From Microbacterium terrisoli (GTDB lineage: Bacteria; Actinomycetota; Actinomycetes; Actinomycetales; Microbacteriaceae), in NCBI RefSeq assembly GCF_030866805.1, contig NZ_CP133019.1:2542001-2606000 (forward strand): DNA of 64,000 bases, in the 5' to 3' direction. Shown piece by piece: positions 1 through 64,000 of this stretch; the stretch's first letter is position 1; each line of letters starts with the position of its first letter. The position numbers were made by a program, and so were the translations under genes. The notes under the pieces are model-generated. The model had not been told where the DNA came from. It was given only the letters and a program-made list of their open reading frames with translations, and made no database searches.

Positions 1-153
1 CACGCGCTGCGCCCATCGTGCATACAGCGGCGAGCGGCGCGGCGCCTCCTCCCGGGCGAAACGCGCGTAGCGCTCGCACACGGCGTCGATCTCCGCGTCG
101 ACATCGGCGTCGCGGGAGTGCGCGATCTGGTCGTCGAAGGTCACGACATCCAT
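1..153 (-). CDS. DUF2332 family protein, N-terminal part (cut by window edge)
   Basis: The reading frame starts at 153 (ATG) and runs off the left edge, giving 51 residues. It contains RYARFAREEAPRRSPLYARW, which resembles the opening of actinobacterial DUF2332 proteins (an R-x-F-A-x-x-E then SPLY pattern). The function of that family is unknown. A GGAG lies only one base from the ATG on the coding strand, so the start is moderately certain. The gene is divergent from msrB with about 50 bases between the start codons. Confidence 0.6.
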   Translation of the reverse strand, partial: MDVVTFDDQIAHSRDADVDAEIDAVCERYARFAREEAPRRSPLYARWAQRV

Positions 154-206
154 TCTCCAAGGAACACGATCGCGGAATGTCGGGTTGAATGGCTATGGAG
201 GATTCC

Positions 207-614
207 ATGACCTACACCGTGAACAAGACCGACGACCAGTGGCGCGACGAGCTCGAGCCTGAGCAGTATGCCGTGCTGCGCGAAGCGGCCACTGAGCGTC
301 CGTGGACCGGCGAGCTGCTCGACGAGCACCGCGCCGGGCTGTACAGCTGTGCCGCGTGCGGGGCTGAACTGTTCCGCAGCGGCACGAAGTTCGCGTCGCA
401 CTGCGGCTGGCCGAGCTTCTATGAGTCGATCCGGCCCGAAGCTGTGCTGCTGCTCGAAGACAAGACACTGGGCATGGAGCGCACGGAGGTGCGGTGCGCG
501 GCCTGCGGCTCGCACCTGGGGCACGTCTTCCCCGACGGCTTCGGCACGCCCACCGGTGACCGGTACTGCATGAACTCGATCTCGCTCTCGTTCAGCCCGG
601 AAGAAGCCGGGTGA
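207..614 (+). CDS. msrB: Peptide-methionine (R)-S-oxide reductase MsrB
   Basis: This 135-residue protein should reduce methionine-R-sulfoxide in oxidised proteins, using thioredoxin-type thiols. It has the two zinc-binding CxxC pairs of MsrB (C48/C51 and C97/C100), the CGWPSF motif near residue 66, the GHVFPDG motif and the catalytic cysteine in RYCMNS (C121), and it is full length. An upstream in-frame ATG at 189 exists, but the GGAGG at 195-202 sits correctly for ATG 207, so 207 is chosen. Its stop overlaps the GTG of the next gene by four bases, which suggests an operon with the nitroreductase-like protein. Confidence 0.95.
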   Translation: MTYTVNKTDDQWRDELEPEQYAVLREAATERPWTGELLDEHRAGLYSCAACGAELFRSGTKFASHCGWPSFYESIRPEAVLLLEDKTLGMERTEVRCAACGSHLGHVFPDGFGTPTGDRYCMNSISLSFSPEEAG

Positions 615-1144
615 GCGCGTTCGACGCGGTTCGGGCGCGGCGCTCGTGGTCGAAGGTCACGGATGTCGCGCCCACCCATGACGAGCTGCTTCCGCTGGTG
701 GCAGCCGCCGGGCGCGTGGCCGATCACTCTTCACTGCGTCCCTGGCGCCTGATCGAGCTGCGCGGCGCCGACCGCGAGAAGCTGGGTCGCGCCATCAACA
801 AGACGAATGGCGAGAAGGGCGTATCGCCCAAACCGCTGCGCGCACCGCTGCTGATCGCGGTCGTGGTGAGTTTTCGCCCGAGCGAGAAGGTGCCGCGGTG
901 GGAGCAGGCCGCCGTAGCCGCGGGCGTGGCACACACGCTGAGCCTGCTGCTGGACGAGGCCGGCTGGGGCGTGATGTGGCGCACCGGCCACTACGCGCGC
1001 AGCGACGAGGTCGCCCAGACGCACACGCTGCGCGACAACGAGCGGCTGCTGGGCTGGTTGTACGTGGGCGGCAAGCCCGAGGGCAAGCGGGACGGCCACC
1101 GCAAACAGCTCGACGCCGAGCGGTTCCTCACGCCGTTGGAGTAA
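611..1144 (+). CDS. Nitroreductase-family flavoprotein
   Basis: This 177-residue protein resembles small nitroreductases of the YdjA type, which bind FMN and use NAD(P)H. Visible features are the early R-R-S segment (VRARRSWSKV), HSSLRPWRLIEL at the flavin-binding site, and the late GWGVMWRTG segment followed by LLGWLYVGGKPEGK, the usual order in this family. Translation starts at a GTG overlapping the msrB stop (GTGA), so translational coupling is likely. Pairing with msrB suggests a redox or stress role, but the substrate cannot be deduced. Confidence 0.8.
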   Translation: MSAFDAVRARRSWSKVTDVAPTHDELLPLVAAAGRVADHSSLRPWRLIELRGADREKLGRAINKTNGEKGVSPKPLRAPLLIAVVVSFRPSEKVPRWEQAAVAAGVAHTLSLLLDEAGWGVMWRTGHYARSDEVAQTHTLRDNERLLGWLYVGGKPEGKRDGHRKQLDAERFLTPLE

Positions 1145-1225
1145 GACGCCCACACGAGCGACCCCGTCCGCGAGCCTGTCCGTGAGCCCACGCCCGGACC
1201 TGGACGTGGTCATCATCTGCCGGAC

Positions 1226-1231
1226 TATCAT
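1226..1231 (+). promoter_or_regulatory. -10 box (TATCAT) for a leaderless upstream ORF of the ccdA operon
   Basis: TATCAT ends seven bases before an ATG at 1239, the spacing expected if transcription starts at that ATG. The same geometry recurs many times in this window. No clear -35 box is seen. Confidence 0.5.
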
Positions 1232-1238
1232 GGCCGCG

Positions 1239-1337
1239 ATGCGACCGCTGCACGTCCCTGCGTTCAGCGACCGGCGGACTGCCGGCCGCGCGCGGCGGCG
1301 CACACGCGCAGCACGCACGGCCGGGATGCGGCGATGA
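1239..1337 (+). CDS. Possible 32-residue leaderless upstream ORF coupled to ccdA
   Basis: A 33-codon frame begins at the predicted transcription start and ends with a TGA that overlaps the ATG of the CcdA-type gene in the arrangement ATGA. The peptide is arginine-rich, especially after residue 12, and has no recognised domain. The CcdA start at 1334 has no good ribosome-binding site, which fits translation being handed over from this ORF. The coding status is an inference from geometry alone. The alternative is a long untranslated leader. Confidence 0.4.
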   Translation: MRPLHVPAFSDRRTAGRARRRTRAARTAGMRR

Positions 1338-2197
1338 CCGAAGGAACCGTCGCCTTCGCGTTCGTGCTGGGAATGGTCGCGCTGTTCAACCCCTGCGGGT
1401 TCCCGCTGCTTCCCGTCTATCTCGCCGCGTTCGTGGGCGGCGAGCGGACCGGCGCGGCCGCGCGGATCGGCGCGGGCGTACGCGCCGGTCTCGCACTGAC
1501 CGTCGGATTCCTGACGGTGTTCTCGATCGCCGCGGTTCTGGCCGGATCGGTGCACACCATCGTGCTGGCACTGGCGCCGTGGCTGATGATCGTCATCGCG
1601 ATCGCGATCACCATCCTGGGCGTGATGGCGGCGGCCGGTCGCTCGCCGGCCCTGCACGCAGCACCGGGCTTTCGCGACGGCACCGGTTTCGTTCCGATGG
1701 CGGGGTTCGGGGTCGCCTATGCGGTGGGTTCGCTCAGCTGCTCGCTGCCCGTCTTCATCGCCGCGATCAGCGGCGCACTGGCGACGGGATCGGGCATCGT
1801 GACGGTGGCCGTCGTGCTGGCGTACGGGCTGGGCATGGGGCTGCTGGCGACGGTGCTCGCGCTGATCGTGTCGGTGACCGGATCGGTCGTGACCGCACCC
1901 CTGCGACGCGCGGCAGCCGCCCTGCCCCGCATCGCGGGCGCGGTGTGCATCGTGATCGGCCTGTATCTGCTGGGGTATTGGGCGGGCCAGGCGTTCGGCG
2001 TGGGCCTGGTGGCCCCGGTCACGGCCGTGCTCGACGGGGTGCAGGCAGCGGTGGTGGCCGCGATCGAGAACGCGTGGCTGCCGATCGGGGTGGTTCTGGC
2101 GCTGACAGTGCTCGTCATGCTGGTCGCCGCGGCGCGGCAGGCCGGCACCACCGCCGTCCCGGCATCCCCTCACCGCCGTCATCGAGAGGAGACCTGA
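1334..2197 (+). CDS. CcdA/DsbD-type thiol-electron transporter (cytochrome c biogenesis transmembrane protein)
   Basis: This 287-residue membrane protein has about seven hydrophobic helices. It belongs to the CcdA/DsbD-beta family, which moves reducing equivalents from cytoplasmic thioredoxin to extracytoplasmic thiol proteins. The first helix carries NPCGFPLLP (C21) and the fourth carries SLSCSLP (C136), the two cysteines expected to form the membrane redox pair. Its stop overlaps by one base with the start of a SCO-thioredoxin fusion, its obvious partner outside the membrane. Cytochrome maturation or copper-centre assembly is likely, but the final acceptor is not shown here. Confidence 0.85.
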   Translation: MTEGTVAFAFVLGMVALFNPCGFPLLPVYLAAFVGGERTGAAARIGAGVRAGLALTVGFLTVFSIAAVLAGSVHTIVLALAPWLMIVIAIAITILGVMAAAGRSPALHAAPGFRDGTGFVPMAGFGVAYAVGSLSCSLPVFIAAISGALATGSGIVTVAVVLAYGLGMGLLATVLALIVSVTGSVVTAPLRRAAAALPRIAGAVCIVIGLYLLGYWAGQAFGVGLVAPVTAVLDGVQAAVVAAIENAWLPIGVVLALTVLVMLVAAARQAGTTAVPASPHRRHREET

Positions 2198-3411
2198 TGT
2201 CAGACGAGCAGAAGACGCCGCTGCACCCCTGGGAACGCACCTGGGTGCTGTGGGTCTCGTCTGCGGCGCTGCTGGTCGTGGTGGCCGCCCTCGTCATCGT
2301 GGGCATCGGCGGCGCCGGTGCCACCACCGCACCCGCGGCCGATGCGCTGCCGGCGGGAATGAACCAGGCGACCGCCGACCTGCTGGGAGTGACCTCCGGC
2401 GCCAGCGACCCCGTCACCGCCCCGAGCTACCGCCTCACCGATCAGGACGGACACGACGTCGACTCCTCCACGCTGCGCGGAAAGGCCGTCGTGCTCACCT
2501 TCAACGACGACAAGTGCACCGACCTGTGCGCGATGCTCGCCACCGACATCGTCGCCGCCGACCATGACCTGTCCGCATCCGCGCGGGCGAACACCGTGTT
2601 CCTGTCGATCAACGCCAACCCGTACTACCCGGCTCCCTCCGACGTGCGGGCCTGGTCGCAGCAGCACGGTCTGGACGCCCTGCCGAACTGGGAGTACCTC
2701 ACCGGAACGCCCGCACAGCTGGCGACGGCGGCCAAGGCGTACGGCGTGCCGATCGAACTCGATCCCACCACCCGCACGGTCTCACACGGCAGTCAGATCT
2801 TCGTCATCGATCCGCAGGGCCGGATCATCGAGCAGGCCGCCTTCGGCACCGAGTCGGCGGACACCGCGCCGTTCGCGCACGGACTGGCCACACTCGCCGA
2901 CGACGCGCTGCCCCGCGGGCAGCGTGGTGCCGTCGCCGGAGCGAATCTGGCCGCGGCCATCGCCGGCGGCACCGACATCGGCGACACGCCGGCGGCCATC
3001 ACCGGCCCCGCCCTGAACGGCACAGCCACGCTCAGCACCGACGACTCGCGCGGACGCTTCACCGTCGTCGATCTCTGGTCGTCGACCTGCACCGCCTGCG
3101 CCGTGCAGTTGCGCGACGATCAGACCGAGGCGCACAAGCTGGGCGACGCCGTCGCCTTCCTCGGCGTCGATGTGGGCGATGAGGTCGCGGACGGACGGAC
3201 CGCGTCCTCACGTGCGCACCTCACCTTCCCCACGCTGCGTGATCCACAAGGTCGGCAGGCCGCCCGCCTGCGTGTGAGCGAACTGCCGTATCTGATCGTG
3301 CTGTCACCGACCGGCGAGGTGCTGCTGCGGCATCCCGGACTGCTCACCACCGACGAGCTCGACTACGTGCTGCACGACCTGGACCAGGCGCTGCCCGGCG
3401 CCTCGGCGTGA
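2197..3411 (+). CDS. Membrane-anchored SCO1/SenC domain fused to a thioredoxin-like domain
   Basis: This protein has 404 residues. A short cytoplasmic start is followed by a transmembrane helix (about 17-40) and a SCO-like domain with CTDLC (C107, C111) and a later SHGSQIFVID (H197), the CxxxC plus His set used by SCO proteins to bind copper. A second thioredoxin fold follows, with CTAC (C298, C301) and the conserved proline in ELPYLIV (P364). The ATG overlaps the ccdA stop (TGATG). The layout suggests that CcdA feeds electrons to the C-terminal CxxC, which keeps the SCO cysteines reduced for assembling the Cu-A site of cytochrome oxidase. That order of events is an inference. Confidence 0.85.
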   Translation: MSDEQKTPLHPWERTWVLWVSSAALLVVVAALVIVGIGGAGATTAPAADALPAGMNQATADLLGVTSGASDPVTAPSYRLTDQDGHDVDSSTLRGKAVVLTFNDDKCTDLCAMLATDIVAADHDLSASARANTVFLSINANPYYPAPSDVRAWSQQHGLDALPNWEYLTGTPAQLATAAKAYGVPIELDPTTRTVSHGSQIFVIDPQGRIIEQAAFGTESADTAPFAHGLATLADDALPRGQRGAVAGANLAAAIAGGTDIGDTPAAITGPALNGTATLSTDDSRGRFTVVDLWSSTCTACAVQLRDDQTEAHKLGDAVAFLGVDVGDEVADGRTASSRAHLTFPTLRDPQGRQAARLRVSELPYLIVLSPTGEVLLRHPGLLTTDELDYVLHDLDQALPGASA

Positions 3412-3447
3412 GAGCGCGCCTCCTCGCCGCGCAGCGGTGTGCCGCGG

Positions 3448-3891
3448 TCACTCCTCGACGGGCGCGATCCGCGCCACGACGAAGGCCTGCACCGCCACCC
3501 CGGCGAGAAAGGTCGTCGTTCCGCCGATGCCGCTGAGCAGCCAGGCCACCGGCGCAAGGGGCACCGCCGACACCAGCCAGCACACCCCGGTCGCCACGAA
3601 CAGGGTCGCGATGTTGCCGGTGGCCACCAGGTAGGGGTGCGCGATCGCGCGGCGTTCCACCGCCGGCCGATTGCCATGCCGACGGTGGAAGACCCTGCCC
3701 ACGGCCACATAGGCGCCACACGCCCCCGCGAGCATCAACAGGATCGACAGCACGTCGGGAAGCCCGTGATGCTCCACCGTCACCATCGTCGTGCACCAGA
3801 TCAACAGCGTGTAGGTGTGCGGGATCGCGACGGTCTCGGTGACTTCGTGCACCAGCCGGCCGTACGGCGTCCGCGGCTGCGACGTGCTCAC
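3448..3891 (-). CDS. Four-helix integral membrane protein of unknown function
   Basis: The 147-residue product has about four hydrophobic segments and charged ends, and I recognise no family. A GTG at 3891 is taken as the start because codons upstream of it in the same frame lack membrane-protein character and the segment from SQPRTPYGR onward reads as a normal N-terminus. No strong ribosome-binding site is visible, so the start is uncertain. It is convergent with the SCO-thioredoxin gene (36 bases apart) and divergent from the LolA-like gene. Confidence 0.6.
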   Translation of the reverse strand: MSTSQPRTPYGRLVHEVTETVAIPHTYTLLIWCTTMVTVEHHGLPDVLSILLMLAGACGAYVAVGRVFHRRHGNRPAVERRAIAHPYLVATGNIATLFVATGVCWLVSAVPLAPVAWLLSGIGGTTTFLAGVAVQAFVVARIAPVEE

Positions 3892-4074
3892 CGTGTCGCC
3901 GCCTGGCGCCGGGGAAACGAGCGTCGGGCCGTGGATCCAAGCGTGCGCAGGCAGGGTGAACTCATGTTTTCCAGCCTGCCACCGTTCCCGCCGGCAGCCA
4001 GAGCGCGGGCCCCAGCGGAGACGGCCGGAGGAGAACGGCAGAGAACACTCAGCCCATCCCCCGTATCGCGTGCT

Positions 4075-4080
4075 TAGACT
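4075..4080 (+). promoter_or_regulatory. -10 box (TAGACT) of a leaderless transcript
   Basis: TAGACT ends seven bases before the ATG of the LolA-like gene at 4088. No ribosome-binding site precedes that ATG, so the mRNA probably starts at or next to the start codon. Confidence 0.55.
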
Positions 4081-4087
4081 CGGCCGT

Positions 4088-5164
4088 ATGGGCACCGTCA
4101 GGTTCAGCCGGCGTTGGGTTCCCGCCATCGTCGCACCGATCGTCGTCGCCGCAGGGGTGGTCATCACCCCGGCACTGGCGAACGCCGCCGCCGTACCTCC
4201 GCAGAAGACCGCCGCGCAGGTGCTGGATCTGATCGCCGCCGGTCAGGACGCGCACTATTCGGGCACGGTGCGACAGAGTTCGGACCTGGGCCTGCCGCAG
4301 CTGCCGGACTCGACGACATCCACCGTTCCCGGCGGCACGAGCGCCGCCGGCCTGCTCGAGCTGGCCACCGGGTCCCACTCCGCGCGGGTGTACGTCGACG
4401 GCGCCACCCGCCAGCGCGTGCAGGTGCTCGACACCCTCAGCGAGCGCGACGTGATCCGCAACGGCACCACCGTGTGGACCTATGACGCGCAGCAGCGCAC
4501 CGCCACGCATGCCACCCTGGACGTCGGCGCGCACGACCTGCCCCTTCCGACCACGCCCGCCGACGCCGCCGATCGGCTGATCGCCGCGATCACCCCGACG
4601 ACGTCGGTGTCGGTGACGAGGTCCACCGATCTGGGCCGCGGCGTCTACGAGCTGCGGCTCACGCCCAAGACCTCGGCCACGCTGGTCGCCGACGCGGTCA
4701 TCACCGTCGACGCGAATACCGGTGTGCCGCTGGCCGCCCGCATCGACGCGCGCGGGCAGTCCACCCCCGCGGTGCAGGTCGCGTTCTCATCGATCGACTT
4801 CGCCCAGCCCGCCGCCGACATCTTCTCGTTCACCCCGCCCAAGGGCACGACGGTCACCGACCGCACTCTGACGCGCCCGACCGGGCACACCTCGACAGAG
4901 CACAAGGGCGTGAAGAGCCCGCCTCACGCGACGATGCCGAAGCCGACGGTGATCGGTACCGGCTGGGCCTCGGTCATCGAGGTTCCCGGGCGCGGCGCCA
5001 TGTCCGCCCTGGGCGGCGACGCCGCCCTGCTGAACGAGCTCACCCGGCCCGTCGCCGGGGGCAGGATGCTGCAGACCTCGCTGATCACGGTCTACCTGCG
5101 CGGTGACGGCACGGTGTTCGCCGGCGCCGTGCCCTCCTCCGCCCTGCTGTCCGCCGCGCAGTGA
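4088..5164 (+). CDS. Secreted LolA/DUF2092-like protein upstream of an ABC exporter
   Basis: This 358-residue protein has a signal peptide (RFSRRWVP then a hydrophobic stretch ending near ANAAA at about 30-35). The body resembles the beta-rich LolA/LppX or DUF2092 fold: YSGTVRQSSDLGLPQLP, RVYVDGATRQRVQVL, VWTYDAQQRTATH and ELRLTPKTSATLVADAVI are typical strands. Such proteins bind lipids or lipoproteins outside the membrane. Its stop overlaps the GTG of the ABC ATPase (GTGA), so it probably works with that transporter as an accessory or binding component. The substrate is unknown. Confidence 0.75.
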   Translation: MGTVRFSRRWVPAIVAPIVVAAGVVITPALANAAAVPPQKTAAQVLDLIAAGQDAHYSGTVRQSSDLGLPQLPDSTTSTVPGGTSAAGLLELATGSHSARVYVDGATRQRVQVLDTLSERDVIRNGTTVWTYDAQQRTATHATLDVGAHDLPLPTTPADAADRLIAAITPTTSVSVTRSTDLGRGVYELRLTPKTSATLVADAVITVDANTGVPLAARIDARGQSTPAVQVAFSSIDFAQPAADIFSFTPPKGTTVTDRTLTRPTGHTSTEHKGVKSPPHATMPKPTVIGTGWASVIEVPGRGAMSALGGDAALLNELTRPVAGGRMLQTSLITVYLRGDGTVFAGAVPSSALLSAAQ

Positions 5165-6165
5165 CAGCGCTCGCCGCAGCCGAGGCCGCGACCGATGCCG
5201 CAGCCGGCACCGCCATCTTCACCCGCGGGCTGACCAAACGGTTTCGCGGGCACCCCGCCGTCGACGGTCTGGATCTGACCGTGCCGCGCGGAGCGGTCTT
5301 CGGCTTCCTCGGACCCAACGGGTCGGGCAAGACCACGACCATCCGCATGCTCCTGGGCCTTGCCGCGCCCAGCGCCGGCGAGATCCATCTGCTCGGCGAG
5401 ACACTCCCCCATGCGCTGCCGACCGTGCTCCCTCGCGTCGGGGCGCTCGTGGAGGGCCCCGCGTTCGCCCCGTTCCTCAGCGGCGCGGCGAATCTGTCGC
5501 GTTTCGACGCCGCCGACCCGCGCTCGTCTCCAGCCACCCGGCGCACGCGCGTGCGCGATGCGATCGGGCGGGTGGGCCTGTCGGCGGCAGCGACCAAGCG
5601 CGCGGGCGCCTACTCCCTGGGGATGAAGCAGCGGCTGGGCCTGGCATCCGCGCTGCTGGCCCCCCGCGAGCTTCTCGTGCTCGACGAGCCGACCAACGGC
5701 CTGGACCCGCAGGGCACGCGCGAGGTGCGCTCACTGATCCGGTCGCTGGCCGCCGACGGCACGACAGTGTTCCTATCGAGCCACCTGCTCGCCGAGATCG
5801 AACAGGTCTGCACGCACGTCGCCGTCATGCGCGCGGGACGCCTGGTCACCAGCGGCACTCTCAACGAGCTGCGCGCCGAGTCGGCCCCGCGGGTGCACGT
5901 GCGCACGCCGGATGTGGATGCCGCAGCCGCTGTGCTGCGGCGACTGGGCCTGTCCCCGCAGCAGGTGGGGCCCGACGAAGTGGATGCCGCGCTCGGCGAC
6001 GGGGTGCTGGGCGGCCCGGTACTGAGCGGCCGAGTGCCGATCGAGCAGGTCACGGCGGCGCTGGTCGGCGACGGCGTGCGGGTGCGAGGCATCGCGCTGG
6101 CGGGGGCGACCCTCGAAGAGCGCTTCGTGGAGCTGACCGGAGAGGGCTTCGATGTCGCAGGCTGA
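5161..6165 (+). CDS. ABC transporter ATP-binding protein (ABC-2 type exporter)
   Basis: This 334-residue ATPase has Walker A GPNGSGKTT near residue 53, the signature YSLGMKQRLGLA, Walker B ELLVLDEPTNGLDPQG and the switch histidine in FLSSHLLAEIEQ. A C-terminal tail of about 100 residues resembles the regulatory extension of drug/bacteriocin-type exporters. The start is a GTG that overlaps the previous stop. It is followed by its permease with a 14-base overlap, giving a three-gene unit (LolA-like, ATPase, permease). Confidence 0.9.
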   Translation: MTALAAAEAATDAAAGTAIFTRGLTKRFRGHPAVDGLDLTVPRGAVFGFLGPNGSGKTTTIRMLLGLAAPSAGEIHLLGETLPHALPTVLPRVGALVEGPAFAPFLSGAANLSRFDAADPRSSPATRRTRVRDAIGRVGLSAAATKRAGAYSLGMKQRLGLASALLAPRELLVLDEPTNGLDPQGTREVRSLIRSLAADGTTVFLSSHLLAEIEQVCTHVAVMRAGRLVTSGTLNELRAESAPRVHVRTPDVDAAAAVLRRLGLSPQQVGPDEVDAALGDGVLGGPVLSGRVPIEQVTAALVGDGVRVRGIALAGATLEERFVELTGEGFDVAG

Positions 6166-7000
6166 GGCATCCGCCCCCGTCCGCCGGCGGACGTTCGCGT
6201 TCGTCGGATCGGAACTCGCGACGCTGTTCCGCCGCCGCCGCACGACCGCGATGCTCGCCGGGCTCATGCTCGTGCCGGTCCTGATCGGTGTGGCCGTCAA
6301 GCTCACCGGCGCCGGTTCCCGAGGGCACGGGCCGGCGTTCCTCAGCGCGATCACCGAGAACGGGGTGTTCGTGATCTTCACGGCTCTGACCGTGTCGATC
6401 CCGCTGTTCCTGCCGCTCGTGGTCTCGGTGGTCGCCGGCGACGCGATCGCCGGCGAGGCGAACCTGGGCACCCTGCGGTACCTGCTGATCGCTCCGGTCG
6501 GGCGCGTGCGGCTGCTCGCGGTCAAGCTGCTCGCGTGCTGCGCGTTCATCGTCGCCGCCGTCCTGGCGATCGCGATCGGTGGGGCGATCACCGGGGCTGT
6601 GCTGTTTCCGATCGGACCGGTGACACTGCTGTCGGGCACGACGGTGGGTCTGGCCGACGCGTTCGGCCGCGTGCTGCTGCTGGCGGGGTTCGCGGCCCTC
6701 TCGCTGCTGGGACTGTGCACGATCGGTTTGTTCATCTCGACGCTGACCTCGATGCCGGTGGGGGCGATGGCGGCAACGGTGGTCATCGCCGGCGTCTCGC
6801 AGGTGCTCGATCAGCTGCCGCAGTTCGAGGCGATCCATGCCTACCTGCCGACGCATTACTGGCTGGATTTCGCCGACCTTCTGCGCAGCCCGATCCTCTT
6901 CGACTCGTTCGGTCAGAACGCAGCACTGCAGATCGCATACGCGGTGATCTTCGGCGCGTTCGCCATCACGCGGTTCACGACGAAGGATGTCCTGACCTGA
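6152..7000 (+). CDS. ABC-2 family transporter permease
   Basis: The 282-residue protein has six hydrophobic segments and a charged N-terminus (ELATLFRRRRTTAM). It carries the GDAIAGEANLGTLRYLLIAP segment, typical of ABC-2 permeases of the NatB/CcmB-like group, in which G-E-x-x-x-G-T-L-R is conserved. The start lies inside the end of the ATPase gene, which implies coupled translation. Together they form an exporter of unknown substrate. Confidence 0.85.
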   Translation: MSQAEASAPVRRRTFAFVGSELATLFRRRRTTAMLAGLMLVPVLIGVAVKLTGAGSRGHGPAFLSAITENGVFVIFTALTVSIPLFLPLVVSVVAGDAIAGEANLGTLRYLLIAPVGRVRLLAVKLLACCAFIVAAVLAIAIGGAITGAVLFPIGPVTLLSGTTVGLADAFGRVLLLAGFAALSLLGLCTIGLFISTLTSMPVGAMAATVVIAGVSQVLDQLPQFEAIHAYLPTHYWLDFADLLRSPILFDSFGQNAALQIAYAVIFGAFAITRFTTKDVLT

Positions 7001-7002
7001 CC

Positions 7003-7020
7003 GCGCGGGCGCGCCCGCGC
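7003..7020 (+). terminator. GC-rich palindrome after the ABC exporter operon
   Basis: An 18-base perfect palindrome (GCGCGGGC plus its complement) follows the permease stop. There is no T-tract, so this is a weak terminator candidate. Confidence 0.3.
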
Positions 7021-7118
7021 CGGAGCGAAGGCGTCACGGGCGCGCAGCAGCCTCGGTGTCGCGGACGCCGGCGCGCACGCGCGAGCCGAGGGCAAGCATG
7101 AGCAGGATCAGGGCGACG

Positions 7119-7427
7119 TCAGTCGGTCAGTTCGAGCACGCTCTCGAAGCTCGCCGCGCGGAAGTCGCTCGCGATGGATTCGCGCGGGCCGCTGTGCGAG
7201 CGGTGGAACGCCTCGGACGAGACGTAGGTACGGTAGGCGGCTTCGTCCTCGAACTCCATGACGGCCAGGTATCCGCGATCGGTCGTGCGTCCGGCCGGGC
7301 GCAGCAGCGTGGACCTACGCAGGCCGGGCACGCCGACGAGGGTGTCCTTCATGCTGGCGGCGAAGCTGGTCTCGAACGCCTGCCTGTCGGCTTCGGCCAC
7401 GGTGAACTCTGAAACGGCGGCATACAT
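7119..7427 (-). CDS. Small antibiotic-biosynthesis-monooxygenase (ABM) fold protein
   Basis: This 102-residue protein fits the ABM dimeric alpha/beta-barrel fold: an opening strand YAAVSEFTVAEADRQAFE, the central VPGLRRSTLLRP, YLAVMEFEDEAAYRTYVSSE and a closing helix/strand. Members act as quinol monooxygenases or heme-degrading enzymes, and some have no known activity. The start ATG at 7427 is preceded by AAGGAG at a good distance. It is divergent from a TetR regulator, which is likely to control it. Confidence 0.75.
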   Translation of the reverse strand: MYAAVSEFTVAEADRQAFETSFAASMKDTLVGVPGLRRSTLLRPAGRTTDRGYLAVMEFEDEAAYRTYVSSEAFHRSHSGPRESIASDFRAASFESVLELTD

Positions 7428-7495
7428 GGGTGCTCCTTGGGGGAATCGGACTTTCGGACCGGAACCGGGCTGCGGCTCGGTTATCATGATGACAG

Positions 7496-7523
7496 AATGT
7501 AAACGATCAATACAGGTTGTCAA
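7496..7523 (-). promoter_or_regulatory. Promoter between the ABM gene and the TetR gene
   Basis: On the minus strand, TTGACA (7523-7518) and TACATT (7501-7496) are separated by 16 bases, a good vegetative promoter for the ABM gene. TGACA near 7490-7494 and TGTCA at 7518-7522 form an imperfect dyad across this promoter, a plausible site for the adjacent TetR repressor. Confidence 0.5.
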
Positions 7524-7543
7524 ATTCGTGACGGGAGTGCGAG

Positions 7544-8167
7544 ATGAGCGCGGGGGAGAGCGGAATCGCGCCGGACGCGCCCTGGAGCGTGACCGTGACC
7601 GCGTACAAGCACCGTCAGCTGCAACGCATCGCGTCGATCGCGTTCGATCTGGCCGCGCGTGACGGTCTGCCGAACGTGTCGATGAGCAGCCTGGCCCGCG
7701 CCGCCGGCCTGTCGCGGGCCACGTTGTACAACTACATCCCCGATGTCGCGACGGCCGTGCGCATCCAGCTCGTGGCGCGGGCCGAGGCGTTCCAGACGGC
7801 GGTGACGGCCGCCGTGGCCGAAGAGCGCGGGTCCGAGGCGCAGCTGCGCCGGTACGTGCGCGAACAGGTCGCCTATGCCTCCGGCGACGACCACCGTGCC
7901 GCCATCGCACTGGCGGAGTCGGCGCGATCGCTCGATGACGAAGCCAGCGCCGCCGCCCACGTGGCGCGGCAGGCGGGCGTGCTCGATGACATCCTGCGCC
8001 GGGGGATGCGCGAAGGCGTGTTCCGCACGGCGCCGATCGTGGTGCAGGCGGCGCTGATCGGGCGTGCACTGTACGGCGCGGACGATCTGCTGCACCGTCT
8101 CGGTCTGCCCGAAGACGCTGTCGCAGAGGCGATCACGGCATTCGTTCTGGAAGGGATCGGTCGATGA
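7544..8167 (+). CDS. TetR family transcriptional regulator
   Basis: This 207-residue protein has an N-terminal TetR DNA-binding domain (about 20-70). It contains RIASIAFDLAARDGLPNVSM, the helix-turn-helix SLARAAGLSRATLYNYIPD, and an all-helical ligand-binding C-terminus. It is divergent from the ABM gene and overlaps by four bases (ATGA) with a DUF3817 gene. It probably represses the ABM promoter and perhaps its own operon of membrane proteins. The inducer is unknown. Confidence 0.9.
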   Translation: MSAGESGIAPDAPWSVTVTAYKHRQLQRIASIAFDLAARDGLPNVSMSSLARAAGLSRATLYNYIPDVATAVRIQLVARAEAFQTAVTAAVAEERGSEAQLRRYVREQVAYASGDDHRAAIALAESARSLDDEASAAAHVARQAGVLDDILRRGMREGVFRTAPIVVQAALIGRALYGADDLLHRLGLPEDAVAEAITAFVLEGIGR

Positions 8168-8670
8168 GCACCGACGCAGACACCGTCACCACCCCCATCA
8201 GTCGCGTCACCCCGCGCAGCTGGTATCGGACCGTCGCGATCGCCGAGTCCATCACGTGGACGCTGCTGATCATCGGCATGGTACTCAAATACGCGGTGGG
8301 CCTGGGCACGCTGCCCGTGCTGATCGGCGGGTCGATCCACGGTTTGGTGTTCATCTCGTACGGTATGACGGCTGTGCTCATCGGCGTCAACCAGCGTTGG
8401 ACGGCCTTGCAGATCGTCGGCGCGGTGGCCACCGCGATCGTGCCGTACGCGACGATCCCCCTCGATCGCCGGCTCGAGCGGCGGGGGATGCTGGACGGCG
8501 ACTGGCACCTCGAAGCCACCGATGACCCCCGCGATCAGGTGTGGACACGCCGATTCTTGCGGTGGATGCTGTGGCACCCGGTCACGCTGCTGCTGACGTT
8601 CGTGATCGGCATCGCTGTCATCATGACGACGCTGCTGATCATCGGCCCTCCCGGCGGCTGGGGCCAGTGA
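8164..8670 (+). CDS. DUF3817 membrane protein
   Basis: This 168-residue protein has three or four hydrophobic helices. The segment YRTVAIAESITWTLLIIGMV and the later GSIHGLVFISYGMTAVLIG resemble the DUF3817 core (E-x-x-S/T-W and HG-x-x-F-x-x-Y). The function of the domain is unknown. Its ATG overlaps the TetR stop, so it belongs to the same transcription unit. The C-terminus has an extra helix after a charged stretch (about 115-140). Confidence 0.75.
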   Translation: MSTDADTVTTPISRVTPRSWYRTVAIAESITWTLLIIGMVLKYAVGLGTLPVLIGGSIHGLVFISYGMTAVLIGVNQRWTALQIVGAVATAIVPYATIPLDRRLERRGMLDGDWHLEATDDPRDQVWTRRFLRWMLWHPVTLLLTFVIGIAVIMTTLLIIGPPGGWGQ

Positions 8671-8720
8671 GCCATCCATCTGCCGTTCTGTCCGATCTGT
8701 CGGTTCTGAAAGAAGTCGCC

Positions 8721-9209
8721 ATGACCAACGCATCCGTCTCCACCCCGCTCTCGCGCAGCGCCTGGACCCACCCCACCGCTCTGCCGTTCGCGATCATGGG
8801 CACGATCGCGGTCGTCGGCGGCAGCCTGCTGTCGGCCGCGCTGGCCCCCAACCCGAGCTACCACGGCAATTGGGCGGTCGCCTACATCGTGCTGGTCGCC
8901 GGGGTCGGGCAGATCGTGCTGGGCGTTGGACAGGCGGCGGTCACGGCCGGCCGCGTGCGGCCGGCCGTGGTGGCGGTGCAGGCGCTGATGCTGAATCTGG
9001 GAGCGGTGGCCACCGTGATCGCCACGGTCGACGACATCGCGGCACTGTTGTACCTGGCCGCGGTGATGCAGATCGTCGCGCTGGTCGGCTTCCTGTGGGT
9101 GACTCGGCACGTCGCCCGAGGCCTGACACTCATGGCGCTGCGGATCGTCGCGGTGCTGCTGCTGATCTCGGTGCCCACCGGCGTCGTCCTGCAGGCACTC
9201 GTGCACTGA
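8721..9209 (+). CDS. Four-helix membrane protein of unknown function
   Basis: The 162-residue product has four hydrophobic helices and no recognised domain. It follows the DUF3817 gene by 50 bases and may share its transcript. ATG 8721 is chosen because it is the first start codon in front of the membrane region. GAAAGAAG upstream is a weak ribosome-binding site. Confidence 0.6.
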   Translation: MTNASVSTPLSRSAWTHPTALPFAIMGTIAVVGGSLLSAALAPNPSYHGNWAVAYIVLVAGVGQIVLGVGQAAVTAGRVRPAVVAVQALMLNLGAVATVIATVDDIAALLYLAAVMQIVALVGFLWVTRHVARGLTLMALRIVAVLLLISVPTGVVLQALVH

Positions 9210-9283
9210 CCGCGCTTGTGCACTGACTCGGAAACGGGCCCGGCGCCTGCTCCCCGGGCCCGCCGCAATGAGAGCATGACGGC

Positions 9284-11254
9284 ATGGATGTGTCAACGAT
9301 CATCATCGACATCGCGTGGATGACTGCGGCGGCCGTCGCGGCGATGGTCATCATCGGCGTGTTCGTGCGGCGTGTGCTCGGCGTGCGGGTGGGCACTGTC
9401 CGGGTCGTGATCGCGGGCTTGCTGGGCCTGGGTGCCGAGATCGGCTTCGAATCACGCGTCGTATGGCAGGGCGGGCAATACACACCCGCGCTCATTCCGG
9501 TGCAGCTGAGCATCATCCTGCTGGTGGCGGTCGCATTCCTGGTGGTCGCAGACATCGCCGTGCCGCAGGGGACGATTCCGCGCATCGATCAGTGGGTGCC
9601 GGGCATCGTCCACACCGCCGGTCGCGCTCGGCGCTACTCGCAGCTGGTGCGACTGGCCGTGCGGCACAAACTCGTGCCGTTCAAACTCGACATGGCACCC
9701 ACCACGGCGGCTTCGCAGGAACGACGCCGGCAAGCCATCGCACTGAAGGCCGCCCTCGAAGAGGCAGGCGGTGCGTTCATCAAGCTCGGGCAGCTCCTCT
9801 CGACGCGCACCGACATCCTTCCCCCAGAATTCGTCGCGGAGCTGAGCACGTTGCAGCAGCGTGTGCCGCCGGAACCGTGGGAACGGATGCAGACGGTGCT
9901 CGCCGACGAACTGGGCGGCCCTGCCGACGTCTACTTCTCCTCCTTCGATCATGAACCAGTCGCTTCGGCATCGATCGGTCAGGTGCACCGCGCAGTCCTG
10001 CGTACCGGCGAACCGGTCGCGGTGAAACTGCAGCGACCAGGAATCGTCGCCCTCGTCGAACGCGACGTCGAGATCACCCGGAGACTGGCCGCCCGTCTGA
10101 CCCAGTCCGCGGCCTGGGCGCGGCGATTCGGCGTGCAAGAGCTCGCCGAGAGCATCGCTTCGAGCCTGCTGGACGAACTGGACTACCGCGTCGAGGCATC
10201 CAATCTGACTGCCCTGACCGCTGCTCAGCTGAAACATCGCGAAGACAAGCGGCTTCGACTTCCGCGGCTGTACGAGGCGCTCTCGTCGCGACGCATGCTC
10301 GTGATGGAGTTTCTGGAGGGCGCCACGCTCAGCGACCCCCACGCCGTGGTCGGACGGGATGCCGGCGCCCACTCCGATCGTGCGCAGCAACTGGTAGAGG
10401 CTGTTCTCGGCCAGATCCTCGATGACGGGGTGTTCCATTCCGACCTGCATCCCGGGAACGTCATGATCACGCCGAGCGGAGAGATCGCCCTGCTCGATTT
10501 CGGCTCCGTCGGCAGGCTGGACTCGCTAGTGCGCCGCCAGATCACGAATCTGCTGATGTCAGTCACTCGCGGCGACGCTGTCGCCTTCGCCGACGCGCTC
10601 TTGGCTTTCGTGGAGATTCCCGACGATCTCGACGAGCGGGCTCTGCGCCGAGAGATCGGCGAGTTCATGGCCCGCTACCTCGGACCGGGTGCTGCGCTGG
10701 ATGTCGCGGCCTTCACGCGCGTTGTCGCGGTGCTGGGCACCTACAAGCTGGCAGTGCCGTCGCAGCTGACCGTCGCCGTCCGTGCCCTCGGCACCGTCGA
10801 GGGCACGCTGCGCGTGCTGAGCCCCGAGTTCGACTTCGTCGCGGGGTCAACCGCCTATGCGCAGGCGCGCCTGGACCGGGCGCGCGAACCGCAGGCCGTG
10901 ATCAAGTCCGGTATCGACGAACTGACCCGCCTGTTACCGGTCATGCGTGAATTGCCCCATCAGGTCGGACGCATTGCGCAGTCGCTGGCGGAGGGTCGGA
11001 TGAGCGTGAACGTGCGGCTGCTGGCCGACCGCCGAGACCGCGCCGTCATGCGGCGATTCGTGAACCTGGCGGCCGTGACCTTTCTGGCCGGGGTGTTCGG
11101 CATCATGGCCGCCATGTTCCTGATCAGCTCGGGAGGGCCGGAGCTCAGTCCCACGCTCGGACTGTACGACGTGTTCGGCTATCTGCTGGTCTTCGCCTCT
11201 GGAGTCCTCACGCTGCGCGCCGTGTTCGACATCTTCGGACACGACCGGGAGTGA
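9284..11254 (+). CDS. ABC1/AarF/UbiB family kinase-like membrane protein
   Basis: This 656-residue protein has three N-terminal helices (to about 95), a protein-kinase-like UbiB core and two C-terminal helices (about 590-650). The core shows KLGQLLSTRTDILPPEF (the KxGQ motif in place of a glycine loop), SIGQVHRAVLRTGEPVAVKLQRPG, the catalytic-loop-like FHSDLHPGNVMI and LLDFGSVG (metal-binding Asp). Family members bind ATP and support lipid or quinone metabolism. It stands alone between a membrane gene and tRNA-Thr. Confidence 0.85.
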   Translation: MDVSTIIIDIAWMTAAAVAAMVIIGVFVRRVLGVRVGTVRVVIAGLLGLGAEIGFESRVVWQGGQYTPALIPVQLSIILLVAVAFLVVADIAVPQGTIPRIDQWVPGIVHTAGRARRYSQLVRLAVRHKLVPFKLDMAPTTAASQERRRQAIALKAALEEAGGAFIKLGQLLSTRTDILPPEFVAELSTLQQRVPPEPWERMQTVLADELGGPADVYFSSFDHEPVASASIGQVHRAVLRTGEPVAVKLQRPGIVALVERDVEITRRLAARLTQSAAWARRFGVQELAESIASSLLDELDYRVEASNLTALTAAQLKHREDKRLRLPRLYEALSSRRMLVMEFLEGATLSDPHAVVGRDAGAHSDRAQQLVEAVLGQILDDGVFHSDLHPGNVMITPSGEIALLDFGSVGRLDSLVRRQITNLLMSVTRGDAVAFADALLAFVEIPDDLDERALRREIGEFMARYLGPGAALDVAAFTRVVAVLGTYKLAVPSQLTVAVRALGTVEGTLRVLSPEFDFVAGSTAYAQARLDRAREPQAVIKSGIDELTRLLPVMRELPHQVGRIAQSLAEGRMSVNVRLLADRRDRAVMRRFVNLAAVTFLAGVFGIMAAMFLISSGGPELSPTLGLYDVFGYLLVFASGVLTLRAVFDIFGHDRE

Positions 11255-11281
11255 CCTGCTGAGGTCGCGCAGTCAACCGTT

Positions 11282-11357
11282 TGGTGCCGGCTACAGGACT
11301 TGAACCTGCAACCCCCGTATTACAAGTACGGTGCGCTACCAATTGCGCCAAGCCGGC
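11282..11357 (-). tRNA. tRNA-Thr (anticodon UGU)
   Basis: The minus strand folds into a cloverleaf. The acceptor stem GCCGGCT/AGCCGGC is perfect, the D-arm is GCGC/GCGC, the anticodon stem CCGTA/TACGG encloses loop CTTGTAA (anticodon TGT), and the T-loop is TTCAAGT. The 3' CCA is encoded (11284-11282). Confidence 0.95.
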
Positions 11358-11388
11358 AGGCTGTCCAGTCTAGCGGGGACGCCGCGGG

Positions 11389-12387
11389 TCACTTGTGCGT
11401 CGTGGTGGGCGCCGGAGACGGCGCAACCTGCGCCGGCGTGGCGGTCGGGGTCGGCGACTCGGTGCGGTAATACGAGTCGCTCGACAGTGTCAGCACGAAC
11501 TGCGCGAACTCCTTGGGGTCATCCAGCGCCCCCGCGTACGGCACACCGTTGACCAGGATCATCGGGGTGCCGGTAAGGGCTACGCCCTTCGTGCCGGGGA
11601 TCGACTCGACCGCGCGCTCCGTGGCATCCTTCACCCACGTGACGTAATCCTCGCCCTCGATGCAGTCGCGCACGATCTTCGGATCCTGCGCGCCGGATGC
11701 GATGGCCAGGTCGGCCAGCTGCGTATCGGTGAAGCCGCTGCCGCCCTGATCGGGCTGCTTGTTCAGCAGGGCGTTGTTGTAGGCGTAGAACGCGTCGGTG
11801 GCATGGGTGGCGACGCACGCGGCGGCGCTGGCGGCACGCAGCGAATACTTCGTGCCGTTCGACTTGGCCGACAGGATCGCGACGGGATAGTAGCTGAGGG
11901 TCGCGGCATCCTGACTCACCCAGCGCGTGAGCTGCTGCGCGTTGGCGATCTGGAACTGCTTGGCACCCGGCGCGTAATAGTCCACATAGATGCGGATGTC
12001 GACGGCACCCGGCGCCGTCGCACTGGGGGCAGGCGTCGGTGCGGCGCTCGTGCCGGTCTCGGCCGCACTGGCGGCGGGGGTCGGTGTGGGACTCGAATCC
12101 ACCGACGGGGAGATCGGATCGGTCGAGACGCCGTTGACGCTGGTGACCGCGAAGCCGTCGTCGATCACATTCGCCGGCGACATCTCGGGCCGCGTCGTCT
12201 GCGACGTCACGGCCATGGCCACTCCGGTGCCGACGACGGCCACCACAGCGACCGCGCCGACCGTCAGCAGAGTGCGTCGCAGCGCGCGGGCACGCTTCTG
12301 CTGGGCACGCACCTGCTGCGCCTTCTCACGCACCGCTTCGCGCCGGCCTTTCGGCTCAGGCGCGTTCGATGGCTCGTCGTTGGACAT
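11389..12387 (-). CDS. DsbA-fold membrane-anchored protein lacking the CxxC active site
   Basis: This 332-residue protein has a lysine/arginine-rich cytoplasmic N-terminus, one transmembrane helix (about 39-60), a Pro/Ser/Thr/Ala linker (about 95-128) and a thioredoxin-4/DsbA-like domain. Where active relatives read C-P-x-C after the first strand, this protein reads DYYAPGAKQF (139-142), so both catalytic cysteines are gone. The cis-proline segment GTPMILVNG (T274-P275) and the overall helical insert remain, and two other cysteines (C191, C242) persist. It is probably a non-redox chaperone or binding protein on the cell surface. ATG 12387 has AGAGGTG upstream. Confidence 0.75.
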   Translation of the reverse strand: MSNDEPSNAPEPKGRREAVREKAQQVRAQQKRARALRRTLLTVGAVAVVAVVGTGVAMAVTSQTTRPEMSPANVIDDGFAVTSVNGVSTDPISPSVDSSPTPTPAASAAETGTSAAPTPAPSATAPGAVDIRIYVDYYAPGAKQFQIANAQQLTRWVSQDAATLSYYPVAILSAKSNGTKYSLRAASAAACVATHATDAFYAYNNALLNKQPDQGGSGFTDTQLADLAIASGAQDPKIVRDCIEGEDYVTWVKDATERAVESIPGTKGVALTGTPMILVNGVPYAGALDDPKEFAQFVLTLSSDSYYRTESPTPTATPAQVAPSPAPTTTHK

Positions 12388-12395
12388 CGCACCTC

Positions 12396-12505
12396 TTGAC
12401 AGACTTGTCACCGGGCTCTCCCCGGTGCGCCGCGCGGGAACCGCGGACTGTTCGATGCTAACCAGGCACCCTGAGAAAACCCCACAGGGGAAGGTCTGGC
12501 ATACT
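12396..12505. promoter_or_regulatory. Divergent control region of the DsbA-like gene and ugpC
   Basis: This gap holds TGACA-GACT-TGTCA (12397-12410), an inverted repeat just ahead of the DsbA-like gene. It also holds CCCTG (12469-12473) with CAGGG (12485-12489) as a second dyad, and CATACT (12500-12505) as a -10-like box reading toward ugpC. The bases on to 12601 are an untranslated leader for ugpC. Confidence 0.35.
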
Positions 12506-12601
12506 GAGCATGCGCCCGATGAAGGGCGTGCGGGCCGCAAGGTCCGCTCCCACTCACTACGGATCGTCCGGCACGTACCTGCCGGTGAAGGAGAAGAACC
12601 G

Positions 12602-13705
<1,104 letters not shown>

Positions 13706-13719
13706 GCATTTCCACACGC

Positions 13720-13754
13720 GATGGCGCGGGTCCGGTCAGCCGACCCGCGCCATC
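13720..13754 (+). terminator. Hairpin downstream of ugpC
   Basis: A perfect 13-bp stem (13720-13732 with 13742-13754) encloses a nine-base loop, starting 14 bases after the stop. There is no T-tract, as is common for actinobacterial intrinsic terminators. Confidence 0.65.
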
Positions 13755-13805
13755 GTCGTCGGTGCCGGCGGGCCCGCGAGCGGGCGGGCTCAGAGGGAGG
13801 ATGCC

Positions 13806-15116
13806 ATGGGTGACGCGCTGACGATCACTGCGAGTGCGATCGACCCGGCGCTGCTGGCGCTGCCGTGGGCGACACCGCTGGGCGACTGGCCGAGCCGTGA
13901 CATCGTGTACTTGCCCAAGGGCATCTCGCGGCATCTGGTGCGCTTCGCGAACCTGTCGGGGCGCGTGGTCGCCGTGAAAGAGACCACCGACGTCATGGCG
14001 CGCCGCGAGTACGACATGCTGGGCAACCTCGCCCGCTTGGACGTGCCGTGCGTCGAACGCGTCGCCGTCATCGGCGGTCGGGCCGATGCCGCCGGTCATT
14101 CTCTGCCGGCGGCACTGATCACCGCCCATCTGAAGTTCTCGCTGCCGTACCGAGCTCTGTTCACCCAGGTGCTGCGGCCCGACACCGCCGGACGTCTGGT
14201 CGACGCACTGGCGGTGCTGTTGGTGCGGCTGCACAATGTCGGCTTCTTCTGGGGTGACGTGTCGCTGTCCAACGCGCTGTTCCGTCGCGATGCGGGCGCA
14301 TTCGCCGCGTACCTGGTCGATGCCGAGACCGGCGAGCTGCACGAGGGCGGGCTGACACCCGGGCAGCGCGAGCATGACCTCGAGATCGCCCATACGAACA
14401 TCGCCGGCGAGATCTTGGACCTCGAAGCGGGCGGACGCCTGGAGGGCGGTATGGATGCCGTCAGCGTGGCCGATGGCATCATCTCGTCGTATCGGTCGTT
14501 GTGGGCGACGCTGACCGATGCCGAGACCTTCTCCGCACGCGAGGCGTGGCGCATCACCGAGCGCGTGCAGCAGCTGAACGACCTCGGCTTCGACATCGAT
14601 GAGATGTCGATCCAGGCCACGCCCGACGGCGCGCGCGTCTCGATCCAGCCGAAGGTGGTGGATGCCGGTCACCACCAGCGGCGCCTCTTGCGGCTGACCG
14701 GCCTGGACGTCGAAGAGAACCAGGCCCGGCGCCTGCTGAACGACCTGGACGAGTATCGAGCACGCACAGGCCGCGGCGACGAGGACGAGGAGATGCTCGC
14801 CCATGAGTGGCTCACCCGCGTGTTCGAGCCCATCATTCGGGCGATTCCGTTCGAGCTGCGCAGCAAGCTCGAGCCCGCCGAGGTGTTCCACCAGGTGCTC
14901 GAGCACCGCTGGTACATGTCGCAGGCCCGCGGCGAGTCGATCCCGCTGGCCGAAGTGCTCTCCAGCTACATCGACGACGTCCTGCGCCACCGGCGCGACG
15001 AGGCCACGTTCATGGGCCCGACCACGACGACGCTGACCATGCCGATCCCGCAGGTGTCGGCATCCTCACCCGATGATCCGGACGACGAGGCTGTGGACTG
15101 GCGCGACCTGGTCTGA
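13806..15116 (+). CDS. DUF4032 protein with a kinase-like domain
   Basis: This 436-residue protein resembles actinobacterial DUF4032 proteins. The N-terminal half has features of a small-molecule/lipopolysaccharide-kinase fold: RVVAVKETTDVMARREYDML (Lys and Glu), LLVRLHNVGFFWGDVSLSN (a catalytic-loop-like W-G-D and N) and AYLVDAETGE. The C-terminal half is the helical DUF4032 region (DEEMLAHEWLTRVFEPII, FHQVLEHRWYMSQ). GGGAGG precedes ATG. The substrate and role are unknown. It follows the ugpC terminator and appears to be transcribed alone. Confidence 0.75.
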   Translation: MGDALTITASAIDPALLALPWATPLGDWPSRDIVYLPKGISRHLVRFANLSGRVVAVKETTDVMARREYDMLGNLARLDVPCVERVAVIGGRADAAGHSLPAALITAHLKFSLPYRALFTQVLRPDTAGRLVDALAVLLVRLHNVGFFWGDVSLSNALFRRDAGAFAAYLVDAETGELHEGGLTPGQREHDLEIAHTNIAGEILDLEAGGRLEGGMDAVSVADGIISSYRSLWATLTDAETFSAREAWRITERVQQLNDLGFDIDEMSIQATPDGARVSIQPKVVDAGHHQRRLLRLTGLDVEENQARRLLNDLDEYRARTGRGDEDEEMLAHEWLTRVFEPIIRAIPFELRSKLEPAEVFHQVLEHRWYMSQARGESIPLAEVLSSYIDDVLRHRRDEATFMGPTTTTLTMPIPQVSASSPDDPDDEAVDWRDLV

Positions 15117-15173
15117 GCGCGGCCGCTCCCGGCCCATCCGCGCGCCGCCGGCAGGCGGCGAAGCCGCGCCTCC

Positions 15174-15815
15174 TCAGTAGCCGACGGTGAAGCGACCGCG
15201 TCGGTGGCGCGGGTTCTCGACCTCGTCGACGACGGCGATCGCGAAGTCGGCGCCTGAGATGTATGACTTTCCCTCGGCATCCTTGACGACGACCTCGCCG
15301 CCGCTGCGGTAGCTGCCGGTGCGCTCACCGGGCACCCATGCGCCGAAGTCCATCGGCGGGTGCACGAAGAACCAGTCGAGCCCGTCAGGCGATGCCTGCA
15401 GCAGGTCGAGCGAGTCGATGCCGACCTTCGCCTCGTGGGCGTACTCCTCGGGGACTCCGAGGTCATACAGTCGCGGGCCGCCGGGTGCCGACAGGCTGCC
15501 CATCGCGCCGCCCACGACGCCCAGACGCGTCTTGGTGCCGGCAAGCCGTGCGACGAGCTTGTCGAGCGCCCCGACGACCTCGTCGGTCATGTCGCCGCGC
15601 GGGGCGATCGCCGAGACGACGATGTCCGCGCCGTCGAGAGCGTCGGCGATGCCGTCCAGGTCGAGGATCGAACCCTGCACGTATGTCACTCCGTCACGGG
15701 GCGCTTCGGGCGCCGTCCGCGCCACCGACACCACATCATGTCCGCGTGAGACGGCCTCCGCGACGATGCTGCCCCCGGCGTAGCCGGTGCCTCCGATGAC
15801 GACGATGCGTGCCAT
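15174..15815 (-). CDS. NAD(P)-binding atypical short-chain dehydrogenase (NmrA-like)
   Basis: This 213-residue Rossmann protein opens with the NAD(P)-binding motif VVIGGTGYAGGSIVAEA. It continues with VVSVARTAPEAP and the strand-end DIVVSAIAPRG. There is no YxxxK catalytic motif, so it belongs to the atypical SDR/NAD(P)H-binding group, which includes NmrA-like sensors and biliverdin-reductase-like enzymes. GGAGAGAAGGAA lies upstream of ATG 15815. It is convergent with the DUF4032 gene. Confidence 0.85.
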   Translation of the reverse strand: MARIVVIGGTGYAGGSIVAEAVSRGHDVVSVARTAPEAPRDGVTYVQGSILDLDGIADALDGADIVVSAIAPRGDMTDEVVGALDKLVARLAGTKTRLGVVGGAMGSLSAPGGPRLYDLGVPEEYAHEAKVGIDSLDLLQASPDGLDWFFVHPPMDFGAWVPGERTGSYRSGGEVVVKDAEGKSYISGADFAIAVVDEVENPRHRRGRFTVGY

Positions 15816-15903
15816 TGTGTTCCTTCTCTCCGCGCCGCGGGTGCGGCATCCAACAGTGCAACCGTTCAGCGCACGGCCCGTATTCCAGCCCGCGCGCCGA
15901 GCA

Positions 15904-16896
15904 TCACTGCGCCGATGCTGCCCGCATGGTCGAGATCTGGTACAGCGCGACCGACGTGGCGATCCCCGCGTTCAGCGACTCGGTGGCCTGCGAGATCGGA
16001 ATCGAGACGATCTGGTCGCAGGTCTCGGTGACCAGACGCGACAGGCCTTTGCCCTCCGAGCCGCACACGACGACGACAGGGCGATCGGCGAGCTCGAGCG
16101 ACGGCAGCGACACGTCGCCGTCACCGTCCAGGCCCAGCACGAACACGCCCTGCTTCTTGAACTCCTTCAGCGTCGACGTCAGGTTCGGCGCGAGCGCCAC
16201 CGGCACGCGGGCGGCGGCCCCGGCGCTCGTCTTCCAGGCAGCGGAGTTCACTCCCGCCGACCGACGCTGCGGCACGATCACTCCCTGCCCCCCGAACGCC
16301 GCGGTCGAGCGGATGATCGCGCCGAGGTTGCGCGGGTCGGTGACGCCGTCCAGGGCCACCAGCAGCGGCGTTCCCCCGTCGGCGAAGATCTCCTCGAGCA
16401 GGTCCTGCGGGTGCGCGTACTCGTACGGCGGCACCTTCAGCGCGACGCCCTGGTGCACGCCGTCGAACCCGGCCATGCGGTCCAGTTCGGGACGGGTGAC
16501 CTCGAGCACCGGGATCTCGCGGTGCGTCGCGATGGAGAGCATCTCTTTGACGCGGTCGTCCATCTCCACGCGCTGTGCAATGTACAGCGCGATGGCGGGG
16601 ATGCGGGTGCGCAGCGCCTCGAGCACGGAATTGCGGCCGGTTACCGTCTCGGTGTCGTCGTTCTGCTTCGAACGCCCCTGCCGGTTCACGTTCGTCTGCT
16701 TCGGCTTCGGCCTGCCGCCGGCGGCCGTGTAGCGTTCGGCGGCGGCTTTGCGCTTTCCGGCGACGTGCCAGCTGCGGTCTTCGGCCTTGGGCGTGGGACC
16801 TTTGCCCTCCAGTGCCTTGCGTCCGTGTCCGCCGGTGCCCTTCTGCGGGCCCTTCTTCTTGCTGTTGCCTCTGCTGGGGCCACCCGGCTTAGCCAT
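15904..16896 (-). CDS. rlmB: 23S rRNA (guanosine-2'-O-)-methyltransferase RlmB (SpoU/TrmH family)
   Basis: This 330-residue protein has a long basic N-terminal tail (about 1-80), a substrate-binding L30-like domain ([20 protein letters not shown]) and the knotted SpoU methyltransferase domain. Its three motifs are visible: [20 protein letters not shown] (N and R), [15 protein letters not shown] and [20 protein letters not shown]. The ATG lies inside the end of cysS (8-base overlap), so the two are translated from one message, as in many actinobacteria. Confidence 0.92.
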
Positions 16897-18307
16897 TCTG
16901 CACGCTCCAATGGGTCCCGTCGGGACCGTCTTCGAGGGCGATGCCGGCCGCCGCGATCGCGTCGCGGATGCGGTCGGCTGCCGCCCAGTCCTTGTCTGCA
17001 CGCGCGGTGGCGCGCTGGTCGATCATGGTCCGCACGAGGGCATCGAGGGCGGATGTCTCGGCCCCGCCGCCGCCGTTGGGCAGCCACCGCGGGTCGAGGG
17101 GATTGATCCCGAGGACCTGGGTCATGAGGATCACCTGATCGAACGCCGCACCCGCAGCATCCTGATCCCCCGCGTCCAACGCCGCATTGCCCGCGCGCAC
17201 CGTGTCGTGCAGCACGGCGAGCGCCTGCGGCACGCCGAGATCGTCGTCCATGGCGGATTCGAACGCGGCCGGTGGCTTCGGCCCGTAGACGAACCAGCCC
17301 TTCTCGCCACGGGTGCGCTGCACCCGCTGCAGGAACGTGCGGATGCGCTCGAGCGCGGCTTCGGCCTCGTCGAGAGCCTTGTCGGACACGTCCAGGCTCG
17401 ACCGGTAGTGGGCGGCGGCGAGCGCGTAGCGCACGACGAGCGGGTCGCGCGCGGCGAGCAGGTCGTCGGCCAGCACGAAGTTGCCGAGCGACTTCGACAT
17501 CTTCTGCCCGTCGACGGTGACCAGGCCGTTGTGCACCCAGTACCGGGCGAATCCGTGGCCGGCCGCGGCCGACTGGGCGAGCTCGTTCTCGTGGTGGGGA
17601 AAGCGCAGGTCGAGCCCGCCGCCGTGGATGTCGAAATCACGGCCGAGGTACCGCTCCGCCATCGCCGAGCACTCGATGTGCCACCCCGGCCGTCCCACAC
17701 CCCAGGGCGACTCCCAGACGGCCGACGACGGCTCGTCGGGCTTGGCGCCCTTCCACAGCGCGAAGTCGTGGGGGTCCCGCTTGCCGCGCGGGTCGGCGTC
17801 GGCCGCGGCCTCCATCGCGTCCAGGCGCTGGTGGGTCAGTTCCCCGTATTCGGGCCACGACCGCACATCGAAGTACACGTCGCCCGACCCGTCGGGAGCA
17901 GGATAGGCGTGTCCGCGCTCGATGAGCCGTCCGATCAGCTCGATCATCTGCGGCACGTGCCCGGTGGCGCGCGGCTCGTATGTGGGCGGGCGAATGCCGA
18001 TCGTGGCGTACGCGTCGGAGAAGGCCCGCTCCATGCGATATGCGAGCGCCCACCACGGCTCCTGCTCGGTCGCGTTGACGAGCACCTTGTCGTCGATGTC
18101 GGTGACATTGCGCACGAGCGTCACGCGTGCGAAACGGTGCTCGAGCCACCGCGCGAGGATGTCGAAGCTCAGCGCCCCGCGCAGATGCCCGATGTGCGGC
18201 CCGGACTGCACGGTCGGTCCGCACACGTAGACGGTGACGTTCGCAGGATCGAGCGGCACGAAGTCGCGCACGGCTTGGGCGCGGGTGTCGAAGAGGCGCA
18301 GAGTCAC
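16889..18307 (-). CDS. cysS: Cysteinyl-tRNA synthetase
   Basis: This 472-residue class I synthetase has [17 protein letters not shown] (zinc ligand Cys and HIGH motif), the later zinc ligands in WHIECSAMA and [11 protein letters not shown], and KMSKSLGNF (KMSKS). The length is normal for CysRS and longer than the related mycothiol ligase MshC. The GTG at 18307 gives the usual start (TLRLFDT). The overlap with rlmB defines a two-gene operon. Confidence 0.96.
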
Positions 18308-18350
18308 CCGTCAAGCGTACCGGCGCGCACGCGTGGCCCGAGGATCCGCG

Positions 18351-19244
18351 TCAAGACAGCGCGAGCGGGACCGCGGAATCCACGTGCAGCAGTTTGAAGG
18401 GGTTGCGCACGTAATACAGACCGGTGACGCGGGATGCTTCGACCCGGGCGGTCAGGATGCCGTCGACTTCGCCCGCCACGCTCACCTCGAGCGCCGGCTG
18501 TCCGTTCACGACGGTGGCCCGCGCGGTCGGTTCGCCGTCGCGGTAGGCGACACCCGCGAGCCACCGCACGACATTGTCGGCGCCGACGATGGGATGCACC
18601 GACGCCCGCCGGATGCCGCCGCCGTCGGTGAGCAGGACCACGTCGGGGTCGAGCACGCCCACCAGCGACTCGATGTCGCCGGTGTCGATCGCGCGGTGGA
18701 ACGACGCCATGATCGCGCGCGCCTCGGCCGCCGGCACCTCCTCGCGCGGGCGCCGCTCGGCGACGTGGGCGCGCGCGCGGTGCGCGACCTGACGCACCGC
18801 GGCCGGCTTCTTGTCGAGGATCTCGGCGAGTTCACCGAAGCCGACATCGAACACCTCGTGCAGGATGAACACGACCCGCTCGGTCGGCGAGAGCGTCTCG
18901 AGCACGACCATCATCGCCATCGACACGCTCTCGGCGAGCTCCGCGTGATCGGCGACGTCGGCTGTCGTGCGCAGCGGCTCGGGCAGCCAGGTGCCGACGT
19001 AGGTCTCTTTGCGCCGGCCGAGTGTGCGCAGCCGCGTGAGCGCGAGCCGCGAGGCGATCCGCACCAGGTAGGCCCGGCGGTCGCGCACCTGAGCGAGATC
19101 CACCTCGGACCACCGCAGCCAGGTCTCCTGCAGCACGTCCTCGGCATCGGCGGCCGAGCCGAGCATCTCGTACACGATCGTGAACAGCAGATTGCGGTGC
19201 GCGACGAAGGCGCGGGTCGCGGGGTCCGTGGTGGATGCGGTCAT
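18351..19244 (-). CDS. sigJ: ECF41-family sigma factor (SigJ-like) with SnoaL-like C-terminus
   Basis: This 297-residue protein has sigma-2 (HRNLLFTIVYEMLGS, DVLQETWLRW), the WLPEP linker signature (86-90), and sigma-4 (LSPTERVVFILHEVF, GFGELAEILDKKPAAVRQVAHRAR). A C-terminal SnoaL-like domain carries the DGGG motif (LLTDGGGIRR) and the late NPFKL segment. WLPEP, DGGG and NPxKL are diagnostic of ECF41 factors, whose C-terminal domain tunes their own activity in place of an anti-sigma factor. AGGAG precedes ATG. It lies eight bases after the FAD oxidoreductase gene and is probably co-transcribed from the ECF41 promoter upstream. Confidence 0.93.
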   Translation of the reverse strand: MTASTTDPATRAFVAHRNLLFTIVYEMLGSAADAEDVLQETWLRWSEVDLAQVRDRRAYLVRIASRLALTRLRTLGRRKETYVGTWLPEPLRTTADVADHAELAESVSMAMMVVLETLSPTERVVFILHEVFDVGFGELAEILDKKPAAVRQVAHRARAHVAERRPREEVPAAEARAIMASFHRAIDTGDIESLVGVLDPDVVLLTDGGGIRRASVHPIVGADNVVRWLAGVAYRDGEPTARATVVNGQPALEVSVAGEVDGILTARVEASRVTGLYYVRNPFKLLHVDSAVPLALS

Positions 19245-19252
19245 CGCTACTC

Positions 19253-20440
19253 CTATCGCACCGTCGCGATCGCGTCGGTGCTCGTGCGCCCGATGCGCTG
19301 GCGGCGGGTGCGGTCCGCGGTCGACCAGCGGGTCGAGCCGGGCCGGCGCGCCTCGCGCACGAGCGTCGTGACGGTGCCGCGGCAGATGGTCTCTTTGATT
19401 CTCGCGCCGGCCCAGCCGGTGGCCCGCAACGCACTGGCCGTGTCGTCGGCATGGGCGTACTGGAACACGCCGTCGCGCCGCCCGAGGCTCACGCACTGGG
19501 CCACGAAGCCCGGCGTCACCGGGGCCGGCGCCTCGCCGTGCACATGGGCCAGCACGGCCTCGGCGGCGTTCGCACCCAACGGCCCGGCGAGCTGGCAGCT
19601 CATCCGGCGGGGCGTGTCCGAGGCGACCATGGCGTCGCCGGCCGCCACGATCCGTTCGTCGTCGATGCTCGTGAGGGTCTCGTCGGTGCGCAGACGCCCC
19701 GCGGCATCGGTCGACAGCCCGCTGCGCGCCGCCAGCCGGGGAGCAGCGAACCCGACCGCCCAGACGACGACTTCGCCGGCCACCGTCCGCCCGTCGCGCA
19801 GCCGCACGCCGGCCGCGGTGACTTCGGTCACGCGTGCGTCGGCGCCGTCCCACACCGCCACGCCCATCTTCTGCAGGCGCCGCGCGATCGCACGGCGGGT
19901 TCGCGGGTGCAGGCTGGGTGCCAGCACACCGCCCGTGATCAGGCGCACGGCGCGCCCGGCCTCGGCCAGCTCCGCGGCGGTCTCGATGCCGCTGGACCCT
20001 CCGCCCACGACCACGACCCGTGCCTCGGGTGCATGCCGCAAGGCCTCGCGCAGGCGATCGGCCTGATCGAGGCTCGAGATCGCCAATGCGAACTCGGCCG
20101 CGCCCGGAACATCGGGCGCGCGGGTGCTGCTGCCGACGGCGTAGACCAGATGGTCGTAGTGCAGTTCGGTGCCGTCCTCGAGCACGACGCGGCGTCCGGG
20201 CGCATCGATCCGTTCGGCGCTGCCCACCACCAGACGCACGCCGGGCGCCAGCACGTCGCGGAAGTCCACGACCGCCTCGCCGGTGCCCGCCGCCCGCTGG
20301 TGCAGCCGGATCCGCTCCACGAAGACCGGGCGCGGATTGACCAGGGTCACGGCGACCCGGTCCTCTCGTGTCAGACGGTCGGCCGCCATGACCCCCGCAT
20401 ATCCGCCGCCGATCACGACGACATCCACTCGCTTGTCCAC
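19253..20440 (-). CDS. FAD-dependent NAD(P)H oxidoreductase (NDH-2-like), ECF41 partner
   Basis: This 395-residue flavoprotein has the N-terminal FAD motif VVVIGGGYAGVMAADRL, the second nucleotide motif VVVVGGGSSGIETAAELAE (NAD(P)H) and the late FAD contact DERIVAAGDAM. Sequence order matches type II NADH dehydrogenase/AIF-like oxidoreductases. No membrane anchor is visible at the C-terminus, which is arginine-rich. The GTG start has GAGGAGG upstream. Oxidoreductases are standard partners of ECF41 genes, and an ECF41-type promoter sits 29-55 bases before the start, so it is a probable direct target. Confidence 0.88.
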   Translation of the reverse strand: MDKRVDVVVIGGGYAGVMAADRLTREDRVAVTLVNPRPVFVERIRLHQRAAGTGEAVVDFRDVLAPGVRLVVGSAERIDAPGRRVVLEDGTELHYDHLVYAVGSSTRAPDVPGAAEFALAISSLDQADRLREALRHAPEARVVVVGGGSSGIETAAELAEAGRAVRLITGGVLAPSLHPRTRRAIARRLQKMGVAVWDGADARVTEVTAAGVRLRDGRTVAGEVVVWAVGFAAPRLAARSGLSTDAAGRLRTDETLTSIDDERIVAAGDAMVASDTPRRMSCQLAGPLGANAAEAVLAHVHGEAPAPVTPGFVAQCVSLGRRDGVFQYAHADDTASALRATGWAGARIKETICRGTVTTLVREARRPGSTRWSTADRTRRQRIGRTSTDAIATVR

Positions 20441-20468
20441 GGTGCCTCCTCAGCTCCTGTGCACATAC

Positions 20469-20495
20469 GACGCCGCGCGGGCGTCTGGTGTGACA
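20469..20495 (-). promoter_or_regulatory. ECF41-type promoter for the oxidoreductase-sigJ operon
   Basis: On the minus strand TGTCACA (20495-20489) and CGTC (20472-20469) are separated by 16 bases. This matches the published ECF41 target-promoter consensus of TGTCACA and CGTC at that spacing. Confidence 0.8.
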
Positions 20496-20517
20496 GGGCT
20501 ACCGGAGAGAGGGCCGA

Positions 20518-20561
20518 TGAGAGACCGGGCCGTGAGAGACAGCGCCTGAGAGACAGGGCCG
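20518..20561 (+). repeat. Three tandem copies of a 14-15 base repeat
   Basis: The unit TGAGAGACNGNGCC(G) occurs three times in a row between the ispF stop and the oxidoreductase promoter. It looks like a simple slippage repeat. Confidence 0.7.
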
Positions 20562-20562
20562 A

Positions 20563-21018
20563 TCAGGCGGGGACCACCAGAGCCACCGCGTACGCCGCGA
20601 CGCCCTCCACACGCCCCGTGAAGCCGAGGCCGTCGGTCGTGGTGGCAGAGATCGTCACCGGCGCTCCCCCGAGCGCGGCCGACAGGGCCGCCTCGGCTTC
20701 GGCGCGGCGCGGCGCGAACCGCGGACGCTGCGCCTGCAGCTGCACGGCGACGTTGCCGACCGTGAAACCGGCGTCGCGCACGAGTTCATGGGTGCGCTGC
20801 AGGAACACGTCGGCGTGCGCACCCGCGTATTCGGGGTGCGTGGTGCCGAAATGCGTTCCGATGTCGCCGAGGCCGGATGCCGACAGCAAAGCGTCCACTA
20901 TCGCATGGGCGGCGGCATCCCCGTCGGAATGCCCGACCAGACCCGGTTCACCCGGCCAGCGCAGGCCAGCCAACCACAGCTCGCCGTCACCGCCGAAGCG
21001 GTGCACGTCGGTTCCCAC
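20563..21018 (-). CDS. ispF: 2-C-methyl-D-erythritol 2,4-cyclodiphosphate synthase IspF
   Basis: The enzyme forms MEcPP in the non-mevalonate isoprenoid pathway. It shows the metal ligands in GTDVHRF (Asp, His), [20 protein letters not shown], the DIGTHF loop and [20 protein letters not shown] near the end. From the GTG at 21018 it has 151 residues but lacks the first strand residues (PRVGV), which are encoded just upstream in frame. An in-frame CTG at 21048 that overlaps the carD stop would give 161 residues and a complete first strand, so the true start may be that CTG. carD-ispF is a common actinobacterial gene pair. Confidence 0.9.
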
Positions 21019-21044
21019 CCCGACGCGGGGCAGCGCGTCGCGGT

Positions 21045-21527
21045 TCAGGACGCGAGGACCTCATCGAGCAGACCGCTGGCCTGCTCCTCATCGGTCTTCT
21101 CGGCCAGAGCCAGCTCGGAGATCAGAATCTGCCGGGCCTTGGCCAGCATGCGCTTCTCGCCTGCCGACAGACCACGGTCCTGGTCGCGGCGCCACAGGTC
21201 ACGCACGACCTCGCTCACCTTGATGACATCGCCCGATGCAAGCTTCTCGAGGTTCGCCTTGTACCGGCGCGACCAGTTCGTCGGCTCTTCGGTGAAGGGC
21301 GCACGCAGCACCTCGAACACGCGCTCCAGGCCCTCTTTGCCGATGACGTCGCGAACTCCGACCAGGTCGATGTTGTCTGCGGGCACCTCGATGACGAGGT
21401 CGCCTTGGGTGACGCGTAGCTTGAGATAGACCTTTTCTTCGCCCTTGATGACTCGGGTCTTGACTTCGGAGATCGTGGCCGCACCATGGTGCGGATAAAC
21501 GACCGTTTCGCCAACCTCAAAAAGCAT
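21045..21527 (-). CDS. carD: CarD-family RNA polymerase-binding transcription factor
   Basis: This 160-residue protein starts [17 protein letters not shown], the usual opening of actinobacterial CarD. The N-terminal RNA-polymerase-interaction Tudor-like domain (to about 70) is followed by the DNA-binding helical domain with [12 protein letters not shown] and [18 protein letters not shown]. CarD stabilises open complexes at many promoters and is usually essential. AAAGGA lies nine bases before ATG 21527. An in-frame upstream extension exists but does not match family starts. Confidence 0.96.
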
Positions 21528-21675
21528 GCAGTTATATCCTTTCGGCAACCTCAAGGATACCACAGCCGGTATGTACTAAGGTTCGCCAAGCATGGCCGGC
21601 GCCGACGCCTGTCGCGCGAAGCGCGCCCGTGCACCGTAGAATGCAAAGGCACATCGTCTGCCCGTGGGAGGAACC

Positions 21676-22176
21676 GTGAAATCGCGCCTGTTCGCGTCCG
21701 TTGCCGTCAGCGTCGCCGTGATGCTCGGAGCCTCCGGCTGCGCCATGATCTCGCCGCAGGGAACGACCATTCCGTACTCGCCCGGTGACGGCATCAATGT
21801 CTCCGATGTGCAGGGTGCGCCGCTCGAGGTGCGCAACGCCCTGGTGGTGGCCACCCCCGACGGCGCTGTCGGCAACCTCATCGCCGGCGTCGTCAACATG
21901 ACCTCCGAGGACCACACGCTGACCATCCAGGTCGGCGAGGGCAGCGCGAAGACCACCCTGCAGCTGCAGGTGCCGGCGAACTCGGTCTCAAGCCTCGGCG
22001 AGAACGTCGACCCGCTGCGCATCGACGATCTGGGCGTCAAGCCCGGCGCGACGGTGAAGATCTACTTCCAGTCCGGCAGCGTCAACGGGGCCATCGCCAA
22101 CGTGCCGGTGCTCGGCGGCAACGACGAGTACCTGCGCAGCTACGTGCCCGAACCGACGCTGGCCCCCCAGATCTGA
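21676..22176 (+). CDS. Small secreted lipoprotein of unknown function
   Basis: This 166-residue protein has a signal peptide ending in the lipobox GASGC (Cys about 25), and then one beta-rich domain with no clear family name. GGGAGG at 21666-21671 precedes the GTG at 21676, and an earlier in-frame GTG at 21664 would overlap that site. It lies between carD and the phosphate two-component system, facing away from both. Proteins of this shape occur in Microbacteriaceae, but I know no assigned role. Confidence 0.8.
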   Translation: MKSRLFASVAVSVAVMLGASGCAMISPQGTTIPYSPGDGINVSDVQGAPLEVRNALVVATPDGAVGNLIAGVVNMTSEDHTLTIQVGEGSAKTTLQLQVPANSVSSLGENVDPLRIDDLGVKPGATVKIYFQSGSVNGAIANVPVLGGNDEYLRSYVPEPTLAPQI

Positions 22177-22219
22177 TCTCGGCCTGATCGCCGTCCGGTC
22201 CCGATCGGTCCCCCGGCGG

Positions 22220-22903
22220 TCAGCCCTCGAAGCGGTAGCCGAGACCGCGGATGGTCACGAGCATCACCGGGTCCTTCGGGTGCATCTCGATGCGTGAGCG
22301 GATGCGCTTGATGTGGACGTCGAGGGTCTTGGTGTCGCCGAAGTAGTCGCTGCCCCAGACCCGGTCGATCAGCTGACCGCGGGTGAGGACGCGTCCCTCA
22401 TTGCGCATCAGCACCTCGAGCAGTTCGAATTCCTTCAGCGGCATGCTGATCTCATCGCCGTCCACGGTCACGGTGTGTCGGTCGATGTCCAGCCTGACCC
22501 GCCCGCCGCTGAGGATCCGTTCGTCGAGGTCCTCATCAGCGGCCGCACTGCGTCGCAGAACCGCCCGTATGCGCGCGAGCAGCTCGCGGGTCGAGTAGGG
22601 CTTGGTGACGTAGTCGTCGGCACCGAGCTCGAGCCCCACGACGATGTCGACCTCGCTGTCTTTGGCCGTCAGCATGATCACGGGCACCGCACTGGTGGTG
22701 CGGATCTGCCGGCACACCTCCGTGCCGGGCATGCCGGGCAGCATGAGGTCCAGCAGGACGATGTCTGCCCCGGCCGCGTGGAACTTCTCCAGCGCGGTCG
22801 GTCCGTCTTCGGCGATGTCGACGTCGAACCCTTCACGACGCAGCAGGTACGCCAGCGGGTCGGCGAGGTCCGGCTCGTCCTCGACGATCAAGACACGGGT
22901 CAT
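22220..22903 (-). CDS. regX3: OmpR/PhoB-type response regulator RegX3 (phosphate response)
   Basis: This 227-residue regulator has a complete receiver domain (acidic pocket E8-D9-E10, phospho-acceptor D52, T79, K101 in TKPYS). A winged-helix DNA-binding domain follows (LKEFELLEVLMRNEGRVLTR, RVWGSDYFGDTKTLDVHIKR, IRGLGYRFEG). It overlaps the sensor kinase by four bases (ATGA) and lies next to phoU, so it is assigned as RegX3/PhoP of the phosphate system. It is expected to bind the GTTCACC direct repeats seen before phoU and pstS. Confidence 0.9.
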   Translation of the reverse strand: MTRVLIVEDEPDLADPLAYLLRREGFDVDIAEDGPTALEKFHAAGADIVLLDLMLPGMPGTEVCRQIRTTSAVPVIMLTAKDSEVDIVVGLELGADDYVTKPYSTRELLARIRAVLRRSAAADEDLDERILSGGRVRLDIDRHTVTVDGDEISMPLKEFELLEVLMRNEGRVLTRGQLIDRVWGSDYFGDTKTLDVHIKRIRSRIEMHPKDPVMLVTIRGLGYRFEG

Positions 22904-24096
22904 GCGGTGGTGTCCTTCCGTGCAGTCTTCTTCTTGCTCTTCTTCTTGGTCTTGCGGTCCTCAGCCTCGTCGTGGTCGGGACCGGGCACGGCCAGCGGGA
23001 GTCGGATCGTGAAGGTCGACCCCTGGCCGGGGCGCGACCACAGCCGTACCTCGCCGCCGTGACGTTGCACGGCGTGCTTGACGATCGCCAAGCCCAAGCC
23101 CGTGCCGCCGGTGCGGCGCGAGCGCGCCTGATCGGCGCGGTAGAAGCGTTCGAAGACACGCTCCTGATCGGCCTCGGCGATCCCGATGCCCTGATCGGCC
23201 ACCGAGATCTCCACCACCCCGTCCTGGCTCTTGACCCCCAGGCCCACGTGCGACCCGCGTGGAGAGTAGGCCACCGCGTTGGCGACGAGGTTGTCGACGG
23301 CCTCACCGAGCGCCTGCGGGTCGCCGTGCACGTGCACACCGCGCTCTCCCCCGCGCCGCAGCTCGACGCCGGCGGCATCGGCCGACGTCGAGTGCGCCTC
23401 GATGGCGGCGACGATCAGCTCGTCCACGGCGATGTCGCGCATCGTGGCGGGCTCCTCGGACTGCAGGCGCGACAGGCTCATGATGCGGGTCGTGAGCGTG
23501 CCCAGGCGCACGGCTTCGGCGTGCAGCCGCTGTGCGAAGGCGCGCACCTGCGCGGGATCGTCGGCAGCCGACTCGACGGCTTCGGCGAGCAGCACCACCG
23601 CCCCCACGGGCGTCTTCAGCTCGTGGCTCGTGTTGGCCACGAAATCGCGGCGCATCTGCTCGACGCGCTCCTGCTCGGTCACGTCGCGCAGCACCATGAG
23701 GATGAGCCGGGACGTGATCGCCCGCACCCGCACCGAGACTGCGCGCTGATCGGACGGGCGCCGCTGCAGCCGCATCGTCACCGGTGCCGTCGCTGTGCCC
23801 GCGCGCGCCGCCCGGGCGAGCAGCGCGAGCTCTTCTGTGGGCAGAGTCCTCCCCTCGGCGAGCCCATATGCGCCGGCGGGAATGGATGCCGCGACCACGG
23901 TGCCCGACGGATCCACGATCACCGCCGGGTCATCCAGTCCGGCCAGCACGTCGCGCGCGCCGTCGGGCACGTCGTTCGACGCGTGCACCATCGCAAGATC
24001 CCGCGCCCGGTACGCCGCGCCCACCACGAGTGCGACCGATCCGCCCAGAAGCACTCCGATGAGCAGCGCGAGCAGCGCCAGCTGCGGAGTGTCCAT
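22900..24096 (-). CDS. senX3: Phosphate-sensing histidine kinase SenX3
   Basis: This 398-residue kinase has one or two N-terminal helices (about 5-30), a PAS-like domain (LDDPAVIVDPSGTVVAAS), the phospho-acceptor H158 in NTSHELKTPVGAV, and a full ATPase domain with N (DNLVANAVAYS), G1 (VADQGIGIAEAD) and G2 (GGTGLGLAIVKHA) boxes. A lysine-rich tail closes the protein. It has SenX3/PhoR architecture and is cotranscribed with regX3. The start at 24096 is supported by TACGCT six bases upstream (leaderless geometry). Confidence 0.9.
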   Translation of the reverse strand: MDTPQLALLALLIGVLLGGSVALVVGAAYRARDLAMVHASNDVPDGARDVLAGLDDPAVIVDPSGTVVAASIPAGAYGLAEGRTLPTEELALLARAARAGTATAPVTMRLQRRPSDQRAVSVRVRAITSRLILMVLRDVTEQERVEQMRRDFVANTSHELKTPVGAVVLLAEAVESAADDPAQVRAFAQRLHAEAVRLGTLTTRIMSLSRLQSEEPATMRDIAVDELIVAAIEAHSTSADAAGVELRRGGERGVHVHGDPQALGEAVDNLVANAVAYSPRGSHVGLGVKSQDGVVEISVADQGIGIAEADQERVFERFYRADQARSRRTGGTGLGLAIVKHAVQRHGGEVRLWSRPGQGSTFTIRLPLAVPGPDHDEAEDRKTKKKSKKKTARKDTTA

Positions 24097-24102
24097 GCAC
24101 CC

Positions 24103-24108
24103 AGCGTA
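24103..24108 (-). promoter_or_regulatory. -10 box (TACGCT) of leaderless senX3
   Basis: TACGCT on the minus strand ends six bases before the senX3 ATG, so the transcript should start at the start codon. Confidence 0.5.
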
Positions 24109-24168
24109 GGGCGCGCGCGCCGCCCGCCCCGGACGAAATCCACCGCGACCGTCGTCTCGGCGCGCAGA

Positions 24169-24201
24169 GTTCACCCGGGCGGCACCATCCGTTAACCTTC
24201 G
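24169..24201 (+). promoter_or_regulatory. PHO-box array between senX3 and phoU
   Basis: Three consecutive 11-base units, GTTCACCCGGG, CGGCACCATCC and GTTAACCTTCG, lie in exact phase. The first matches the actinobacterial PHO-box consensus and the third keeps its GTTNACC core. RegX3/PhoP is the expected binder, and it may act on both divergent genes. Confidence 0.7.
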
Positions 24202-24278
24202 ATGGCGAAGATCGCCTGGTCGCCGGCGCTCTCTCGCCCGACCTGAGTCATCCCGATCCGAAGAAACGGTGCCATCGC

Positions 24279-24941
24279 ATGCGCGAAGTGTTCCATCAGT
24301 CTCTGGAAGAAGTCCAGACACGCCTGGTCGAGATCTCCGACCTCGTCGCCGTCGCCATCGAGAAGGCCACCACCGCGTTCGGCACGAGCGATGTCACGCT
24401 GGCCGAAGAGGTGATCGACGCCGACAGCATCATCGATGACAAGGCCGTCGCGCTCGACGAGCTGGCCATCGAGATCCTGGCCCGCCAGCAGCCGGTCGCC
24501 CGCGACCTGCGCATCGTCGTGATGAGCCTGCGCGTGAGCGCATCTCTTGAACGCATGGGCGATATCGCCGAGCACATCGCGCAGCTGACGCGCATGCGCT
24601 TTCCGGAACGGGCGATCCCGAAGGGTCTGAAGTCCACGTTCACGAAGATGGGCGCCCTCGATGTCGAGATGGCGCAGGCGCTGACCGAACTGCTGCGCAC
24701 CGAAGACCTGCAGCTGGCAGAGCAGATCCGCAACGCGGACGATGCGATCGACGATCTGCACGTCGCGGTGTTCGAGAAGGTGCTCAGCGACGGCTGGAAG
24801 GGCGAGGCCGGCGCCACCGTCGATGCGACGCTGGCCAGCCGCTACCACGAACGGTTCGCCGACCACGCCGTGTCGGTCGCCGGCAAGGTGCTCTACCTCG
24901 CGACCGGCGACTGGGCGGCCGACGTCGACGACGTCGAGTGA
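24279..24941 (+). CDS. phoU: PhoU phosphate signalling regulator
   Basis: This 220-residue all-helical protein has two PhoU repeats. The start MREVFHQSLEEVQTRL and the metal-binding E/D-rich motifs (ADSIIDDKAVALDE, SLERMGDIAEHIAQ, then the second-repeat RYHERFADHAVSV) are typical. PhoU links the Pst transporter to the SenX3-type kinase and keeps it inactive when phosphate is plentiful. It is divergent from senX3 over the PHO-box array. The ribosome-binding site is weak (GAAGAAACGG). Confidence 0.92.
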   Translation: MREVFHQSLEEVQTRLVEISDLVAVAIEKATTAFGTSDVTLAEEVIDADSIIDDKAVALDELAIEILARQQPVARDLRIVVMSLRVSASLERMGDIAEHIAQLTRMRFPERAIPKGLKSTFTKMGALDVEMAQALTELLRTEDLQLAEQIRNADDAIDDLHVAVFEKVLSDGWKGEAGATVDATLASRYHERFADHAVSVAGKVLYLATGDWAADVDDVE

Positions 24942-24954
24942 TAGCGCCGCGGCG

Positions 24955-25701
24955 CTACTTGCCCTGGTTGGCCACGGCTGCAGCCCCCGCGGCGGCGGCG
25001 GCCGGGTCGAGATACTCCCCCGGACCCAGCGGAGCGAGGTTCTCACCCAGGCGGTACACGAGCGGGATGCCGGTGGGGATGTTCAGCGCCGCGATGTCGT
25101 CGTCGCTGATGCCGTCCAGGTGCTTGACCAGGGCACGCAGCGAGTTGCCGTGCGCGGTGACCAGCACGGTCTTGCCGGCCTGAAGGTCGGGCACGATCGC
25201 CCCGTGCCAGTACGGCAGCAGCCGGTCGATCACGAGCTTGAGCGACTCCGTGCGGGGGATCTGACCGTCGATGCCGACGTAGCGGGGGTCGTGCGCCTGG
25301 CTGTACGGGTCGTCGTCGGCCAGCTCGGGCGGCGGCACGTCGAACGAGCGGCGCCAGAGCATGAACTGCTCCTCGCCGAACTCGGCGAGGGTCTGCGCCT
25401 TGTCTTTGCCCTGCAGAGCGCCGTAGTGGCGCTCGTTCAGCCGCCACGAGCGCGTGACGGGAATCCACAGCCGGTCGGCGGCATCCAGAGCGATGTTCGC
25501 GGTCTGGATCGCGCGGCTGAGCACGGACGTGTGCACGATGTCGGGCAGCAGTCCCGCCTCGGTCAGCAGCTCGCCGCCGCGCTGGGCTTCGGCCTTGCCC
25601 TGGTCGGTCAGGCGCACATCGACCCAGCCGGTGAACTGGTTGGACTTGTTCCACTCGCTCTGGCCATGGCGCAGCAGGATCAGCGTGTACGGGGCGGTCA
25701 T
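24955..25701 (-). CDS. gpmA: 2,3-bisphosphoglycerate-dependent phosphoglycerate mutase
   Basis: This 248-residue glycolytic enzyme has the histidine-phosphatase motif [18 protein letters not shown], then [12 protein letters not shown] and [15 protein letters not shown] with the second catalytic His. ATG 25701 fits the family start and is preceded by TAAACT with a seven-base gap and no ribosome-binding site. The C-terminal tail is alanine-rich. It is convergent with phoU. Confidence 0.95.
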
Positions 25702-25708
25702 GCATGCC

Positions 25709-25714
25709 AGTTTA
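25709..25714 (-). promoter_or_regulatory. -10 box (TAAACT) of leaderless gpmA
   Basis: TAAACT on the minus strand ends seven bases before the gpmA ATG, the same geometry as at 4075 and 28463. Confidence 0.55.
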
Positions 25715-25724
25715 CCGAGATGGG

Positions 25725-26558
25725 ATGATGGACCCCGTGCATGTGTCTGTGGTCGGTCGCCCCACCCGCGGCACCACCGGCACGAACCGCCTGCGGCGCG
25801 TCGATCGCTGGATCGCCCGCAGTGCGGTGCTGCGCCGCGCCGTCGACCCACTCGTGGTCGACCTCGGCTACGGTGCGAGCGGCGTGACCGCCTTCGAGCT
25901 CGAAGCGCGGCTGCGACGCACGCGGCCCGACGTCGAGGTGCGAGGTCTCGAGCTCGATCCGTCGCGCGTCGCGCGGGCGCGCGAACAGCTGGTCGAAGTG
26001 CAGGCGGGGCGCACCACGTTCTCCCCCGACACCCGCGTCACGTTCGGGCGCGGCGGATTCGAGGTGCCGATGGCAGGCGGTCGCCGCCCGGCCGTCATCC
26101 GCGCATTCAACGTGCTGCGCCAGTACGACGAGCAGGACGTGCGGGATGCCTGGACCCGCATGGCCACGCGGCTGGCCGACGACGGACGTGTCGTGGAAGG
26201 CACGTGCGACGAGCTGGGCCGCATCTGCACGTGGGTCGCGTTCGGCTCCGACGCCGTGCCGATCTCGCTGACCGTCTCGCTCAGAGTGAAAGGGCTCGAG
26301 CATCCCTCGATCGCCGCGGAGCGGCTGCCCAAGGCCCTGATCCACCGCAATGTGCCCGGCGAGCGCGTGCACGCGTTCTTCGTGGCGCTCGACCGCGCGT
26401 GGGACCATGCGGCCCCCGTCGCCGCGTTCGGCCCCCACCAGCGCTGGCGCGCGGCGATGCAGGGCATGGTCGACACCGGCTGGCCGCTGCGGCAGCGCTC
26501 GCGCTGGCGCCTGGGCGAGGTCACCGTCCCGTGGGACGCCGTGGCACCGCTCGGCTGA
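25725..26558 (+). CDS. Class I SAM-dependent methyltransferase-like protein
   Basis: This 277-residue protein has a Rossmann methyltransferase core: [20 protein letters not shown] (motif I), then [17 protein letters not shown] (acidic end of strand 2) and [14 protein letters not shown] (post-core). The C-terminal half ([20 protein letters not shown] onward) is specific to an actinobacterial group I cannot name further. The substrate is unknown. Two consecutive ATGs (25725, 25728) are possible starts, and a GTG lies at 25737. It is divergent from gpmA. Confidence 0.75.
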
Positions 26559-26595
26559 CGCGCAGGCGGTCAGCGACCCGGCTGCCCTCGGCGAT

Positions 26596-27732
26596 TCACG
26601 ATTCGGCGGTGCGGCGGCGTCCGAGCCTCGGCAGACGCGGGACGGATGCCACAGATCCGGCCTCGGGCGGCACGATGACCTCTTGCGCAGCGGCGACCGG
26701 GCCGTGAGCGGTGTCGACAACGAGTTCGACCTCGAGCGGCGTGCTGCGGCGCACGAGCGCCAAGGCGATCGGCCCCTGCTCGTAGTGCATCACTGCGGCC
26801 ACGATCGTGCCGACCTCCTTCTCGCCGTCGCGCACGACATCGCCACGCACAGGCAGGGCGGAGTCGCTGCCGTCCAACTGCAGGGCCACGATCCGCCGCG
26901 GCGGATGGCCGAGGTTGTGCACCTTGGCGACGGTCTCCTGGCCGCGGTAGCACCCCTTGTCCAGGTGCACGGCGCTGCGCAGCCAGTCCGCCTCGTGCGG
27001 CAGCAGGCGGTCATCGGCGTCGGAGATGCGCGGGCGCCAGGCGGCCACGCGCAGCGCCTCCACGGCGAGCACACCCCCCAGTCGCAGAGAACCGGATGCC
27101 ACGGCCCGGGCAAGACGCTCGGCCTCACCGGCGTCGATCAGAGCTTCGGCCCAGTCGCGTTCGCTGCCCGGGTGCGGGTCTGCGGTGCTGTACGCCCAGC
27201 CTCCGACCGTGACGCCGGGCCAGGGGTCGTGCCAGACCAGCGGCACGCCGCCGGGCGCGGCGGCGTGCACGGCCTGCAGCGCGCCGCTCGTGCCGCCCAC
27301 GACGCCGTATTCGTCGCCGGCATCGCGCGGGGCGACGCGCAGCCGGAAGCGCATCTTGACCAGGAAGTCCAGCAGTCCCGCAGCATCCGTTCTGTCGACG
27401 ATGAGCCATGCGGTCGCACCATCGTCGACGATGGATGCCGCGTGCTCGACTCGTCCGGAGGGATCAAGGATGAGCAGCTCGGCGCTCTCGCCGGGCGCGA
27501 GTACGCTCACCCGCTGCGTGGAGAACGACTCGAGCCAGGTCAGCCGATCCTCGCCGGGCACGGCCAGCACCGTCCGGTCGCCGAGCGGGGCGATCGCCTT
27601 GCCCAGCGCCAGTGCGCGCTGCTCGGACAGCGGATTGCCGGTGTGCTCCAGCACACCCTCGGCGACGATCGCAGCCGGGGCTGCGTGCGCGAGCGAGGCG
27701 AAACCGTCACCGATGCCGGCCATCACTGCCAT
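26596..27732 (-). CDS. ygfZ: YgfZ/GcvT-like folate-binding protein
   Basis: This 378-residue protein has the YgfZ signature KGCYRGQE, followed by TVAKVHNLGHPPRRIVAL, and the GcvT-like folate-binding body. YgfZ helps maintain iron-sulfur enzymes in a folate-dependent way. ATG 27732 overlaps the stop of the nitrobindin-like gene (TGATG), so the two are coupled. A second ATG three codons later is also possible. A proline/arginine-rich C-terminus extends past the GcvT fold. Confidence 0.9.
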   Translation of the reverse strand: MAVMAGIGDGFASLAHAAPAAIVAEGVLEHTGNPLSEQRALALGKAIAPLGDRTVLAVPGEDRLTWLESFSTQRVSVLAPGESAELLILDPSGRVEHAASIVDDGATAWLIVDRTDAAGLLDFLVKMRFRLRVAPRDAGDEYGVVGGTSGALQAVHAAAPGGVPLVWHDPWPGVTVGGWAYSTADPHPGSERDWAEALIDAGEAERLARAVASGSLRLGGVLAVEALRVAAWRPRISDADDRLLPHEADWLRSAVHLDKGCYRGQETVAKVHNLGHPPRRIVALQLDGSDSALPVRGDVVRDGEKEVGTIVAAVMHYEQGPIALALVRRSTPLEVELVVDTAHGPVAAAQEVIVPPEAGSVASVPRLPRLGRRRTAES

Positions 27733-28331
27733 CACTGCACCTTGGCCAGGCGCGCCGAGGCGTGCGCGGCCCGCTCGGTGCCCAGTGCGGCGATGTCCCA
27801 CGCCCAGAGCAGGTGGCCTTCGACCAGGCCGTACATGCGCGACGCCGCCTGGTAGGGCTTGGCCGTCGCGGGACGCACGACGGCATCGGTCTCGATGTCG
27901 ATGCGCGGCCCGCGGATCTGACCCAGGTACAGCTCGCTCATGCCGTCGGCGTGCACGAGGGCGACTTCGATGTCGAACCCTCCTGCGTCATTGCGCAGCA
28001 GTTCGACCTCGTCGGCGGTGCGAGCCGGCGCACTCGTACGGGCCGGCAGCAGACCCGGACCGGGGTCGGCGTCGGTCTGAGGCCTCGCGAGGCGCCAATA
28101 GCCGAGCTCAGCCACCAGCGCCGTGCGGTCATCGCCCTCGCCCATCCAGGCGTCGGCGGAGTAGTTCAGATACGGCCCGCCGTCGTGGCTGAAGCTCACG
28201 CGGTGCCCGAACTCACCCGAATAATGGTGGTCGGCCGTGGCGTAGTCGATGACGCCTGTGCCCTCCCACACCCCGATCAGCCACGACAGCGGTGCGAGCT
28301 CGGCGGGCAGATCGGTCGGGATCTCGATCAC
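27732..28331 (-). CDS. Nitrobindin-like (FABP/DUF1794) heme-binding protein
   Basis: This 199-residue beta-barrel protein has the nitrobindin start motif LIGVWEGTG. Near the C-terminus it has the conserved LLWAWDIAALG then HASARLAKV, whose histidine is the heme ligand in actinobacterial nitrobindins. Family members bind ferric heme and react with NO or peroxynitrite. It is the first gene before ygfZ. Confidence 0.85.
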   Translation of the reverse strand: MIEIPTDLPAELAPLSWLIGVWEGTGVIDYATADHHYSGEFGHRVSFSHDGGPYLNYSADAWMGEGDDRTALVAELGYWRLARPQTDADPGPGLLPARTSAPARTADEVELLRNDAGGFDIEVALVHADGMSELYLGQIRGPRIDIETDAVVRPATAKPYQAASRMYGLVEGHLLWAWDIAALGTERAAHASARLAKVQ

Positions 28332-28341
28332 GTCGAGTCCG

Positions 28342-28455
28342 TCAGCGCTGGCCGCGGTACAGGTTCTTGATCACCACGACCGAGACGAACAGGATCGCCA
28401 GCGAGGCGAGGCCGAGCAGGCCCACGAAGAACAGTTCCAGCGCCATCAGGTCCAT
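28342..28455 (-). CDS. 37-residue single-helix membrane protein
   Basis: The frame codes for a peptide beginning MDLMALELFFVGLLGLASL, one transmembrane helix and a basic end (KNLYRGQR). TAGAGT lies seven bases before the ATG, which supports a leaderless transcript, and the frame sits in its own gap between two other genes. No family name is known to me. Small single-helix proteins like this often attach to larger membrane complexes, which is only a guess here. Confidence 0.65.
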   Translation of the reverse strand: MDLMALELFFVGLLGLASLAILFVSVVVIKNLYRGQR

Positions 28456-28462
28456 AACGACC

Positions 28463-28468
28463 ACTCTA
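28463..28468 (-). promoter_or_regulatory. -10 box (TAGAGT) of the small membrane protein gene
   Basis: TAGAGT on the minus strand is separated by seven bases from the ATG at 28455, in leaderless geometry. Confidence 0.5.
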
Positions 28469-28473
28469 GACCG

Positions 28474-28764
28474 CTACGCGGCGTTGATCGCGATCAGGCC
28501 GAACACACCGCCGATGACGCCGAGGATCACGAAGGAGCCGAGCATCGACGAAGCGACGCGCTCGATGAAGCCCTCCGGTCGCGCAATGCCCAACTGCACG
28601 GCGAAGGAGAGGATGAGGCATCCCCCCAGCGCCAGCGACAGCCACCCCGCGCGCTGCCCGATCGGAGCGAACAGCCCGACGACAAGACCCATGAGCACCG
28701 CGGCGACCCACACGATCACCACACCCGTCCACCTCGCCCGCCCGGACAGCTCAGTGCTCGACAT
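28474..28764 (-). CDS. Three-helix membrane protein of unknown function
   Basis: The 96-residue product has three hydrophobic helices: VVIVWVAAVLMGLVVGLFAP, LSLALGGCLILSFAVQLG and a C-terminal one. ATG 28764 is preferred to an in-frame ATG 19 codons earlier, because the earlier segment is not membrane-like and overlaps the glnR operator region. No family is recognised. Confidence 0.6.
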   Translation of the reverse strand: MSSTELSGRARWTGVVIVWVAAVLMGLVVGLFAPIGQRAGWLSLALGGCLILSFAVQLGIARPEGFIERVASSMLGSFVILGVIGGVFGLIAINAA

Positions 28765-28811
28765 GTCGTCATTCTCGCACGCAGGCGGCCGCAGCCTCCA
28801 GAATCCGTCCG

Positions 28812-28855
28812 TTGTCATCACAGCGGCGACCCGATGTCATCACACCGGCGGCCCG
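28812..28855 (+). promoter_or_regulatory. 22-base tandem direct repeat in the glnR promoter (operator candidate)
   Basis: Units TTGTCATCACA, GCGGCGACCCG, ATGTCATCACA and CCGGCGGCCCG follow one another without gaps, so a 22-base sequence is repeated with four mismatches. The second TGTCAT sits at the -35 position relative to the TAAACT at 28858-28863. Response regulators of the OmpR/PhoB fold bind such 11-base-phased repeats. This suggests autoregulation by GlnR or control by another winged-helix regulator. Confidence 0.6.
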
Positions 28856-28857
28856 CC

Positions 28858-28863
28858 TAAACT
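28858..28863 (+). promoter_or_regulatory. -10 box (TAAACT) of glnR
   Basis: TAAACT is placed 17 bases after the TGTCAT at 28835-28840. The predicted transcript has a leader of about 40 bases before the GTG at 28909. Confidence 0.5.
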
Positions 28864-28908
28864 GAACTGTCGGCGTCCGGCTCCTGCCACGACGCCGGGG
28901 AGGGCCTC

Positions 28909-29607
28909 GTGGCGCAGCTTCTCGTTCTCAGTTCGGCAGACGATCCAGCTCTGCCCTCCCTCGAGTTGCTCGCGCACCGCATCCAGACGATCCCGGCCGA
29001 CCCGGCCCATCTGGTCTCCGCCGGCCCCGCCGATGCCATCCTGCTCGACGCGCGCACCGACCTCGTCGCCGCCAAGTCGCTGTGCCGGATCCTGACGGCG
29101 ACCGGGTTGGACGCGCCTCTGCTGGTCGTGGTGACTGAGGGCGGCATGGCCGCCCTCAGCGACGAATGGGGCATCGACGACGTCGTTCTGACCACGGCCG
29201 GTCCCGCCGAAGTGGACGCGCGCATCCGCCTTGCCGTGGCCCGCGACCAGCGCGAGCACGACACGCCCGTGCGGGTCCAGGCATCCGGTCTGACCATCGA
29301 CGAGGCCTCCTATTCGGCGAAGCTGCACGGCCGGCCGTTGGATCTGACCTACAAGGAGTTCCAGCTCCTGCATTTCCTGGCCATGCACCCCTCGCGCGTG
29401 TTCACCCGAGAGCAGCTGCTGAGCGAGGTGTGGGGCTACGACTATTTCGGCGGCACGCGCACCGTCGACGTGCACGTGCGGCGACTGCGGGCCAAGCTCG
29501 GTGAATTCGAGCAGCTGATCGGCACCGTGCGCAACGTCGGATACCGCTTCATCCTGGCCGACGACGCCGCGGACGACGCCGACGCCACGCATCCCGCCCC
29601 CGCCTGA
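28909..29607 (+). CDS. glnR: GlnR, orphan OmpR-type nitrogen regulator
   Basis: This 232-residue protein has an atypical receiver domain: an aspartate (D47 in LLDART) remains, but the conserved lysine position reads [13 protein letters not shown], so it is not expected to be phosphorylated in the normal way. The winged-helix domain has [40 protein letters not shown] and [10 protein letters not shown]. The segments VVTEGG and WGIDDV and the whole C-terminus match what I recall of actinobacterial GlnR, the master regulator of nitrogen assimilation. GGGAGGG precedes the GTG start. It leads the ppk-pst cluster. Confidence 0.85.
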
Positions 29608-29657
29608 GCGCGACGTCGTGTTACCCCGTCGATGCACCGCCCTGCAATGATGAAGAG

Positions 29658-31823
29658 ATGATCGAACACGAGGTGCTGGACACCGGTCTGGACGACGGCG
29701 AGGACGACGACTTCGAGCTGAACGAGGTCTTCGACTCCGAGCTGCCCGAAGGACGGTACCTGGATCGCGAGCTGAGCTGGCTCGCCTTCAACCAGCGCGT
29801 CCTCGAGCTCGCCGAGGACCCCGGGCTGCCGGTCCTGGAGCGCGCGAACTTCCTCGCGATCTTCGCGAGCAACCTCGACGAGTTCTTCATGGTGCGCGTC
29901 GCGGGCCTGCGCCGCCGCATCCTCACGGGCCTGGCGGTGCCCACCAACGTCGGCCGAGCGCCGCAGGAGGTACTCGCTGACATCTCCGGCGAGGCGCACC
30001 GTCTGCAGCTGCGGCACGCGCACGTGTGGACTGCGGAGGTCAAGCCCGCTCTGGCCGACGCCGGCATCGACTTCCTCGGCTGGGACGATGTGAGCGAGGA
30101 GGAACGGGCCGACCTGTACCGGTACTTCCAGGAGCAGGTGTTCCCGGTGCTCACCCCGCTGGCGGTCGACCCCGCACACCCCTTCCCTTACATTTCGGGC
30201 CTCTCGCTAAACCTCGCGATCCGCATCCGCAACGCCCGCACCGGCCGGCAGGAGTTCGCACGCATCAAGGTGCCGCCGATGCTGCCGCGGTTCGTGCGCG
30301 TCGGCGCCGAGTCCGACCGCTTCCGGTTCCTGCCGCTGGAAGACCTGATCGCCAACAACCTCGCCGATCTGTTCCCGGGAATGGAGATCCTCGACCATCA
30401 CACGTTCCGGCTGACCCGGAACGAAGACGTCGAGGTCGAAGAGGATGAGACCGAGAACCTCATCCAGGCACTGGAGGCCGAGCTGCTGCGGCGCCGCTTC
30501 GGGCCGCCGATCCGTCTGGAGGTCACCGACGACATGGACGAGCTGACGCTCGACCTGCTCATCGACGAACTCGACATCACCGAGCAGCAGGTGCATCGCC
30601 TGCCCGGCCCGCTTGATCTGCGCGGCCTGTTCGACCTCGGCCGCATCGATCGTCCCGACCTGCGCTACCCGCTGCATGTGCCGGTCACGGCGCTGGCGTT
30701 CCAGCCGGCCGAGCAGAACGGGCGCGCAGACCTGTTCGCCGCGATCCGCAAGGGCGACGTGCTCGTGCACCACCCGTACGAGCCGTTCGCCACCAGCGTG
30801 CAGGCGTTCTTGGAGCAGGCGGCGAAGGATCCGCACGTGCTGGCCATCAAGCAGACGCTGTATCGCACATCGGGCGACAGCCCCATTGTGCAGGCGCTGA
30901 TCGACGCGGCAGAAGCCGGCAAGCAGGTGCTGGCCCTGGTCGAAGTCAAGGCGCGGTTCGACGAATCCAACAACATCGCCTGGGCGCGCAAGCTCGAGAA
31001 GGCGGGAGTGCACGTGGTCTACGGCCTGGTGGGGCTGAAGACGCACGCGAAGCTGGCCCTGGTGATCCGTGAAGAAGATGGCACGCTGCGCAGCTACGCG
31101 CACATCGGCACCGGCAACTACAACCCCAAGACGAGCCGCATCTACGAGGACTTCGGTCTGTTCACGATCAACGAGCAGGTCGGCCGCGACCTCATCCGTC
31201 TGTTCAACGAGCTGTCCGGCTACGCGATCGAGAAGAAGTTCAAGCGTCTGCTGGTGGCCCCGCGCCACCTGCGCAAGGGGCTGCTGCGACTCATCGATCG
31301 CGAGCGCCGCAACGCCCTGGACGGCAAGCCCGCGCGCATCCGCATCAAGGTGAATTCGATGGTCGACGAGCAGATCATCGACGCGCTGTACCGGGCGAGC
31401 CAGGCCGGCGTGCCGGTGGAGATCTGGGTGCGCGGCATCTGCAGTCTCAAGCCGGGCGTCGCGGGCATGAGCGAGATGATCACGGTGCGCAGCATCCTCG
31501 GCCGCTACCTCGAGCACTCGCGCATCTTCTCGTTCGCCTCGGGCGGCGATCCGCAGGTGTTCATCGGCAGCGCCGACATGATGCACCGCAACCTGGACCG
31601 CCGCATCGAAGCGCTCGTTCGGGTGGACGCCCCGGCACACATCAAGGCGCTCGAGGACCTGTTCACCCTGGCCATGAGCGACGGGACCAGCTCGTGGCAT
31701 CTGCAGGGCGACGGTGAGTGGATGCGCCACAGCGTGAGCGATTCGGGCAAACGCCTCGTGGACCTGCAGGATCGCACGATGACCATCGTGACACGTCGCC
31801 GGCGGGCCCGGGTGGTGCGATGA
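29658..31823 (+). CDS. ppk: Polyphosphate kinase Ppk1
   Basis: This 721-residue enzyme reversibly transfers the gamma-phosphate of ATP to polyphosphate. The N-terminal domain has [19 protein letters not shown] and [13 protein letters not shown], the catalytic domains have [24 protein letters not shown], and the phospho-histidine region contains [15 protein letters not shown]. The late [14 protein letters not shown] motif is also present. It overlaps the Nudix gene by four bases (ATGA). The position between glnR and pst suggests that phosphate storage is tied to phosphate and nitrogen status. Confidence 0.95.
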
Positions 31824-32758
31824 GCGAGACGGCCGTCTACGCCGCCGGCGGCGTCGTCTGGCGCCTGGTCGACGGACGCGTGAACATCCTGGTGATCCAC
31901 CGCACCGCCTACGCCGACGTCACCCTTCCCAAGGGCAAGGTGGACCCGGGCGAGACGCTCGCCGAGACGGCCGTGCGCGAGATCTTCGAAGAGACCGGCA
32001 TCCACGTGCACCTGGGCGTGCCGGTGGGCGTCTCCCGGTACACGCTGCCCAGCAAGCGCACGAAGATCGTGCACTACTGGGCGGCCCACGCGACCGACGA
32101 TGCGATCCGTGCATCGCAGTTCGTGCCGAACAAAGAGATCGCCGCGATCGAGTGGCTGACGCCGAAGAAGGCGCGATCGCGCATGAGCTATCCGGTGGAT
32201 GTCGAGATCCTGGACAATTTCACCCGCCTGATCGACGACGGCGTGCTGCACACGTTTCCGATCGTCGTGCTGCGTCACGCGAAGGCCGTGGCGCGCGAGG
32301 ACTGGAGCGGCGAGGACGCCCTGCGCCCGCTGACCACCCGTGGCACCAAACAGGCCAAAGCCGCCGCGGGACCGCTGAGCGCGTTCGGCGTGCGCAAGAT
32401 CGTGAGCTCGGACGCGGTTCGATGCGTGACCACCGTGATGCCGCTGGCGGCCGCTCTCGGACACAAGATCCGCCGGACGCCCGAGATCAGCCAGGACGCG
32501 TGGGAAGAGGGAACCGCCGACGTGCGGGCCGTCATCGGCCACCGGGTGCGGGCGCGCAAACCCGCCGTCGTGTGCAGCCACGGGCCCGTCCTGCCCGACA
32601 TCCTCCGCGAACTGGCACTGGCCACCGGCACGCTGCACGGCTCATATCTGGACGAGGCCGCCGCGCTTCCGGTCGGCGCGTTCTCAGTCGCCCATGTGTC
32701 AGCCGACAACCCCGGCTCGGGCATCATCGCCATCGAGACGCACGAGCCGAAGGTCTGA
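31820..32758 (+). CDS. Nudix hydrolase fused to a histidine phosphatase domain (MutT1-like)
   Basis: This 312-residue protein has an N-terminal Nudix domain with a full Nudix box (from [20 protein letters not shown] to ETGI, about 38-60). Its C-terminal histidine-phosphatase domain opens with [12 protein letters not shown] and has the second histidine in [11 protein letters not shown]. This is the mycobacterial MutT1 architecture, which removes 8-oxo-dGTP or diadenosine polyphosphates in two steps. The ATG overlaps the ppk stop. Confidence 0.9.
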
Positions 32759-32804
32759 CGCCCGCCACAGCTGCGGCATCCTTCACCTCTCCACCCGCTG
32801 CGCC

Positions 32805-32848
32805 GTTCACCTTCCGTTCACCCGCACAGCGCACTCTGGTCACCAACG
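32805..32848 (+). promoter_or_regulatory. PHO-box array upstream of pstS
   Basis: Four 11-base units, GTTCACCTTCC, GTTCACCCGCA, CAGCGCACTCT and GGTCACCAACG, lie in exact phase. Units 1, 2 and 4 keep the G(T/G)TCACC core. A TACGGT at 32854-32859 follows as a -10 box. This is a strong RegX3/PhoP operator candidate. Confidence 0.8.
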
Positions 32849-32915
32849 CGATCTACGGTGCATGCCGAGCCCGCTCCCGCGAGCCGACGTCCCCGACACG
32901 TGAAGGATCCACACA

Positions 32916-34022
32916 GTGAAGCTCACCCGCATCGCCCCTCTGGGCGTCATGGCCCTCGCCGGTGCCCTCGCCCTGGCCGGCTGCGCCGCGAACGAAGCAG
33001 GCGCGACCGACACATCGACATCCAACGGAACCGCCACCGGCTCGGCGCTGAAGGGCACGCTCAACGGCATCGGCTCCTCGGCGCAGGGCACCGCCCAGCA
33101 GGTCTGGATCGCCGGCATCCAGACGGCCAACCCCGACCTGACCGTGAACTACGACCCGCAGGGCTCGGGCGCGGGACGCAAGTCCTTCATCTCGGGCGCG
33201 GCCGACTTCGCCGGCTCCGACGCTGCGCTGAAGGACGCAGAGCTCGCCGGAACCTTCGCGCTGTGCGCACCCGGCACCAAGGCCATCGACCTGCCCGTCT
33301 ACATCTCGCCGATCGCGATCGCCTACAACGTCGCCGGGGTCACAGATCTGAAGCTGGATGCTCCGACCATCGCCGGGATCTTCTCGGGCAAGATCACCAG
33401 ATGGAACGACCCGAAGATCGCGGCCCTGAACAGCGGCGCGTCGCTGCCGGACGCCGCGATCGTCGTCGTGCACCGCTCGGATGACTCGGGCACCACGCAG
33501 AACTTCACCGAGTACCTGGCCGCGAACGCGAAGGACGTCTGGACCGCTCCCGCGTCTCAGACCTATCCGTTCCCGGTCGGTGACGCGGCCAAGGGCACGT
33601 CGGGCGTCGCCGAGGCCACCAAGAACGCGAAGAACTCGATCACCTACATCGACGAGTCGGGCGCGGCGGGCCTGTCGATCGCCGAGCTGAAGGTCGGCGA
33701 CACCTTCACGAAGATCTCGGCCGAAGGCGCCGCCAAGGTCGTCGCCGATTCACCTCAGGTGTCCGGCCGCGAGGCGAACGACCTTGCGATCGCCATCGAC
33801 CACACCGACACGCAGGCCGGCGCGTGGCCGCTCGTGCTGGTCTCGTACGTGATCGCATGCCAGCAGTACCAAGATGCCGCCACGGCCTCTCTGGTCAGCA
33901 ACTACGTGCAGTACGTCGCCGGCGACGCCGCACAGCAGGCCGCCGCACAGCAGGCGGGCTCCGCTCCGCTGTCGAGCGAACTGTCAACGAAGGTGATCGC
34001 CGCCGCTCAGTCGATCAAGTGA
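32916..34022 (+). CDS. pstS: Phosphate ABC transporter substrate-binding lipoprotein PstS
   Basis: This 368-residue lipoprotein has lipobox LALAGC (Cys about 23), and the phosphate-binding loops GIGSSAQGTAQQVW, YDPQGSGAGRKSFISG and VHRSDDSGTTQNFTEYL typical of PstS. It captures phosphate outside the membrane for PstCAB. The GTG start is preceded by GAAGGA. It is the first gene of pstSCAB, behind the PHO-box array. Confidence 0.95.
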   Translation: MKLTRIAPLGVMALAGALALAGCAANEAGATDTSTSNGTATGSALKGTLNGIGSSAQGTAQQVWIAGIQTANPDLTVNYDPQGSGAGRKSFISGAADFAGSDAALKDAELAGTFALCAPGTKAIDLPVYISPIAIAYNVAGVTDLKLDAPTIAGIFSGKITRWNDPKIAALNSGASLPDAAIVVVHRSDDSGTTQNFTEYLAANAKDVWTAPASQTYPFPVGDAAKGTSGVAEATKNAKNSITYIDESGAAGLSIAELKVGDTFTKISAEGAAKVVADSPQVSGREANDLAIAIDHTDTQAGAWPLVLVSYVIACQQYQDAATASLVSNYVQYVAGDAAQQAAAQQAGSAPLSSELSTKVIAAAQSIK

Positions 34023-34125
34023 GGTCCGTGCCGGTCCGGCCGCATCACCGGCGCGGCCGGACCCGCATCGCCTGGCCCGAAGCCTCCACCCGGACCTCCA
34101 CCCGAACGGAAGAAGAAAGAGCAGG

Positions 34126-35100
34126 ATGACCGCTCCCACCGCAGCTCCGCCCGAGCGCGTCTCGGCCGTCCGGCCCGCCCGGCCCGGCGCGAAGGTCCGC
34201 GTCGGGGACCGCGTGTTCTCCACCACGACGATCGTCGCGGGCTCCCTGATCCTGGCCATCCTCGCCGCCGTCGCGATCTTCCTCGTCATCCAGAGCATCC
34301 CCGCGCTGGTGGCCGGCCCCGGCGAACTGCCCAACGACTCCACCAACTTCTGGCAGTACGTGTGGCCGCTGACCTTCGGCACGGTCTGGGCTGCGTTCCT
34401 GGCGATGCTGATGGCCACTCCGCTCTCGATCGGCATCGCGCTGTTCATCACGCACTATGCACCGCGCCGGGTCTCGCAGACGCTCGGCTACATCATCGAT
34501 CTGCTCGCCGCGATCCCCTCGGTCGTTTTCGGCCTGTGGGGCATCGTGACCATCGCCCCGTTCGTCCAACCCTTCTACCAGTGGCTCGGTGCGAACGTGG
34601 GCTGGTTCCCGCTGTTCGCCCCGCCGGTCTCGGGCACCGGTCGCACGATCCTCACCGCCGCGGTCGTGCTGGCCGTGATGGTGATCCCGATCATGACCGC
34701 CATCTGCCGCGAGGTGTTTCTGCAGACGCCGCGGCTGCACGAAGAGGCGGCCCTCGCCCTGGGCGCCACCCGCTGGGAGATGATCCGGATGTCGGTGCTG
34801 CCGTTCGCACGCAGCGGCATCATCTCGTCGATCATGCTGGGACTGGGGCGAGCGCTGGGTGAGACCTTCGCGATCGCGATGGTGCTCTCGCCCGCCTTCA
34901 TCGTCAAGTTCGCGGTGCTGCAGGCGCAGAACCCGAACACGATCGCCGCGAACATCGCACTGCAGTTCCCCGAAGCCACCGGAGTCGCCGTGAACGCCCT
35001 CGTCGCCTCGGGTCTGGTCCTGTTCGCGGTGACTCTGCTGGTCAACGTGCTCGCACGATGGATCATCAGCCGCCGCGCCGCATTCTCGGGAGCCAACTGA
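34126..35100 (+). CDS. pstC: Phosphate ABC transporter permease PstC
   Basis: This 324-residue membrane protein has six helices and the permease EAA loop (LHEEAALALGATRWEMIRM). The N-terminus is cytoplasmic and basic. Its TGA shares an A with the ATG of pstA (TGATG), which implies coupled synthesis. It lies 103 bases after pstS. Confidence 0.95.
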   Translation: MTAPTAAPPERVSAVRPARPGAKVRVGDRVFSTTTIVAGSLILAILAAVAIFLVIQSIPALVAGPGELPNDSTNFWQYVWPLTFGTVWAAFLAMLMATPLSIGIALFITHYAPRRVSQTLGYIIDLLAAIPSVVFGLWGIVTIAPFVQPFYQWLGANVGWFPLFAPPVSGTGRTILTAAVVLAVMVIPIMTAICREVFLQTPRLHEEAALALGATRWEMIRMSVLPFARSGIISSIMLGLGRALGETFAIAMVLSPAFIVKFAVLQAQNPNTIAANIALQFPEATGVAVNALVASGLVLFAVTLLVNVLARWIISRRAAFSGAN

Positions 35101-36203
35101 TGTCCACCGCAACAGCCACGCGCGCCGCGAGCCCCGGCATCCGGTCTCACAACACCCTCACCTCGGGCCGTCTGCCCCGCGGCACCGCCTGGATGGTGCT
35201 GGCCGGAGCGTGGGTGCTCAGCGCCGCATTCTTCGGCCTGCTGACGGCCGCACACATCACCGCCGGTTTCAACATCGTCGGGACCATCTTCTTCGGCACG
35301 GTCCTGTTCGACATCGTGCTGTACGTGATCGCCCGGATCGTCGAGGGTGCGCGGCGCGCCAAGGACCGCCTCCTCACGTCACTGGTCTCCACGGCGTTCA
35401 TCATCGCGCTGCTGCCGCTGATCTCGCTGGTGTGGACGGTGCTGACCAACGGCCTGGCGCGCCTGGACATAGCGTTCTTCACCGAATCGATGCGCAATGT
35501 CATCGGCGACGGCGGCGGCGCACTGCACGCGATCATGGGCACGCTGCTGATCACGCTCATGGCCGGACTGATCTCCGTGCCGATCGGCCTGCTCACCTCG
35601 ATCTATCTCGTCGAGTACGGTCGCGGTGCACTCGCCCGGTCCATCACGTTCCTGGTCGACGTGATGACCGGCATCCCCTCGATCGTCGCCGGCCTGTTCA
35701 CCTTCGCACTGTTCTCGCTGCTGCTCGGCCCCGCCGTGCGCAACGGCTTCATGGGGGCAGTCGCACTGTCGGTGCTGATGATCCCGGTGGTCGTACGCTC
35801 GAGCGAAGAGATCCTGCGCCTCGTGCCCAACGAACTGCGCGAGGCCTCGTATGCGCTGGGCGTGCCCAAGTGGCTGACGATCCTGCGCATCGTGCTGCCG
35901 ACGTCGCTGGCGGGGATCGTCACCGGCATCATGCTCGCGATCGCACGCGTCATCGGCGAGACCGCACCGCTGCTGCTGGTGACCGGGTTCACATTCAGCA
36001 TGAACTACAACCTGTTCGCCGACCGGATGATGACGCTGCCGGTGTTCGTGTACACGCAGTACATGCAGGCGGCAGGAGTGAGCGCCCCCGCCTCGATCGA
36101 CCGCGCGTGGACGGCGGCACTGACGCTGATCATCATCGTGATGGCCCTGAACCTCATCGGGCGCCTCATCGCAAAGATCTTCGCGCCCACGCGCAGCTTC
36201 TAG
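35100..36203 (+). CDS. pstA: Phosphate ABC transporter permease PstA
   Basis: This 367-residue membrane protein is longer at its N-terminus than most PstA proteins because of two extra helices (about 30-100). It carries the permease loop [19 protein letters not shown]. Together with PstC it forms the phosphate channel. It is followed 22 bases later by pstB. Confidence 0.95.
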
Positions 36204-36225
36204 AATCGACTCCGAAGGAAACGAA

Positions 36226-37005
36226 TTGTCCAAGAGCATCGACGTCACCGACCTCAACGTCTACTACGGCGACTTCCGCGCCGTAGAGGGCGTCTCGTTG
36301 CACATCGAGCCGCGCAGCGTCACCGCGTTCATCGGCCCGTCCGGCTGCGGCAAGTCCACATTCCTGCGGACGCTGAACCGCATGCACGAGGTCATCCCCG
36401 GCGCGCGCGTCGAAGGCCGCGTGCTGCTGGACGGCGACGACCTCTACGCCCCGGGCGTGGACCCGGTGGCCGTGCGCCGCAACGTCGGCATGGTCTTCCA
36501 GCGTCCGAACCCGTTCCCCACGATGTCGATCAAGGAGAACGTGCTGGCGGGCGTACGCCTGAACAACAGGCGCATCTCGAAGCAGGATGCCGATGACCTG
36601 ACGGAACGGTCGCTGCGCGGCGCGAACCTCTGGAACGAGGTCAAGGACCGGCTCGACAAGCCCGGCTCGGGGCTCTCAGGCGGCCAGCAGCAGCGTCTGT
36701 GCATCGCCCGCGCGATCGCCGTGGAACCCGAGGTGCTGCTGATGGACGAGCCGTGCTCGGCCCTCGATCCGATCTCGACATATGCGATCGAAGAGCTGAT
36801 CGCCAAGCTGAAGACCGAGTACACGATCGTGATCGTCACGCACAACATGCAGCAGGCGTCGCGGGTGAGCGAGCGCACCGCGTTCTTCAACATCGCCGGC
36901 ACCGGCGAGCCCGGCAAGCTGATCGAGTACAACGACACCGCGACGCTGTTCACCACCCCGAGCGAGCAGGCCACCGAGGACTACGTCTCCGGCCGCTTCG
37001 GGTGA
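36226..37005 (+). CDS. pstB: Phosphate ABC transporter ATPase PstB
   Basis: This 259-residue ATPase has Walker [13 protein letters not shown], the PstB-specific [12 protein letters not shown] and [20 protein letters not shown], Walker [15 protein letters not shown], and the His switch [13 protein letters not shown]. The start is a TTG with GAAGGA at a good distance, and no ATG or GTG lies nearby in frame. It closes the pstSCAB operon. Confidence 0.95.
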
Positions 37006-37030
37006 GTCCGGCCCGGCCGATCCGTCGGCC

Positions 37031-37105
37031 CCCACCCACCGACCGGCCCACCCATCGACCGGCCCACGGCACGTCGGTCCCGCCCTCCCTCCACCCATCG
37101 ACCGG
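37031..37105 (+). repeat. Short 16-base repeats downstream of pstB
   Basis: A unit close to CCCACCCATCGACCGG occurs at 37031-37046, 37047-37062 and again at 37090-37105, the last running into the left arm of the nested palindrome. It is a simple-sequence repeat with no coding role visible. Confidence 0.7.
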
Positions 37106-37186
37106 CACACGAGCGGGGATCGTCACCGACACGCCGCGGTCGCGGCATCCCACCCCGGCGTGTCGCGAAAATCCCCGCTCGTGTGC
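37105..37186 (+). repeat. Nested palindromic element, copy 1 (upstream of the DUF559 gene)
   Basis: The outer arms 37105-37120 and 37171-37186 are perfect 16-bp complements, and the inner arms 37127-37136 and 37156-37165 are perfect 10-bp complements. They enclose a 19-base loop that contains GCGGCATCCCACC. A second copy with the same orientation and the same loop core lies at 38166-38247, just beyond the other end of the DUF559 gene. Confidence 0.85.
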
Positions 37187-37293
37187 ACGGGCCCGCTGTC
37201 GCCGCCTCCTGCACAGGCGATGATCGGACCTGAGTCATCCACAGATCTTCCATGACGCCCCACGAGCGGTGATCGGCGGGCCAGCATGGCGAT

Positions 37294-38130
37294 GTGTGTG
37301 AGACGACGGCGCGGGTCACGACCTACGCGCAGCTGCGAGCCGACGGGCACGACCGCCGCTGGATCGAGGCGTCGCTGGGTGACGGCACCCTGGAACGTGT
37401 GCGCCGCGGCGTCTACGCATACGAGCAGCCGTGCGCAGCCGCGCGGGCGGCCGCCGCGCACGGCGGGGCTCTGGCGTGTCTCAGCGCCGCGCGACACCAC
37501 GGACTGTGGGTTCTTGACGACGAGGACGACCAGACGCCACACGTCTGGCTGAACGGCAGCGGACACCGGCGTGCTCACGAACCGTGCACGTGTGTCGAAC
37601 ACTGGGATGAGGCGAAGGCCGTCGACGCGTTCGGGCTTCCCTCCGTGCCTCGCGTGCTGCGTCAGATACTCGCGTGCCGCGGACTCGACGCCTTCTTCGT
37701 CAGCCTGGAATCGGCGCTTCACCTGGGCAAGATCTCGAAGGCTGAGGTCGCCTGGCTGAAGACGCACACCAACGACGCCGCGCGCGAGGCCATCCTGATC
37801 GCCCGGAACGACGCCGACAGCGGCCTGGAGTCGCTGTTTCGCTGGCGCCTGCGCCGCTTCGGCCTGCGGATCAGACCGCAGATCACGATCGTCGGCGTCG
37901 GACGCGTCGACTTCCTGATCGGCGACCGACTCATCGTCGAGATCGACGGCAAGGCGAACCACGACGATGAGTCGCACCGTCACAAGGATCTCGTCCGCGA
38001 TGCGAATGCCGCCGCTTGGGACTACGTGACACTGCGGTTCGACTACGCGCTCGTGGTCCACGATTGGGAGCTCGTCGAAGACGCGATCCTCGGGCAGGTG
38101 CGCGCCGGCGCCCACCTCCACCGCCGCTGA
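37294..38130 (+). CDS. AbiEi-like winged-helix protein with C-terminal DUF559 PD-(D/E)XK nuclease domain
   Basis: This 278-residue protein has an N-terminal winged-helix region of the type IV antitoxin AbiEi kind (YAQLRADGHDRRWIEASLGD then LERVRRGVYAY). Its C-terminus is a DUF559/Vsr-like nuclease with LESLFRWRL (E179), GRVDFLIGDRLIVEIDGK (D206, E216, K220) and a following H-D/R-H-K-D-L-V-R-D helix. All PD-(D/E)XK residues are present, so it should be an active DNA nuclease. The GTG start at 37294 lacks a clear ribosome-binding site. Both flanks carry direct copies of a nested palindrome, and no second toxin gene is adjacent. Confidence 0.75.
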   Translation: MCETTARVTTYAQLRADGHDRRWIEASLGDGTLERVRRGVYAYEQPCAAARAAAAHGGALACLSAARHHGLWVLDDEDDQTPHVWLNGSGHRRAHEPCTCVEHWDEAKAVDAFGLPSVPRVLRQILACRGLDAFFVSLESALHLGKISKAEVAWLKTHTNDAAREAILIARNDADSGLESLFRWRLRRFGLRIRPQITIVGVGRVDFLIGDRLIVEIDGKANHDDESHRHKDLVRDANAAAWDYVTLRFDYALVVHDWELVEDAILGQVRAGAHLHRR

Positions 38131-38165
38131 ACGTGCGCCGCGGTGCCGTCGGCACGCGCGCTCGG

Positions 38166-38247
38166 GCACAGCTGCGGGGATCTTCACCGACGCGCCGCAG
38201 CCGCGGCATCCCACCCCGGCGTGTCGAGAAGATCCCCGCTCGTGTGC
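38166..38247 (+). repeat. Nested palindromic element, copy 2 (downstream of the DUF559 gene)
   Basis: The outer arms 38166-38185 and 38228-38247 pair at 17 of 20 positions, with the three mismatches together. The inner arms 38188-38197 and 38217-38226 pair with one G-T. The loop core and right arm are nearly identical to copy 1 in the same direction. Confidence 0.8.
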
Positions 38248-38287
38248 ACGGGATGACGGGGCGAGACGGCGGGTGGCGGCGCGCGGC

Positions 38288-39172
38288 TCAGTCGCGGGGG
38301 CTGAGCAGGTAGCGGTTGAACGACGCCGTCTCGTCGGCGTCGGCCGGAATCTCGACACCGTCCACGGCCGTGACCGGTGCCGCCAGGCGGACGCTCGAGA
38401 CCAGCCATGCGGCATCCGCCTCGGTCAGCGCCGCAACCGGCACCGACTCATACGCGGCCGCGCGCCCCGTCGCGTGCAGATGGTCGAACAGGCTCATCTG
38501 CGTCGTGCCGTGCAGGATGCCGGTGCCCGTCGCCGGCGTCACGTAGCGGTCGCCGAACCGCAGCACGACCGACGAGGTGGGGCCTTCGAGCACGAGCCCG
38601 TCGCTCGTCACGAAGATCGCATCGTCGGCGCCTCTGCGATGCGCTTCGCGCAGCGCGGCCATGTTCATCGCATATGAGAGCGTCTTCGCGCCCAGCAGCA
38701 GCCACGGCGCCCGTTCAGCGGCGCCGGCGTCGATGCCGCGATCCAGGGTCACGACGCGGATGCCGCGGGTGCGTGCGGCCGCATGATCGGGAGAGAGGGA
38801 TGCCGTGACCCACGCGGTGGGTGCCGGCCCCTGCTCCACTCCGCGGCTGAGGATCAGCTTGATCGCCCCCTCGCCCGGGCCGCATTCGGCGGCAGCACGG
38901 GTGACGGCCTGTCGCCACTGGCGCAGGTTCGGTGCGGGCAGATCGCACAGCCGGGCGGAATGGGCCAGACGCTCGAGGTGCGCGGTTGCCTCCTGCGGGT
39001 GACCGCCGACGACGCCGATCGTCTCGAAGATGCCGTCGCCGCGCTGCGTGCTCAGCTCGCCGACGCTCAGCGCCGGAGCGGACGAATCCACTGCTTGGAA
39101 CGTGGCGGCGAAGTCCTCGCGGTCATCCTGGACGGGTGCCGGATCGATCAGCAGGGCGAAGTGTGCGGCCAT
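38288..39172 (-). CDS. pabC: Aminotransferase class IV (aminodeoxychorismate lyase PabC-like)
   Basis: This 294-residue PLP enzyme has the catalytic lysine in GAKTLSYAMN (K163). The early RGDGIFETIGV, VLEGPTSSVVLRF and GILHGTTQMSL motifs are those of the class IV fold. It most resembles aminodeoxychorismate lyase, which yields p-aminobenzoate for folate, though D-amino-acid or branched-chain transaminases share the fold. It stands alone with TAGGCT six bases before the ATG (leaderless). Confidence 0.85.
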   Translation of the reverse strand: MAAHFALLIDPAPVQDDREDFAATFQAVDSSAPALSVGELSTQRGDGIFETIGVVGGHPQEATAHLERLAHSARLCDLPAPNLRQWRQAVTRAAAECGPGEGAIKLILSRGVEQGPAPTAWVTASLSPDHAAARTRGIRVVTLDRGIDAGAAERAPWLLLGAKTLSYAMNMAALREAHRRGADDAIFVTSDGLVLEGPTSSVVLRFGDRYVTPATGTGILHGTTQMSLFDHLHATGRAAAYESVPVAALTEADAAWLVSSVRLAAPVTAVDGVEIPADADETASFNRYLLSPRD

Positions 39173-39178
39173 GCGTCG

Positions 39179-39184
39179 AGCCTA
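39179..39184 (-). promoter_or_regulatory. -10 box (TAGGCT) of leaderless pabC
   Basis: TAGGCT on the minus strand ends six bases before the ATG at 39172. Confidence 0.5.
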
Positions 39185-39246
39185 TTGCGTACGAACCTGC
39201 CGGCCGTTGCGGGCGGTCCGGGGAATAGCCGATCCGATACGTCGGT

Positions 39247-39252
39247 TACACT
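39247..39252 (+). promoter_or_regulatory. -10 box (TACACT) of a putative non-coding RNA
   Basis: TACACT points toward the structured region that begins at 39259, six bases downstream, exactly where transcription should start. No convincing -35 box is seen. Confidence 0.45.
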
Positions 39253-39258
39253 GGATCG

Positions 39259-39400
39259 GCCGGGCCGCAGTAACCCCGGGCTCCATCTTCTGCCGCTTCG
39301 AGCGGCCTCGCGCCGAGAGGCGTTCTGCGGCCCGGCGCTTCTGTGCCCGGGCGCATGCCCGGCAGCGCGCCGGTCACGCCCAGCCGGGCGCCCCGGTTGC
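39259..39400 (+). ncRNA. Putative structured non-coding RNA of unknown family
   Basis: No plausible gene lies in this 239-base gap, yet the plus strand is strongly self-complementary. A perfect 12-bp stem (39259-39270 with 39325-39336) encloses two hairpins, one closed by GCCGC/GCGGC around TTCGA and one by GCCTC/GAGGC. A hairpin of about 20 bases then follows near 39343-39363, and a GC-rich one (GCGCCGG with CCGGGCGC, 39367-39392) could end the transcript. The next plus-strand gene is 1.7 kb away, so this is not an obvious riboswitch. It fits none of the 6C, SRP, tmRNA or RNase P patterns that I know. Confidence 0.45.
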
Positions 39401-39411
39401 CGTATTCCTCG

Positions 39412-40050
39412 TCAGGTCAGCGACTCGCGGCGCCACAAGCCGGCGCTGGCCGACAAGTCGCCGGCATAGGTCGACAGCCGCAGCGCACGGGTCGTCAGCG
39501 CGCTCGCCCGCTCGGGCTCGGTCGGCTCGTAATCGTCGGCGACGTGGGTGGCACCGGATGCCTCGACCCGACAGAACGCGGCCGCACGCTCGAGCGCCAC
39601 GGCGAAGTCGCCTGCGAACGCCCCACGCATGATGCGGTCCACCAGCGCGACCAGCTCGTCGGGGGCCGCGGGCACCGGCGCGCCGGCGACGACGGGGTCG
39701 ACAGAGGCGATCTCGACGCGCCCGCGCTCGTACAGCAGCGCCGCGGTGTGCGGGTCGTCGTGGATCATCAGCTGCAGCAGGTACAGCCGCCACAGCGCGC
39801 CCGGCAGCGATCGCGCCGGTGCCTGCGACCACAGCTCGGCGATGTCGTCGATGCCGTGCGTGCTCGTGAACGTCACCAGCCGCTCGACCGTCTCGCTGTC
39901 GGGGTCGGCCCGCACCCGCGACAGCAGCGCCGCCGCGGTCGAATGGGCGGCCCTCGTCTTGTCTGCGGGGTCGTGCGCACCGAACAGCCGATCGAGCTCG
40001 CCGGTCGCCCGGCGCACCGGCTTATGGAAGTCTCGTCCTGCGTCCGTCAC
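39412..40050 (-). CDS. Conserved-looking protein of unknown function
   Basis: This 212-residue soluble, mostly helical protein starts with a GTG (DFHKPVRRATGELDRLFGAH) that lies six bases from TAGCCT in leaderless geometry. No catalytic motif or domain is recognised. It has even actinobacterial codon usage, so it is a real gene. Its 3' end converges on the putative RNA at 39259-39400. Confidence 0.7.
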   Translation of the reverse strand: MTDAGRDFHKPVRRATGELDRLFGAHDPADKTRAAHSTAAALLSRVRADPDSETVERLVTFTSTHGIDDIAELWSQAPARSLPGALWRLYLLQLMIHDDPHTAALLYERGRVEIASVDPVVAGAPVPAAPDELVALVDRIMRGAFAGDFAVALERAAAFCRVEASGATHVADDYEPTEPERASALTTRALRLSTYAGDLSASAGLWRRESLT

Positions 40051-40056
40051 CCGACA

Positions 40057-40062
40057 AGGCTA
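40057..40062 (-). promoter_or_regulatory. -10 box (TAGCCT) upstream of the GTG at 40050
   Basis: TAGCCT on the minus strand is six bases from the GTG start, in leaderless geometry. Confidence 0.45.
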
Positions 40063-40134
40063 CCTGGGACCCTGGGCCCGCGCCCGGCACCCGGGGCCCG
40101 CGCCCCGCGAGCCGCCCGAACCTACGCGCGGCGG

Positions 40135-40545
40135 TCACGCCGTCCCGTTGATGCGCACGAGGTTGCCCGCCGGGTCACGGAACGCGCAGTCGCGCGGACC
40201 CCACGGCTGGTCCATGGGCTCCTGCAGCACCTCGGCGCCCGTGGCGCGGATGCGCTCGAAGGCGGCGTCGAGGTCGCTGGTGGCGAACACGACCGGGCCC
40301 GGGCCTGCACCTTTGGCGATCAGTCGCGCCAGAGCGTCGGCGTCGTCGGGAGAGCGTCCGGCGCCGGGAGCCGAGAGCACGAGGACGACGCCGGGCTGGT
40401 CGGGGATCCCCATGCTCAGCCAGCGCCACCCGTTGCCCGACACGTCGTTGAGCACGACCAGCCCCAGCGCGTCGCGATAGAACGCGAGGGCGGCGTCGAC
40501 GTCGTCGACGGTCAGCGGGAAGTATCCGAACCTGATGTCTGTCAT
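40135..40545 (-). CDS. VOC/glyoxalase-family protein
   Basis: This 136-residue vicinal-oxygen-chelate protein has two beta-alpha-beta-beta-beta modules: FPLTVDDVDAALAFYRDALGL in the first and FATSDLDAAFERIRATGAEV in the second. It ends with RDCAFRDPAGNLVRI. The usual His/Glu metal ligands are not all evident, so the activity is uncertain (glyoxalase, bleomycin-resistance-like or dioxygenase-like). It is followed on the same strand by nothing related and preceded by an AraC gene that probably regulates it. Confidence 0.85.
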   Translation of the reverse strand: MTDIRFGYFPLTVDDVDAALAFYRDALGLVVLNDVSGNGWRWLSMGIPDQPGVVLVLSAPGAGRSPDDADALARLIAKGAGPGPVVFATSDLDAAFERIRATGAEVLQEPMDQPWGPRDCAFRDPAGNLVRINGTA

Positions 40546-40552
40546 GACCTCG

Positions 40553-40558
40553 ACGCTA
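40553..40558 (-). promoter_or_regulatory. -10 box (TAGCGT) of the VOC gene
   Basis: TAGCGT on the minus strand ends seven bases before the ATG at 40545, in leaderless geometry. Confidence 0.45.
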
Positions 40559-40616
40559 AGCCGTGGCATCCCGCCGCGCTTCTCGAATCCTGCTCGCTTG
40601 ATCCCGGCAGCGGCTC

Positions 40617-41024
40617 TCACACGTAGCGGGTGGGGCGCGTGAGCACACGGGCGAAGCACTCCGGCAGTGCCTCGGCATCGTCGTGCGGACGGTTGCGATA
40701 GGCGCTCGGACTCTCGCCGACGATCTCGCTGAACGTCGAGCTGAAGGATCCGAGCGAGGTCGCCCCCACGGCGGTGCACGCATCCGTGACCGACACACCC
40801 GAGCGCAGCAGCGCCATGGCCCGCTCGATGCGCCGGGTCATCAGATAGGCGTACGGAGTCTCGCCGTAGGCCGTCTTGAACTCGCGGGAGAAGTGCGCAG
40901 GCGACATGAACGCGTGGGCGGCCATGGTGGGCACGTCCAGCGGTTCGGCATACGCACGATCCATCAGGTCTCGCGCGCGCCGCAAGTGCGCGAGGGTCTC
41001 TGGCGTCTGAGGGGTGGATGCCAC
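40617..41024 (-). CDS. AraC-family regulator (DNA-binding domain only)
   Basis: This 135-residue protein consists of little more than the two AraC helix-turn-helix units: LDVPTMAAHAFMSPAHFSRE FKTAYG and VSVTDACTAVGATSLGSFSS then FSEIVGESPSAYRNR. There is no ligand-binding domain. It probably controls the VOC gene 71 bases downstream. The start is a GTG with TAGGGT six bases before it (41031-41036), back to back with the promoter of the divergent gene at 41065. Confidence 0.88.
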   Translation of the reverse strand: MASTPQTPETLAHLRRARDLMDRAYAEPLDVPTMAAHAFMSPAHFSREFKTAYGETPYAYLMTRRIERAMALLRSGVSVTDACTAVGATSLGSFSSTFSEIVGESPSAYRNRPHDDAEALPECFARVLTRPTRYV

Positions 41025-41052
41025 GGCCCGACCCTACTCGAACGCATCGCAC

Positions 41053-41058
41053 TACGCT
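41053..41058 (+). promoter_or_regulatory. -10 box (TACGCT) of the NAD(P)-binding fusion gene
   Basis: TACGCT ends six bases before ATG 41065. The divergent araC-type gene has TAGGGT at 41036-41031 on the other strand, so two leaderless promoters share a gap of 40 bases. Confidence 0.5.
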
Positions 41059-41064
41059 CGGACC

Positions 41065-42318
41065 ATGGCTGAGAGCAGACCACAGCGCAGACCACAGCGC
41101 ACACCACAGCGCATCGCGATCGCCGGGGGCACCGGCACCGTCGGACGCTTCGTCACCGAACTCGTGCGCGCGCACGGACACGAACCGGTCGTGCTGTCGC
41201 GTTCGACCGGCGTCGACCTCGTCGCGGGCGACGGCCTGCAGGCCGTGCTGCGCGGTGTGGACACCCTGATCGATGTCAGCGGACCGGCGACGATGTCGGC
41301 TGCGGCATCCATCCGTGGCTTCCAGGCGATCACCGGCAATCTGCTGCGCGCCGAGCAGGCGGCGGGCGTGCGCCATCACATCGCCCTGTCGATCGTCGGC
41401 ATCGACACCGTCGAGAAGGGATACGGCTACTACCAGGGCAAGCAGGCGCAGGAACGACTGGTGACAGCCGGTCCGGTGCCGTGGACCATCCTGCGAGCGA
41501 CGCAGTTCCACGAGTTCGCGCGGCAGATGTTCACGCGCGCCAAGCTCGGCCCGTTCGTTCTCGTTCCGACCATGCGCTCGCAGCCAATCGCCGCGAGCGA
41601 GGTGGCTGCGCGCCTGGTCGAGCTGGCCGAGGGCGCACCACAGGGCAGAGTCGGGGATCTCGCCGGTCCCCGCGTGGAACGCATGGCCGATCTCGCGCGC
41701 CGTTACGGGCGCGCTGCGGGAGTACCAGGCCGTGTGGTCGAGCTGTCGATGCCCGGTCGGGGCGGCACGCAGATGCGAAACGGGAGCCTGCTGGCACCCG
41801 TCGATGCACAGATCGCGGGGCCGGACTTCACGACCTGGCTCATCGAGCAGACCGGCTCGGACGGCATCGTCCAGGCATCGCAGGCGCATCGGATCGCCGG
41901 CATCTCGATCGTCCGCGAGCCGCTTCCCACGCCGCCCGAGCCGAGCCTGACGAACGCACGTGAGCTGATCGCCGGCCTGCAGCGCGCGGGCATGCCCATC
42001 TCACTGACGATCGAGGGAGAGCCTCGCCCGCTCGCACCGACGATCGATGCCGCCGCCTTCGAGGCCCTGCAGGAGGGCGCCGCACTCGTGCTGACCCGCA
42101 CACGCGGGGTGGATGCCACGGCCTGCGTGCGCTACCTTTCGGGCGCCGTCGAAGTCGAGGTCACGCACGGGCCCGCTCGGCTGACCGCCCCGGGGCGGGT
42201 CGTGGCGGGCCTGGACCGCAGCCGCTCCGAGGTGCGGCGGCTGGGAGGGGCGACCAGTGTCGATGCGCGCGATGACGGCGCGTTCCGCGTGACGGCGACG
42301 ATCCCGACGCCGCAGTGA
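41065..42318 (+). CDS. NmrA-like NAD(P)-binding domain fused to a degenerate histidine-kinase ATPase domain
   Basis: This 417-residue protein has an N-terminal atypical SDR/NmrA domain (RIAIAGGTGTVGRFVTELVR, SGPATMSAA, YYQGKQAQERLV, then the usual family end AGPDFTTWL). From about 294 it continues as a DesK/NarX-type kinase CA domain: SLTNARELIAGLQRAG, ISLTIEGEPRPL, the N-box region AFEALQEGAALVL, and LGGATSVDARDDGAFRVTAT at the end. The N-box asparagine and the G1 aspartate-glycine motif are lost, so it should not bind ATP normally. Codons 5-16 are three RPQR-like repeats (41077-41112). A fragment of the same kinase domain recurs at 44872. Confidence 0.75.
   Translation: MAESRPQRRPQRTPQRIAIAGGTGTVGRFVTELVRAHGHEPVVLSRSTGVDLVAGDGLQAVLRGVDTLIDVSGPATMSAAASIRGFQAITGNLLRAEQAAGVRHHIALSIVGIDTVEKGYGYYQGKQAQERLVTAGPVPWTILRATQFHEFARQMFTRAKLGPFVLVPTMRSQPIAASEVAARLVELAEGAPQGRVGDLAGPRVERMADLARRYGRAAGVPGRVVELSMPGRGGTQMRNGSLLAPVDAQIAGPDFTTWLIEQTGSDGIVQASQAHRIAGISIVREPLPTPPEPSLTNARELIAGLQRAGMPISLTIEGEPRPLAPTIDAAAFEALQEGAALVLTRTRGVDATACVRYLSGAVEVEVTHGPARLTAPGRVVAGLDRSRSEVRRLGGATSVDARDDGAFRVTATIPTPQ
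41077..41112 (+). repeat. Three 12-base tandem repeats inside the fusion gene
   Basis: AGACCACAGCGC occurs twice, and a third copy differs by one base. In frame it encodes repeated R/T-P-Q-R. Confidence 0.85.
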
Positions 42319-42388
42319 GCGCAGCAGTGGGGCCGACCGTGCCCCGGTGTCGTCGATGACGGCGTGAGCAAAGTAGGCTGTATCCCAC

Positions 42389-42461
42389 GGGCCTGTAGCT
42401 CAGTTGGCAGAGCATCGGACTTTTAATCCGCGGGTCGAGGGTTCGAGCCCCTCCGGGCCCA
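42389..42461 (+). tRNA. tRNA-Lys (anticodon UUU)
   Basis: A cloverleaf forms with acceptor GGGCCTG/CGGGCCC (one G-T), D-arm GCTC/GAGC, anticodon loop CTTTTAA (TTT), T-arm GAGGG/CCCTC and loop TTCGAGC. CCA is not encoded (ACCCC follows). The next 223 bases hold no recognisable gene. Confidence 0.95.
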
Positions 42462-42684
42462 CCCCATCGCTTCAGCTCGAGAGCGAACGTGCGGCCACGC
42501 CGTCGCGACGCGGCATCGTCTGACTCGGCGTGACCGTGCGGATCATCGTCAACGGCGCAGCACGTGCCGGCCTGACGGGGCGAAGACTCAGTCGACGTGC
42601 CCGAGCACACGCAAGTGGCATCCGCATCCAGCCGACCGTCAAGGCCAACGCGTGACGGAGAATCGACCAGTCATCCAGGCACGA

Positions 42685-44115
42685 TTACCTGGCGGCCATA
42701 CCTGTGGCCGGGCTGCTACCGGGGACATTCGCCCACGCGATATAGCTGCCGTCGAGTTCGGCGACGTCATACCCGGCACGGCGCAGCGCACTCGCAGTGA
42801 CGCTGTTGCGCACCCCGCTGCGACAGTATGTGACGATCGTGCCCGCATTCGGCGCAGGCAGCTCGTCAAGATTCCACATTATGCGGCCCGCGGAGAGCCG
42901 TTCAGCGCCCGGCAGATGACCGGCAGAGTACTCGGTCGAGTTGCGAACGTCGAGCAACAGTGCACGCTCGTATGCGGATAGCTCCTCCGGGTGGACCAGC
43001 TTCGGCTCGACGAGGTCAAGGTCATCGAGCGAGCTGATATAGCCGCTTACCGTGTCGATGCCGACGCGGATCAGGTGATCACGAATGTCCTCCGCCGCTG
43101 CGCGCGACGCGGCGAGCAGCACAAGAGGGCGCTCCTCAACCTCGGGATCGATGACCCACGCGCCGTAGCTTGCGGCCTTGCCGGGACCGGGGATGTTCAG
43201 CGACGACGGCACGGTGCCGGCGTGCACCTGGCTGTGATGACGGGTGTCGACGACGATGAGCGTGTCGTGCTCGACGCCGGAACGCACCTCATCTGCCGTG
43301 TACTCGACCAGGGCAGCAGGCGGGCCGGCCACGGCAGGCCCGACCTGATTCTGCCGCTTCATGCGGGCGAAGTACGCGTGGGCATCGGGTTGGCCGTCCA
43401 GCAGTTCCTCGATGAATCCCTCTTCGTCGCCGTCCTGCAGATGTCTGCTCCACCAGGAGAAGTGCCGCTCATAGCCGACCGTCGATGACGGCACCGCCCC
43501 CAGCGCTTTGCCGCATGCGGAACCCGAGCCGTGCGCCGGAAGCACCTGCACGTAGTCAGGGAGGGTGAGGAAACGATCGCGCAGGCTGGCGAACAGGTCT
43601 TTGGCGCTGGCGAATCGGGTGTCGACGGAGCCGACGACCTCATCGAGCAGGTCCGGGCGGCCGAGGTCGCCGACGAAGACGAAGTCGCCTGTCAAGATGA
43701 ACCCCGGCTGCGTCGACTGCGCCCCGTCGGTCACCAGGAATGACAGGTGCTCGGGGGTGTGACCCGGGGTGTGCACCGCCTCGACCGCGATGTTGCCGAT
43801 CGCGATCCGGTGACCATGCTTCATTCGCACGGCCGCGTCGAAGCCGCTGCCGTAGAGCCAGTCCGGCCCGCCCTCGTCGGACACATACATCTGCGCCCGG
43901 GTCCTGGCGGCCAGCTCCCGCGTGCCAGAGAGGAAGTCGGCATGGATGTGCGTCTCCGTGACGGCGACGATTCGCATCCCGTTCTTCTCTGCGATCTCGA
44001 GATAGACGTCTGTGTCGCGACGGGGATCGACGACGATTGCGTCGCCAGTGGCTTGGCAGCCGATGATGTAGCTCGCCTGTGCGAGATCCTCATCGTAGAT
44101 GCGGTCCAGAAGCAT
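42685..44115 (-). CDS. cstB: CstB-like persulfide dioxygenase/sulfurtransferase (MBL plus two rhodanese domains)
   Basis: This 476-residue protein has a metallo-beta-lactamase domain (THIHADFLSG with H56, H58, D60; VHTPGHTPEHLSF; TGDFVFVGDLGRPD; LPAHGSGSACG), as in ETHE1-type persulfide dioxygenases. A first rhodanese domain lacks its cysteine (VLLAASRAAAEDI), and a second has the active cysteine in TYCRSGVRNS (about C431). This order matches CstB, which converts persulfides to thiosulfate. A CstR-like repressor is divergent and two operator dyads lie between, supporting a role in sulfide/persulfide detoxification. Confidence 0.85.
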   Translation of the reverse strand: MLLDRIYDEDLAQASYIIGCQATGDAIVVDPRRDTDVYLEIAEKNGMRIVAVTETHIHADFLSGTRELAARTRAQMYVSDEGGPDWLYGSGFDAAVRMKHGHRIAIGNIAVEAVHTPGHTPEHLSFLVTDGAQSTQPGFILTGDFVFVGDLGRPDLLDEVVGSVDTRFASAKDLFASLRDRFLTLPDYVQVLPAHGSGSACGKALGAVPSSTVGYERHFSWWSRHLQDGDEEGFIEELLDGQPDAHAYFARMKRQNQVGPAVAGPPAALVEYTADEVRSGVEHDTLIVVDTRHHSQVHAGTVPSSLNIPGPGKAASYGAWVIDPEVEERPLVLLAASRAAAEDIRDHLIRVGIDTVSGYISSLDDLDLVEPKLVHPEELSAYERALLLDVRNSTEYSAGHLPGAERLSAGRIMWNLDELPAPNAGTIVTYCRSGVRNSVTASALRRAGYDVAELDGSYIAWANVPGSSPATGMAAR

Positions 44116-44214
44116 GATCAGGTTCTTTCTTGTAGTGCGGCGGCTTCCAGAAGCTCCAAGCCGCTGCCCGTCGTCATCAGCATTTCCTGGGATCTCGGTT
44201 CTCTAGCGCCCGAA

Positions 44215-44388
44215 CTAGCGAGCGAAGAGCCCGGGGCGCGCAGCGTCGGCTGCGTCGACCTCCGACTGGGAGTGTTTCCCGTTGCACCACTGCGCAGCGG
44301 GAACGCTCTGCCTAACCGACGCGACGTGTTGTCCGCACCCTGCCCAGGTCGTCTTGCCGCACGTGCGACAGGTCACTGCTCGACACAC
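44215..44388 (-). CDS. 57-residue cysteine-rich (zinc-ribbon-like) small protein in the cst operon
   Basis: The frame begins with GTG 44388 behind a strong GGAGG (five bases away) and reads MCRAVTCRTCGKTTWAGCGQ, later VPAAQWCNGKH, and ends with TAG at 44217-44215. It has C-x2-C, then C-G-Q-H and a further C-x4-H, a compact metal-binding or thiol-rich pattern of a kind found in small uncharacterised actinobacterial proteins. It lies 99 bases before cstB on the same strand and behind the same operators, so it is probably the first gene of the persulfide operon. Confidence 0.65.
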   Translation of the reverse strand: MCRAVTCRTCGKTTWAGCGQHVASVRQSVPAAQWCNGKHSQSEVDAADAARPGLFAR

Positions 44389-44428
44389 ACCGGCCTCCTT
44401 CTCTCACAACATCAGATCGTTCTCAGAA

Positions 44429-44444
44429 ATACCCCTAGGAGTAT
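44429..44444. promoter_or_regulatory. CstR/CsoR-type operator dyad 1
   Basis: ATACCCCTAGGAGTAT is a near-perfect dyad with the C-run/G-run form typical of CsoR/CstR operators. Its centre is 35 bases from that of dyad 2. It lies between the two divergent genes that start at 44388 and 44517. Confidence 0.75.
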
Positions 44445-44463
44445 TGTGTTCTGTCTGGTCAGC

Positions 44464-44479
44464 ATACTCCCTGGGGTAT
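44464..44479. promoter_or_regulatory. CstR/CsoR-type operator dyad 2
   Basis: ATACTCCCTGGGGTAT is the second 16-base dyad. The first and last five bases match those of dyad 1. It is placed to control the cstR-like gene itself. Confidence 0.75.
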
Positions 44480-44516
44480 CATGAGTGTCAAATCGACCTG
44501 TTGGAGGAATCCAGTC

Positions 44517-44825
44517 ATGACTCTCGAACCGCCTCGCGAGCACAACAGCAGTGAGCCTGACGCCGAGCACAGCGCCGAGGCCAAACGGAAAATCGTCAAT
44601 CGGCTACGCCGCGCTCATGGGCAACTCGCCGCAGTCATCTCGGCGGTCGAACATGATCACCACTGTCGCGATGTCGTCCAACAGCTGGCCGCAGTGTCAA
44701 AAGCGATCGATCGCGCGGGTTACCTGGTGATATCCACCGCACTGCAGGAGTGCCTGAGCGATCCCGACGCGCCAGACGCTGCAACCCCTCGAGAACTGGA
44801 AAGGCTCTTCCTCAGCCTCGCTTGA
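44517..44825 (+). CDS. cstR: CstR-like persulfide-sensing repressor (CsoR/DUF156 family)
   Basis: This 102-residue helical protein has the CsoR family core KRKIVNRLRRAHGQLAAVIS. Its two cysteines are C50 (DHHCRDVV) and C79 (TALQECL), 29 residues apart as in CsoR and CstR. The position of the copper-binding histidine of CsoR holds an alanine (A75), so copper sensing is unlikely and persulfide sensing fits better. GGAGG precedes ATG. It is divergent from the small Cys-rich gene and cstB, over two matching operators. Confidence 0.85.
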   Translation: MTLEPPREHNSSEPDAEHSAEAKRKIVNRLRRAHGQLAAVISAVEHDHHCRDVVQQLAAVSKAIDRAGYLVISTALQECLSDPDAPDAATPRELERLFLSLA

Positions 44826-44871
44826 CCGGACCCCGTGAGAACGCGGACGTGTCCGGATTGCAGGGCGCGAG

Positions 44872-44949
44872 ATCGATGCCACCGCCTTCCAGGCGCTGCA
44901 AGAGGGCGCAGCGCTCGTGCTCACCCGCACACGCGGAGTGGATGCCACG
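44872..44949 (+). pseudogene. Fragment of a histidine-kinase CA domain, second copy
   Basis: The 26 codons from IDATAFQALQEGAALVLTRT onward match the segment IDAAAFEALQEGAALVLTRT of the fusion gene (42044 on) at all but two or three positions, and the DNA match is also high. Nothing on either side continues the domain, and the frame runs into unrelated sequence. It is a decayed duplicate. Confidence 0.75.
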
Positions 44950-45004
44950 GTATTGGGTTTAGACCGCCGACAGGTACCGCACAGCTTGGACGGCTCCTGC
45001 GTGA

Positions 45005-45087
45005 GCCCCCGTAGCTCAGTAGCTCAAAGGAAGAGCAAGCGGCATTTGACCGGTGGGTCGAGATATCGCAATCGTCCGGGGGCACCA
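45005..45087 (+). pseudogene. Decayed tRNA-like sequence
   Basis: The ends form a perfect acceptor stem (GCCCCCG/CGGGGGC) with encoded ACCA, and a D-arm GCTC/GAGC is present. However, GTAGCTCA is tandemly duplicated in the D-arm, the anticodon loop has A at position 33 (CATTTGA), and the T-arm (GAGAT, ATCGCAA, TCGTC) no longer pairs or carries TTC. It is unlikely to be a working tRNA. Confidence 0.65.
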
Positions 45088-45120
45088 TACATATGTTCTC
45101 GATGTGACCCTCGACATCGA

Positions 45121-45872
45121 TCACGCAGTCCGTGCCGCGGTGCCGACAACCGTCGTATAGCGCATGGTGAAGGTGCCGCCGACCTCGTCGATCGCGGCGC
45201 CGACGGCGGCGAGGATGCCGGCCAGTTCGTCGTGCGGCGTTCATGTGAGGGTGCCCGACGTCGCAGCTGGTCGAGCCACTCGTCGCGCGTATACGTGTGG
45301 TCCCACTCGAACCGCCACAGCTCGAACGTGCTGAATCCCCCGACCTCGACGAATCCGCTCGCGGCCTTGTCGACCATCATCGCGTAGGCGTCCGCCAACG
45401 CCGCCGGCAGCTCGGGCGCATTCCAGAACACCGCGACGCGCCCGGCCGGCCTCAGCACCGCCCTCGCCTTGGCCGCACCGCCGGCCGGGTCGATCCAGTG
45501 CCAGGCCTGTCCCGCGATCACGAGGTCGAACGCGCGACCCGCGGCATCCCACTCCTCGAACTTCGCAACCTCGATGTCCGCACCGCGCTCACACGCGAAG
45601 GCGGCCATCCGGGCATCGACCTCGACGCCGAGCACGGCGCATCCCGCGTCTGCGAACTGCCGAGCAGCCACACCTGTTCCCGCACCGACGTCGAGCACGT
45701 CGCGGCCCGGTGAGGCCGCGACGATCCGGTCGATCATCTCCTGCGGGTACCGCGGCCGCGTGCGGTCGTAGCGCGCAGGATCGACGCCGAACGACTCAGC
45801 CATCTGGCGTGCCAGATGCGACCGCGCGATCTGCTCGTTCGGCTCGGTGTTCGGCTCTGTGTGTTGGGCCAC
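45121..45872 (-). pseudogene. Frameshifted class I SAM methyltransferase
   Basis: The first 210 codons are a normal methyltransferase (RYDRTRPRYPQEMIDRIV, VLDVGAGTGVAARQFADAG, LVIAGQAWHWIDPAGG). After DEWLDQL the frame goes wrong at about 45250. The downstream sequence continues the protein in another frame (TSGTLT, then DELAGILAAVGAAIDEVGGT and a proper stop at 45121). One missing base near CTGCGACG plus an in-frame TGA (ACATGAACG) explain this. The gene is probably inactive or truncated, and it borders the decayed region of 44,826-45,120. Confidence 0.75.
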
Positions 45873-45920
45873 CCTCGGCTCCCCGTCAGGACCGCACCGA
45901 TGATACTCTCCCGGCCCGGG

Positions 45921-46418
45921 TTATCCGGGCACACCGTGCAGGCGCCGGTGCAGTTCGCGCACCTCGGCCGACAGCTCGAGGTCAGGGCCGGCGACCTCGA
46001 TACCCGGAGCGATCACGGTGATCGGCAAGGGCGCGACCGGGCCGGGCTCGAGGCACCATTCGGCGCGCCAGGCGACCAGCTGCGCCGTGCTGGACGCATA
46101 CACGATGCGCCCGAGGCCCACCCAGGCATGTGCGGCGCTGCACATCGGGCAATGCTCGCCCGACGTGTAGACCACCGCCGTGCCCCGTGCCGCTGCATCC
46201 ATGTTCTGCGCCGCCCACCGGGCGATCTCGAACTCGGGGTGGCGGGTGGCGTCGCCGCCCGCGACGCGGTTGCGGTCCTCGAACAGCACCGTGCCGGACG
46301 CATCTGCGATCAGTGAGCCGAACGGCTCATCGCCGACCTCGAGCGCCTCGCGCGCAAGGTCGACGCAGCGGCGCAGGTGCACATGGTCTTGGGCCGTCAG
46401 GAGCGATCCAGAGGTCAT
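45921..46418 (-). CDS. Zinc-dependent nucleoside/base deaminase (CMP/dCMP deaminase family)
   Basis: This 165-residue protein has the zinc site residues H60 and E62 in TRHPEFEIARW (HxE, with P in place of the usual A) and the second half EHCPMCSAAH (C90, C93). The fold order matches guanine-deaminase-like/TadA-like enzymes. The substrate is unknown. It is convergent with the methyltransferase pseudogene and divergent from the HesB-like gene. Confidence 0.85.
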   Translation of the reverse strand: MTSGSLLTAQDHVHLRRCVDLAREALEVGDEPFGSLIADASGTVLFEDRNRVAGGDATRHPEFEIARWAAQNMDAAARGTAVVYTSGEHCPMCSAAHAWVGLGRIVYASSTAQLVAWRAEWCLEPGPVAPLPITVIAPGIEVAGPDLELSAEVRELHRRLHGVPG

Positions 46419-46558
46419 GCTGCCAGGTTCCCCCGCGCCGACGCGCCTGTCAACGTCGCGGACTGACCGGGGCTCGGGATCGACAGCGCCCCCGGCGTGC
46501 CGACGCCGCCCTAGGCTGGTAATCGCGCGCCCACCGGCTGCGCCGAGGGGAGGTCACC

Positions 46559-46897
46559 ATGTTCGCCATCGCCGATGACGCCTGCATCATCATTCGCGCC
46601 GTCGCAGCAAAGACACCGGGTGGACGTGAATTCGGCGGCGTCCGCATCAGCGACGGGGCCGACCGCGGGACGGATTACGCGCTCGAGCCGGTCGGCGGGC
46701 CCGAACCGGGTGACATGGTGGTCGACCAGGCCGGAGCCCGCGTCTTTCTCGCACCGGATGTCGTCGAGGCGCTGGCGGACACAGTGCTCGAAGCAAGCGT
46801 GAACCATGAGGGCATCGTCGACTTCCAGTTCGGCACCGGCGGCGGGCCCGAAGGTATGACCGAAGTGCGCTCGACCGGCCATTCACACGTCACATGA
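46559..46897 (+). CDS. HesB/IscA-fold protein lacking the iron-sulfur cysteines
   Basis: The 112-residue protein follows the HesB/A-type carrier fold: ACIIIRAVAAKTPGGREFGG, then GDMVVDQAGARVFLAPDVVE, where carriers have D-x-x-S-x-x-Y-L. The three cysteines of IscA/ErpA are absent, and only C9 remains. Such actinobacterial proteins are usually labelled HesB-like, but a role in cluster transfer is doubtful. GGGGAGG precedes ATG. Confidence 0.75.
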   Translation: MFAIADDACIIIRAVAAKTPGGREFGGVRISDGADRGTDYALEPVGGPEPGDMVVDQAGARVFLAPDVVEALADTVLEASVNHEGIVDFQFGTGGGPEGMTEVRSTGHSHVT

Positions 46898-46901
46898 GAG
46901 G

Positions 46902-47132
46902 TCAACGAGCGTCGTCGGCCGGCACACGCCCCGCGACGAAGTACGCGATGGGGCCCACGTAGTTGATCAGGCTGATCAGGCGCCACATGCGCTTGGGGCC
47001 GCGGACCTGCGCGTCGGCGCGCCGTGACAGATCGGCGTGCGCCGCGCCGATCAGGCCGATCTGCACCACCCCGGCGATCACGATCACCGCCCGCAGGCCA
47101 GGGGACAGTTCGTTCCAGCGAGGCTTGGCCAT
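46902..47132 (-). CDS. Small membrane protein with PLD-nuclease N-terminal (PLDc_N) domain
   Basis: This 76-residue protein has two hydrophobic helices, and the second, RLISLINYVGPIAYFVAGR, matches the PLDc_N pattern. The function is unknown. TACACT (47144-47139) lies six bases before ATG, so it is probably leaderless. It is convergent with the HesB-like gene, with a four-base gap between their stops. Confidence 0.75.
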   Translation of the reverse strand: MAKPRWNELSPGLRAVIVIAGVVQIGLIGAAHADLSRRADAQVRGPKRMWRLISLINYVGPIAYFVAGRVPADDAR

Positions 47133-47224
47133 GCGCTGAGTGTACGACCCGTCGCTTGCCCGATCGTATGAGTCTGCTCAATCGCGACTGGCGTCTGAGA
47201 GCCGCCGCACGACGTCGGCAGTGG

Positions 47225-47797
47225 TCAGACGAGCTCGGCACCCGCGTGCGCCAGCTCGGCCAGAGCCGCCTCGCTGGTCTCGGCAGCGACGCCGGCGACG
47301 AGCTGCGTGAGCACGCGCACGTGCCGGCCGTGTGCGATCGCGTCCAGCGCAGAGGCCCGCACGCAATAGTCGGTGGCGATGCCCGTGACATCCACGTCGA
47401 CGATGCCGTGCGCGTTCAACAGCTGTTCCACGGTCTCACCGTCGTCGGTGACGCCTTCGAACAGCGAATAGGCGGGCTTGCCCTGCCCCTTCTTCACGTG
47501 ATGTGTGATGGATGCCGTCACCAGGCCCGGATCGTATTCGGCGCCCTCTGTCCCGGCGACGCAGTGCACGGGCCAGGTCGTCACGAAGTCGGGCTCCGTC
47601 TCCACCGCGAAATGCCCGCCATTGTCCCCCGTCGCGTCATGCCAATCGCGCGACGCCACGATGAGGGCATAGTCGCCGCCGTGGTCGGCGAGGTGGCGCG
47701 ACACCGCGGCGGCAACGGCATCCCCGCCTTCGACGCCGAGGGCACCGCCCTCGGTGAAGTCGTTCTGCACGTCGACGATGAACAGCGCTTTGCCCAT
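47225..47797 (-). CDS. pncA: Nicotinamidase / isochorismatase-family hydrolase (PncA-like)
   Basis: This 190-residue hydrolase has the catalytic aspartate in FIVDVQNDF (D9), metal ligands in SRDWHDATGDNGGHF, the lysine in the KPAYSLFEG region and the nucleophile cysteine in GIATDYCVRAS. This set is that of nicotinamidase, which makes nicotinic acid for NAD salvage. TACCCT lies six bases before ATG 47797 (leaderless). Confidence 0.88.
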   Translation of the reverse strand: MGKALFIVDVQNDFTEGGALGVEGGDAVAAAVSRHLADHGGDYALIVASRDWHDATGDNGGHFAVETEPDFVTTWPVHCVAGTEGAEYDPGLVTASITHHVKKGQGKPAYSLFEGVTDDGETVEQLLNAHGIVDVDVTGIATDYCVRASALDAIAHGRHVRVLTQLVAGVAAETSEAALAELAHAGAELV

Positions 47798-47803
47798 ACC
47801 TCG

Positions 47804-47809
47804 AGGGTA
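47804..47809 (-). promoter_or_regulatory. -10 box (TACCCT) of pncA
   Basis: TACCCT on the minus strand ends six bases before the ATG, in leaderless geometry. Confidence 0.45.
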
Positions 47810-47814
47810 CGCAC

Positions 47815-50049
47815 TCACCGGCGATCGCGGGCCGGCGGTTTCCGGCCGGCATCCACTCCCGCCCGCCACAGTTTCGACGGCCACCAGACCGCCCGACCGA
47901 TGTCGTACGACGCGGCCGGCACCAACAGCGAGCGCACGACGAACGTGTCCACCAGCACGCCGAACGCGACGATGAATGCGATCTGGGCGAGGAAGAGGAT
48001 CGGGATCACCCCGAGCGCGGCGAAGGTCGCCGCCAGCACGAGCCCGGCCGAGGTGATCACCCCGCCCGTGGCCACCAGGCCCCGGAGAATGCCCGGTCTG
48101 GTGCCGTGCCCGCGGGACTCTTCGCGCACGCGTGTCATCAGGAAGATGTTGTAGTCCACACCCAGCGCCACGAGGAAGACGAACCCGTACAACGGCACGG
48201 CGGGATCCGCCCCGGGGAAGTGGAAGATGTGGTTGAACACGAGCGCCGAGACGCCGAGGGCGGTGGCGAACGACACGATCACCGAGCCGATCAGCAGCAG
48301 CGGCGCAACGATGGCGCGCAACAGCAGCATGAGGATCACGAAGATCACGACCAGCACGATCGGGATGATCAGTGTCCGGTCCCGGATCGACGTGTCGTTC
48401 GCGTCGACGTCGGTGGCCGTGACTCCGCCCACGGCCGCATCGGGCACGGTATCGGCGAGATCGGTGCGCAGTGCGCGCACGGTGTCTTCGGCGGCGGCGG
48501 AGTCCGCCGAGTCGGTCAGCGTGCCGATCAGCAGAACGTCGCCGTGAGACACGGTCGGCGACGGTGCAGGGCCCCCCGGGGGGCCAGGCGCGGTGTATGT
48601 GACCTGGTCGCCGTCGACGGCCACGCTGACCTGCCCCGACACGGAGTCGGTGGATGCCGCCGCCAGCGATTCGATGCCGCCGGTCTTGTCCATGACGCCG
48701 CCCGCCGAGGCGACCTGCGCCTCGGGCACGAGCACATACACGGGCGATCCCGAACCGGCGTCGAAGTGGTCGCCGAGCACCTGCTGGCCGTCACGCGCTT
48801 CGGAGTGCCCCAGCACCAGGTCGCTGGAGGGCACCCCGTCGGCCTTCAACTGCAGGATGCCGGTGCCGGCCGCCAGCAGCACGACCAGGCAGACGATCCA
48901 CACCGGACGCGCGCGGCGGGCGACCAGGCGTGCCTGACGCGGCCAGAAGCCCTTCACCGGCTGCGAGAGGTCGTCGGGGATCATCGCGATCGGGTGCCGT
49001 GGGATGAACGGCCAGAACGCCGCGCGCCCCAGCAGCGCCAGCAGCGCCGGCAGGAAGGTGAGCGCCGCCAGCATCGCGAACGCGATGCCGATCCCGGCGA
49101 TCGGTCCCAGTGCCCGGTTGGTGGCGAGGTCGCTCAGCAGCAGGCACAGCAGCCCCGCGATCACGGTGCCACCCGAGGCGAGGATCGGTTCGAACGCTCC
49201 GCGCCATGCCCGGGTCGTGGCATCCCATCGTCTGCGTCCGTCGCCGATCGCCTCGCGGAATCGTGCGACGTACAGCAGCGCATAGTCGGTGGCCGCGCCG
49301 ATCACGAGGATGAACAGGATCCCCTGCACCTGCCCGTTCAGCAGCACCACCCCGGTCTTGGCGAGCCACCAGACCACCAGCAGCGCCACGCACAGGGCGA
49401 AGGATGCAGTGGCCAGCACCACGATCGGCAGCAGCGGTGACCGATAGACGACGACGAGGATGAGGAAGACCGCGATCAGCGCGACGCCCAGCAGCAGTCC
49501 GTCGATGCCGAGGAAGCCCTGCACGAGATCTGCGGTGAACCCGGCAGGGCCGGTGATCCACGCCGTCGTGCCGTCGGGCAGATCGGCATCCAGCGCGGTG
49601 CGCACGGCCGCCGCCGCATCGGTGACCTCGCCGCTGTTCATCGGCACGAACAGCTGCGCGGCCTCACCGTCGTCCGAGACGATCGGCGGCGAGACGGAGC
49701 CGTTGACGCCGGTGACGTCGCCGAGGCTCGTGGCGAGGTCGCGCAGGTCGGAGATCTGCGCGTCGGTCAGCTTCGCCCCGTCGTCGGCGGCGACCACCAC
49801 GACAGCGGGGATACTGTCACTGCCGAGGAAATCGGCGAGGCGGTTCTGCACAGTCGTGGACTCTGCGGAGCCGGGCAGATACGCCGACTGCTCGTTGGTG
49901 GACACCTCGCCGACCTTGCCGAAGTACGGTCCGCCCACCGCTCCCCCGATGAGCCAGACCACCACGAGCAGCACCGGGATGCCGACGCGCAGCCAGCGAC
50001 TCGGTGTCGACCCTGCGGCGGAACGGGAGCGTGTGGCGGCCGACGGCAT
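47815..50049 (-). CDS. MMPL/RND-type membrane transporter
   Basis: This 744-residue protein has about 12 helices in two halves, each with a large external loop after its first helix (about 40-170 and 400-520), the MMPL layout. The first half has GAATDYALLYVARFREA and the second LGVDYNIFLMTRVREE, the conserved proton-relay Asp-Tyr pairs. MMPL proteins export lipids or drugs. The substrate is unknown. TAGGGT six bases before ATG suggests a leaderless mRNA, although GGGAG is also present. Confidence 0.9.
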   Translation of the reverse strand: MPSAATRSRSAAGSTPSRWLRVGIPVLLVVVWLIGGAVGGPYFGKVGEVSTNEQSAYLPGSAESTTVQNRLADFLGSDSIPAVVVVAADDGAKLTDAQISDLRDLATSLGDVTGVNGSVSPPIVSDDGEAAQLFVPMNSGEVTDAAAAVRTALDADLPDGTTAWITGPAGFTADLVQGFLGIDGLLLGVALIAVFLILVVVYRSPLLPIVVLATASFALCVALLVVWWLAKTGVVLLNGQVQGILFILVIGAATDYALLYVARFREAIGDGRRRWDATTRAWRGAFEPILASGGTVIAGLLCLLLSDLATNRALGPIAGIGIAFAMLAALTFLPALLALLGRAAFWPFIPRHPIAMIPDDLSQPVKGFWPRQARLVARRARPVWIVCLVVLLAAGTGILQLKADGVPSSDLVLGHSEARDGQQVLGDHFDAGSGSPVYVLVPEAQVASAGGVMDKTGGIESLAAASTDSVSGQVSVAVDGDQVTYTAPGPPGGPAPSPTVSHGDVLLIGTLTDSADSAAAEDTVRALRTDLADTVPDAAVGGVTATDVDANDTSIRDRTLIIPIVLVVIFVILMLLLRAIVAPLLLIGSVIVSFATALGVSALVFNHIFHFPGADPAVPLYGFVFLVALGVDYNIFLMTRVREESRGHGTRPGILRGLVATGGVITSAGLVLAATFAALGVIPILFLAQIAFIVAFGVLVDTFVVRSLLVPAASYDIGRAVWWPSKLWRAGVDAGRKPPARDRR

Positions 50050-50120
50050 GCTCCCACCCTAACGCGGGCCGCAGACGCCACTGTGTCGATGCCCCTGTCG
50101 GCATACCTGCCGCGCGGAGC

Positions 50121-50348
50121 TCAGCCCGCGGCGCGGAAGACGACGACCGGACCCACCGCCCAGTCGCGTCTGCGGATGTAGCGCAGAAGCTCCAGGCTCG
50201 CTTTGCGCTCAGCGCGCGCACGCCCGAACCGGTACCAACTGCCGGCAGGCGGACCCGCAGCCGCACTCCGCACGCTGATGCGGTAATCGAAGCGCCCCAC
50301 CTGCTGGACTTCTGCACGCACCTCGCCGAGGTCGATCACGGTCTCCAT
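50121..50348 (-). CDS. 75-residue protein of unknown function
   Basis: The short product (ETVIDLGEVRAEVQQVGRFD, RKASLELLRYIRRRDWA) has no known domain. TATGAT (50360-50355) six bases before the ATG at 50348 is the best -10 box in this window and supports a leaderless start. Longer in-frame starts exist, but they run into the tRNA-Thr gene. Confidence 0.6.
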   Translation of the reverse strand: METVIDLGEVRAEVQQVGRFDYRISVRSAAAGPPAGSWYRFGRARAERKASLELLRYIRRRDWAVGPVVVFRAAG

Positions 50349-50354
50349 GACCGG

Positions 50355-50360
50355 ATCATA
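50355..50360 (-). promoter_or_regulatory. -10 box (TATGAT) of the 75-residue protein gene
   Basis: TATGAT on the minus strand ends six bases before ATG 50348. Confidence 0.55.
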
Positions 50361-50443
50361 TTCTCCGGCAGAAGGGGCGGGACCGTTCTCACAGATCTGC
50401 GTGCGGAATGGACAGGCCGCAAGAATCGGTGAGGCTGAGGAAA

Positions 50444-50520
50444 GTGGAGCCACCTAAGGGAATCGAACCCTTGACCTATTCATTACGAGTGAATCGCTCT
50501 GCCGTCTGAGCTAAGGTGGC
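50444..50520 (-). tRNA. tRNA-Thr (anticodon CGU)
   Basis: The minus strand folds with acceptor GCCACCT/AGGTGGC, D-arm GCTC/GAGC, an anticodon stem with loop CTCGTAA (CGT), and T-arm AAGGG/CCCTT with loop TTCGATT. The CCA is encoded (50446-50444). Confidence 0.95.
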
Positions 50521-50599
50521 GCGTGCGCAGCGCACCGCGCACGATGATCGATCTTACATGGTCGCCCGAGCGCCCGCGAACCGAACGATCACCACGCGA

Positions 50600-52156
50600 T
50601 CACCGCGCGCAGCGGATGTCGCCGTCGGGCACGGTCCCGTCGACGAAGTAGTCATTGACCGCGGCATCCACACAGCTGTTGCCCTTGTTGAAGCCCGTGT
50701 GCCCCTCGCCCACGCGCGTGATGAGGATGCCCGAATCCAGCTGCTGAGCCAGCGACTTCGCCCACGTGTACGGCGTGGCCGGGTCATTCGTCGTGCCGAT
50801 CACGAGGATCGGGCCGGCCCCAGCGGCATGGATGGGTTCACGCACCCCGGTCGCCTTGACCGGCCACACGTCGCACGAGTCCAGATCGACACTCCAGTAC
50901 GGTGCGATGGTCGGTGCCTTCTGCTTCAGCTCGGCCACCGCGGCCGCCTTCTGCGCAGCCGTCGCGTCGTCGGGGTAGTCCATGCAGTTGTAGGCATTGA
51001 ACGCCTCGTACGAGTTGTCCTGGTATTTGCCGTCGACGCGGTTGTAGTAGAAGTCCGCGAGCTGGAACGCCGGCCCCGGGTCGCCCTTGGCCGTCGCCGC
51101 CAGCGCCTGCGTCAAGTACTGCCAACTGTCCTGCGAATACAGCGCCGCCACGATCGCAGTCATCAGCGAGTCGGCGCCGAGCTGCCGCCCGTCGCTGTTG
51201 GGCAGGGGACGCCGATCCACTCGGGCCAGCAGCGACCCGAGGTCTGCCATGCCGTCGTCCACGGTGCCGCTGAACGGGCACCCGCGCGATGTCAGGCACG
51301 ATGCCATGTAGGCCTTCAACGCCGATTCGAACCCGATGGCCTGGGTGAGGCTCACCTCCAGCCCCGACACCGACGGGTCGATCGCGCCGTCCAGCACGAA
51401 GCGCCCGACCTTCTGCGGGTAGAGCTTGGCGTAGGTGGCTCCCAGGAACGTGCCGTACGAATATCCCAGGTAGTTGAGCTTCTTGTCGCCGAGCACCGCA
51501 CGCATGAGGTCCATGTCGCGCGCTGCGAAGACCGTGTTCACATCGGGGAGGATGCCGTTGCTGTTGCGCTCGCACGCCTGCGCGAACTTCGTGTACGACG
51601 CCATCATCTCGTCGCGCCACGCCGGGGTGTTGCGCGTGGCTGTGGGGATGTCGAAGAGGAACGCATCCATCTGCTTCGCGGTGAAGCACCTGACCGCCGT
51701 GGATTCACCGACCCCGCGCGGGTCGAAGCCGATCACGTCGTAGGACTTCGCGAGCCGGTCGCCCACCGCGAACTGCAGCGAGTCGCGCACGAGTTCGATG
51801 CCGCTGGCACCGGGGCCGCCCGGGTTGACCAGCAGGGACCCGAGGGCCTTGCCGTCGGTGGCCCGGTGGCGGATCACCGCCAGGTCTGCAGTGCCGGCGC
51901 CGGGATCGTTCCAGTCCAGCGGGGCGGTGATCGTCGCGCACTCGAACTGGCCGTTGCACGCCTGCCAGTGCACCTTCTGCCCGTAGAAGGGCATGAGGTC
52001 TGGCGCCACGCCTTCGGTGTCGGGCGCCGCGCTCGCGGTGGCGGCGGGCTTGGTCGAGCCCTGATCGGGGATGAACGAGAACAGACATCCGGTCAAGGCG
52101 AGGGATGCCGCGGCCAGTCCGGCGAGGACGGCGACCATGCGGGTCTTGACGTTCAC
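50600..52156 (-). CDS. Secreted alpha/beta-hydrolase lipoprotein (TAP-like peptidase family)
   Basis: This 518-residue lipoprotein has lipobox ALTGC (Cys about 24) and the hydrolase motif YLGYSYGTFLG (nucleophile Ser) after the oxyanion region VNPGGPGASG and FDPRGVGEST. It also has the C-terminal TAP segment with IGTTNDPATPYTWA (Asp) and VGEGHTGF (His). Related enzymes cleave tripeptides or peptides, as in SlpD/TAP. The GTG start overlaps the holB stop by four bases, an unusual pairing of a secreted hydrolase with a replication gene. An ATG seven codons later is an alternative start. Confidence 0.88.
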   Translation of the reverse strand: MNVKTRMVAVLAGLAAASLALTGCLFSFIPDQGSTKPAATASAAPDTEGVAPDLMPFYGQKVHWQACNGQFECATITAPLDWNDPGAGTADLAVIRHRATDGKALGSLLVNPGGPGASGIELVRDSLQFAVGDRLAKSYDVIGFDPRGVGESTAVRCFTAKQMDAFLFDIPTATRNTPAWRDEMMASYTKFAQACERNSNGILPDVNTVFAARDMDLMRAVLGDKKLNYLGYSYGTFLGATYAKLYPQKVGRFVLDGAIDPSVSGLEVSLTQAIGFESALKAYMASCLTSRGCPFSGTVDDGMADLGSLLARVDRRPLPNSDGRQLGADSLMTAIVAALYSQDSWQYLTQALAATAKGDPGPAFQLADFYYNRVDGKYQDNSYEAFNAYNCMDYPDDATAAQKAAAVAELKQKAPTIAPYWSVDLDSCDVWPVKATGVREPIHAAGAGPILVIGTTNDPATPYTWAKSLAQQLDSGILITRVGEGHTGFNKGNSCVDAAVNDYFVDGTVPDGDIRCAR

Positions 52157-53352
52157 AGGATCCTTCCGTGGGCGACGGTGATGAGCATGTTCTCCAGTGC
52201 CAGAACCGGCGACACGTTCTGTTCCATGCGCGTGCGGGTCTCGGAGATCTCGTCGAGGACGGTCAGCGTACGCGCCGGATCCCATGCATCGGCGACGCCG
52301 CGCAGCTCGCCGGCGAGCTCGAGGTTGATGAGGTCGTCGCCTCGGCCGAACTGCAGCATCAGCACGTCACGGTACAGCGACTGCAGGTCGGTGAGCACCC
52401 GGTCGATGCCGTCGCGCAGGCTGCGCGTGGCGCGACGCTTCTGCTCGTCTTCGAGCGCCTTCAGCTGTGACCGCACCGCCGGCGGCACCGCTGCGCCGGC
52501 CGCGATGCCGAGCGTGGTCAGCAGCTGTGCGCGTTCGGCCTGGTCGCGTTCGGCCGTCAGCGCCTTCGCGTCATCGGTCGCACCGGCGACGATCTCGGCA
52601 GCGGCATCGACCGCGCTGGACACGCCGCGCACGCGTAGCACGGCACGCAGCAGGTCATCACGCCGCGCGCGGGCCGCGGCATCCGTCGCCAGGCGCTGGG
52701 CCATGCCGATGTGCCGCTGCGCATGGCGGGCGGACTGTTCGGCGATCTGCGCGTCCACGCCGGTGCGCAGCTGGATCAGCCGCGCGACGTCGGCGACCTC
52801 GGGGTCGCGCAGGCGCAGCGTGCGCACCCGCGAGCGGATGGTGGGCAGCAGGTCTGCCTCGCTGGGCGCGCACAGCACCCACACTGTGCGTTCCGGCGGC
52901 TCTTCGAGCGCCTTCAGCAACACGTTCGAGGTGCGTTCGGCCATGCGATCGGCGTCTTCCATCACGATCACGCGGTACCGCCCGAGCGACGGAGAGAAGT
53001 ATGAGCGCTCGACCAGCGCACGGGCGTCTTTGATCGAGATGATCACGCCCTCGGTGCGCAGAGCCGCGTAGTCGGGGTGGGTGCCGGCGAGCACCTGGCG
53101 CATGGCGTTCTCATCACCGGGTTCGGCGATCAGCGCCGCGGCGAACGCGCGCGCCAGCGTCGAACGGCCCGAACCGGGCGGGCCGGTGATCAGCCAGGCG
53201 TGGGTCAGGCCGGCGGGATCGGTCGCCGCCGTGCGCAGCGCGTGCACCGCAGCGTCTTGGCCCCAGACCTCGCCCCAGGGCAGTTCGGCCGCACCGTCGC
53301 CGTGCACCGGCGCGGACGAAGCCGTCGTCACGGGGAGCGAGTCGGCGGCCAT
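52153..53352 (-). CDS. holB: DNA polymerase III subunit delta-prime
   Basis: This 399-residue AAA+ clamp-loader subunit has the P-loop GPPGSGRSTLARAFA, in which the invariant Lys is replaced by Arg as in many delta-prime proteins. It then has the sensor-type motif VIVMEDADRMAERTSNVLL, and LLKALEEPPERTVWVLCAPS. The four zinc cysteines of some DnaX/delta-prime proteins are absent. ATG 53352 has GGAG nearby. It follows tmk by 37 bases, the common tmk-holB order. Confidence 0.92.
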   Translation of the reverse strand: MAADSLPVTTASSAPVHGDGAAELPWGEVWGQDAAVHALRTAATDPAGLTHAWLITGPPGSGRSTLARAFAAALIAEPGDENAMRQVLAGTHPDYAALRTEGVIISIKDARALVERSYFSPSLGRYRVIVMEDADRMAERTSNVLLKALEEPPERTVWVLCAPSEADLLPTIRSRVRTLRLRDPEVADVARLIQLRTGVDAQIAEQSARHAQRHIGMAQRLATDAAARARRDDLLRAVLRVRGVSSAVDAAAEIVAGATDDAKALTAERDQAERAQLLTTLGIAAGAAVPPAVRSQLKALEDEQKRRATRSLRDGIDRVLTDLQSLYRDVLMLQFGRGDDLINLELAGELRGVADAWDPARTLTVLDEISETRTRMEQNVSPVLALENMLITVAHGRIL

Positions 53353-53389
53353 GGGCTCCAGCCTAACCATCGCCACCGACGCCGCGTGC

Positions 53390-54010
53390 TCAGCCGAGCC
53401 GTTCGCGCACCCGGACCCTGACGAGGGCCGCGATCTCGTCGACCGGCAGCGCCGCATCCACCACGAGGAATCGCTCGGGTTCGGCCGCAGCCAGCGCCAG
53501 GAACGCCGCCCGCACGCGGGCGTGGAAGTCGTCCTTCTCAGCCTCGAGCCGATCGAACGGCTTCTCGTCGGCATCCCGCCGGCGGCGGGCGGATGCCTCG
53601 TCGAGGTCGAGCAGCACCGTCACCGCTGGCAGCAGCCTGTCGGTGGCCCACAGCGAGAGCTCGCGGATCTCGTCGGGGTTCAGCACGCGTCCGGCACCCT
53701 GGTAGGCCACCGACGAGTCCAGGTACCGGTCCTGGATCACCACGTCGCCTCGTTCCAGCGCCGGCCGCACGACGGTGGCGACATGGTGCGCACGGTCGGC
53801 GGCGTACAGCAGGGCCTCGGCCCGCGCGTCCACGTGCCCGTGGTGGTGCAGCACGAGGTCGCGAATGCGCCGTCCCACCTCGGTGCCGCCCGGTTCGCGC
53901 GTGCGCACGACCTCACGTCCCTGCTCGCGCAGCCAGTGTTCGAGCAGAGCGGCCTGGGTCGTCTTGCCGACGCCGTCGCCGCCTTCGAACGTGACGAACA
54001 GCCCGGTCAC
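53390..54010 (-). CDS. tmk: Thymidylate kinase
   Basis: This 206-residue enzyme phosphorylates dTMP. It has the P-loop FEGGDGVGKTTQAALLE, the DR motif REPGGTEVGRRIRDLVL, QDRYLDSSVAYQGAGR and a lid region. The GTG start overlaps the topA stop (GTGA), so topA-tmk-holB and the TAP-like gene are translationally linked. Confidence 0.95.
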   Translation of the reverse strand: MTGLFVTFEGGDGVGKTTQAALLEHWLREQGREVVRTREPGGTEVGRRIRDLVLHHHGHVDARAEALLYAADRAHHVATVVRPALERGDVVIQDRYLDSSVAYQGAGRVLNPDEIRELSLWATDRLLPAVTVLLDLDEASARRRRDADEKPFDRLEAEKDDFHARVRAAFLALAAAEPERFLVVDAALPVDEIAALVRVRVRERLG

Positions 54011-56742
54011 TTCTTCTTCGTCGCCGTCTTGCGGGTCGTGGTCGTCTTGCGCGCGGCGGGCTTGCGCTTGGGAGCCGGTCCCTTCGCGCGCTTGTCGGCC
54101 AGCAGCTGCACGGCACGGTCGAACTCGATGGCCATCGGGTCCTCGCCGCGCGGCACTGTCGCGTTGGTCTCGCCGTCGGTGACATACGGTCCGAATCGAC
54201 CGTCGCGCAGCCTGATCGGCTTGCCGCTGACCGGGTCCGCCTCGAACTCCTTGAGCGCGCTCGAGGCCCGCCGCGCGCCGTACTTCGGCTGCTTGTAGCG
54301 TTCGAGCGCCTCCTCCAGCGTGATGTCGAACAGCTGCTGTTCGCTTTCCAGCGTGCGCGAGTCGGTGCCCTTCTTCAGGTACGGACCGTAACGGCCGTTC
54401 TGCGCGGTGATCTGCTCGCCCGATTCGGGATCGGCGCCCACCAGCCGCGGCAGCGACAGCAGCTGCAGCGCGGTGTCGAGGTCGATGGTGTCCACCGACA
54501 TCGATTTGAACAGCGACGCGGTGCGCGGCTTGGGCTCGGCCGTCTTGGCGGCGGCCTTCTTCGTGCTCTTCTTCTTCGCCGCCGGGGCTTCGGTGACTTC
54601 GCCGGTCGCGGCATCCACCTGCTCTTGTGCGGCGGGCTCGACCTCCTGCACGTACGGGCCGTAGCGGCCGTCCTTGACGACGATCACCTTGCCGTTGTCG
54701 GGGTTCTCGCCGAGCACCCGGTCACCGGCGACAGGCGCCTCGATGAGCTCGGTCGCCTTGGCGGCGGTGAGCTCGTCGGGCGCGAGGTCCTCGGGGAGGT
54801 TCACCCGGCGCGGGTCGGCATCGGGATGCCCGGGGTCGGTGACTTCGAGATAGGGGCCGTAGCGCCCGATGCGCAGCACCGCGGTGTCGGTGATGCGGGT
54901 GGAGTTCAGCTCCCGCGCGTCGATCTCGCCGAGGTTGTCGACGATGTTGCGCAGACCGGGGTGGTCGTCGGCACCGAAGTAGAAGTCCTTCAGCCAGTCC
55001 ACGCGCTTCTGCTCACCGCGCGCGATCGCGTCGAGGTCGTCTTCGAGTCCGGCGGTGAAGTCGTAGTCGACCAGCTCGGCGAAGTGCTGCTCGAGCAGAC
55101 GCACGACGCTGAACGCCACCCAGCTGGGCACCAGTGCCTGGCCCCGCTTGGTCACGTAGCCGCGCGCGATGATCGTGTCGATGATGCTCGCGAACGTCGA
55201 CGGGCGCCCGATGCCCTTCTCTTCCAGCGCCTTCACGAGCGAGGCCTCGGTGTAGCGCGGCTTGGGGGTCGTGGCGTGACCCTTGGGTTCGACGTCGTGC
55301 ACCGACAGCACGTCGCCCACGGCCAGCTTCGGCAGGGACTGGTCGTCCTGCTTGTCGCGGTCGCTGCGCTTCTCGTCTTTGCCCTCTTCGTAGGCTTCGA
55401 GGAATCCTTTGAAGGTGTAGACGGTTCCGGATGCCGTGAACTCGACGGCGTCGGGCGCGGTGGCCACAGCCAGTGTCACGGTGGTCGTCTCGTAGGTCGC
55501 GTCGGACATCTGGCTGGCGACCGCACGCTTCCAGATCAGGTCGTACAGGCGCAGCTCGTCGCGGTCGAGGGAGCCCGCGACCTGCGACGGGGTGCGGAAG
55601 TGCTCGCCGGAGGGGCGGATGGCTTCGTGCGCCTCCTGCGCGTTCTTGCTCTTGCTCTTGTAGACGCGGGGGTTCAGCGGCACCGCCTTCGGCCCGTACA
55701 GCTGTACCGCCTGCTCGCGCGCCGCCTGGACCGCCTGCGTCGACAGCGCGGTCGAGTCGGTGCGCATATAGGTGATGAACCCCTTCTCATACAGGCGCTG
55801 GGCGACGCTCATCGCGTGCTTCGCGCTCATCGAGAGCTTGCGACCGGCCTCCTGCTGCATGGTCGATGTCGTGAACGGGGCGTAGGGGCGACGCGTGCCG
55901 GGCTTGGACTCGACCGAGGTCACCGACGCAGTGCCGACGCTCGTGATCTGCTCGGCGAGCGAGCGCGCACGCGCTTCGTCGATGATGACGACGACCTTCT
56001 TCAGCGTGCCGGCGTCGTCGAAGTCACCGCCGCGGGCGATCGGTGCACCGCCGACCCGCACGAGCTGGATGCCGAACGCGTCGGTGTGCTTCGCGTCCTC
56101 GCCCTGCGATGCGGCGGCCACGACATCCCAATACGACGCCGAGACGAAGGCGATGCGCTCGCGCTCGCGGTCGACCACCAGCCGCGTCGCGGCGGACTGC
56201 ACGCGGCCCGCCGACAGGCCCTGCTGCACCTTCAGCCACAGCACCGGCGAGATGTCCCACCCGTACAGGCGGTCCAGGATGCGCCGGGTCTCCTGCGCAT
56301 CGACGAGGTCGAGGTCGAGCTCACGCGTGTTGTGGACGGCGGCCTGGATCGCGTCCTTCGTGATCTCGTGGAACACCATGCGCTTGACCGGCACCTTGGG
56401 CTTGAGCGCCTCGAGCAGGTGCCACGCGATGGCTTCGCCCTCGCGGTCTTCATCGGTGGCAAGCAGCAGTTCGTCGCTGGTCTTCAGCGCCCGCTTGAGC
56501 TCGGTCACGGTCTTCTTGCCGCGTTCGGACTCCACATAATAAGGAGCGAAGCCGTTCTCGATGTCGACCGAGTAGCGCCCGACCGATGTCTTCTTCAGCT
56601 CGGCCGGAATCGACTTGCGGTCGGCGAGGTCGCGGATGTGACCCACCGAGCTGAGCACCTCGTAGCCGTCGCCCAGGTAGCCCTGGATCGACTTCATCTT
56701 CGTCGGAGACTCGACGATGACGAGCTTCTTGCCTTCTGCCAA
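54007..56742 (-). CDS. topA: DNA topoisomerase I
   Basis: This 911-residue type IA topoisomerase has the TOPRIM motif VIVESPTKMKSIQGYLG with ATDEDREGEAIAWHLLE, and the active tyrosine in FITYMRTDSTALS. The C-terminus carries several repeats ending GRYGPYL/GRFGPYV and a lysine-rich tail, as in other actinobacteria, in place of zinc fingers. A TTG start at 56742 is chosen because AAAGGA lies nine bases before it and EGKKLVIVES follows. Upstream codons in the same frame are not conserved-looking. Confidence 0.96.
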   Translation of the reverse strand: MAEGKKLVIVESPTKMKSIQGYLGDGYEVLSSVGHIRDLADRKSIPAELKKTSVGRYSVDIENGFAPYYVESERGKKTVTELKRALKTSDELLLATDEDREGEAIAWHLLEALKPKVPVKRMVFHEITKDAIQAAVHNTRELDLDLVDAQETRRILDRLYGWDISPVLWLKVQQGLSAGRVQSAATRLVVDRERERIAFVSASYWDVVAAASQGEDAKHTDAFGIQLVRVGGAPIARGGDFDDAGTLKKVVVIIDEARARSLAEQITSVGTASVTSVESKPGTRRPYAPFTTSTMQQEAGRKLSMSAKHAMSVAQRLYEKGFITYMRTDSTALSTQAVQAAREQAVQLYGPKAVPLNPRVYKSKSKNAQEAHEAIRPSGEHFRTPSQVAGSLDRDELRLYDLIWKRAVASQMSDATYETTTVTLAVATAPDAVEFTASGTVYTFKGFLEAYEEGKDEKRSDRDKQDDQSLPKLAVGDVLSVHDVEPKGHATTPKPRYTEASLVKALEEKGIGRPSTFASIIDTIIARGYVTKRGQALVPSWVAFSVVRLLEQHFAELVDYDFTAGLEDDLDAIARGEQKRVDWLKDFYFGADDHPGLRNIVDNLGEIDARELNSTRITDTAVLRIGRYGPYLEVTDPGHPDADPRRVNLPEDLAPDELTAAKATELIEAPVAGDRVLGENPDNGKVIVVKDGRYGPYVQEVEPAAQEQVDAATGEVTEAPAAKKKSTKKAAAKTAEPKPRTASLFKSMSVDTIDLDTALQLLSLPRLVGADPESGEQITAQNGRYGPYLKKGTDSRTLESEQQLFDITLEEALERYKQPKYGARRASSALKEFEADPVSGKPIRLRDGRFGPYVTDGETNATVPRGEDPMAIEFDRAVQLLADKRAKGPAPKRKPAARKTTTTRKTATKKK

Positions 56743-56841
56743 GAGGGTGGTCCTTTCTTCGAAGCACACCATACACACACGCGCCTCTGCTCGGCATCGT
56801 TGCGAACCCCAGGTGGCTGCCCCAGACATCGACAGTACATC

Positions 56842-57183
56842 TCACCGGCCGGGCATCGGCCCGATGCCGGTGTCGGGACCGGCGCGCGCCGACGCGGTGG
56901 CCGCCAGCACGCCGAACGGAACGACGACCTCGATCGTGGCGATCAGGCCGACCAGAACGCATGATGTGACCCGTGCTCCGGTGGCGGCCGCCACGGCCCC
57001 GGCACGGTCGCAGGGGATGCCGCTGACAGCCCCCGACGCCGCGTCGGCCGCCGCGAGCGCGGCCGCGTCGGCCACCCCGGCTGCGCGCTGGGATTGCACG
57101 GCGGCCGCGCCCACCGTGGCGAGGCTGAGCGTGAGCGCCACGGACGCCGCCATCGCACCGACGGCCAGAACCGTGCCTGCCAT
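56842..57183 (-). CDS. Tad-locus pseudopilin-like protein (Rv3654c type)
   Basis: This 113-residue protein has an N-terminal hydrophobic helix rich in Ala and Val, then ADAAALAAADAASGAV, typical of the last TadE-like gene in actinobacterial tad clusters. It has one free cysteine pair (C58 and a second near 75). AGGAG precedes ATG. It ends the tad unit and lies 100 bases before topA. Confidence 0.75.
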   Translation of the reverse strand: MAGTVLAVGAMAASVALTLSLATVGAAAVQSQRAAGVADAAALAAADAASGAVSGIPCDRAGAVAAATGARVTSCVLVGLIATIEVVVPFGVLAATASARAGPDTGIGPMPGR

Positions 57184-57212
57184 CTGTGCTCTCCTGTTCT
57201 CTTCGGGTTCTC

Positions 57213-57566
57213 TCAGAGTCCGCCCGCCAGCGCGCACGAACGTGCACGCAGCGGCGGCACGGGGACAGGCAGGGCGGCGCGGGCCGTGGCGGTCACGCAG
57301 ACCAGCTCACCCTCGGCGGCGATCGCACCGTGCGCGCCGCCGACCGCGGCGGCCAGCACCGCCTGCGCTCGGCCGGCAGGCTCGCCGCGCGCGACCAGCC
57401 GTGCGGCATCGGCCGCGGCATCCTGCAGTCGCACCTGCTGCCCGCACACGCCCAGGGTCGCCGCCCCGAGCGCGAGCACGAGCACGACCGCCGGCAGCAC
57501 GACCGCGAACTCGGCCGTGACCGAGCCGCGGTCGCCTGCCCGCCGAACCAGGCCGGTGAGGGTCAT
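57213..57566 (-). CDS. tadE: TadE-like pilus assembly protein
   Basis: This 117-residue protein has the TadE motif RGSVTAEFAVVLPAVVLVLA, a single transmembrane helix with the Glu after the basic/GS segment, and then QVRLQDAAADAARLVARGE. It overlaps the DUF4244 gene by four bases. Confidence 0.85.
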   Translation of the reverse strand: MTLTGLVRRAGDRGSVTAEFAVVLPAVVLVLALGAATLGVCGQQVRLQDAAADAARLVARGEPAGRAQAVLAAAVGGAHGAIAAEGELVCVTATARAALPVPVPPLRARSCALAGGL

Positions 57567-57790
57567 GACACCGTCAAGGCGCGCCGCACGAGATCGGTGA
57601 GGATGCCGCGCACCTCGTCGCTGCGCATGATGACCACCAGCAGCCCCGCGAATGCGACCGCGGCCATCGTGGCGATCGCGTACTCGGCAGTGGCGGCCCC
57701 GGTGTCGTCGGGATCGGTCAGGAACAGTCGCGCGGCCCGACGACGGGTCAGCGCCGGCAACGGGTTCGGATGGGATGCGGAAGGGGACAT
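57563..57790 (-). CDS. DUF4244 protein, Flp pilin-like subunit
   Basis: This 75-residue protein has a basic N-terminus (LTRRRAARLF), followed by TGAATAEYAIATMAAVAFAG, the class-IVb pilin-like segment with the conserved glutamate and tyrosine, and one helix. DUF4244 members are the probable Flp pilins of actinobacterial tad loci. AGGAG precedes the ATG. Confidence 0.85.
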   Translation of the reverse strand: MSPSASHPNPLPALTRRRAARLFLTDPDDTGAATAEYAIATMAAVAFAGLLVVIMRSDEVRGILTDLVRRALTVS

Positions 57791-57827
57791 GCTCGCTCCT
57801 TTATGTATAGGGATGGATGGGCACGGT

Positions 57828-58712
57828 CTAGAGGGTCAGCGGCGTCGCACTGAGCACGCTCAGCAGCATCGGGGCGACGCCCAGCAGCAGAAACGCGGGC
57901 AGGGTGCACACGCCCAGCGGCACGAGCAGCCGCGATGACAGGCGCGCGGCGCGCAATCGGCCATCGGTGCGCGCCCGGTGACGGGCCAGCGCAGCCCCCG
58001 CACGCAGCAGTTCGGCGGCAGGCACACCGGCAGAGCGCGAGAGGGCGAGGATGCCGCGGGTCTCGGCATCCGGCTCATCCGCTCCGGCCGCGTCCACGAT
58101 GCGCTGCGCGCGTTCGATCGACACGCCGCCCGACAGCGCGATCGCCAGCAGATCGGCGCCGATTCCCGCCACGGCCCCGTCGGGGTCGGCGCGACGGACC
58201 AGGACAGCGCTCCACCGGTGGGCCAGGACGATCAGAGCGATACCCGCCAGCGCACAGACGATGCCGGCGGGGGTGGCCACGAGTGTGCGCAGCGTGTCGA
58301 ACCCCAGCGCCGCGCCCAGCCCCACCGCCACCAGCGGCAGCCACGACATGAGCTTGGCGGTGCCCGCCGGTTCGGCCAGTGCGACGCGCACCTCGGCGCG
58401 CGAACGGTCGCTGTCATCCAGCGCCTCGGCTATGCCGCGCAGACTGTCTGCCAGCGGTGCGCCGACGCTTTCGGCGATGCGCCACGCCGCCGCGACGTCC
58501 TTCCAGCCGGTCCCCTGCGCTGCGACGGCCGATGCCGCATCGTCACCGGCGGTGATGCGCGCCGACACCGTCGCCGCCGCATCGTCGCCGGACACCGCCA
58601 GGTGATGCCAGGCCGCCGCCGGTGCGAGACCTGCCTGCAGCAGCACGGCCAACCGCAGCACCGTTCCCGCATCGGGGCCGGCCGGCGGGTGTGCGCGTCT
58701 TCTCAGCGCCAT
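57828..58712 (-). CDS. Type II secretion F-domain membrane protein (TadB/TadC-like)
   Basis: This 294-residue protein has four membrane helices and two cytoplasmic F-domain regions (about 20-110 and 190-260). The second contains GADLLAIALSGGVSIERAQR and the first AAWRIAESVGAPLADSLRGI, both typical of GspF/TadB-C domains. Tad loci normally have separate TadB and TadC. Here one protein seems to provide the platform. It overlaps tadA by ten bases. Confidence 0.85.
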   Translation of the reverse strand: MALRRRAHPPAGPDAGTVLRLAVLLQAGLAPAAAWHHLAVSGDDAAATVSARITAGDDAASAVAAQGTGWKDVAAAWRIAESVGAPLADSLRGIAEALDDSDRSRAEVRVALAEPAGTAKLMSWLPLVAVGLGAALGFDTLRTLVATPAGIVCALAGIALIVLAHRWSAVLVRRADPDGAVAGIGADLLAIALSGGVSIERAQRIVDAAGADEPDAETRGILALSRSAGVPAAELLRAGAALARHRARTDGRLRAARLSSRLLVPLGVCTLPAFLLLGVAPMLLSVLSATPLTL

Positions 58713-59746
58713 GGCTGCTCCTCGATCGCCAGTCGCCCGCCACGGACGACCGGCCGGCCCAGACCCGCGACCCTGCGCACCCTGTCGGGGCCGCGCTCGA
58801 GGTGGACGACCGCCCCGATCGCGCTGGCCGCCTGCCGCGCCAGTGCGGTCTCGCTCATCCCCGCCAGCGCCCCGAGGGCTTCCAACCGCGCGGGAACATC
58901 GGCCAGACCGTTCGCGTGCAGCGAGCCGGCACCGCCGTCGTGCCCGGTATTCAGGGCGCTGAGCAGCTCACGCACTTCTTCGCCGCGGCATTCGCCGACC
59001 ACCAGCCGATCGGGCCGCATACGCAGCGCCTCGCGCACGAGCTGCGCGAGTCCGACACCGCCCACGCCCTCGAGATTCGCCTGCCGTGCTTCGAGGGCGA
59101 CGTGATGCGGGTGCGCGATGCGCAGCTCGGCGACATCCTCAATCGTGACGATCCGCTCGGTGACCGGCACCTGCGACAGCAGGGCGCCCAGCAGCGTCGT
59201 CTTTCCGGTGCCCGCCGCCCCGGTGATCAGAAGGTTCTCACGGGCGGCGATGAGCGCTTCCAGCCCCGCCCGGCCCGTGGCATCCACCACGCCGCGGCGT
59301 TCGAGGGCCGCCAGATCGAACGCGACGGCGCGCGGCACCCGGATGGAGATCAGCGTGCCGTTGCGGGCGACCGGCGGCAGCACGGCATGCACACGCACAC
59401 CGCCGTCCAAGCGAACATCCACGCAGGGGTGGGCGTCATCCACATGTCTGCCGCCCTGACCGATCAGCGCCACTGCGAGCTCACGCACCTCGGCCTCGCC
59501 GGCACGCCATCGTGTGATGCGCTCGGCACCCGCGCCGCGGTCGACGAACAGCCCGGCCTCGCCGTTGACGAAAATGTCGGTCACGTCGGGATCGTCGAAG
59601 AACTCTCCCAGGGGAGCGAGGGACGGATGCCGCGGCCCGGTCGTCCGTGGTGCGACGGGCACGCTCGGGCCAGCACCGTCTCCGCCACGCACGGGCTCCA
59701 AGGCAGCATGCCCGGGCCGGGGGCGGACGACGAACGGTTCGGGCAT
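58703..59746 (-). CDS. tadA: Tad/CpaF-family secretion ATPase
   Basis: This 347-residue hexameric-type ATPase has Walker A ITGAAGTGKTTLLGALL, the Asp box TIEDVAEL, Walker B MRPDRLVVGECRGEE and the His box GHDGGAGSLHANG. It is expected to power pilin assembly or secretion. TAGATT lies six bases before ATG (leaderless). It is the first gene of the five-gene tad unit, which faces the 6C RNA. Confidence 0.93.
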   Translation of the reverse strand: MPEPFVVRPRPGHAALEPVRGGDGAGPSVPVAPRTTGPRHPSLAPLGEFFDDPDVTDIFVNGEAGLFVDRGAGAERITRWRAGEAEVRELAVALIGQGGRHVDDAHPCVDVRLDGGVRVHAVLPPVARNGTLISIRVPRAVAFDLAALERRGVVDATGRAGLEALIAARENLLITGAAGTGKTTLLGALLSQVPVTERIVTIEDVAELRIAHPHHVALEARQANLEGVGGVGLAQLVREALRMRPDRLVVGECRGEEVRELLSALNTGHDGGAGSLHANGLADVPARLEALGALAGMSETALARQAASAIGAVVHLERGPDRVRRVAGLGRPVVRGGRLAIEEQPWR

Positions 59747-59752
59747 GCACCG

Positions 59753-59758
59753 AATCTA
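59753..59758 (-). promoter_or_regulatory. -10 box (TAGATT) of the tad operon
   Basis: TAGATT on the minus strand ends six bases before the tadA ATG. Confidence 0.5.
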
Positions 59759-59883
59759 GGCAGCCGGGCTTGCACGGCTCGGCCGGTCCGTCACATCCGT
59801 GGAGAACTCCCGCGGGGCCGGCCGTTGTGCAGGAACCGGTAGACCGTGGTGGGCACCGGCGAGAAGAAGCGCCGATCGGAGAA

Positions 59884-59987
59884 CAAAAGAGGGCGGCATC
59901 CCATGGGGGGAATGGGATGCCGCCACACGCAGCACCGCAGTCGGGGGGTGATCGGATGCTGCAACGCCAGAATCGAATGTTCGGCCG
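59884..59987 (-). ncRNA. 6C RNA (actinobacterial small RNA, B11-like)
   Basis: The minus strand has two hairpins that each carry a run of six C residues in the loop. Hairpin 1 is closed by GCAGCA/TGCTGC (59962-59957 with 59934-59929) around CACCCCCCG. Hairpin 2 has a perfect 13-bp stem (59924-59912 with 59904-59892) around TCCCCCC and is followed by CTCTTTTG, an intrinsic terminator. Two C6 loops define the 6C motif. In mycobacteria the 6C/B11 RNA also lies beside the tad-like locus, as here. The RNA is about 100 bases long. Confidence 0.88.
59892..59924 (-). terminator. Intrinsic terminator of the 6C RNA
   Basis: A 13-bp perfect stem with a seven-base loop is followed on the minus strand by CTCTTTTG. 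It is one of the few hairpins here with a U-rich tail. Confidence 0.85.
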
Positions 59988-59993
59988 TTGTTG

Positions 59994-60022
59994 AGCATAC
60001 GCACATTTGGCCAAGCGGCCAA
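59994..60022 (-). promoter_or_regulatory. Promoter of the 6C RNA
   Basis: On the minus strand TTGGCC (60022-60017) and TATGCT (59999-59994) are 17 bases apart. The predicted start, six to seven bases on, lies at the 5' end of the 6C fold. Confidence 0.7.
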
Positions 60023-60023
60023 A
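60006..60023. promoter_or_regulatory. Palindrome over the 6C RNA -35 region
   Basis: TTTGGCC and GGCCAAA are separated by AAGC, a perfect 7-bp dyad that covers the -35 box of the 6C RNA. It is a candidate binding site for an unknown repressor. Confidence 0.5.
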
Positions 60024-60082
60024 CAGTTTCTGAGCGATTCGACCGATATATCGAGTGACGATTTCCTCATGGATGACGCGAA

Positions 60083-60098
60083 TGTGAGCGGTCCCACA
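60083..60098 (+). promoter_or_regulatory. CRP/GlxR-like site upstream of acs
   Basis: TGTGAGCGGTCCCACA matches the TGTGA-N6-TCACA consensus except for one base in the right half. It is centred about 80 bases before the likely start linked to TAGATT at 60160-60165. CRP-family control of acetate activation is known in actinobacteria. Confidence 0.55.
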
Positions 60099-60159
60099 AC
60101 ATGACGCGTGTCACGAGCGCCACCCACTATCGGAGGTAGTGAGCTTCACTGGTCGGGAG

Positions 60160-60165
60160 TAGATT
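60160..60165 (+). promoter_or_regulatory. -10 box (TAGATT) of acs
   Basis: TAGATT is about 57 bases before the acs ATG. An AGTGA-N3-TCACT dyad (60138-60150) lies around its -35 position. Confidence 0.4.
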
Positions 60166-60222
60166 TGCCCCGGCCTCGGCGCTGAGCCGCACGACCTCTC
60201 GCCCATCGCAAAGGAGCGCACT

Positions 60223-62190
<1,968 letters not shown>

Positions 62191-62209
62191 GGCCGTCGGC
62201 GCCGTGGAT

Positions 62210-62258
62210 GAGCGGCGGCGGGTTCCCGAGGGCTATCCCCACGGGCTCGCCGCCGCTC
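62210..62258 (+). terminator. Hairpin after acs
   Basis: GAGCGGCGGCG (62210-62220) and CGCCGCCGCTC (62248-62258) form an 11-bp stem just after the acs stop, without a T-tract. Confidence 0.45.
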
Positions 62259-62326
62259 TCGCGTCGCACGCGGCGCTGGACGCGCTCGCGCTCGACTGGC
62301 CTCGCAACGACCCGCCCTCGCGTGAG

Positions 62327-62394
62327 GCGAGGGGATCTCATGAAACGAGGAGCGAAATCGCCGAATCGGCCCTCGCTTCGTGAGATCCCCTCGC
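62327..62394. repeat. Large palindromic (REP-like) element between acs and ridA
   Basis: The arms 62327-62350 and 62371-62394 are complementary over 24 positions with one G-T and one mismatch, around a 20-base loop. A further CTCGC/GCGAG hairpin follows (62390-62404). It lies between two convergent genes and could serve as a two-way terminator or a repeated element. Confidence 0.7.
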
Positions 62395-62424
62395 TTCGAG
62401 CGAGGAGTGACCGAGCGGGGAGTG

Positions 62425-62886
62425 TCAGACCGTGAAGCTGAAGACGACCTCGACCTCGACGGGCGAGTCCAGGGGCAGCACGGGTGCGGCGACCGCGCTG
62501 CGCGCATGGCGCCCCGCGTCGCCGAAGACCTGCCCCAGCAGCTCGCTCGCGCCGTTGATCACGCCCGGCTGCCCGGTGAAGTCGGGGGTGGATGCCACGA
62601 ACCCGACGACCTTGACGACGCCGGTCAGATGATCGACCCCGCCGACGGCTGCGGCGGCTGCGGCGATGGCGTTCAGGGCCGACTGCCGCGCGTACGCCTT
62701 GGCGTCGTCTGCGGATACCTCTCCCCCGACCTTGCCGGTGGCCGGCAGCGCGCCGCCGCTCATCGGCAGCTGCCCGGCCGTGTAGACCAGGTCGCCGTGC
62801 ACCTTGGCGGGCACGTAGGCGGCCACAGGCGGGACGACCTCGGGCAGCGTGATCTGCAGGTCGGCGAGCGTCTGCGAAACGGTCAT
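62425..62886 (-). CDS. RidA-family protein (YjgF/YER057c/UK114)
   Basis: This 153-residue protein has the RidA fold with VYTAGQLPM near the start and the arginine-containing GRHARSAVAAPVLPLDSPVE, in which the Arg is the imine-binding residue. RidA hydrolyses reactive enamines/imines. It is the longer subfamily seen in actinobacteria. It starts one base after the DUF4177 stop, so they are co-translated. Confidence 0.88.
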   Translation of the reverse strand: MTVSQTLADLQITLPEVVPPVAAYVPAKVHGDLVYTAGQLPMSGGALPATGKVGGEVSADDAKAYARQSALNAIAAAAAAVGGVDHLTGVVKVVGFVASTPDFTGQPGVINGASELLGQVFGDAGRHARSAVAAPVLPLDSPVEVEVVFSFTV

Positions 62887-62887
62887 G

Positions 62888-63103
62888 TCAGTTCCCTTCG
62901 AACTTCACGGCCGCCTGGGCTGCGGCATCCAATCCGGCGTTCTGCGACCCGTCGCCGACCGGCCGCTTGAAGTACGCGACCAGGCCTCCTTCGGGGCCGG
63001 GCACGACCTGCACGAGCTCCCAGCCCTGCTTTCCCCAGTTGTTCAGGATGGCTGCGGTGTTGTGGATCACCAGCGGAGTGGTGAGGTATTCCCAGGTGGT
63101 CAT
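62888..63103 (-). CDS. DUF4177 protein
   Basis: This 71-residue protein has WEYLTTPLVIHNTAAILNNW then GWELVQVVPGPEGGLVAYFK, the core of DUF4177 in which the W-E-Y and G-W-E-L positions are conserved. The function is unknown. It is divergent from the penicillin-binding protein gene and in an operon with the RidA gene, an arrangement I associate with actinobacteria. Confidence 0.85.
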   Translation of the reverse strand: MTTWEYLTTPLVIHNTAAILNNWGKQGWELVQVVPGPEGGLVAYFKRPVGDGSQNAGLDAAAQAAVKFEGN

Positions 63104-63185
63104 CGGGGCGCAGCGCTCCTTCGCAGAGGTTCGGTCACGGGCTTCTCATGGGGATCGCCTGAAGACTTCGCCCAGCAATCTCCCT

Positions 63186-63191
63186 TACGAT
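63186..63191 (+). promoter_or_regulatory. -10 box (TACGAT) of the penicillin-binding protein gene
   Basis: TACGAT ends seven bases before ATG 63199, and no ribosome-binding site is seen. Confidence 0.45.
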
Positions 63192-63198
63192 CTAGCCT

Positions 63199-64000
63199 AT
63201 GCCCCACTCGAAACGCACGACCGCCGGTGTGGCCGGAGGCCTGTTGGGCCTCATCGGGCTGAGCACTGTAGCGGGCGTACTGATCACGGCCACGGTCACC
63301 CCTGCCGTCGCCGTCACCAGTGCCGCAGCCACGAGCGCCATCGACATGTTCAACAACCTGCCGAGCGTGCTGAACATCGGCAAGCAGATCCTGCCGTCGA
63401 CGATCTACTACACCGACGGCAAGAAGTCGGTCAAGATGGCCACCTACTACGACCAGAACCGGTCGCCGGTCACGTTCAAGCAGATCGCGCCGGTGATGTA
63501 CGACGCACTGCTGTCCAGTGAAGACCCGCGCTTCTACGAGCACGGCGGCATCGACATCATGGGAACGACCCGCGCGATCCTGTCGAACGTCAAGGGCGGC
63601 TCCGACACGCAGGGCGGGTCATCGATCAGCCAGCAGTACGTGAAGAACGTCAAGGTCCAGGAGTGCGACTGGGACGCGAAGAACGACGAAGAGCTCAACA
63701 AGTGCTGGCGCGAGGCGACCGATTCGAGCGGCGTCGAGGGCTACCAGCGCAAGCTGCAGGAGATGCGGTACGCGATCGCCCTGGAGCAGAAGTACTCGAA
63801 GAACGACATCCTGCTCGGGTACATGAACATCGCCAACTTCGGCGGCACGACCTACGGCATCGACGCCGCCGCGATGCGCTACTTCGGCGTGCACGCGAGC
63901 AAGCTGAACCTCGCCCAGGCGGCGACCCTTGCCGGCATGGTGCAGAACCCCAACACCTATCGCATCGACCTGCCGGGCGGCACGATAAAGGACCGCGCGG
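63199..64000 (+). CDS. Class A penicillin-binding protein, N-terminal part (cut by window edge)
   Basis: The open frame starts at 63199 and runs to the right edge (267 residues). A basic start and one transmembrane helix (about 9-38) are followed by a glycosyltransferase-51 domain with LLSSEDPRFYEHGGID (catalytic Glu), GGSSISQQYVKN, EQKYSKNDILLGYMNIANFG and MRYFGVHASKLNLAQAATLA. It should polymerise peptidoglycan strands, and the transpeptidase domain would lie beyond the window. There are unusual insertions between GGSSISQQ and the later motifs (a C-rich segment near residues 155-170). Confidence 0.92.
   Translation, partial: MPHSKRTTAGVAGGLLGLIGLSTVAGVLITATVTPAVAVTSAAATSAIDMFNNLPSVLNIGKQILPSTIYYTDGKKSVKMATYYDQNRSPVTFKQIAPVMYDALLSSEDPRFYEHGGIDIMGTTRAILSNVKGGSDTQGGSSISQQYVKNVKVQECDWDAKNDEELNKCWREATDSSGVEGYQRKLQEMRYAIALEQKYSKNDILLGYMNIANFGGTTYGIDAAAMRYFGVHASKLNLAQAATLAGMVQNPNTYRIDLPGGTIKDRA

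Follow-up and report, generated by a model that had tools for sequence, protein, structure and literature searches.

The wHTH-DUF559 gene of Microbacterium terrisoli lies between two copies of a nested palindrome, and the locus raises the question of whether gene and palindromes form one unit or stand side by side for some other reason. An earlier note on the same DNA, a stretch of 64,000 nucleotides (hereafter the window), had suggested a nuclease-palindrome cassette resembling REP elements with their RAYT transposases, in which a DUF559 enzyme takes the place of the transposase. The features under discussion are given in Table 1.

Table 1. Positions of genes and palindromes; plain numbers refer to the window, and G000:C1 refers to the M. 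terrisoli genome.
Feature	Position	Strand	Description
pstB-like gene	36226..37005	+	upstream neighbour, frequent neighbour in relatives; context only
Palindrome copy 1 (family 1)	37104..37191	.	outer arms 37105-37120/37171-37186, inner arms 37127-37140/37152-37165
wHTH-DUF559 gene	37294..38130	+	GTG start, 278 aa; AbiEi-like at about residues 5-171, Vsr/EDxHD-like nuclease at about 174-275
Palindrome copy 2 (family 1)	38165..38252	.	direct orientation relative to copy 1, 90% identity
pabC-like gene	38288..39172	-	downstream convergent neighbour, frequent in relatives; context only
Solo copy of family 2	62317..62405 = G000:C1:2604317-2604405	.	family that flanks the second wHTH-DUF559 gene
Second wHTH-DUF559 gene of the genome	G000:C1:1976640-1977422		own palindrome family 2, unrelated to family 1

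Both elements described in the earlier note are present as direct repeats of 88 nt each, with their starts 1061 nt apart. They share the core GCGGCATCCCACC, and the inner stem of copy 2 is retained through a G-T pair that can be read in the sequence; on both points the earlier description stands. The outer stem of 16-20 bp that had been ascribed to the elements fits copy 1 only, where 16 bp are perfectly paired and the 14-nt inner arm pair matches at 93%, because the mid-arm bases of copy 2 differ: its outer arms span 23 nt, are 83% complementary and carry their mismatches in the centre. The self-alignment palindrome score reaches 18 or more at three peaks in the 64-kb window, i.e., at both of these copies and at 62361. 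Among the aligned family-1 copies of the M. terrisoli genome, three mid-arm bases of the outer arms occur in two main versions, CGA or GCT, and both versions can be found within a single copy, one on the left arm and the other on the right, a pattern suggestive of arm exchange. Elsewhere in the window, positions 12541-12599 match the msiK cis-regulatory RNA (Rfam RF01747, 61.7 bits).

The encoded protein had been described as a fusion of an AbiEi-like winged helix with an intact nuclease domain. The nuclease part is borne out: DUF559 clears its Pfam cut-off (28.8 vs 20.6 bits), and a Vsr-like nuclease fold is assigned to the C-terminal part of the protein. The AbiEi-like part is a weak match by sequence, with an E value of 0.026 for Pfam AbiEi_4, which is below the cut-off, and of 7.5e-5 for PADLOC AbiEi; the Pfam scan of the 278-aa protein returned DUF559, MTES_1575 and the weak AbiEi_4 match only. 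The residues E179, D206, E216, D218 and H223 are invariant in 21 of 21 aligned sequences and presumably catalytic. The neighbouring ORFs are PstB-like and PabC-like according to the earlier note and to their motifs, and because these are the flanking genes, no AbiEii-type (DUF1814) toxin gene adjoins the wHTH-DUF559 gene, as judged from the neighbour ORFs and homology, which agrees with the earlier statement that a toxin partner is missing.

This absence bears on the reading of the locus as a defence or addiction module, in which the nuclease would cut DNA with or without the palindrome and the copies would label or shield the chromosome of the host. Such a role is suggested by the origin of AbiEi, which PMC7319586 and PMC3985639 place in a type IV toxin-antitoxin system with a link to abortive infection by phages, and by the match of PADLOC AbiEi profiles to the N-terminal part of the protein. 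However, in addition to the absence of an adjacent toxin gene, the number of palindrome matches per genome varies from 1 to at least 75 among the 30 genus genomes with any, and the protein has no match in the phage collection and two weak matches only among plasmids, which leaves the defence reading highly improbable.

The association of gene and palindrome was assessed in 80 orthologous loci, which ranked highest among 213 matching stretches in named genomes, using a profile that was seeded with 12 copies from the M. terrisoli genome and iterated over the 80 loci, with a distance limit of 600 bp from the gene. A palindrome lies within this distance in 58 of the 80 loci and on both sides of the gene in 50; 148 sites near the gene compare with 15 in the other 1362 kb of the loci, a 143-fold difference in density, and the iterated profile gave 0 hits on reversed sequences. 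With the seed profile alone (E 0.1), 47 loci have a palindrome and 26 have it on both sides, with 103 sites near the gene and 11 elsewhere, and a covariance model run over the relatives' loci gave a similar picture (best 300 of 331 matches at E ≤ 1). The earlier note had held that its proposal would fall if palindromes and DUF559 genes were unlinked in relatives, and these counts show them linked.

When palindromes were counted strictly, with no gaps allowed (27 of 37 pairs), only 36 flank sides in the 80 loci were recovered, and a gapped self-alignment score was used instead. Matching sides were found in 45 of the 80 orthologue loci vs 3 of 446 control ORFs at the same threshold; many of the controls lie inside gene clusters, and the fairer figure is that among both-sided cases, i.e., 45 of 50 orthologue loci vs 3 of 25 controls. 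A chance arrangement is ruled out by the 80 loci together with the control ORFs. The hairpins might also be ordinary bidirectional terminators or insulators that are common near the gene by chance, since they are GC-rich and the genes on either side of copy 2 are convergent; nevertheless, the scarcity of matching sides in the controls, the sequence likeness among family-1 copies that extends outside the stems, and the finding that neither element matches an Rfam family at gathering thresholds make this explanation extremely unlikely.

The remaining 22 of the 80 loci gave no family-1 profile hit. In 17 of them, some palindrome with a score of at least 16 lies within 600 bp of the gene, where about 6 sites would be expected from the farther-away density, and several of the profile-negative loci contain different stems on the same plan. 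At three loci (L099, L105 and L113), elements near the gene have the inner stem in reverse order (GGCGTGTC first) and a different outer stem.

Measured to the centre of the nearest element, the palindrome upstream of the gene lies 136-172 bp ahead of the match start in 41 of 52 loci, and the one downstream lies 51-184 bp past the match end in 53 of 56. The upstream spacing speaks for the main rival of the cassette, namely that the palindromes are operators through which the AbiEi-like half, bound upstream, would repress the gene that encodes it, the dispersed copies being a regulon or decoys and the nuclease acting elsewhere, e.g., in defence. According to PMC7319586, AbiEi binds 23-bp inverted repeats in its own promoter, Rv2827c does likewise, and neither of these two proteins binds the repeats of the other. 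An operator does not account for the downstream palindrome, which is present and matching in 50 of the 52 loci with an upstream one, or for the tandem arrays, with units of about 100-165 nt including spacers, in the three examined loci with extra copies. The nearest flanking copies have the same orientation in 34 of 50 loci and the opposite orientation in 16, the orientation being uncertain in near-symmetric elements.

ORF calling recovered the gene in 73 of the 80 loci; 51 of the 73 have a pstB-like or pabC-like gene no more than three ORFs away, and four or more different neighbourhoods were seen besides. The gene keeps mostly one neighbourhood, and its self-mobility is therefore rare at best. 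In the genus, 40 pstB-side junctions without the gene were taken from 40 of the 59 genomes, and pabC is present in 34 of these junctions, the six junctions without a pabC match being left out of the counts. None of the 34 gene-less junctions contains the gene or a family-1 palindrome between pstB and pabC, so that gene and palindromes are jointly present or absent at this site, and the comparison of empty junctions that the earlier note had called for favours its proposal. Some other hairpin, with a score of 16-22, lies between pstB and pabC in 12 of the 34.

Across the 59 genus genomes, the palindrome (E ≤ 1e-5) occurs in 18 of 18 genomes with a close orthologue (at least 340 bits), in 3 of the 16 whose best homologue has a middling score (about 264-308 bits), and in 9 of 25 with a distant homologue or none. 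A mid-score gene is flanked by family-1 palindromes in G021 and by weaker hits in G010, and is not flanked in G001. Ten genomes (G001, G003, G009, G011, G012, G019, G024, G049, G051 and G055) contain palindromes without a gene assignable to family 1: none of the 18 homologues examined, out of 38 at E ≤ 1e-30, is closely flanked by family 1, and most of the examined ones have other palindromes of their own. Weak family-1 hits located 0.8 kb (G055) and 1.5 kb (G051) upstream of one homologue each, and a hit inside the gene match of G003, were not counted as cassettes. In G011 and G049, the two of these genomes with more than one copy read, the copies have a similar outer stem, which would fit loss of the gene.

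Within the M. terrisoli genome, BLAST revealed at least 12 full-length family-1 sites (22 matches over both strands, some partial, among the best 40 of 207 candidates), and a covariance model built from 12 copies revealed at least 16 sites at E ≤ 6.2e-8 (among the best 150 of 12514 candidates). A palindrome restricted to the wHTH-DUF559 gene is ruled out by these sites. Solo copies are located between other genes, as with REPs: in a rough ORF test covering 15 of 16 family-1 sites and 7 of 9 sites of a second family, 19 of 22 have no overlap with a coding-like ORF, and the remaining three overlap ORFs that are possibly spurious. At least seven of the 22 lie, by a heuristic, between convergent ORFs, a position that argues against operators.

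Two copies located 14.4 kb apart (L005 and L006, at G000:C1:3384702 and 3370305) share a 135-nt block at 98.5% within unrelated flanks, comprising the palindrome with 12 nt before it and about 38 nt after it; no target-site duplication is obvious at this single recent pair examined. Judged by its sequence, the block reads as the product of a recent copying event, and its non-palindromic ends fit repair copying better than precise transposition; a copied block likewise counts against operators. When empty sites were sought for the solo copies, 364 loose candidates came up, among which those listed have mostly divergent flanks, and no clean empty site was found; the best candidate (L040/L073) was rejected because its alignment looks like a partial deletion.

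The association is not confined to one palindrome, as two paralogues in this one genome have unrelated palindrome families. Family 2 comprises nine sites, seven of which were aligned: one is 206 bp upstream of the second gene, one is about 800 bp downstream, and seven are elsewhere; none was found in five other genomes. Its solo copy in the window lies between an acetyl-CoA synthetase-like gene ending at 62190 and a convergent ORF at 62425-62886. In a genome of another genus (G074), the gene at C1:863825-864637 is flanked by a third palindrome family with 27 sites, which is absent from three other genomes. For each of the three families searched for, the genome contains many additional copies at dispersed sites.

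Palindromes with a score of at least 18 were then counted within 500 bp of more distant members. They occur at 15 of 27 family-wide loci (22 sites vs 1.8 expected) and, in a class-wide draw, at 5 of 6 other-genus loci (7 sites vs 0.4 expected), 7 of 12 other-family loci (9 vs 0.8) and 6 of 9 same-genus paralogues (7 vs 0.6). A further 73 wHTH-DUF559 loci, with L247 and L260 (short), L257 (the same gene as L286), and L222 and L223 (partial matches) left out, have a palindrome (score of at least 15, within 450 bp) in 65 cases and on both sides in 38; the median similarity between the two sides is 36.3 vs 10.0 across loci, and the own partner is the best of 50 for 33 of the 38. The third wHTH-DUF559 homologue of the genome (G000:C1:995129-995791) has no palindrome of that score within 450 bp, the five other DUF559 genes of the genome have no both-sided palindromes, three having one-sided ones with scores of 17-19, and both-sided palindromes are likewise missing from all five phylum-level loci examined (of eight matches), which were chosen on DUF559 alone. 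At L251, L206 and L103, inner and outer arms repeat the same motif, so that the element resembles a palindrome set inside a second copy of itself. Many wHTH-DUF559 genes are thus bracketed by two copies of one palindrome family, and the cassette suggested in the earlier note gains support from both the 58 of 80 loci and the unrelated palindromes that other members of the class have for themselves.

The palindromes might instead be spread by another enzyme, such as a RAYT or IS transposase elsewhere in the genome, with the nuclease gene lying between copies by chance or preying on them. The ten genomes that contain the palindrome without an assigned gene would suit this explanation, as would the precedent of REPs, which lie on either side of RAYT genes and whose movement is attributed to RAYTs (PMC2817692 and PMC3116915). 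It is clearly unlikely, given that wHTH-DUF559 paralogues have differing palindromes, even within one genome, and that outer stems track the wHTH-DUF559 protein and not pstB (0.108, p 0.17, 27 loci).

Pairing within the stems is retained, as seen in an alignment of 126 palindromes, in which 90.6% of paired cells are complementary vs 81.0% after shuffling, and two-sided changes number 261 vs 98.8 in shuffles (0 of 500 reach 261); sliding the partners abolishes the pattern. RNAalifold recovered the outer stem only from this alignment, and both stems were then named for the pair counts, the inner one from the first row. The inner stem CGACACGCCG/CGGCGTGTCG hardly varies; the outer stem varies by lineage yet stays paired. 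Outer stems on opposite sides of a single gene differ by a distance of 0.118 (60 pairs), those of different loci by 0.378 (1128 pairs), and the own upstream side ranked first for 19 of 36 loci. Dispersed copies are likewise closer to the cassette of their own genome than to others (0.167 vs 0.382, 21 copies), the own cassette ranking first among 48 for 3 of the 21 and within the top ten for all 21. Inner-stem distances (0.122 and 0.129) have no such within/between pattern.

Outer-stem distance was compared with protein distance in a tree-free test that permutes labels, with a first run in which 22 loci had a usable pstB and a repeat on 48 loci, 27 of them with pstB. At the 48 loci, the correlation is 0.24 for residues 1-55 (p 0.001), 0.39 for residues 56-110 (p 0.001) and a weak 0.14 for residues 111-165 (p 0.02), with no correlation for residues 166-220 (0.05) and 221-275 (-0.02). 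At the 27 loci with pstB, the five stretches gave, in order, 0.39, 0.42, 0.20, 0.19 (p 0.006) and 0.16 (p 0.09); counter-evidence thus comes from the nuclease stretch 166-220, which also follows the outer stem at these pst-site loci (0.185, p 0.006). The divergence of the outer stem follows mainly the AbiEi-like half of the protein, and this half is therefore what probably reads the outer stem. Residues C2, C47, C62, C98, C100, H103 and C128 of the AbiEi-like half are invariant, and their positions suggest a metal site beside residues 76-100, the stretch that best follows the outer stem.

An outer stem that follows the AbiEi-like half is also what operators would display. Autoregulation nevertheless explains the upstream copy while leaving unexplained the downstream one, the arrays and the dispersal, and we consider it unlikely, even as the main rival. 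Somewhat more likely than not, the gene and its two palindromes are one member of a large nuclease-palindrome class. Counting against this reading are the ten genomes with family-1 palindromes and no assigned gene, the 22 orthologue loci that gave no family-1 profile hit, the third homologue with its bare flanks, the failure to find a clean empty site, the first rank of the own cassette for 3 of 21 dispersed copies only, and the largely fixed neighbourhood of the gene. In the mechanism that we propose for this class, the AbiEi-like half would bind both outer arms as an inverted repeat, and the Vsr/EDxHD-type nuclease would thereby be positioned on the palindrome, possibly at the inner stem with its conserved sequence, where it may nick or cut the duplex or an extruded hairpin. 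Repair of the break by copying could spread the palindrome to new intergenic sites and keep the copies alike; the solo copies would be the non-autonomous part, in the relation that REPs have to RAYTs, and vertical descent would mainly maintain the gene, which would relocate now and then. Against the copying step stands the consideration that a hydrolytic nuclease alone has no obvious way of inserting DNA at unrelated sites.

We give an even chance to the wider proposition that wHTH-DUF559 proteins are the enzymes of undescribed palindromic selfish elements of Microbacteriaceae and other actinobacteria, convergent with REP-RAYT although driven by a Vsr/homing-type nuclease, with each enzyme reading its own outer stem through the AbiEi-like half, cutting at the palindrome and prompting repair copying, and with several non-cross-reacting families per genome. 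No report joining DUF559 with palindromes was found in the open-licence PMC literature, on which the claim to novelty rests; within this scope, the result points to a kind of small mobile or selfish DNA without a description. DUF559 is seldom named in that literature, and members with an AbiEi-like half gain a concrete candidate substrate, the adjacent palindrome. If the proposition is true, a second, independent enzyme class besides the Y1 transposases maintains dispersed palindrome families in bacteria, which bears on the origin of dispersed bacterial repeats. In addition, the many natural protein-palindrome pairs with matched changes would form a data set from which the DNA reading of AbiEi-like domains could be learned.

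Several known systems share parts of this arrangement. The AbiEi antitoxin of type IV toxin-antitoxin systems differs in that its counterpart here is fused to a nuclease, has no adjacent toxin gene, and has palindromes on both sides and elsewhere. MITEs are likewise short non-coding repeats at many intergenic sites; however, no target-site duplication was obvious at the single recent pair examined. EDxHD homing endonucleases (I-Bth0305I) and Vsr have in common with the present enzyme the Vsr-like fold and the conserved acidic and His active-site residues, whereas the gene here was not seen in an intron or intein, is bracketed by dispersed palindromes and includes the AbiEi-like half.

By arrangement, REP-RAYT is the closest system. 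As described in PMC2817692 and PMC3116915, RAYT genes are single-copy, always flanked by two inverted REPs, and palindromicity is kept while the sequence changes. Both systems have a single-copy, largely vertical gene with palindromes on either side that recur at other intergenic sites, a separate palindrome for each paralogue, palindromicity kept amid sequence change, and clusters (BIMEs in the case of REPs). They differ in the enzyme, which is a DUF559/Vsr-like nuclease with an AbiEi-like half here and an IS200/IS605 tyrosine transposase (PF01797) in RAYTs, PF01797 being absent from the Pfam scan of the 278-aa protein. The element is about 84-92 nt long with two nested stems, whereas REPs measure 20-40 nt (PMC3733652) and have a GT(A/G)G head, and no common head of this type occurs in the aligned family-1 elements. 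The flanking copies are direct in the window and in the same orientation at most loci, while those of RAYTs are described as inverted. Because the enzyme is unrelated, the element longer and the flanking copies mostly direct, the wHTH-DUF559 cassette stands outside REP-RAYT and is not one of its members.
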